Shown piece by piece: positions 1 through 24,223 of a stretch of DNA of 24,223 nt. Made by a program: the position numbers and the translations under genes. This DNA comes from a virus. The stretch is from positions 1-24,223 of the IMG/VR virus record IMGVR_UViG_3300044733_001643, one strand, 5' to 3'. The notes under the pieces are model-generated. The model saw only the letters and a list, made by a program, of their open reading frames with translations. It had not been told where the DNA came from and did not search any database. Position 1 is the first letter of the stretch. Each line of letters starts with the position of its first letter.

Positions 1-355
1 TCGCGGTCAGCACCGCGCGGCGATCGCGCTCGCGCTCCTCGCGGATTGCGGCCCACTCCTCGGCGCGCTTGGCCTCCTTGAGCTGCGCCTCGCGCGCGAG
101 CTTCTCGCGGTCGACCAGCACGACGCGGCGCGGCTCTGGCTGCGCGTCGTAGAACCGAAGGAACTTGCCGGGGATGAACCGCCGCTTGGGGCCGCCGTCC
201 GCAAGACCGTACTCGTTGAGCGCGGCCATCGCGCGCAGGAAGTCCAGCCCGGCGCAACGCTGCATGAAGAGCGTCTGAATTTCGGGGTCGTCGTCGCCGC
301 CACGGAACAGCGCGTTCGCGCGCGCGCGCAACTGGATCAGCTCGTCCTTGGTCAT
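1..355 (-). CDS. Unknown phage protein, 3' end cut by the window
   Basis: This leftward gene starts at an ATG at 353-355 and stays open to the left edge, giving about 118 visible residues that begin MTKDELIQLRARANALF. A good ribosome binding site, AAGGAG, lies at 365-370 on the minus strand, nine bases before the start. The first 80 residues are mixed and look globular; from about residue 80 the chain is very rich in K, E, R and A (KLAREAQLKEAKRAEEWAA), so a long helix or coiled coil is likely. I do not recognise the family. It follows the RecT and HTH genes but is separated from them by a hairpin and a candidate promoter, so it probably begins its own transcription unit. Frame choice rests on codon use and the ribosome site; the other minus frames give arginine-rich low-complexity translations. 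Confidence 0.75.
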   Translation of the reverse strand, partial: MTKDELIQLRARANALFRGGDDDPEIQTLFMQRCAGLDFLRAMAALNEYGLADGGPKRRFIPGKFLRFYDAQPEPRRVVLVDREKLAREAQLKEAKRAEEWAAIREERERDRRAVLTA

Positions 356-395
356 GTCGGTTCGCTCCTTCTGCGGCGCTCATGCGCCACGAACT

Positions 396-415
396 GCGAT
401 ACGGGTCCGTATCGC
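396..415. repeat. 9-bp-arm inverted repeat, candidate operator
   Basis: A perfect dyad: GCGATACGG, two bases GT, then CCGTATCGC. It lies about 40 bp upstream of the left-edge gene and about 110 bp inside the predicted transcript of the promoter at 525-554. The size and symmetry fit a binding site for a dimeric HTH regulator; an RNA hairpin is the alternative, although a two-base loop would force the innermost pairs open. Confidence 0.45.
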
Positions 416-428
416 TCTCCTTAGACAG

Positions 429-452
429 ACACACACACATATGTGTGTGTGT
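429..452. repeat. CA/TG microsatellite palindrome
   Basis: A perfect 24-bp palindrome made of alternating AC then GT, centred between 440 and 441, with (AC)5AT on the left and AT(GT)5 on the right. It is non-coding and unlike anything else in the window. Alternating purine-pyrimidine tracts of this kind favour Z-DNA, and the symmetry allows a cruciform or a strong RNA hairpin. Confidence 0.8.
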
Positions 453-518
453 GTCGGGAGTCGCTGTGCGGTGTCACCGAATGGACACGCGCTGTGCGCG
501 ACGACCACTTGTTGTGGT

Positions 519-560
519 GGGGGGGTTTTAGGGGGGGAGGATTCCGTCTGTCAAGGGGGG
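519..560 (+). repeat. Clustered G-runs with G-quadruplex potential
   Basis: Three guanine runs lie on the plus strand: seven at 519-525, seven at 531-537 separated by TTTTA, and six at 555-560. The two G7 runs can each supply two GGG tracts, so an intramolecular quadruplex is possible. The runs surround and overlap the candidate leftward promoter, whose template strand would be this G-rich strand. Confidence 0.5.
525..554 (-). promoter_or_regulatory. Candidate sigma-70-type promoter, leftward
   Basis: On the minus strand a perfect -35 box TTGACA (549-554) is followed after 18 bases by TAAAAC (525-530), which matches four of six bases of TATAAT. It reads toward the left-edge gene and lies just after the terminator-like hairpin at 608-638, where a new transcription unit would be expected. 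The spacer is unusual: it is a run of C, the complement of the G-runs. Confidence 0.45.
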
Positions 561-607
561 AAAGACGGCCGATTTCCGATTATGCATGAGATCGGTGGAT
601 ATGCAAA

Positions 608-638
608 GGCGGCGACGGCCAACGCAGCCGCCGCCGCC
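608..638 (-). terminator. Terminator-like hairpin after the recT/HTH genes
   Basis: A 12-bp GC-rich stem (608-619 with 627-638) and a seven-base loop start 17 bases after the stop of the HTH-like gene. One pair is U-G in leftward RNA but would be A-C in rightward RNA, so the unbroken stem belongs to the minus-strand transcript. It is followed by TTTGCATAT, only a weak U tract, so it may be an imperfect intrinsic terminator or an mRNA 3' stabiliser. Confidence 0.5.
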
Positions 639-654
639 CGAGTCGAAGTTGAGA

Positions 655-1032
655 TCATCGTCCCCATTCGCGCTCGCGCGCGCGATAGGCGATGAGCAGC
701 CGCAGCGCGCGGCGCGCCAGCTCGAACCGCGTCAACGGCTCGATGCCCTCCCAGCGCACCTCCCGCCGGAGGACCGTGCGGGCCGAGCAGCCGACCGCGC
801 GGCCGAGCGCGCGACGGCTGGGCCGCAGGTGGTTCGGCATCAGGTCGAGCGTGATGCCGACCTCGGCGAGCCGACGCACCTCCAGCGAGAGCTGCACGTC
901 GGCGCGGATGATCCGCGCTATGCGGATCGCCTCGTCAAGGTCGACCGCGTGGAAGATGGCCGGGTCTTCCTGCTCGATGTCGAGGAGCGATCGCATCGCG
1001 TGGACGGATGCCTCGTCCACCCGCTCATCCAT
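655..1032 (-). CDS. HTH-like early protein, 125 aa
   Basis: The start chosen is the ATG at 1030-1032, which overlaps the recT stop by eight bases (ATGGATGA) and has a strong GGAGGT site five bases upstream; an open frame extends further upstream but only as the shadow of recT. The protein begins MDERVDEASVHAMRSLLDI, is rich in helix formers, and around residues 75-97 has a segment (SRRALGRAVGCSARTVLRR) that reads like a helix-turn-helix, with a basic C-terminus. I infer a DNA-binding early protein, possibly a regulator or a partner in recombination or replication. No specific family is recognised. The tight coupling to recT suggests joint expression. Confidence 0.72.
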   Translation of the reverse strand: MDERVDEASVHAMRSLLDIEQEDPAIFHAVDLDEAIRIARIIRADVQLSLEVRRLAEVGITLDLMPNHLRPSRRALGRAVGCSARTVLRREVRWEGIEPLTRFELARRALRLLIAYRAREREWGR

Positions 1033-1924
1033 GACCCACCTCCGCGATTCGGTCGATGACCCGCTTGCCCGCGCTGTTCGTCGTGTAGGTCGCCTCCATC
1101 GCGACCTTGAAGGCCAGGCTCGCCTCGATCGACTCGGCCAACGTGGCGTCGATGACCGCGTACGGCCGCTCGTCGCCGTCCACGTCGACGCGGTGTACGA
1201 ACCCCTTCTGCGTCGCGACCTTGGCGATCCTCGTCTTGGCCGCGGTGAGCAGGACCGTCGATGGCGGCATCGGCGTCGGCGCGTCCGATCCGCCGTCGAT
1301 CGGGATTTCGACGGGCGCGGCTGGCGGCGTCGGCACGGGCGACAGGAGCCGCTCCGTGTCCGCGCGGCGCTCCTCGCGCGTCGGCGCTGCTGGCAGCGCC
1401 TTGCGCGGCGACGGCGGCGGCGGCGCGTCCTCCGTGATCTCCGTCTCCCCGTGGGCCTCGACGTACACGGGCGCGGCCCCGAGCGCGTCGGGGCAGTGCG
1501 TCTTGTAGCCCGCGCTGATGCACCGCGCGAACAGCATCGCGCGCGTGTACTTGCGCCAGTTGTCACCGCCAAGCCCGGCCCGCTTGGCATCCTCGACCGA
1601 GAACGAGGACGAGCCGATCTTCTGGCCGCCTGAGTAGAAGTCGATCGTGCAGACCGTGTCGTCCGACTGCACCACGCGGTAGTCGTACTTTCCGCTCCGC
1701 TTGATCGCCGCGGCCATGAGGTTCGAGGACAAGACGGCCTTGCCCTTGATGATGTGCAGCCCGCTCATCGCATCGAAATCCCCGATGCCAAGTCCGCGGC
1801 CGATGATGATCTTGGTCGCGGCCGCCGCCTCCGACTGGATGTCGGGGAACATTCCCGACGCGCGGAAGATCTGCGCCGTGGTCATCGGGTCGAGCTGCGC
1901 GCCGTGTCGTACCAGGTCACTCAT
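1025..1924 (-). CDS. recT: RecT-family single-strand DNA annealing protein
   Basis: The 299-aa product resembles the phage RecT-like recombinases that coat and anneal complementary single strands during homologous recombination. The recognisable core covers about residues 15-155: an early helix (SEAAAATKIIIGRGLGIG), the GLHIIKGKAVLSSNLMAA segment, the VEDAKRAGL motif and the following YTRAMLFARCISAGY and CPDAL motifs, all typical of this group. Residues 165-220 form a proline-rich linker, followed by a distinct C-terminal segment of about 75 residues of unknown role. The start at 1924 is preferred over the ATG nine bases upstream because GGAGGTGG lies six bases before it. A partner exonuclease is not in the window and could lie beyond the left edge. 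The gene overlaps both neighbours, which suggests coupled translation. Confidence 0.82.
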   Translation of the reverse strand: MSDLVRHGAQLDPMTTAQIFRASGMFPDIQSEAAAATKIIIGRGLGIGDFDAMSGLHIIKGKAVLSSNLMAAAIKRSGKYDYRVVQSDDTVCTIDFYSGGQKIGSSSFSVEDAKRAGLGGDNWRKYTRAMLFARCISAGYKTHCPDALGAAPVYVEAHGETEITEDAPPPPSPRKALPAAPTREERRADTERLLSPVPTPPAAPVEIPIDGGSDAPTPMPPSTVLLTAAKTRIAKVATQKGFVHRVDVDGDERPYAVIDATLAESIEASLAFKVAMEATYTTNSAGKRVIDRIAEVGHG

Positions 1925-2012
1925 CGGAGCCACCTCCGATCAGCGAGGCGATGAGTCCCGGCACGACGAGCGCGCCCACGAAAACGAGAGGTGTCAGGTC
2001 GATGTCTGGCAT
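1917..2012 (-). CDS. 31-aa single-pass membrane peptide
   Basis: A very small gene starting at the ATG at 2010-2012, with GGAG five bases upstream, and ending in an eight-base overlap with the recT start. The product starts MPDIDLTPLVFVGALVVPG and is hydrophobic from about residue 7 to 27, enough for one membrane span, with a short GGGSDE tail. It is the first gene after the candidate promoter and operator at 2043-2098. Function is unknown; small phage membrane peptides can be involved in superinfection exclusion, lysis timing or host enzyme control, but nothing in the sequence picks one. An ATG ten codons upstream could extend it. Confidence 0.5.
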   Translation of the reverse strand: MPDIDLTPLVFVGALVVPGLIASLIGGGSDE

Positions 2013-2042
2013 GGCTGCTCCATTCTGCCGCTCCTGCGGCAT

Positions 2043-2067
2043 GGGGTATGACAGAATGTCATACCCC
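2043..2067. repeat. 11-bp-arm inverted repeat, candidate operator
   Basis: Perfect arms GGGGTATGACA (2043-2053) and TGTCATACCCC (2057-2067) flank three bases GAA. The repeat starts four bases downstream of the -10 box of the leftward candidate promoter, so it would cover the transcription start. This is the classic position of a repressor operator. It lies between the leftward membrane peptide and recT genes and the only rightward gene. If transcribed leftward it would also form a hairpin at the very 5' end of the mRNA. Confidence 0.6.
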
Positions 2068-2070
2068 CGC

Positions 2071-2098
2071 ATCATCGGCGCGATCGACGCCGAGTCAA
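2071..2098 (-). promoter_or_regulatory. Candidate leftward promoter of the recT unit
   Basis: On the minus strand TTGACT (2093-2098, five of six matches to TTGACA) is followed after 16 bases by GATGAT (2071-2076, four of six matches to TATAAT). Its predicted start falls in the inverted repeat at 2043-2067. It points at the membrane peptide, recT and HTH-like genes. The spacer is shorter than the ideal 17, so expect a regulated or moderate promoter. Confidence 0.4.
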
Positions 2099-2166
2099 CA
2101 GGCATTCCCGCAGATTTCCCAAAATCCCCGTGTTCGCGCCGAGCGGTGCGTGATAACGTCCTCGAC

Positions 2167-2412
2167 ATGGATGACGAGCGCGGGATTCCAAGCAAAATGA
2201 AGGCGCGACGCGTGCGCGTCCACGTCACCACCACACTCGCCTACATCCAGCGGATCAGGCTACCGCGCGACGCGGCGCGGTGCAGGTCGATAGACGAAAT
2301 CTCTTGGCGCTCGCTCGACCTCTACACGATCGCGCTCGACCTGTGCGAGGACGACGGCACGCGCGAACTGGTCGCTCAGGCGCGCGGAACGATCATCAGG
2401 CGGCTCATGTGA
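2167..2412 (+). CDS. Only rightward gene: small basic protein, 81 aa
   Basis: This is the only plus-strand reading frame I accept. From the ATG at 2167 it encodes 81 residues starting MDDERGIPSKMKARRVRVH, with C/G-rich third positions like its neighbours. It occupies a gap with no plausible minus-strand gene and ends eight bases inside the convergent end of the late operon. It is basic near the N-terminus, then has IDEISWRSLDLYTIALDLCEDD, which looks helical. No ribosome site is clear at either this ATG or the one at 2197, so the start is uncertain. Its position, divergent from the operator-bearing recT promoter, fits a small regulator. No family is recognised. Confidence 0.5.
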   Translation: MDDERGIPSKMKARRVRVHVTTTLAYIQRIRLPRDAARCRSIDEISWRSLDLYTIALDLCEDDGTRELVAQARGTIIRRLM

Positions 2413-3820
2413 TGAGCGTGTCGCTGATCGTCTCGGTGCTGGCGTAGTTAGCCGGGAGCGAAAGGCCGCGGTGGTACATGTCGAACAGGCGGTCGAAGGC
2501 GCGCACGAACTCGCCCTCGTTGTTGTTGGTGAATCCGAATCGGCCGTTGTCGTCGATGACCCAGTCCGTCGAACCCGCGACAAGTCCCATCGCCTGACCG
2601 CCCGGCGCGATCGGGATCAGCTCCGCAAGAACGATCTCGTCTATGTAGACCGACGCGGTCGCAATCGTCGTGGTGGACTCCAGGTGGATGTACATATCGC
2701 GCGGCATCGCGCGCGGAGTCCGAAGCGTCAGCGTGTAGAGCGCCATCGACGTCGTGAACGACGCGACGTTGTACGAGAAGAGGAAGTTCGCGCTCGGCGA
2801 GGTGAAGTCGCCGCTGTCCATGATCGTTCCAGACGCGTTCTTGATCGAGATACGGATGTTGCCTGTGGCCGTCGCGTCCTTCTTGGCGGCGAACGCGATG
2901 ACGTACGGCCTGTCGGGCCGCAGCCGCGCCGCCGTGCCCGTCGCGCTCCCGAACTGCTGGCGGATGTCGAACAGCGTGCCCGTGCCGTGGATCAGCTTGA
3001 GCGACTTCGCGCCGCGCCAGAAGTTGCCCGCGCCCGTCTCCGTCGAGAAGTGCGTGCCAGCCGTGCCAGTGACGATCGACCACTGGTCGGGCAGGTTCGA
3101 CGTCTGGTCCTCAAGATCGCCGTTCGTCAGGATGTTCTGACCGATCGGACCCGCGTCGATGCCCGCGCTGATGCAGTTCACGCGGATCGTCTTGCCGCTC
3201 CCGCCCGGGAATCGGTAGTCGAGGCCGCTGTACATCGGCTGGCCGCGAAGTTCGAACAGTTCGCCGCCGCGCGTGATCCCGCCCGACTGCGCGTCCTGTA
3301 TGCAGCGCGCCTCCACGATCTCGCTGCGGATGTTCGGGTAGTCGTTGGTCGACTTGAGAAGCGTGTCGGGCGCTTCCGTGTTGTAGACGAACACGCCGTT
3401 GCCCGTGTTCGACGCGCCGTACGAGGCGCTCGTCTTGTTGACGGTCGTTCCGTTGACCGTCTTGGAATCCTTGTCCATCTCGCGGATGAGCCACACCAGC
3501 GCGTCGTCGATCGTCTTCGTCCGCATCACGTTCGTGGAGGACGAAGGCGACGCCATCGCCTCGGTCCAGCACATCTCCACGATCGTCTTCTCCGCGGCCG
3601 CGCGGATGTCGGACAGGATGCCGCCCGCCTCCTGTATGCGCGGCTCGATGCCAGCGGAGAGCGCGTCGATCATCCACGCGTCCGCGCTGGAATAGGTCGT
3701 CTGCACGTCGGCGAGCAGCGTCTTGAGATTGTTCTGATGGGTGCGGACCTGATCCATCATCTCGACAAGGGTGCCGAGACGCGTGAAAAGTCCGTTGGTT
3801 CCGTCGTAGGTGAGCGCCAT
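2405..3820 (-). CDS. Virion structural protein with a jelly-roll-like middle, 471 aa
   Basis: The last gene of the late operon. AAAGGA precedes the ATG by about seven bases. The N-terminus (MALTYDGTNGLFTRLGTLVE) and the following helical part resemble a group of phage virion proteins that start MALTYxGLFTxLG. About residues 225-400 (NILTNGDLEDQTSN to VYIDEIVLAEL) look like a beta-sandwich carbohydrate-binding module: the NGDLE opening and the YIDEIVL close are typical of such folds. The C-terminus returns to SSTDWVIDDNGRFGFTNNNEGEF-type sequence. I infer a distal tail or receptor-contact protein. Exact role in the virion is not shown by the sequence. Confidence 0.8.
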   Translation of the reverse strand: MALTYDGTNGLFTRLGTLVEMMDQVRTHQNNLKTLLADVQTTYSSADAWMIDALSAGIEPRIQEAGGILSDIRAAAEKTIVEMCWTEAMASPSSSTNVMRTKTIDDALVWLIREMDKDSKTVNGTTVNKTSASYGASNTGNGVFVYNTEAPDTLLKSTNDYPNIRSEIVEARCIQDAQSGGITRGGELFELRGQPMYSGLDYRFPGGSGKTIRVNCISAGIDAGPIGQNILTNGDLEDQTSNLPDQWSIVTGTAGTHFSTETGAGNFWRGAKSLKLIHGTGTLFDIRQQFGSATGTAARLRPDRPYVIAFAAKKDATATGNIRISIKNASGTIMDSGDFTSPSANFLFSYNVASFTTSMALYTLTLRTPRAMPRDMYIHLESTTTIATASVYIDEIVLAELIPIAPGGQAMGLVAGSTDWVIDDNGRFGFTNNNEGEFVRAFDRLFDMYHRGLSLPANYASTETISDTLIT

Positions 3821-3823
3821 GCG

Positions 3824-4072
3824 TCAGTCCTTTCGTGGTTCATCGGTGAACGGCATCGCCGCGTTCAGCGCGGCGCGTCGCTTCGTGCAGCCGAAGCACG
3901 GCGGAAGCACCTTGTGGATGCCAGTGGAGTCGAGCGCGCGGTGGATCACGTCGCCGACGCCTCGCGGCGGCCCGGCGTAGGCCGCGCACGACGCGCAGCG
4001 CGCGTCGTCCGTCGCGCCGCGGTGGACCGGATGGACGCACTGCTGCGACAGGCGGAAGACGCATTTATCCAA
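3824..4072 (-). CDS. Small cysteine-rich phage protein, TTG start
   Basis: The reading frame is supported by its conserved-looking ending, GPPRGVGDVIHRALDSTG and then CFGCTKRRAALNAAMPF, a pattern I associate with small proteins near phage tail genes. N-terminal cysteines (DKCVF, QQCVH, RCASCAAY) plus the CFGC pair suggest a metal-binding or disulfide-bearing fold. The likely start is TTG at 4070-4072, which overlaps the stop of the upstream gene by eight bases; an ATG at 4117 in the same frame would add 15 residues that lie wholly inside the neighbour, and an ATG at 4062-4064 opens a different, arginine-rich frame that I reject. The product is 82 aa. Function is unknown. Confidence 0.65.
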   Translation of the reverse strand: MDKCVFRLSQQCVHPVHRGATDDARCASCAAYAGPPRGVGDVIHRALDSTGIHKVLPPCFGCTKRRAALNAAMPFTDEPRKD

Positions 4073-4898
4073 ACGACACCGTCCGTACGATCGTCTCGCG
4101 GAGCAGAAGGTCGCCAAGCGGCTGGCCCGTGAAGTCGAACTGAAGCTGGAACTCTGGCGAGCCGCCCGGCGTGTATAGCGTGCAGCCGTAGTTGCTCACG
4201 ATCGGCCCGAGGTTCGTGATCGTCTCGGTGAACGGGATAGATGAGTTGTCGAAGTTTGCGAACGGCGGGCAAGTCGCGATCGAGAAGAGGCAGCAGTCTG
4301 GCGAGCTTGGGTCGCCTCCGACGCATGATCCGATCAGCACGCAGGTCGTCGGGACTGTCTCGCTCGTCGTGTCTGGATTCGGGATCGACGGATCGGGACA
4401 CGTCAGTAACGTCACCGAAGTCTCGGTCGTCGTCGTATCGCCATCCTTCACATACCACGTCATCCCGACTCCCGTGAATCCCGCGGACGACACGCAGGCG
4501 ATCCTGCCCGAGAAGCGCGCGGTTGTCGTCGCCTCGCTGACTATGTCGACGCGGCTGCGCGCGGGATCAGGGATGCAGCCCCACGGATTTCCGTCGCATG
4601 GTCCATAGGGGATGATGTCTAGCCCGCCTGCCGCCGACCACTGCTCCGTCCTCGTATACGACGTCCGCGTGATCTTGCCGACGTGCGGCTGGCCGGGTGC
4701 CGAGCGCGTGAACGTTCCCGTCAGAGTCTCGGAATACAGGTTGGTGTATGACGCGCCCCACGGCAGTATGGTAGTCGACGTGCTCACGCTATTGATCGTC
4801 AGCGTGATGACCGCGGGCGCGCACGCCTCCCACTCCGCGCAGTCCTGCCATCCCGGCTGGTCGCAGCAGCAGAGCAGCGCCGCCGCGTCGACCGTCAC
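4065..4898 (-). CDS. Cysteine-rich virion-associated protein, GTG start
   Basis: The start is inferred to be GTG at 4896-4898 because it overlaps the upstream TGA as GTGA, the same coupling seen as ATGA across this operon, and because the frame upstream has no sensible sequence. The 277-aa product opens TVDAAALLCCCDQPGWQDC and carries about 15 cysteines in clusters (CCC near residue 10, then CVLIGSC and DCCLFSIATC in the last third), with threonine- and serine-rich beta-like stretches between them. Cysteine content this high is odd for a phage tail protein and suggests disulfides or metal binding. Position between tail genes suggests a virion component. The family is not recognised. Confidence 0.7.
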   Translation of the reverse strand: MTVDAAALLCCCDQPGWQDCAEWEACAPAVITLTINSVSTSTTILPWGASYTNLYSETLTGTFTRSAPGQPHVGKITRTSYTRTEQWSAAGGLDIIPYGPCDGNPWGCIPDPARSRVDIVSEATTTARFSGRIACVSSAGFTGVGMTWYVKDGDTTTTETSVTLLTCPDPSIPNPDTTSETVPTTCVLIGSCVGGDPSSPDCCLFSIATCPPFANFDNSSIPFTETITNLGPIVSNYGCTLYTPGGSPEFQLQFDFTGQPLGDLLLRETIVRTVSFG

Positions 4899-5263
4899 CG
4901 CTCGGCTCCGTACACCGTGACGCAGATTCGGTCGGCGTGGCTGGCGACCATGACCAGCCTGTCGCCGGGCGTCATCAGTATTCCCGCGTCGAACAGTACC
5001 GTCGTTGACTTCGCCTGCACTGAAAGATCGTAGTAGAGCGCGTTCGACGTCGACGCGTCCTCGCCCGGCCTGACGTGATGAAGGCGCACCGTCTCGTTCC
5101 CGGTGTGGACCGAAGTGATGAACACCGTGTCGACGCGCGCGGTCGAATCGGCTGGCACCTCGTACAGGGTCGTCGCCGTCGCCTTGGCGAGCGCGGCCCC
5201 GAGCCTGCGGTTGACATACGATCGGGCGTCTACGGGCTGGAACTGGGTGGGTAGGGTGGTCAT
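4895..5263 (-). CDS. Small beta-rich virion protein, 122 aa
   Basis: Starts with ATGA overlap to the upstream gene. After a short N-terminal stretch (MTTLPTQFQPVDARSYVNR) the product reads like a single beta-sandwich: ATATTLYEVPADSTARVDT, then ITSVHTGNETVRLHHV and ILMTPGDRLVMVASHADRI. The pattern of TTLYxVPxxxTAxV followed by an N-or-H-TGxxxTV strand and a GDxxxVxAS strand occurs in small phage tail or fibre-associated proteins. I infer a distal tail or head-fibre component. The sequence does not show a specific partner. Confidence 0.75.
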   Translation of the reverse strand: MTTLPTQFQPVDARSYVNRRLGAALAKATATTLYEVPADSTARVDTVFITSVHTGNETVRLHHVRPGEDASTSNALYYDLSVQAKSTTVLFDAGILMTPGDRLVMVASHADRICVTVYGAER

Positions 5264-5970
5264 TGGCAGCTAAAGGCGTAGCCGTTCGGCACCGCGAAGT
5301 GGAACGCAAACCACTTCGACGGCGACTGGATCGCGGTGACGACGGTCCCGACCTTGATGGATCGTCGCTCGGCGCTGCCGCCGGGGAGCACCGTACCAAC
5401 GCCGATGTTGTTGAGGTTGTCGGACGGGTTCTCGCATCCGTTCATCAGTTGGTACTCGTACGAGCTGACGTCGCTCCACAGCGGCGCGGACCCTTGCCAC
5501 GGGGTCGAGTCGACCATCCTCGCGCCGTAGGACCAAACGTCGGGCCTCGACGGACCCGGATAGACCGTCGTGATGCGGAACGTCGCGGCCGTCGTGCCCT
5601 TCGCGTTGAGGACGAGGTAGAAGAGCGCGCCGTCCGTTCGACGCCACGGCTTGAGCGCGACGACCGCGTTCACGAACGCGCCGCCGCCGGGCGCGCGCGC
5701 GGGATACGCGATGGGGTTTCCGTCGAAGCTGCTCGACAGCCCGTCAGGCAGAACGATCACGTTGAACGCCTCGTCGTACGCGATCTCCTGCCACGCCCAG
5801 TTCCCCGTGTCGCCTTCGGTCGAGATGAGCCGCGCAAGTATCACGTTGTCGCGCGGAAGCCGACGCGGCGCGCTCGACGCCGTCTGCTCCTCCACGAAGT
5901 CGAAGACCTCGTTGATGTGGCTGAAGTCGAGCTTGCCGACGCGGCCGGATGTGAAGCGTGGTAGGTCCAT
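5260..5970 (-). CDS. Putative virion protein, 236 aa
   Basis: Coupled at both ends: TGATG with the gene before it and ATGA with the gene after it. The product starts MDLPRFTSGRVGKLDFSHIN, an opening I associate with phage proteins that begin by a short interaction helix (NEVFDFVEEQ), followed by a beta-rich body with aromatic residues (ALFYLVLNAKGTTAATFRI, SSYEYQLMNG). No catalytic motif is seen. Its place in the row of small tail-proximal genes suggests a baseplate, fibre or adaptor role; this is inference from position. Confidence 0.72.
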   Translation of the reverse strand: MDLPRFTSGRVGKLDFSHINEVFDFVEEQTASSAPRRLPRDNVILARLISTEGDTGNWAWQEIAYDEAFNVIVLPDGLSSSFDGNPIAYPARAPGGGAFVNAVVALKPWRRTDGALFYLVLNAKGTTAATFRITTVYPGPSRPDVWSYGARMVDSTPWQGSAPLWSDVSSYEYQLMNGCENPSDNLNNIGVGTVLPGGSAERRSIKVGTVVTAIQSPSKWFAFHFAVPNGYAFSCQ

Positions 5971-6332
5971 CAGTCCTGCAGGATGTAGTACTGGAGGTTC
6001 ACCGTCGACGCGGCCGCCTTCGCGGTCGGGCTGTTCGTGCCGAGGCGGAACACCGCCGCCTCGCCAGCCTTCAGCTTCGCGAACGGCACGAAAGGCGAGG
6101 TGCCCGTTCCGATCTCGATCGCGTTCGTCGTGTCCGTGTTGCGGAAGTACGCGTAGCCCGCGGTCGTGACGCTGCCCATCGTGATGGCGGCCGCCGTCGT
6201 CGTGACGTTCTGCGCGCCGCCTGACGCGGTGCCGCCCGTCATGTCGACAAGAATCTGACCCGGCTCCTCGCGGTGGACAAGCTTGTTCTTCGCGACGTTC
6301 AGCTTCAAGTTGATCTGGATTTCGTTGGCCAT
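5970..6332 (-). CDS. Small beta-rich virion protein, 120 aa
   Basis: The product opens MANEIQINLKLNVAKNKLV and continues with SGGAQNVTTTAAAITMG, GYAYFRNTDTTNAIEIG and KLKAGEAAVFRLG. This is the familiar layout of a small phage protein with one beta-sandwich in which a YxRNxDxTNxxEIG strand and a LKAGExAxFRL strand stand out. Such proteins are found among tail and fibre genes and are thought to be structural. The start and end are joined to neighbours by TGATG overlaps. Confidence 0.78.
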   Translation of the reverse strand: MANEIQINLKLNVAKNKLVHREEPGQILVDMTGGTASGGAQNVTTTAAAITMGSVTTAGYAYFRNTDTTNAIEIGTGTSPFVPFAKLKAGEAAVFRLGTNSPTAKAAASTVNLQYYILQD

Positions 6333-7165
6333 CAGAAGTTCTCGCTCAGGAGGTTGAACTCGGCGTAGCCGGGATACGGCTGGAGCCAGTAGACGTTCTT
6401 CGCGCGCATGGTCAAGGCGGAGAACCTGATCGTCACGGGCTTCCCGTCCTGATCGCGCTCCGCGACCTGCACCATGTGGTACAGCGAGTCCTGCGCGAAG
6501 GAGTGAGTCAACGACACGCGGTCGACGCCGATTCGGCTCGCCTTCGCGCCCTTGTACAACACCTGCCCGATCGGAGCGCCTTGGAACGGCTGTAGGTTGC
6601 GACGCCCGCGCGCGACGCGGATCAGCTCAGACCTTTCGGGCAAGGACGCCATCGACACCGTCTCGGTGAACTCGATCGCGCCGAGGTAGTGGAGCCTCGA
6701 CATCGGCTCGCCAGCCGAGTCGATCGACGTCCCGGCGCAGTTGGAGTCGGTGCCCTCGCCGATCGCGTTCCCGAACTCCGGGATGTTGAGTCCAGGGTCG
6801 ATGCGGTAGACGTCGCGGAACTCGACCGCCCAGTCCACGCTGAACTGGGTGTATCCGATCTCCTGCGGCTGCTTGTCGAGAGGCTCGGAGTTCTCGTAGG
6901 AGAACTCGACCGTCCAGACGAAGTTGCTGCTCGGCTCGACCTTGATCGAATACGACTTGCAGTACAGCATCGGGTCGTCGGGGAACTGCGCGGCGACGTC
7001 GGGGAGAAGCGTCCCGCCGACAGACGTGCCGAACAGCGCGCGCACCGCGGCGGCGGTCTGAAGCGGCGCGGAGTCGTCCCAAATGGAAAACCGACGCGTC
7101 GCGCTGATCTTCCCCTCGTTCCACGATTCGTTGCGAGTTTCCGCTAGTTCGATCGCCGTCGCCAT
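6332..7165 (-). CDS. Distal tail-like virion protein, 277 aa
   Basis: The gene follows the tape measure gene directly with a TGATG overlap, the usual place of the distal tail protein. The product starts MATAIELAETRNESWNEGK and has a beta-rich body (MLYCKSYSIKVEPSSN, FVWTVEFSYENSEPL, FSVDWAVEFRDVYRI) and a central IxFTETVS segment. The motif order recalls phage proteins of unknown function near tape measure genes; no catalytic motif is seen. I infer a tail-tip or baseplate hub role from position. It does not look like the lambda gpM, L or K set. Confidence 0.65.
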   Translation of the reverse strand: MATAIELAETRNESWNEGKISATRRFSIWDDSAPLQTAAAVRALFGTSVGGTLLPDVAAQFPDDPMLYCKSYSIKVEPSSNFVWTVEFSYENSEPLDKQPQEIGYTQFSVDWAVEFRDVYRIDPGLNIPEFGNAIGEGTDSNCAGTSIDSAGEPMSRLHYLGAIEFTETVSMASLPERSELIRVARGRRNLQPFQGAPIGQVLYKGAKASRIGVDRVSLTHSFAQDSLYHMVQVAERDQDGKPVTIRFSALTMRAKNVYWLQPYPGYAEFNLLSENF

Positions 7166-8256
7166 CAGTTGAACCCTCCGACGCCGTCCTTCAGCGAGTC
7201 GCGAATCTGCTCGATGCCCCGAATCAGGCGGTAGTCGTTCTCAAGCTTCTTCGACGCCGGGTACGCGTCGAACTTGAACGTGCCCAGCGCGGTCTGCGCG
7301 CTTCCGATCCCTGCGGTCTGCGCGGCTAGCCGCTCCTGCTCGAGCGCGGCGATCTCGCTCTTGGCCGCCTCCATGCGCGCGGCGCTCTCCTTCTCGACCA
7401 TCGCGAGCCTGTCCTTCTCCTCCTCGGCGATGTTCTGCTTGTGGAGATAGAGACGGTACTCGTACTGCTGGCGGATGACCTGCTCCGCGTCCTCGATGGT
7501 CGCGCGCGCCGCGTCCTCCTCCTCGCGTCCGAGGCTTCCGAACAGCGCGGCCTGCATCGCGGGGTCTTCGTAGAGTTCCCTGCGCGCCTTGGCGACGGCG
7601 TCCTCCATCTCAAGACGGAGCGCCTCCTCCTCGTTGCCAGCCTTGCGGGCGGCGTCGACCTGCACCTGGAGGTTGAAGTCGGCGACCTCCTGATCCCGCT
7701 TGATCTGGCGGTTGCGGAGCTGGCCCATCATCTCAAACTCCGCGTCCTGCTTTGCCTTCAGCCGCGCCTGATCCTCCTTCGCCACGGCGGCCGCTGCGGC
7801 CTTGCGCTTGCGCTCGGATTCCTCAAACGCCTTCTCTTCCTGCTCGCGGTCGTAGGCGAATGCGAGGTCGATCCCCCGCTGCATCCGCGCTTCCAAAGAG
7901 CTGATCGTGCCGAACGCTCCGTCCGCGAGGTTCTCTCCGATCGCCTTGCCGAGGTCGTATGCCGCTCCGATGACAGGAAGGTTTCGGACGAGTTCCTCGA
8001 CCGCCGCTCCGAGGGTCTTGTCCCCGCGGATTGCCGCGGACATCGACCGCATGACGTTGTCGGCCATGCCGAGGCCAAGCACGCTACCGAGCATCTTTCC
8101 GGCCTTCTGCTCGCTGAACTCGTCGCGCAGCTTGTTGCGCAATAACTCGCCCGTGCTGGTCGCCGTCGCGGCCGCGCTCTGCTTGACAGCCGTCATCGTG
8201 GCGTTGAACTGCGCCATCGACGCCGTCACCGCGATGTTGATCTCTCCTGCGTTCAT
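7165..8256 (-). CDS. Short tail tape measure protein
   Basis: The N-terminus (MNAGEINIAVTASMAQFNATM) has the repeating EIxIxVTASMAQFxA pattern typical of tape measure proteins. Residues 52-115 are hydrophobic and glycine-rich (GKMLGSVLGLGMAD, NLPVIGAAYDLGKAIG), fitting the membrane-active segment, and about 135-315 are a highly charged coiled coil. The C-terminus (SAQTALGTFKFDAYP) is a typical short tape measure tail. At 363 aa it is much shorter than the 700-1,500 aa common in siphoviruses, so the tail should be short. It follows the chaperone frameshift product with an ATGA overlap, exactly as in lambda-like tail modules. Confidence 0.85.
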   Translation of the reverse strand: MNAGEINIAVTASMAQFNATMTAVKQSAAATATSTGELLRNKLRDEFSEQKAGKMLGSVLGLGMADNVMRSMSAAIRGDKTLGAAVEELVRNLPVIGAAYDLGKAIGENLADGAFGTISSLEARMQRGIDLAFAYDREQEEKAFEESERKRKAAAAAVAKEDQARLKAKQDAEFEMMGQLRNRQIKRDQEVADFNLQVQVDAARKAGNEEEALRLEMEDAVAKARRELYEDPAMQAALFGSLGREEEDAARATIEDAEQVIRQQYEYRLYLHKQNIAEEEKDRLAMVEKESAARMEAAKSEIAALEQERLAAQTAGIGSAQTALGTFKFDAYPASKKLENDYRLIRGIEQIRDSLKDGVGGFN

Positions 8257-8842
8257 CGTGCCCTCTCGACGTGACGTCTCATCCAGTCGTGTCTATCGGC
8301 GGTTCCGTCGCTGCCGTTCGCAGCGAGACGGAGGTGCTCCTCGAACTCGCCGCAGGTCAGGTCGAGCGGGTTGCCGAGTCCGGGCGCGGCGCGCGCGATC
8401 AGGTGCGCGAGCGCCATCCAGTCGCGCGGCGCTTCCGGAATCGCCGCGCCTACAGAGGGTTTGCCGCCGCGGCGGCCTCCTTGTACCTGTCGACGTCGAC
8501 GCCGAGCGCGGCGATCGCGTGCATGGACGCATCGGAAATCTCGACGGCTGCGAGGAACGCCTCGGCGTCGTCGCAGCACGCCGCGAGGACCATCGCCGCG
8601 CCCGACAGGTTGAAGCAATGGAGGACCAGCGAAGATGCGCGCCGCGCCGCCTCGCGCGCGTCCTGCGCCACCTGCATCGCCTCCCTGTGCGGCATCCCCA
8701 CCGCCTTCGCGTCGCGCAGGACTTCCGCGGCCTTGTCCTCCGTCAGCTGCTCCGAGAGCGCGATCCTCTCGCGCACGGTCAGCGGGCGAAGCGTGAAGGA
8801 CCGATCACCAGCGTTTACCACCCACGGGGCCACACGGATCAT
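8253..8842 (-). CDS. Tail assembly chaperone, -1 frameshift fusion (gpGT-like)
   Basis: The fusion uses the zero frame up to the AAC CCT codons at 8456-8461, then the -1 frame to the stop at 8253. It would be about 196 residues: 129 from the first frame and 67 from the second (SVGAAIPEAPRDWMALAHLI and onward, ending HDWMRRHVERAR). The second frame has protein-like composition only downstream of the shift; upstream of it the same frame is arginine-rich nonsense. It has no credible start of its own: its only ATG near the junction lacks a ribosome site. The end overlaps the tape measure start by ATGA. In lambda-like phages both products are needed at a set ratio to build the tail. Confidence 0.75.
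8424..8482 (-). promoter_or_regulatory. -1 programmed frameshift signal
   Basis: Reading leftward: a Shine-Dalgarno-like AAGGAGG (8476-8482), a 14-bp palindrome of GCC/GGC repeats (8463-8476), the slippery heptamer A AAC CCT in the zero frame (8456-8462), a six-base spacer that contains the TAG stop, then an 8-bp GC stem (8442-8449 with 8424-8431) with a ten-base loop. The heptamer fits the X XXY YYZ rule with X=A and Y=C, and the spacing of the stimulatory elements is as in known bacterial and phage -1 sites. Confidence 0.72.
8450..8842 (-). CDS. Tail assembly chaperone, zero-frame product (gpG-like)
   Basis: The 130-aa product starts MIRVAPWVVNAGDRSFTLRPLTVRER and is helical. Between the tail tube and the tape measure genes this is the position of lambda gpG, which keeps the tape measure soluble and helps recruit tail tube subunits. 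It starts with an ATGA overlap to the small gene before it. Its last codons run through a slippery heptamer immediately before the TAG stop, so a fraction of ribosomes should continue in the -1 frame. The ending YKEAAAAANPL is the region of the shift. Confidence 0.82.
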   Translation of the reverse strand: MIRVAPWVVNAGDRSFTLRPLTVRERIALSEQLTEDKAAEVLRDAKAVGMPHREAMQVAQDAREAARRASSLVLHCFNLSGAAMVLAACCDDAEAFLAAVEISDASMHAIAALGVDVDRYKEAAAAANPL

Positions 8843-9111
8843 CCCTGTCTCCTTCTCTTGAGAAACTCGGCAAAGGAATCGTCAGGCGCGACGACGCGCC
8901 TGTCGGACACGCGGCGGATCGACCACGAATCGACGTCGGCCATGCGCGCCTTCTCGGCCGCCAGCGCGTAGCCGACCGCCTGCTCCTCCGTGACGGTCCC
9001 CGGCGTGATGCGCCGCGTGCGGACGCGGCCGTCCATATAGGTGATCGACACCAGCCAGTCCGAATCGGACGGAGCAAAGGCATTCGCAACTTGACCGAGA
9101 TGGGGCATCAT
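8839..9111 (-). CDS. Small tail-module protein of unknown function
   Basis: A 90-aa product (89 if the second of two adjacent ATG codons is used) that starts two bases after the tail tube stop and overlaps the chaperone start by ATGA. It has a beta-like opening (DWLVSITYMDGRVRTRRI), then a helix (TEEQAVGYALAAEKARM), a second strand, and ends in a basic tail (FLKRRRQG). Its position between tail tube and chaperone is occupied in many siphoviruses by small genes of unknown role. I do not recognise the family. Confidence 0.7.
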   Translation of the reverse strand: MMPHLGQVANAFAPSDSDWLVSITYMDGRVRTRRITPGTVTEEQAVGYALAAEKARMADVDSWSIRRVSDRRVVAPDDSFAEFLKRRRQG

Positions 9112-9113
9112 GC

Positions 9114-9539
9114 TCAGACGAGCCAGGTCACGACGGGCGCAACACCGTCCGCGTTCGCGAAGTTGCAGGTGACGGTCGAGTCCGCGGTCTTGTCGACGTT
9201 GAACGCGAATCCGTTGAAGATGCAGTTGGCCGCGATGCGCGCGTCGTTCGTCGAGTCGTAGATCGTGAGCGTGAGCGCCTGCGTCGCGGTGTTCATCCAG
9301 ATCATCGAGGTGAGCGCGGTCGTGGTCGACGCGGTCGAGTCGACGGCCGGGACGCCGGACAGCGAACCGGTGAGGTCGAGCATTCCGAGACGCTTGCGGC
9401 GGCCGGTGTCGGAGAAGCCAGTCAGCTCGCTCTCGACCCGGGAAAGGTTAGCCGCGAACGACCGCACCCGGAAAACGTTTCCGCTCGCTGGCATGGTCAC
9501 GTTGCCGTCGTTTCCGATCACGAATGTGTCAATCGCCAT
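9114..9539 (-). CDS. Major tail tube protein
   Basis: The 141-aa product (MAIDTFVIGNDGNVTMPASG) is beta-rich, with LSRVESELTGFSDTGRRKRLGM and the later ALTLTIYDSTNDARI and GFAFNVDKTADSTVTCNF strands. These features, its size and its place after the tail terminator and before the chaperone pair fit the tail tube subunit of siphoviruses. The ribosome site AGGAA is about six bases upstream of the ATG. A small decoration role is possible but less likely given gene order. Confidence 0.8.
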   Translation of the reverse strand: MAIDTFVIGNDGNVTMPASGNVFRVRSFAANLSRVESELTGFSDTGRRKRLGMLDLTGSLSGVPAVDSTASTTTALTSMIWMNTATQALTLTIYDSTNDARIAANCIFNGFAFNVDKTADSTVTCNFANADGVAPVVTWLV

Positions 9540-9551
9540 GGTGTGTTCCTA

Positions 9552-9947
9552 TCAGGGGTCGAAGGCGGTCAGCCTGTACGTCTCTGTCATCGTCCACGCG
9601 TCGTCCTCGAATGACGGCACGCCGCCCCCGGTCTTGACCGCGGAGACGCGGTCGAAGCCCGTCGCGCTCATGGTGGTCGAGAGCGCCGTCTCGATGTCCG
9701 CGGCGACCGTCCAGATGTCCGTCGTGCCCGCGTTCGCGTAGGCGATCACGAACTCGACCGTCATGTCGTAACGCTTGAGCGTGCCGAACATCGGCGTCAC
9801 CACGGTCGAGGTGGCCGAGTAGACCATCATCGGCAGCGCCGCGTTCGACGGCCCCTCGTCTAAGTACATCCTGCCGCCGAGACGGTTGACCAGCGCGGTC
9901 GTCGCGTGCAGCCTCGTCTTGAGCGCGTCCATGATCGCCTTGGCCAT
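9552..9947 (-). CDS. Tail terminator protein
   Basis: Start is the ATG at 9945-9947, which overlaps the preceding stop as TGATG; an in-frame ATG eleven codons upstream lies inside the neighbour. The 131-aa product (MAKAIMDALKTRLHATTALVNRLGGRMY) has the helix, then RMYLDEGP and ALPMMVYSATSTVV, then YDMTVEFVIAY, layout of the DUF3168 or gp17-type tail terminators that cap the tail tube at the head end. Gene order after the gp10-like protein and before the tail tube agrees. Confidence 0.8.
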   Translation of the reverse strand: MAKAIMDALKTRLHATTALVNRLGGRMYLDEGPSNAALPMMVYSATSTVVTPMFGTLKRYDMTVEFVIAYANAGTTDIWTVAADIETALSTTMSATGFDRVSAVKTGGGVPSFEDDAWTMTETYRLTAFDP

Positions 9948-10492
9948 CAGGCTTTCTCCGCGAAGGTTCGTTGGACCCACAACTTCACGATGCGAAGCGC
10001 CTGCGCGCCGACCGTCGCCACGGCTGGCCTGACGTACGGGCGCTGCGACAGGCCGCGCCGCCTGCTGCCGAACTCAAGCGCGCGCGCGTACTTGAGGTTC
10101 GACCCGTAGGTGAACCACATCCTGCTGGGCGCGATGTCGTAGGTCAGGACGGCGAACTCCTGCGTCGTGCCCTCGGACTTCTTGCCGAGCGGTGCGCGCA
10201 CGCGGAACTTCTGGTCGGCGTTGCCAGCGATCGCCCACGACTGCCGCAGCCGTCCCGTATTGACGGCGGGCGGCTGGCCCGGCGACGAGGCCCGATGGAA
10301 CCCGCGCGCGCGCAGGTTGCGGCCGCGCGCGCTGCCGCGCGAGACGCGGTACAGGCGGCCCGTGCCCGGCTTCGACAGCGTCGACCGCAGGAAGCGAGAC
10401 AACTGGAGCTGCACGCCGAGCAGCCCGTTCGCGACGCCGCGGCGCATCGTCTCGTTGATCTTCTTCTCGTCTATGCGGACTGGGTCGCTCAC
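9947..10492 (-). CDS. HK97 gp10-like neck protein
   Basis: The 181-aa product has the key segments of the HK97 gp10 family of neck or tail-completion proteins: SPGQPPAVNTGRLRQSW, then the KYARALEFGSRRRG strand-turn and the RPYVRPAV segment. This family links the head connector and the tail. It overlaps both neighbours by four or fewer bases. The protein is long for the group, with an extended basic N-terminal part up to about residue 70. Confidence 0.85.
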   Translation of the reverse strand: MSDPVRIDEKKINETMRRGVANGLLGVQLQLSRFLRSTLSKPGTGRLYRVSRGSARGRNLRARGFHRASSPGQPPAVNTGRLRQSWAIAGNADQKFRVRAPLGKKSEGTTQEFAVLTYDIAPSRMWFTYGSNLKYARALEFGSRRRGLSQRPYVRPAVATVGAQALRIVKLWVQRTFAEKA

Positions 10493-10869
10493 AGCGTCAC
10501 CCCCGGCTCCACCTCGACCGCGTCAACGACGGTCATCGTCAGGTGCGAAGCGGACTGCGCGGGCGACGTCTCGCCCGGGTTCGACGCACCCGTGACGCGC
10601 CAGTTCCGCACCGTGCCCGTGAAGCCGTCCCGCAGTTCGTCGTCTATGCGGACGTCGACCAGCCCCGACAGGTAGATCGTGCAGGACGTGCGCCCGCTCA
10701 TCCTGCCTTGGAACACGTCGGAAGACTGCGCGCCCGGCTGGACGAACGCGCGGACCTCCGACTGGCGCGCGTAGGTGCGCGTCGTCTGGCCGTCCGTACC
10801 GAGTCCGATCGTCGGACGGTACAGGTACAGCGTCAGCCCGAATCGGTTTACCAGAGCCTCGATGCTCAT
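10489..10869 (-). CDS. Head closure protein (SPP1 gp16-like)
   Basis: The 126-aa product (MSIEALVNRFGLTLYLYRPT) is an all-beta protein with a VQPGAQSSDVFQGR segment and the closing GTVRNWRVTGASNPGE and VVDAVEVEPG strands. This pattern and the location directly after the connector adaptor match the head-tail stopper or closure group. ATGA overlaps on both sides couple it to its neighbours. Confidence 0.78.
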   Translation of the reverse strand: MSIEALVNRFGLTLYLYRPTIGLGTDGQTTRTYARQSEVRAFVQPGAQSSDVFQGRMSGRTSCTIYLSGLVDVRIDDELRDGFTGTVRNWRVTGASNPGETSPAQSASHLTMTVVDAVEVEPGVTL

Positions 10870-11678
10870 CGAATCCTCTTGTACGGCCCGAGCAGCGATT
10901 CGATCTCCTTCGCCACCTCGTCGCCAGCGCGAAGCGAGTACGAGTACCCGCCGAGCGACTCGCTCGACACGCTCGCGTCCCGCGTACGGTCGCGAAAGAA
11001 CTTGCCGACCACCATCAGCGTCGCCTGCTCGACGTCGGCAGGGATCGTCTCATAGCCGCCTCGGTAGTCGACAAGCACCGATCGGTACGACCGCATCGTC
11101 TGGCCGTAGACGATCCCGCTCTCCTCATCCAGTCCGTAGTCCGTAAAGAAGTCGGTGAACCCGTCGAGCAGGAACGCGCCCTGTCGGACGTCGCGCCCGG
11201 CCACGCGCGCGAGATAGCGGCTCGGCGCGTTCTTCACGGTCGATCCCGCGAAGCCAGCAACGAGGCTGACCTGCGCCGCCAGTTCCGTGATGGCGTCGTA
11301 GGTGTCAAGCGACAGCGCCGTCCGCGTCTCGACGCCCGCGCTCGTCCTGCGCGTCAACTGGAGCTCGCCGTTCGCGACCGACACCGCGGCGAGCGTGTCC
11401 GTCCCGTCCGTCGAGGACACGGACAGAACGCTTTCCTTGGTCACCGAGCAGAAGTAGATCGCCTGCACTGGCGGGTTCTTGAGAACGATCCTGTCCGCGC
11501 CGCCGTCGCGGAACTCGTAGTAGCGCGAAGCCTTGAACGTCCGGCCGCAGTGGCGGTCGACCCACGCGCTCGCGCGGTCGATGCACTGCTCAAGGATCGC
11601 GTCCGACGCCGCGCCCGTGATGCCGAGGAACGACTTCGCGTCAGGAAGCGTCGTGTGTGCCGTCGCGGATACCGCCAT
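10866..11678 (-). CDS. Head-tail connector adaptor (gp6-like)
   Basis: The 270-aa product opens with helices (LPDAKSFLGITGAASDAILE, ASAWVDRHCGRTF) then a beta domain (YYEFRDGGADRIVLKNPPV), the standard start of HK97 gp6-type or SPP1 gp15-type adaptors that bind the portal from below. A C-terminal helical part (PADVEQATLMVVGKFFRDR) closes the fold. Its size is larger than the minimal gp6 family (about 100 aa) but common in GC-rich siphoviruses. AAGGAGA sits six bases before the ATG. The start lies inside the end of the preceding small gene. Confidence 0.82.
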   Translation of the reverse strand: MAVSATAHTTLPDAKSFLGITGAASDAILEQCIDRASAWVDRHCGRTFKASRYYEFRDGGADRIVLKNPPVQAIYFCSVTKESVLSVSSTDGTDTLAAVSVANGELQLTRRTSAGVETRTALSLDTYDAITELAAQVSLVAGFAGSTVKNAPSRYLARVAGRDVRQGAFLLDGFTDFFTDYGLDEESGIVYGQTMRSYRSVLVDYRGGYETIPADVEQATLMVVGKFFRDRTRDASVSSESLGGYSYSLRAGDEVAKEIESLLGPYKRIR

Positions 11679-11895
11679 CGTGTCTCCTTCCCTTCTTCTT
11701 CGGCCTGACGCTCGGCGTGGTGGAATCCACGAACAGCGGCGCAGGCTCGGCCGCGCGCATCGCCAGCCCGCGGGAGACGAGCATCTGCGCGACCGTCTCC
11801 GTCGCGCTCACCACCGCGCCCGGGCGAAGCACGCGCCGCCCGACGCTCGGATCGGGCACCGCGCAGTTCCGCAGCACGATCAGAAGTTCTTGCAT
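11641..11895 (-). CDS. Small pre-connector protein, 84 aa
   Basis: The start is the ATG at 11893-11895, nine bases after GGGAGG; it overlaps the end of the glycosyltransferase gene by 16 bases. The product starts MQELLIVLRNCAVPDPSVG and contains GAVVSATETVAQMLVSRGLA, a small beta then helix unit often found in short proteins next to head-tail connectors. The C-terminus is basic (KKKGRRHDGG) and its last twelve codons lie over the start of the adaptor gene. Function is unknown; a minor capsid or assembly role is inferred from position. Confidence 0.65.
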   Translation of the reverse strand: MQELLIVLRNCAVPDPSVGRRVLRPGAVVSATETVAQMLVSRGLAMRAAEPAPLFVDSTTPSVRPKKKGRRHDGGIRDGTHDAS

Positions 11896-12896
11896 TCGGC
11901 TGGCCTCCCGTCGTCCTGGTACTTGGTGACGTACTGATGGATCGTCCGCAGGTCTTCGCCCGGCCACGTCACGATGAGCTGAAGATGTCCGATGCGGACG
12001 CGAGGCGTGACGCACAGGCGATTTCCAGACTCGGCGAACCGCTTCCAGAAGTAGATGTCATCGTCGGTCTTCTCGCCCGTCCAGCCACCCTCCGCGTTCG
12101 GGACGCCAAGGAACCAAGGCTTGGCCATCCGTCGCAGCGCGTCGGTGCGGATGAACGTGAGGCCGAAGTGCCCCGTCTCGCATGGGATCACCTGCCTGCG
12201 GAACTCCGTTGCCTCCACCCGCGTCATCCTCTTCCCGTCGCCGTCGACCATCGACAGAAGGCAGTGCTCGCGGTCGCGGCCGATCTGGAGCGGGAACAGC
12301 GCGTCCACGTCGGGATTCTGCTCCATGATCTGCCACATACGGACGATGTCTTCCGCGTCGAAGATCGAGTCGTAGTCGATCGTCAGGATGTACTTCCGCT
12401 TCTCGTCGGCGCAAATCTGCTCCATCATGCGCTGGAGCACCTGCCCCCAGAACACGCCGACTCCCTTGACGAAGTCGATCCCCAGTTTGGCGCAAGCGAG
12501 ATGCGTCGCGCCCATCGTGTCCGTCCACGCGATGCGCGGCATCGACATGAGCGCCTGAACCTCGGTCATCGGGAACTTCGGGATCGGCGTCTTCACGCGC
12601 CGCGCGACCACGCGCAGCCAGTCGCCGTCCTCCCAGCGCGTCCCGTTGACGCCGCCCGCGATCTCCCACCCGGCAAGGCTCAAGACCTTCGCCAGCTTCT
12701 CGCGGTTCCAGATCGAGCGGTACTTGCCGCGCGCGAGGCAGATTTCCTCGACGCTCCCCGTCCCATCCTCGTAAGCCTTGACCGCCGCGTCAAAGTTCGG
12801 CACGTCGAAACGCGCCTCATCTCCATCCACCGACCGCGCCGCCGCGACCTCCTCGCCACTGACGGCCATCGCCAGAATATCGTTCGCATCCTTCAT
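11880..12896 (-). CDS. GT-A fold glycosyltransferase in the head module
   Basis: The 338-aa product has the GT-A signs: MPRIAWTDTMGATHLACA and FVKGVGVFWGQVLQRMMEQ (helix and strand near residues 119-160), a metal-binding ILTIDYDSIF with D174 and D176 (DxD motif), a TDDD acidic motif near 277-280 and a late IGHL histidine near 304. It should transfer a sugar from a nucleotide donor. Residues 1-105 precede the transferase domain and resemble the last third of a class I methyltransferase (KYRSIWNREKLAKVLSLAGWEI then WLRVVARRV), without a SAM-binding motif. AGGAGG lies seven bases before the chosen ATG at 12896. Located between capsid and connector genes, it may glycosylate the virion. Confidence 0.82.
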   Translation of the reverse strand: MKDANDILAMAVSGEEVAAARSVDGDEARFDVPNFDAAVKAYEDGTGSVEEICLARGKYRSIWNREKLAKVLSLAGWEIAGGVNGTRWEDGDWLRVVARRVKTPIPKFPMTEVQALMSMPRIAWTDTMGATHLACAKLGIDFVKGVGVFWGQVLQRMMEQICADEKRKYILTIDYDSIFDAEDIVRMWQIMEQNPDVDALFPLQIGRDREHCLLSMVDGDGKRMTRVEATEFRRQVIPCETGHFGLTFIRTDALRRMAKPWFLGVPNAEGGWTGEKTDDDIYFWKRFAESGNRLCVTPRVRIGHLQLIVTWPGEDLRTIHQYVTKYQDDGRPAECKNF

Positions 12897-12936
12897 GGGT
12901 TCGCCTCCTGCCGTATGTATCGGCAGCAGCAGAATA

Positions 12937-12968
12937 GCGGCCCTGCGCGCTCGCGCGCGCAAGGCCGC
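12937..12968 (-). terminator. Hairpin with GCGA tetraloop after the 141-aa gene
   Basis: A 14-bp stem (12937-12950 with 12955-12968) closes a GCGA loop on the minus strand, a GNRA tetraloop. One pair is U-G in leftward RNA but A-C in rightward RNA. It starts 22 bases after the stop of the 141-aa gene and is followed by UAUUCU, a weak U tract. It may terminate, slow or protect the head-gene transcript before the glycosyltransferase gene. Confidence 0.55.
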
Positions 12969-12989
12969 CGGATGCGAAATGCCTTGGCG

Positions 12990-13415
12990 TCAGACCTGCG
13001 CGACGAATGCAGCGCCGATCTCGGACGCGGTCGTGCAGCCGTCCGCGGGGAGGCTGAGTTCCGCCATGATGATCGCCTCGGTGGTCGCGTGCGGCGTGAA
13101 CAGGACGTTCAAGTACCGCTTGCGGCCGCGAAGATCGACGTCGTACACGATCTTGGCGAGCGCCGTGCTCTGCGTGGTGGTCACGGGCGTGAAGCCAGTG
13201 CCAGCCTGCGTCGCGGCGATGCTCGTCCAGTTGGTGCTGTTGTCGTCGTTCTCGCGGACCACGTTGTTCGTGGCGACCGTCGAGACGCCAGCGCTGGTGT
13301 TTCCGATGCAGTAGAGACGCGCGAAGGCGAATCCACGGGTGTCGATCGTCGCCGTGAGCTGGGACGCGTTGGTCGCGCTGATGGCTCCGATGACGAACTT
13401 GCTGTTCTGTCGCAT
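12990..13415 (-). CDS. Small capsid-associated protein candidate, 141 aa
   Basis: The product starts MRQNSKFVIGAISATNASQ and is beta-rich and threonine-rich (TATIDTRGFAFARLYCIGN, SIAATQAGTGFTPVTTTQS, RKRYLNVLFTPHATTEAI). It is set directly after the major capsid gene with its own GGAAGGA ribosome site and is flanked on both sides by strong hairpins, which suggests expression at a distinct level. The size and place fit a head decoration or cement protein, but the sequence does not prove it. Similar proteins are annotated as hypothetical in environmental phages as far as I recall. Confidence 0.7.
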   Translation of the reverse strand: MRQNSKFVIGAISATNASQLTATIDTRGFAFARLYCIGNTSAGVSTVATNNVVRENDDNSTNWTSIAATQAGTGFTPVTTTQSTALAKIVYDVDLRGRKRYLNVLFTPHATTEAIIMAELSLPADGCTTASEIGAAFVAQV

Positions 13416-13445
13416 TGTCGAGGTTCCTTCCTGTTGGCTGCCAGA

Positions 13446-13475
13446 GGGGGTCGGCGGATCGCTCCACCGACCCCC
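13446..13475 (-). terminator. Hairpin with GCGA tetraloop after the capsid gene
   Basis: A 13-bp stem (13446-13458 with 13463-13475) with outer arm GGGGGTCGG and a GCGA loop on the minus strand. The pair at 13455/13466 is G-U in leftward RNA but C-A in rightward RNA, so the intact hairpin belongs to the late transcript. It begins 21 bases after the capsid stop and 30 bases before the next start codon. No U tract follows, so partial termination or 3'-end protection is more likely than full termination. Confidence 0.55.
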
Positions 13476-13495
13476 GGAGCAGGGGATTCAGTTCA

Positions 13496-14863
13496 TCAGA
13501 GCGTCATCTTGACCATAGCGCCCGAGGCGGTCGAGCCGCCGACGTTCGCGCAAACGATGTCGAACCGCTCGGTGCCGCGCACCGCGATCTCGTCCTGCTC
13601 GAACGCGTTGAGCGCCGAGTCGGAGAACGCGATCGAGTTGGCCCGGCGGTCGCCGAAGTAGGCGGCCTGACGGAGGTCGCCGATGTACGCGAAGGTCGCG
13701 CCGCCAGACTCGCTGACGGGGATCACCTGCGCGAACTCGACCGGGTAGCCGAACCAGCGCGGAGCAGTCAGTCCGTTCGCGAACTCCGCGGCGGTCACGC
13801 CGCCAGCGGCGAGGGCGAGCCGCTCAAAGATCGCGTGATACGCGTTCTTGGAGCAGTAGACCTTGATGTTGTTGCGCTGCGCCGCCCAAGCGGGGAGCTT
13901 GCGGAGGCCCGCCGCGAGTTCGGCCGCGGTGACGCCCGCGTAGGTCGTCTGGCCGCCGTCCGACACCTGATAGGTGGCGTCGGTCAGCGCGTTCGCGAGG
14001 CCGACGATGCCGCCGTAGGTCGACGTGCCGTCGCCGTTGAAGCCGCAGTCGTCCTCCTTAAAGCTGAACGCGTACGCGATCTCACCAGCGATGTCGTCGC
14101 CGATGTTGATGACCGCATCCTCGTTCAGTTCGTTCGACACGGTCGTGAGCACGCCGAGCTTCTTCGCGGTGAGCTGCACCGAGTCGAAGACCTGCTGGCT
14201 CTCGGTGATGGCCGCGGCCTCGCCGACGAAGTACGCGTTCACGGTCGACGCGCGCTTGCTGAAGCGGAGCGTGTCGCTCGACATCGGCTTGATGGTCGCG
14301 TTGCGGCGGAAGACGCCGTACTGCTCGCGCAGGGTGATCAGCTCGTTGTCGAACTGCTCGGGGACGAGGAAGCCGCCCGCGCTGTTCACGCCCTCGCTGT
14401 GGCCCTTGGTGCGGATGAGCGAGAGGCCGTTGTCCTTGCAGAACTGCGCGGACTTCTGGTGACCCATCGCGGCAAGGCACCACGCGCCGAACTTGTAGGC
14501 GCTCTCCTTGCTCTTGAGGTTCTTGACCGAGCCGTAGACGCGGGCCGACTCCCACACGGGATTGGGCTTCGCGTCGAGATTCGCGTGAACCGCGAACTTC
14601 CGCTCGATCACTGCGTCGGCCAGAGTCTTGCGGACGTGCTTGGCGACGGCCTCCTCGGTGACGCCGTCGTTCTCGATCTCGGCCGGAGCGGCCGACTTCA
14701 CGACGACGTCGAGGCTGTCGGGATCGACGGCCATGCCGGACTCGTCCACGATCATGTAGTTGTCGAGGATCAGCTTCTTCTGGGCGACGAGGCCCGGCTG
14801 TCCCTTGATCTTCCCGGCGCGCTCAAGCGCGGCGGCGAAGTCGCTGGTGTTCATGGTCTTCAT
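13496..14863 (-). CDS. HK97-family major capsid protein
   Basis: The start at 14863 is chosen because AGGAAG lies seven bases upstream; an upstream in-frame ATG at 14911 adds residues with no ribosome site. The 455-aa product has an N-terminal helical segment of about 160 residues, which probably serves as the delta or scaffold domain removed by the prohead protease, then the mature HK97 fold starting near NSAGGFLVPEQFDNELI (163-168). Further fold signs are RRNATIKPMSS, AYFVGEAAAITES, KLGVLTTVSNELNEDA and the late IPVSESGGATFAYIGDLR. It shapes the icosahedral shell. The gene lies between protease and a small capsid candidate. Confidence 0.93.
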   Translation of the reverse strand: MKTMNTSDFAAALERAGKIKGQPGLVAQKKLILDNYMIVDESGMAVDPDSLDVVVKSAAPAEIENDGVTEEAVAKHVRKTLADAVIERKFAVHANLDAKPNPVWESARVYGSVKNLKSKESAYKFGAWCLAAMGHQKSAQFCKDNGLSLIRTKGHSEGVNSAGGFLVPEQFDNELITLREQYGVFRRNATIKPMSSDTLRFSKRASTVNAYFVGEAAAITESQQVFDSVQLTAKKLGVLTTVSNELNEDAVINIGDDIAGEIAYAFSFKEDDCGFNGDGTSTYGGIVGLANALTDATYQVSDGGQTTYAGVTAAELAAGLRKLPAWAAQRNNIKVYCSKNAYHAIFERLALAAGGVTAAEFANGLTAPRWFGYPVEFAQVIPVSESGGATFAYIGDLRQAAYFGDRRANSIAFSDSALNAFEQDEIAVRGTERFDIVCANVGGSTASGAMVKMTL

Positions 14864-14952
14864 GGGAAAACTTCCTGTCAGAAACGACTGGTGCTTTTCC
14901 TTACCGAACAAGGCTGCTTGCAGGCGACTCGCCGTAGGCTCTGCCGGACGGA

Positions 14953-15615
14953 TCAGAGAAAGATGCGGCCCTGTGCGCGAGCGATCTCGCGACGAACCAC
15001 CTCGTCAAGGTTGATCGGCGCGCGCTTCGTCGCGGTTGAGGGCACGCTGACGGTCACGACGGTTCGCCGCGGCGCGTCGACGCCGAACCACCGCTTCGCG
15101 GCGACGGGCGACATGATGCCCTTCTTCACCGCGGTGATGAGGGCGTCGGGGTTCGCCTGAAGCGGCGCGAGGCTCACCTCGAGCAGCTTCCAGCGCGAGT
15201 AGACGGTGTGCACGCGGTCGCCGTACTTGCGTCGATCGGCGTCGATCGCCTTGCGGACGCCGCCGTCCTCGGGGACGTAGCCGACGCTCACCGCGTTCAC
15301 GATGCCTTGGCCGACGAGCGCGGCCGCGACCTCCGGGAAGAACTCGCCCTGATAGCCGTCCGGGCGCTGCGCGAACGTGAAGTCCCCGACGATCGTGGAC
15401 TCCTTCCGCTTGAGTCCGTTGCATCGGCCCACTGGCTGCGCGTAGTCGTGGTTCCAGAAGAGCGTCGGGTTCCTGTCGAACTCGGTCGAGTTCATTCCCT
15501 GCGGGATCAGCACCTCGCCGTCGCGGTCGAGCGTCTCCGCGGTGATGACCGCGGTGAATCCTTTGGCGGTGCCCCTGAGTTCGGCGGTAAGCGCCTTGCG
15601 GGTGATGGTGTTCAT
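14953..15615 (-). CDS. HK97-type prohead protease
   Basis: The 220-aa product matches the U35 prohead protease family that cleaves the capsid delta domain during maturation. Catalytic residues can be placed: H56 in FWNHDY, S110 in VNAVSVGY and E146 in LLEVSLAP. Early residues FTAVITAETLDRDGEVLIP are the usual first strands. It begins with an ATGA overlap to the portal gene and sits just before the capsid gene. The last 40 residues (APINLDEVVRREIARAQGRIFL) are a helical extension. The 89 bases between this gene and the capsid start hold a ribosome site but no promoter or hairpin I would defend. Confidence 0.92.
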   Translation of the reverse strand: MNTITRKALTAELRGTAKGFTAVITAETLDRDGEVLIPQGMNSTEFDRNPTLFWNHDYAQPVGRCNGLKRKESTIVGDFTFAQRPDGYQGEFFPEVAAALVGQGIVNAVSVGYVPEDGGVRKAIDADRRKYGDRVHTVYSRWKLLEVSLAPLQANPDALITAVKKGIMSPVAAKRWFGVDAPRRTVVTVSVPSTATKRAPINLDEVVRREIARAQGRIFL

Positions 15616-18269
15616 TCGATTCCTGCCTCCCTGTTCAGTGCGCGGCGCGTCTCCTCGGCGATCGGCGAGGCCTCGATGTCGCGCGCGATCTGCTCCATCT
15701 CCGCGTCGAACGCTGGCTGCATGGAGCAGCGGCAGTTCGGATGCAGCGGCGGGCCGCTCACGTCCTCGAAGTCAAGGAGCATCTCCTTGTTCTTTCCTTC
15801 GGCATCAGGAACACCGAATAGCAGATCACCCTTTTGGAAGAACGGCTGATCGACAGGAACTGGCCTATTGCCGTACTGCTTCGCGGCGGCCTCGCAGAAC
15901 TCGCACGGATCAGGCGCGAGCAGCCACGTCTTCCCAGTGACCATGCCAGTTGACTGCCACGCCTCGATCTCTGCGCTGCGCGCGGCGCGCGCGGCCTCGG
16001 TGCGGGCGACCGTGCGCGCGCGGTTCCACGAACCGTCCTGATCCTTCTGGCCCTCGGCCCAAGTCTGCACGCGGTCGGCAAGCTCGTCAACCGTCTCGCC
16101 GTTCTCAAGCCCAGTGCCGAGCACCTCGCGAACCTTGACGCTGGTCGTCTCGGTCACTCCCTGCGCGGTCTGCCGGGCGAGGCGGATCGACTCCGTCTCC
16201 GCGTACTTCGCGAGGTCTTCGCGCTCAAGGTCGAAGTCGACGTTCGTCGCGACCTTGGCGACGGTGTCGATGCCGATGGTCACGCCAGTCTGGATGGCCT
16301 CGCGCAGGTACGGCGCGAGCGCGTCGACCATCGCGCGCTGGTAGTTCCGCGACCGTAGCAGCCGCTCGGCCTGCGCGATGAGTTCGTCGGTCGGACGCTC
16401 GGACTTCGCGAGCGCATCGAGCAAGTCCTTCATCTGCTTGTCGAACACCTGCGACACGCCGCGGACCATGTCCTCCTCGGACTGGTTGATCTTTCGGCCC
16501 TCGGACTCTGCGCTCTTGGTCTGTATCCGATCGGATACAGAGCCTTCCCAGAGTGCCTTGTGAGAGACGCGCTTCGACTTGGCGCACCCGCAGCCGCAGA
16601 GCGCGTCCTTGCGCTCGACTGACTTCGCTCCGATCTGCTCTCCGCTTGTCGGCGCTTGCGGAGGAACGGCAGATGCGCCTTGTTGGATCGGGTTAAAGAT
16701 GGACGCAATCGTCTCCGGCGAGATGGTCGGGAACGCAGCCGATGCGATGGACACCGCCGAATCCTTCGGAAGTTCGCCGAGCTGGATCGACTTCGCCAGA
16801 TCGACAAGACTTGAAATCTGCGCCCCGTTGAGCGCGGTATCTGCGATTGCCTCTCCGGCGGGAACTGGCTGTTGTGCAGAAGATGGGCCTGCGACAGGCC
16901 GAGCAGGAGCGATCGGAGATGCGATGGGCGTCGGAACGCCACCAATCGGCTGCCCATTGACCATGAGTCGATCCGCATTCCTATCGTCGGAAGGCTCAAG
17001 ACCCTCCTGCTGTCGCGCCTCGTTGGCGGTCAGGATGCCGCCCTGCACATACGAAAGCCGCTTGCCCGACTCCTGCACCTCGTCGCGCTTGACGGGGTTG
17101 TCGTAGGCTAGGAACGCGTCGTCCTCGATGCCGAACAGGGGAAGAAGCGACTGGTTCAGCACCTCTTCGTCCATGCGGCACGCGGGCAGGATGGTCGTCT
17201 CCTTCCAAGATGCGAAGCCCACCGTCGCGCTGGCGAGGTTCGGGTCGTTCGCGCGCAGCATCGAGACGGGCACGCCGAAGATCGCGGCGATCTCCTCAAC
17301 GATCTCCTCGCGGCCCTCCAAGTCCTTCGGCGGGAACGACAGCGGCTTCAGGTCGACGTCGCCGGTCACGGCGAGGAACTTGCCAGTGCGCTGCGTGCCG
17401 CGGACCTTGTTCTCCACCTCCGCGGTGAACCTGTCGAGTTCGGCCTCGCTCGCGTTGCCCTTGATGACGGCGAGGTAGTCTGGACGGCTCTTGTTCTTGA
17501 AGAAGAAGTAGTCCATCTCGTGCAGCGCCTCGTTGGAGGTCACCGCACCCCACGCGGCCTCGACCTTGCCGAGGCCGTAGTACATATCGCGCGGGTTCGG
17601 GTACTTGAAGTGGATCACCTCGTCAGGCGCGAAGTCGACTTTCTGCGGGTCGGTCGGCCCGTATCGGTAGCCCTTGATGAACGGCTCTCCGCGCGCGCCT
17701 TCGCCCGGCACGATCTCCGTCCACTGGCTAGGCATCGTCCACAGTTCGGCAGGCACGCCGAGACGGCGGTCGATCACCGGGTGGACATAGGCGTTGCCAG
17801 TGAGTTCAAGGTAAAGCACGCGCAGGACGGTCGCGTCGAAGCCGTTCTGGTAGGGGTTGACCCGCGCGAGAAGGTCGAGCAGCGGGTGCCTGTCGGTGAC
17901 GGCTTCGTAGTCGTCGCCGAACTCCGCGGCCTTCGACATCGCGAACCGCGATGGGAGCTGCGCGAGGTCGCCGGACAGATACGCCTTCGTTCGGCGATCC
18001 GTCCTGCGCGTGTTCCAGAGCTTCGCGCCAGCGCCGCGCGACCTGACGTACAGCCGAAGCGGCTGCGACGCGACGGCGATCGCGTTCAGCCGAGCCGCGG
18101 CATAGACCCAAGACGAGCAGTAGCGCACCGCCGCCTGATGGCTGAAGTCGGGACGCTTCACGTCCCGGCCGAGGAAGGTCATTCCGCTCGCGCTGGTGAA
18201 CTTCGGCGGCACGTCGTCGGTGAACGCCGCCTTGGTGAATGCCGCCTTGAGTCGTTGGATCAGCGTCAT
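15612..18269 (-). CDS. Portal protein fused to a MuF-like domain
   Basis: An 885-aa protein starting MTLIQRLKAAFTKAAFTDD; the ATG at 18269 overlaps the terminase stop as ATGA. Residues 1-430 are an HK97-type portal (QAAVRYCSSWVYAAARLN, YLELTGNAYVHPV, DEVIHFKYPNPRDMYYGLG, then ILTANEARQQEGLEP at 412-426). A proline- and alanine-rich linker follows, then an LNGAQISSLVDLAKSI module (480-528), a CGCGCAK cysteine cluster at 558-564, and a MuF-like domain from about 600 on (TVARTEAARAARSAEIEAW, PCEFC, PPLHPNCRC). Portals form the dodecamer for DNA entry; MuF proteins are internal minor head proteins. The usual arrangement is two genes; here they are one. Confidence 0.88.
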   Translation of the reverse strand: MTLIQRLKAAFTKAAFTDDVPPKFTSASGMTFLGRDVKRPDFSHQAAVRYCSSWVYAAARLNAIAVASQPLRLYVRSRGAGAKLWNTRRTDRRTKAYLSGDLAQLPSRFAMSKAAEFGDDYEAVTDRHPLLDLLARVNPYQNGFDATVLRVLYLELTGNAYVHPVIDRRLGVPAELWTMPSQWTEIVPGEGARGEPFIKGYRYGPTDPQKVDFAPDEVIHFKYPNPRDMYYGLGKVEAAWGAVTSNEALHEMDYFFFKNKSRPDYLAVIKGNASEAELDRFTAEVENKVRGTQRTGKFLAVTGDVDLKPLSFPPKDLEGREEIVEEIAAIFGVPVSMLRANDPNLASATVGFASWKETTILPACRMDEEVLNQSLLPLFGIEDDAFLAYDNPVKRDEVQESGKRLSYVQGGILTANEARQQEGLEPSDDRNADRLMVNGQPIGGVPTPIASPIAPARPVAGPSSAQQPVPAGEAIADTALNGAQISSLVDLAKSIQLGELPKDSAVSIASAAFPTISPETIASIFNPIQQGASAVPPQAPTSGEQIGAKSVERKDALCGCGCAKSKRVSHKALWEGSVSDRIQTKSAESEGRKINQSEEDMVRGVSQVFDKQMKDLLDALAKSERPTDELIAQAERLLRSRNYQRAMVDALAPYLREAIQTGVTIGIDTVAKVATNVDFDLEREDLAKYAETESIRLARQTAQGVTETTSVKVREVLGTGLENGETVDELADRVQTWAEGQKDQDGSWNRARTVARTEAARAARSAEIEAWQSTGMVTGKTWLLAPDPCEFCEAAAKQYGNRPVPVDQPFFQKGDLLFGVPDAEGKNKEMLLDFEDVSGPPLHPNCRCSMQPAFDAEMEQIARDIEASPIAEETRRALNREAGIE
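16521..16540. repeat. 20-bp perfect palindrome inside the portal-MuF gene
   Basis: CTGTATCCGA followed at once by its exact reverse complement TCGGATACAG. It lies in the linker region coding SDRIQTKS. Perfect 20-bp dyads are rare by chance in coding sequence; it could be a regulator binding site inside the late operon, an RNA hairpin that pauses ribosomes between domains, or coincidence. Confidence 0.6.
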
Positions 18270-19444
18270 ATGGCTCTCGTCAGGAACGGCTTCCGCGCGC
18301 GCCTTGCGTGGACGGCGAGCGCGAGCGCGCACACTCCGTCATCGTGTCCCGCCGTCGCCTCGTACGAGACGTGCTTCCCCGAGTATCGGTATCCGAAGCC
18401 CTCCAGTTCCGAGCGCAGCCACCCGTCTGGGAACCGAATCTCCATCGTCTGCACCGCGATCTGGAGTCCTTCCATCAACTGCTGCTTCGACTGCGAAGTG
18501 AACTTGAAGCCATCGACGCGACGGCAGACGCGCTTCAAGTCCTCCACGATCGGGTCGCCGACGCCCGTCGAGTCGATCTGCGCGGGCGCTTCGCGGATGA
18601 TCTTGGCGAGCTTCTCCCGCGTGAGCGCCCAAGGTCCCTGCCATCGGTCGAGCATCGCGACCGCGCCGTCCGCGTCGAGTCCGACGATGACCGTGAAGTC
18701 CTGGCTTTTCGCGAGGTCGACGCCGTAGACCTCGGCGGGTCGCGTCGAGAGCGGCCCGATGCACTGGCGCAGCGCGTCGAGTCCGAAAGGATTGCCGCCG
18801 TCCTCGGCTGGCACTCCCTCGTACTCCTGCGCGAAGACTTCGGGCGGCAGCGACCGCCGCGCCGCCTCGACCTCGTCCGGGTCAATGTGCGGATTCTGGC
18901 GCGTTCCGATGCGAAAGGCACGCATCGTGCCAGTAGTGTCACCTTCCGCCTCAGTGAACAGGCGGTGGAAATCTCCCGTCCCCTTCGGCGTGCCGAGGAA
19001 GAGCGCACTGCCCTTGCGGTCGGCGAGGGTCGGCCGCGCCGCGTTGCGCCACCATTCAAGGAGGTGCGGGACGAACCCGGCCTCGTCCACGACGATCAGG
19101 TCGTAGTCTCGGCCTCGGCCCGCGTCGACATCCTCAAGCGACCAGAAGTCGATGACGCCGCCTGTCTTGACTTCGATCCGCTTCTCGACGCGATCCATGC
19201 GCGCGGTCACGGGCGCGAGCGCGCGCTCGATGTCGCGCATGGGGTCGGCGAGGTACTTGTAGGTCGGCGCGAACCAGCCGACCTTGCGTCGGTTGATGGC
19301 GGCGCGCTGCGCCTTGACCTTGCCGTAGGTGGTCTTGCCCCAGCGGCGTCCGATCTCAAGGACGCTGAACCGAGCGAGCGCCGCATCGACCGTCAACTGC
19401 GACGGATGCAGGATCGAGGACAGCGGCTTAAGTTGCACCCTCAT
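18266..19444 (-). CDS. terL: Terminase large subunit
   Basis: The 392-aa product is the packaging ATPase and nuclease. ATPase motifs: Walker A GRRWGKTT at 32-39, Walker B DLIVVDEA at 115-122, and coupling motif GTPKG at 151-155. RNase H-like nuclease acidic residues: D243 in GVDLAKS, D291 in IDSTGVGD and D368/D369 in GHDDG. The length is slightly below the usual 420-550, owing to a short N-terminus before Walker A. It overlaps the small subunit stop by ATGA. Family: HK97 or P22-like TerL with the late GHDDG motif. Confidence 0.95.
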   Translation of the reverse strand: MRVQLKPLSSILHPSQLTVDAALARFSVLEIGRRWGKTTYGKVKAQRAAINRRKVGWFAPTYKYLADPMRDIERALAPVTARMDRVEKRIEVKTGGVIDFWSLEDVDAGRGRDYDLIVVDEAGFVPHLLEWWRNAARPTLADRKGSALFLGTPKGTGDFHRLFTEAEGDTTGTMRAFRIGTRQNPHIDPDEVEAARRSLPPEVFAQEYEGVPAEDGGNPFGLDALRQCIGPLSTRPAEVYGVDLAKSQDFTVIVGLDADGAVAMLDRWQGPWALTREKLAKIIREAPAQIDSTGVGDPIVEDLKRVCRRVDGFKFTSQSKQQLMEGLQIAVQTMEIRFPDGWLRSELEGFGYRYSGKHVSYEATAGHDDGVCALALAVHARRARKPFLTRAI

Positions 19445-19800
19445 GCGTCATGCTGCACCTTCGGCGGCAGTTCCTCGATGGTGATGACCTCCTCGCGCAC
19501 CACGGCATCGGTCTTCTCGCGCTGTCCGAGGTACTGCTTGCCGAGCCAGATCAGGAGCGGGACGCTGCCGTTCATGGCAAGGTCGACCTGCCTCCCGCGC
19601 AATTGCTCCGCGAGTCGGTTTCTGCCACGGGCGACCTCTGCGGAAAAATTATCGCTGACCGTATCTCGGTTCACGCCAAGAATCCCTGCAATTTCCTCGA
19701 TGGTGCAGCCGCGTGCGGCAAGTTCCTCGACCGAATTTTTCCGCAATTCGGCCTTCGGTCTGCCACGCTTTCTCGGCTCAGGCTTCCGTCGTCTTGCCAT
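19441..19800 (-). CDS. terS: Terminase small subunit
   Basis: A 119-aa protein starting at the ATG at 19798-19800 (MARRRKPEPRKRGRPK). Residues 23-50 form a helix-turn-helix (VEELAARGCTIEEIAGILG then VNRDTVS) for pac or cos recognition, and the central helices (ARGRNRLAEQLRGRQVDLAM, then LLIWLGKQYLGQREK) are typical of small terminases, in particular the GKQYLGQ motif. The basic N-terminus may also contact DNA. It overlaps the methyltransferase gene by 23 bases upstream and terL by four bases downstream. Confidence 0.88.
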   Translation of the reverse strand: MARRRKPEPRKRGRPKAELRKNSVEELAARGCTIEEIAGILGVNRDTVSDNFSAEVARGRNRLAEQLRGRQVDLAMNGSVPLLIWLGKQYLGQREKTDAVVREEVITIEELPPKVQHDA

Positions 19801-20371
19801 TGATCTGGCTCCTGATCTGTGCCGCGACCTCGGCGGCAATGTGCGCTGGCGTCAGCCCGCCGTCCACCCACCAGTCCTCGAACGGACGAAGCTCGCCGTC
19901 GATTGCCACGCACACGTCCGGCGCGACCAGTTCGTACCCGGCGTCGCGGAGGATTCCACGCATGGCCGACCTGATCGCGGCGTTGCCCCGGTACAGGTCG
20001 TGCTCGACCGTGATGCAGTCGAACCGGACCGCGTCGAGTGGGAGTTTGCACAGCGCCTGTAGCGTCAGGCTGGGCGGCTCAAGGTCGAGAGAGAGGTATC
20101 CGATGCGACCGTCCGGCGCGAAGTCGTGGATGATCGCCCTCCAGTCCTGCGCGAAGAAGTCTCCGTAGACCGCGTGCGCCTTGCGCCCGGCGCAGAGCGC
20201 GTCGGCGTGCTCGATGTCGCAGAGGATGCCGCTCCACCCGGCGTCCTCAAGCGCCTTCGTATTGCTGATCCTGACAGGCTCGCCAGCGCCGATGTCGAGG
20301 TACGTCTTCCTCCGCGCCACCATGAGCGCGAACGCGTCCTGCCCCGCCTGACTGTTCGATGTGATTCGCAT
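19778..20371 (-). CDS. FkbM-like methyltransferase
   Basis: A 197-aa protein resembling FkbM-family class I methyltransferases. Signs: SQAGQDAFALMV at the N-terminus, motif I YLDIGAG at 24-30 for S-adenosylmethionine, SNTKALEDAGWSGILCDIE ending in the acidic residue that binds the ribose, then YLSLDLEPPSLTLQALCKLP, and VEHD at 122-125. FkbM enzymes usually O-methylate sugars or polyketides; the target here is unknown. GAAGGA lies eight bases before the ATG. Its place between tail-fibre genes and terminase, coupled to terS, is unusual and suggests expression with the virion genes. Confidence 0.8.
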   Translation of the reverse strand: MRITSNSQAGQDAFALMVARRKTYLDIGAGEPVRISNTKALEDAGWSGILCDIEHADALCAGRKAHAVYGDFFAQDWRAIIHDFAPDGRIGYLSLDLEPPSLTLQALCKLPLDAVRFDCITVEHDLYRGNAAIRSAMRGILRDAGYELVAPDVCVAIDGELRPFEDWWVDGGLTPAHIAAEVAAQIRSQINGKTTEA

Positions 20372-20395
20372 CCGTGTTGTCCTTCGTTGCGAAGT

Positions 20396-20560
20396 CTACT
20401 GCTCCGCTTCAAGCTCCACAATGCGCGCGCGCGTCGACACGATGTCCGCGTCGACGGAGCGCACCTCGTCCTCGTTGCCCGCGTCCCACGCGAGGTGGCG
20501 CGCCGTCTCGAGGCGCGCGAGTTTGTTCCGCGCAAGGGAGAGTTTCTCAGCGTTCGTCAT
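20396..20560 (-). CDS. 54-aa helical protein
   Basis: A small gene starting at the ATG at 20558-20560, with GGGGGA upstream, and ending TAG at 20396-20398. The product starts MTNAEKLSLARNKLARLET and continues as an almost continuous charged helix to VELEAEQ, so a coiled coil is likely. It lies between a fibre-like gene and the methyltransferase, twelve bases after the previous stop. Codon use matches the neighbours. Function is unknown. Confidence 0.65.
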   Translation of the reverse strand: MTNAEKLSLARNKLARLETARHLAWDAGNEDEVRSVDADIVSTRARIVELEAEQ

Positions 20561-20572
20561 GGCGTCCCCCTA

Positions 20573-21247
20573 TCAGACGGGAACTTCTTCCCACTCAAGG
20601 CGACCGACCGCAGAGAACACGGTGCTGCTCGTCGTGTTCAGGAGCGCCAGCACGCCGCCCGGCGGGACGATGAGGCTACCGTCGAAGACCTCGATGCCGC
20701 CGTACGACGGCATCAGCGCCGTTCCGGCGATCGTGCCATAGGTCAGGCCGCTTGGCGAGGTGAAGCCTGATCCCGCGACGATCGTCAGGTTGTTCGTGAG
20801 TCCGGTCAGCGCCACATTGCCTGCGAACACCTTGGCGCTCGATCCAGACTGAAGGAGCGTCTTCGCGTTGTACGGGTTCGACCCTGTCGAGATCGAGCCG
20901 TTACCAACGGAGAGCGCCCAAACGAACACGCCGGGAGCAGCGCCAGAGGTGAGGTTGTTGGCGACCAGATTCAGCGACGCCTTGTTCAGCGCGAGGTTCT
21001 TGGTGTTGCCAGAGGGGTTGTACAGGCCGAGAATCGGGGTGGTCGTCGCGGTGAGCGTGATGGTGTTCGCCGAAAGAGCGATCAGCGATCCGTGCCCGCC
21101 GAAGAAGATGTTCCCCTGATAGTTCGCCTCGTAGAAGCCTCCATGCAGCTCCGAGACGATCGTGTCTCCGAGCGCGCCTGAGCGACCGTTCATCAAGGCG
21201 TTGTTGCTGCCCGCTGCGGGCTGTCCGACGATGTTCTGGTTGATCAT
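20573..21247 (-). CDS. Beta-rich virion or fibre-associated protein, 224 aa
   Basis: The product starts MINQNIVGQPAAGSNNALM and is dominated by serine-, threonine-, asparagine- and glycine-rich beta strands (FYEANYQGNIFFGGHG, ANTITLTATTTPILGLYNP, GVFVWALSVGNGSISTG), closing with SSTVFSAVGRLEWEEVPV. The pattern IxLxATTTPxLGLYNP with KNLALxKxSLxL is known to me from structural proteins of environmental phages. It is likely part of the tail or head surface. No clear ribosome site is present; expression may depend on coupling to the gene before it. Confidence 0.72.
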   Translation of the reverse strand: MINQNIVGQPAAGSNNALMNGRSGALGDTIVSELHGGFYEANYQGNIFFGGHGSLIALSANTITLTATTTPILGLYNPSGNTKNLALNKASLNLVANNLTSGAAPGVFVWALSVGNGSISTGSNPYNAKTLLQSGSSAKVFAGNVALTGLTNNLTIVAGSGFTSPSGLTYGTIAGTALMPSYGGIEVFDGSLIVPPGGVLALLNTTSSTVFSAVGRLEWEEVPV

Positions 21248-21257
21248 GGCGTGTGTC

Positions 21258-22448
21258 TCAGTAGGAGTTGAAGCCCGTCACATTGAGCAGGACGCTTGCG
21301 CCCGTCGTGCCGGCGGTGTAGTTGAGCGCGGCGTTTGCCGAGCCGCGAAGGGGAGTCGGGAAGGTGAGCTGCTGTGCAAGCGTCATGCTCGCGGGGACGG
21401 AGATCGCGATCAGCGTGGCCGACGCGTCTTGGATCGTCAGCGTGGTCGCGGTCGCGTTGGTGTTCTGGTAGGTGATCTGCGTCACGCTCTGGCGGATGTC
21501 GGCTCCCTGCGCTGCGCGGATCGCCGTCTGCGTGGCCGTCGTGACGGTCGTGTTGACGACGAAGTCAAGGTCGCCCGGCGCGAACTGCTTGAAGACGAGT
21601 TGACCGCTTCGCGAGAAGGTCGCGCGCACCGCGTCACCAGCAACCACGGTCGCGGCGGGCAGCGCGGTTCGCACGATGCCGCCGACAAGCATCGGAACCG
21701 TCGTTGCCGCCGAGTCCTCGGCGGCGAGAGTGGACGCGCCGATCGCGCCGATGTTCATCGTCGGGGTCGACTGCGGAGACCAAGCCGCGAACGACTTGAG
21801 CGTGACGACCGCAACGGGCGCGCCGCTTCCTCCCGTGGTGACCTGAACGCGGAAGTAGCGGCCAGCGCACGGAAACACCCATTGTCCAACGGCGGTCGCC
21901 GTCGTGACGGGAGCCGCAGCGCCTGTCGTTGCCCACCCTGCAACCGCCGCCCAGGTCGTCGTGTCGTTCGAGACTTGAAACGAGATCGTTCCCGTGAATG
22001 TCCCCTGAAGCTGCACGACGACGGAATTGAATCCAATCGTGTCGAGCAGGATCACGGTTCCAGTTTGCGCGCCCGCGCGGGTAGCGATGTGCGTTTTACC
22101 GTCAGCGGGGACGACCTGACCCGCCTCGGTGAGCGAGAGCGTCGTCGGGGTTCCGTTCTGACCACGGCCCCAGATAGGTTGTGGAGCGTAGTCGTCCTCT
22201 GGAACGTCGATGACGACCTGAAGCGGGTCGCTCGCGTTCATCGAGCTCGTGTCGTAGACCAGCGTGAGCAGATTTCCAGACACGCCGCCGTTTCCTGCGG
22301 CGGGATCTGCGAAGTTGTAGATGATCTCGTTGTTCGTCTTGTTCGTGATGAGCTTCAGGCGGGTGATGTCGAACCCCTCGCCGAGGAACTCGATCGTCTG
22401 CGACGAGGGGTCGAAGACATAACTCGCGCGGTCGAGGACGATGTTCAT
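21258..22448 (-). CDS. Tail or fibre-associated virion protein, 396 aa
   Basis: Starts with an ATGA overlap to the fibre gene. The N-terminus contains LKLITNKTNNEIIYNFADP and GNLLTLVYDTSSMNASDPL, an opening shared by virion proteins of many phages, where it is thought to form an attachment domain. The middle (VVVQLQGTFTGTISFQVSN, WVFPCAGRYFRVQVTTGG) is a beta-sandwich like a fibre head domain, and the C-terminal third is threonine- and alanine-rich. I infer a role in the tail tip, whisker or fibre complex. No enzymatic motif is seen. Confidence 0.78.
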   Translation of the reverse strand: MNIVLDRASYVFDPSSQTIEFLGEGFDITRLKLITNKTNNEIIYNFADPAAGNGGVSGNLLTLVYDTSSMNASDPLQVVIDVPEDDYAPQPIWGRGQNGTPTTLSLTEAGQVVPADGKTHIATRAGAQTGTVILLDTIGFNSVVVQLQGTFTGTISFQVSNDTTTWAAVAGWATTGAAAPVTTATAVGQWVFPCAGRYFRVQVTTGGSGAPVAVVTLKSFAAWSPQSTPTMNIGAIGASTLAAEDSAATTVPMLVGGIVRTALPAATVVAGDAVRATFSRSGQLVFKQFAPGDLDFVVNTTVTTATQTAIRAAQGADIRQSVTQITYQNTNATATTLTIQDASATLIAISVPASMTLAQQLTFPTPLRGSANAALNYTAGTTGASVLLNVTGFNSY

Positions 22449-23986
22449 AGTGCTGCCGCCATTGCGATTGCAAATGCCTTCGAGGAGACGGGGCTTCCGT
22501 TCGCCCTGATGCTGGAGCCTGCGGGCGCGACGAGGTTGAGGTCGCCCGTGGCCGACTCGATGGTTGCCGACGTGCCGTCGTGCGACAGGCGGACGAAATG
22601 GTTTGCGTTGGCGCTTCCCTCAGCGTAGAGATACAGGGTCGGGTGCGAGTGCGCGGTCGTGGGCTTTCGGTTGCTCGCACCGTTGCCGCTCTGCGACACA
22701 AGGCATATCGCCATCGTGTGGCTGATGTTCGGCCCGAACGGCGCGAAGTGGGTCACGCCTTTTCCGACGCCTGTGTTGTAGTAGGTGAGGAAGCACCCCG
22801 AGTTTCCGAGGTCGAGCGACTTCGATTGCACGACGGCAAGCGTGTTGTCGAACTGGAATCCAGAGTTTGTGTTCAGCCCTCCGGCACTGTCGATCGTCCC
22901 GACCTTCGCGTAGAAGTTGCTGGTCGTCAGGTCGAAGTAGATTCCGAAGTCGCCGCTCGGATGCGGCGCGGGCATGAAGTCGATTCGCCCGTCCGTCGTG
23001 TTGCGGATGAACTCGCCGTTCGGAGTGAACGTGAACTGCGCCGCCTTCACGTCCACGCCCGTCGCGTCGAGCGTCGTAGCGGTGACCGACACCGTGTCGG
23101 CAGAGTCGTCGATCGTGACCGACGTGCCGTTGCCAGCGCCAGCCGTGTCGCCGAGATACAGCGGGTTCACGCCCGTGTTGATGAAGTAGGGCTGCGGAGC
23201 CGTAATGCCCAGCGGGCCGACCGCGACCGAATCGCCGCCCGTCGCGAGCGTCGCCGTCGCCGTGCCCGCGTTGAACGCGAACGCCGCGCTGGTGGTCAGC
23301 GCGCCAGACGCGCGGTAGTAGACCTGACCGTCGCTGCCCGGCGCGATGAACTCCAGGGCGTTGCTCGAGGTGTTGATCGAGAGCGGCGACGTGACGCTGA
23401 TCTGATTCGGCGACTGCGTCAGACCAGACGAGTTGCCGAGAAGCCGAGCGCTTGTGATGTCCTCGATCTTCGCCAGCGTCACCGCATCGTCCGCGATCCC
23501 AGCCGTCGCGACCTGCCCGAATCCAAGCGACGTGCCGCTTCGGCGAAGGACGTGGCCATCCGTGGCGGCCGCGATGTCCGCTGGGTTGCCCGTGCTGTTC
23601 GCGCTCCTGCCGATCACGGACAGCGCCGCGCTCTCGCGCAGCTTGTCGTCGGTCACGGCGTCCGTGTCGATCGTCCACGTCGCGCCGCTGCCGCTCACGA
23701 CGATGTCGCCCTTGTCGCCGTCGCTCACGCCGCCCGACGCGCTGCCCGGTTCCCACTGCTGGAGCGAGTCGTTCCAAACGAGCGCCTGCCCCGCTGTCGG
23801 CGCGGTCGCCGCCACAGTGCGGCCGCGCAGCCCGTCGACGGTGGGATTCGGATACGACCCGGCAAGGTCGCCGCCCGCCGATCCTGTCGGAATGCTCGTC
23901 ACACCGCTGATCGTGACGGTCGGCGTCACGGGAGACACCGTCACCGAGTTGACCACAGGAGAGATTGTCAGGTTGACGTTGCTCAT
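22445..23986 (-). CDS. Tail fibre-like protein
   Basis: The start is the ATG at 23984-23986, ATGA-coupled to the gene before it; an upstream in-frame ATG lies inside that gene. The 513-aa protein has the hallmarks of phage fibres: the GGDLAGSYPNPTV turn near residue 30, a DKGDIVVSGSGATWTIDTDA segment, and repeated short fibre units (LSVIGRSANSTGNPADIAA, RLLGNSSGLTQSPN). The middle has low-complexity beta-helix-like composition. The C-terminus (GDLNLVAPAGSSIRANG then AFAIAMAAAL) does not show an obvious intramolecular chaperone. Likely trimeric and involved in host contact. Confidence 0.82.
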   Translation of the reverse strand: MSNVNLTISPVVNSVTVSPVTPTVTISGVTSIPTGSAGGDLAGSYPNPTVDGLRGRTVAATAPTAGQALVWNDSLQQWEPGSASGGVSDGDKGDIVVSGSGATWTIDTDAVTDDKLRESAALSVIGRSANSTGNPADIAAATDGHVLRRSGTSLGFGQVATAGIADDAVTLAKIEDITSARLLGNSSGLTQSPNQISVTSPLSINTSSNALEFIAPGSDGQVYYRASGALTTSAAFAFNAGTATATLATGGDSVAVGPLGITAPQPYFINTGVNPLYLGDTAGAGNGTSVTIDDSADTVSVTATTLDATGVDVKAAQFTFTPNGEFIRNTTDGRIDFMPAPHPSGDFGIYFDLTTSNFYAKVGTIDSAGGLNTNSGFQFDNTLAVVQSKSLDLGNSGCFLTYYNTGVGKGVTHFAPFGPNISHTMAICLVSQSGNGASNRKPTTAHSHPTLYLYAEGSANANHFVRLSHDGTSATIESATGDLNLVAPAGSSIRANGSPVSSKAFAIAMAAAL

Positions 23987-24223
23987 CGCGTGACTTCGGG
24001 AAGCACCACGAACCCGCCGCGCACGGGCGAGATCACGACCGGAGGACTCGACGCATCGTAGAACTCGATGTCCCACACGCCCGTCGACGGCGCGGCGAGC
24101 GCCGCCGTCGCGGTCGATGACAGCGTGACCACCGCGGTAGACGCGGTCGCGCCCGGCGTGAACACGATACCCGCCGCCGGGGAACTCGTCATCGAGAAGA
24201 TCGTCGCCGTCGACTCAAAGGTT
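23983..24223 (-). CDS. Baseplate or fibre upper-domain protein, 5' end missing
   Basis: Open to the right edge, with 79 visible C-terminal residues. It ends GVWDIEFYDASSPPVVISP and then GFVVLPEVTR. This closing pattern, GVxDLExxDxxGxxxRxLxGxxxVxPEVTR, is typical of small phage proteins that precede tail fibre genes and resembles upper-baseplate (BppU-like) domains. Its stop overlaps the fibre start as ATGA, so the two are likely co-translated and may form one adhesion complex. Confidence 0.75.
   Translation of the reverse strand, partial: TFESTATIFSMTSSPAAGIVFTPGATASTAVVTLSSTATAALAAPSTGVWDIEFYDASSPPVVISPVRGGFVVLPEVTR

Follow-up and report, generated by a model that had tools for sequence, protein, structure and literature searches.

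Genes and Signals of the Region

The window analyzed here, a stretch of 24,223 bases, is an IMG/VR viral record in which the PHROG-named genes (terminase, capsid, and recT) all run leftward. A RecT-like single-strand annealing protein is encoded at 1025–1933 on the minus strand (PHROG 561, E = 5.7e-14; probable start ATG at 1924). It is preceded by a leader ORF of 31 amino acids (MPDIDLTPLV..., 1917–2012, minus strand) with one likely membrane helix and followed by the third gene of the unit, which encodes a protein of 125 amino acids (655–1032, minus strand). Both the leader ORF and the third gene are conserved in relatives. We refer to the product of the third gene as HTH-like: hits to helix-turn-helix (HTH) motifs were weak, below threshold and confined to some members of its family, and the window's own protein gave none. 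Eight of 18 family members matched phrog_13122, whose function is unknown, with a best E of 1.2e-4.

The only gene of the region in the opposite orientation (2167–2412, plus strand) encodes an 81-amino-acid protein of a new family. In total, nine close pairs, some of which share members, differ by 105 synonymous vs. 12 non-synonymous codon changes, and we take the ORF to be truly coding. A four-helix protein was predicted, with a pLDDT of 90.7 when 23 sequences were used vs. 65.9 with 13. The protein had no match in Pfam, PHROGs, a phage collection, or the PDB sequences, and a fold search gave no clear match: the best structure, YmgB/AriR (2oxl; Z 5.6, rmsd 3.0, 60 aligned residues, 5% identity), lies below the level that the tool regards as meaningful for helical proteins, and the next entries had Z 3.9; Foldseek gave an E of 1.9. 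No ribosome site is evident ahead of this gene. By eye, a possible −10 box, GATAAC (2152–2157, plus strand), was found 9 nt before its ATG, and L012, L016, and L014 have TATATT, TACAAT, and TACACT, respectively, 7–9 nt ahead of the start; a message starting from such a box could perhaps be leaderless.

Between the recT unit and the rightward ORF, where a reading of the sequence alone (the sequence-only reading) had placed it, lies a leftward promoter-like site, TTGACT-16-GATGAT (minus strand; −35 box at 2093–2098, −10 box at 2071–2076). It matches the consensus at 9 of 12 positions, and the interval 1900–2500 holds two sites of this kind on both strands, compared to a mean of 0.1 in shuffles. 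The perfect inverted repeat with 11-bp arms claimed in the same reading was likewise recovered. This palindrome, GGGGTATGACA-GAA-TGTCATACCCC (element 1, 2043–2067), consists of arms at 2043–2053 and 2057–2067 around a 3-nt spacer and reads GGGGTATGACA-TTC-TGTCATACCCC on the minus strand (2067–2043); three bases, rather than the four counted earlier, separate it from the −10 box. Its conserved core, GACA-N3-TGTC (2050–2060), contains the proposed half sites of an operator, and the symmetric site overlaps the predicted start of the promoter, which probably lies near 2064. On the minus strand, promoter and palindrome are followed by a second hairpin, TGCCGC-AGGA-GCGGCA (element 2, 2026–2041), by GGAG as the putative ribosome-binding site of the leader ORF (2018–2021), and by the 31-codon ORF itself, which runs into recT. 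An intrinsic terminator at element 1 was ruled out because no T run follows it; the sole terminator-like site in 1900–2500 is located at 2228–2205.

Chance Expectation and Other Copies of the Core

The palindrome could in principle be a chance repeat devoid of function. Dinucleotide shuffling of the window (100 replicates) gave an average of 0.28 repeats with arms of at least 11 bp and spacers of 0–10 nt; the window itself has four, two of which belong to the (CA)n/(TG)n stretch between 428 and 455. By itself, the palindrome is thus only mildly unlikely by chance. However, 18 of 25 leaders share its place and core and show changes that compensate one another, and this conservation in relatives rules out a chance repeat, to which we give next to no credence. 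Another perfect palindrome with 11-bp arms, TCTGTATCCGATCGGATACAGA, was noted at 16520–16541 inside an ORF of 906 amino acids (15612–18332).

No second copy of the central 17-mer was found in the contig with up to three mismatches. Copies of the half site GGGTATGACA were not enriched in the window, with 7 matches at up to two mismatches vs. 8.5 expected. The bare core GACANNNTGTC occurs three times in the window vs. 0.44 expected, so that it might conceivably have a wider role; the other two copies, at 20436 and 23088, lie within ORFs. Across 21 records we counted 32 bare cores, namely 15 leader sites, three second copies (in L016, L018, and L020), and 14 others. Five of these 14 were placed, two in the window and three in G015, all of them inside ORFs.

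Conservation of the Palindrome in Related Phages

A search with RecT yielded 60 viral loci, of which those nearest the window also have the rightward protein. Searches with the rightward protein yielded 24 viral loci, many on contigs already found; one locus belongs to an assembly labeled Rhodobacteraceae. Further searches for relatives gave no new contig. A scan with the leader pattern returned 18 stretches, 17 of which were on known contigs. The remaining one, L108, was without relatives of the genes tested and was counted as a chance match.

Initially, 24 leaders were examined, those of the window and of 23 loci, with L004 and L010 omitted because they duplicate the window and L009, respectively. 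GACA-N3-TGTC was present at the same place in 17 of them, while the other seven (L008 and L083–L088) lack the core but retain the rightward gene, a point against the operator reading. One more leader, L116, was found later through the other hairpin type and carries the palindrome, bringing the total to 18 of 25. The core is intact in all palindrome-bearing leaders except L061, where one base is changed. Some leaders form near-identical pairs, and the palindrome bearers comprise 12 distinct 17-mers.

The position of the core relative to the promoter is also conserved. When the −10 box was sought in the 22 nt preceding the core, the core began 7–10 nt after the best-scoring box in all 18 palindrome-bearing leaders. 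Most palindrome-bearing relatives have GAT(G/A)(A/C)T or TAGA(G/C)T as the −10 box; L007 has TACATT and L116 TACGAT. The −35 sequence TTGACT is kept in L006, L009, L011, L012, and L015 and has diverged elsewhere (TAGACG, TAGCCT, and others). For L007, L013, L016, L018, L020, L067, and L116, the promoter score is no higher than the 95% level obtained with random stretches of the window, which counts against the operator reading.

In L067 (on G015) and L116 a different gene occupies the place of recT, and the palindrome and the genes for the HTH-like and rightward proteins are kept. The replacement gene encodes one shared protein containing LKRTICKGA, which we take to be another type of recombinase.

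Constraint on Core and Flanks

The two parts of the palindrome vary in different ways. The core is fixed in 11 of the 12 distinct 17-mers and differs by one base in the twelfth, and the spacer is always 3 nt long but has seven different sequences. Across the 44 cells of the inner four pairs in 11 distinct 17-mers there was no double change and one break. Pairs 5–7, in contrast, show double changes in 13 of 33 cells (11 distinct rows), a count that none of 500 shuffles reached. The covariation score was 0.384; shuffles gave 0.086 and sliding the partner no more than 0.098, and again none of 500 shuffles attained the observed score. Two of the five covariation measures stayed within the shuffle range, namely double-change pairs (344 of 500) and additional pair types (127 of 500). 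Pair 5 is TA or GC and pair 6 AT, CG, or GC, while pair 7 is TA, GC, or AT, with mismatches in about half of the rows.

Fixed half sites around a free spacer of constant length are typical of DNA sites bound by dimers, and we read the fixed core and free spacer of element 1 as a probable protein site of this kind. The flanks, whose pairing is kept irrespective of base identity, read to us as a probable RNA stem. They are also an argument for a rival reading, in which element 1 and element 2 form a two-hairpin leader that would guard the 5′ end from RppH/RNase E or aid the start of translation, and in which the symmetry of the DNA is a by-product. Pairs 5–7 covary with free identity (GC, CG, and AU) as this reading would have it, even between L016 and L018: one of them has T-A at pair 5 and the other has G-C, despite an identical rightward protein and HTH motif. 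This matched change in the presence of the same regulators is not explained by protein binding and speaks against a reading by protein alone. On the other hand, a purely structural RNA role does not fit the inner pairs, which never covary, nor the loop, which is always 3 nt long with free sequence, nor the lack of G-U pairs, of which element 1 has none among 77 paired cells out of 84 counted.

A second copy of the core, GACATTTTGTC, was found at the start of the rightward gene in L016, L018, and L020. Its outer arms are unpaired, which together with the invariant core argues against a pure RNA role. Within 160 nt before the promoter, an exact second core was detected in 1 of 11 lineages (L016, with L018 and L020 alike), and diverged copies could escape this count except in the window, where up to three mismatches were allowed. 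The chance of such a second core in any of the 11 lineages is 0.022 in a post hoc test from which near-duplicate lineages were omitted.

Hairpins in the Leader

The transcript of element 1 (minus strand) is predicted to form a 5′-terminal hairpin. The sequence-only reading had missed that the transcribed palindrome would be the first of two tandem leader hairpins, with outer pairs that covary as in RNA. Eight leaders were folded from the predicted start, and all eight formed the element 1 hairpin, with z-scores of −1.45 to −3.78 in seven leaders and −0.92 in L061. Folds of 80 nt that included promoter DNA favored other pairings in L014, L016, L017, and L020. With a start at 2064, the RNA would lack the three outermost G-C pairs of the window palindrome, a further point against the two-hairpin RNA reading.

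Element 2, a G+C-rich hairpin with a loop of 3–5 bases, precedes the start codon in all 24 leaders first examined, and GGAG lies ahead of the start in 24 of the 25 leaders, L008 being the exception. Several properties of element 2 agree with the two-hairpin reading of the leader. G-U pairs are present in 6 of 24 leaders, some closing the loop, and hairpins of the same type, often with the loop A-N-G-A, recur ahead of further genes (position 355 of the window, two more starts in G001, four in G015, and elsewhere). The seven leaders without the core still have hairpins before the ribosome site; in L083–L085 a hairpin GCGGC-AGGA-GCCGC occupies the place of element 1. Hairpins at the 5′ end that stabilize mRNA are known (PMC3997798). 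Weighing these points against the invariant core, we regard an RNA role alone as possible but doubtful.

In a loose hairpin scan, shuffled strands gave about 6 hits each vs. 3 and 6 for those of the window. Single hits therefore mean little; it is the repeated form GCCGC-loop-GCGGC-AGAA-n-GGAG that stands out. Related hairpins were noted at L056 6838 and L059 2382, loci in which no rightward gene was found and where a promoter-like TATAGT or TATGAT is followed by CGGGA-ATGA-TCCCG and then by GAAAGGAAG before ATG. The leader hairpin may thus be more widely spread than the phages with the rightward gene.

The two stem-loops of the early leftward transcript could also act directly on RNA polymerase and cause antitermination. 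In favor of this possibility, the predicted transcript has two hairpins within its first ∼40 nt, which resembles the two-stem-loop putL of HK022. The hairpins are simple and variable in sequence, however, and only one is present between promoter and ribosome site in L008, L086, L087, and L088 (by eye), as well as in L116, where element 1 stands alone. There was also no meaningful Rfam match in 1900–2450 (one snoRNA hit, E 4.3). We consider a put-like activity very improbable.

A second, longer structured leader was observed before the gene at 2–355 (355–560, minus strand). Its putative promoter, TTGACA-18-TAAAAC (554–525), is followed by a conserved block with GTGTCC, by the (CA)n/(TG)n palindrome (428–455), whose flanking CTCC and GGAG could pair as judged by eye, by GCGATACGG-GT-CCGTATCGC (396–415), and by a hairpin of the element 2 type, GGCGC-ATGA-GCGCC, before AAGGAG. 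This plan is kept in several relatives, some of which have (TA)n where the window has (CA)n. Low-complexity ORFs of repeated MRRGLRR units were noted in the early region of G001 (L091 3475–4415).

Candidate Binding Proteins

The sequence-only reading had named both the HTH-like protein and the rightward product as possible repressors. Both are indeed conserved, and the former matches the palindrome's distribution slightly better, although weakly. Trees were built for 19 phages, 14 with and 5 without the palindrome; L006, L011, L017, L075, L083, and L088 were left out as near copies or for want of an HTH gene on the contig. In the tree of the HTH-like protein, the palindrome bearers fall on one side of a split with a support of 28 (45 with both proteins joined). 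Element 1 may have been gained once, but tree supports were low (33 and 52, then 28 and 45), with rooting by midpoint or a chosen outgroup. Two residues of the HTH-like protein track the palindrome, R73 (14 of 14 bearers vs. 0 of 5 non-bearers) and R90 (14 of 14 vs. 1 of 5).

In the alternative case, the 81-amino-acid protein would bind the palindrome and act as a divergent repressor facing the operon. Its gene is the lone opposite one and is conserved with the region even where the gene in the place of recT differs, the second core in L016, L018, and L020 overlaps the gene's own start, and its residue R17 tracks the palindrome (14 of 14 vs. 1 of 5). Against this, the predicted four-helix fold has no clear match, and the tree of the rightward protein mixes phages with and without the palindrome. 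This mixing is not significant, as a single palindrome clade was not rejected with the rightward-protein data (AU test, p = 0.26). In view of this value, the split support of 28, and the three columns of the rightward protein that pass the same association threshold, our preference for the HTH-like protein is weak, a lean and not a result. Because the HTH split is supported by only 28, we put the probability of our preferred explanation, set out below, at no more than about 0.45; a divergent repressor encoded by the rightward gene seems improbable to us, though less so than a put-like leader.

Genes for lysogeny were sought in records of which ten reach at least 27 kb (largest 35.7 kb) and none is shown to be complete. 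Neither a tyrosine integrase (PF00589, 0 of 21 records) nor a CI-type HTH_3 repressor (PF01381, 0 of 14) nor a serine recombinase/resolvase (PF00239, 0 of 14) was found in these records, which may be fragments. A lysogeny switch is therefore unsupported, if still conceivable.

Interpretation

In this group of uncultivated bacterial viruses, the predicted start of the recombination-gene message coincides with a mirror-image site whose core is fixed and whose flanks change in matched pairs, which suggests a brake operated by a virus protein together with letters that form a hairpin. The explanation that we prefer, at the probability given above, is that the palindrome is an operator over the start of the recombinase operon, that the HTH-like product is its most likely binder, and that the transcript of the same bases is in addition a 5′-terminal hairpin. 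The operator would overlie the start point of the leftward operon of leader ORF, recT, and HTH-like gene. Bound as a dimer to the two GACA/TGTC half sites, a phage protein, for which the product of the third gene is the likeliest candidate, would block RNA polymerase, so that the operon would limit its own early burst. Since the site would extend from about +1 to +20, the same bases would be transcribed as the first of two tandem 5′ stem-loops, and their use as RNA would keep the outer base pairs matched.

The region had been read as an early switch in which a repressor would block the recT unit. What endures of that proposal is the conserved promoter/operator-like region before the recT unit; the two-state switch gives way to a proposed negative autoregulation, because the HTH-like gene lies inside the operon that it would repress.

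A more far-reaching possibility is a 25-bp sequence that is read twice, as double-stranded DNA by the operon's own repressor, which would fix the inner core, and after transcription as the first of two 5′-terminal RNA stem-loops, which would fix nothing but the pairing of the outer bases. We regard this full double reading as rather unlikely. If true, it would tie initiation and fate of a message together in one palindrome, with two selective forces that can be separated base by base. As natural variants already separate the sequence-fixed core from the pairing-fixed flanks, the dual reading could be tested with few mutants. Operators over start points are common; to our knowledge, a role of the transcribed operator as RNA is rarely considered. 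The region also puts within experimental reach a leader hairpin that recurs in this uncultivated phage group and two phage proteins that are conserved but unclassified.

Comparison With Known Systems

Among the matches listed in literature searches on put RNA, 5′ hairpins, conserved hairpins upstream of ribosome sites, autorepression of recT, and YmgB, no paper dealt with this region. Phage or plasmid operons that are autoregulated through an operator over the start point are a known kind. The autorepression of repABC is one example (PMC4492784). The present region resembles such operons in having a palindrome at the predicted start and an HTH-like gene downstream in the operon. It differs in its candidate site with the core GACA-N3-TGTC, in its two proteins, for which no named family was found, and in a possible second use of the site as an RNA hairpin.

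Lambda is a classical divergent repressor switch. The CI/MOR pair of TP901-1 is another (PMC7250872). These switches and our region have in common a palindrome flanked by two opposed genes; unlike the switches, most relatives have one intergenic core, and neither a CI-type HTH_3 repressor nor an integrase was found in the fragments searched. Divergent switches are the nearest DNA analogue, but they lack support here.

Two RNA systems also invite comparison. For ompA and papA, 5′-terminal stem-loops reportedly stabilize the mRNA. The putL site of HK022 lies just downstream of PL and comprises two stem-loops in about 70 nt (PMC9378689). The window likewise has two predicted stem-loops just downstream of its early leftward promoter (L116 has one), whereas its stems are simple and of variable sequence, the number of hairpins varies among relatives, and no meaningful Rfam match was obtained. 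With the stabilizing stem-loops treated in PMC3997798, the region shares a hairpin a few nucleotides from the predicted 5′ end and a ribosome site downstream; it differs from them in its fixed core sequence, which stability alone would not need. The put RNA and the stabilizing 5′ hairpins are the nearest RNA analogues of this leader.
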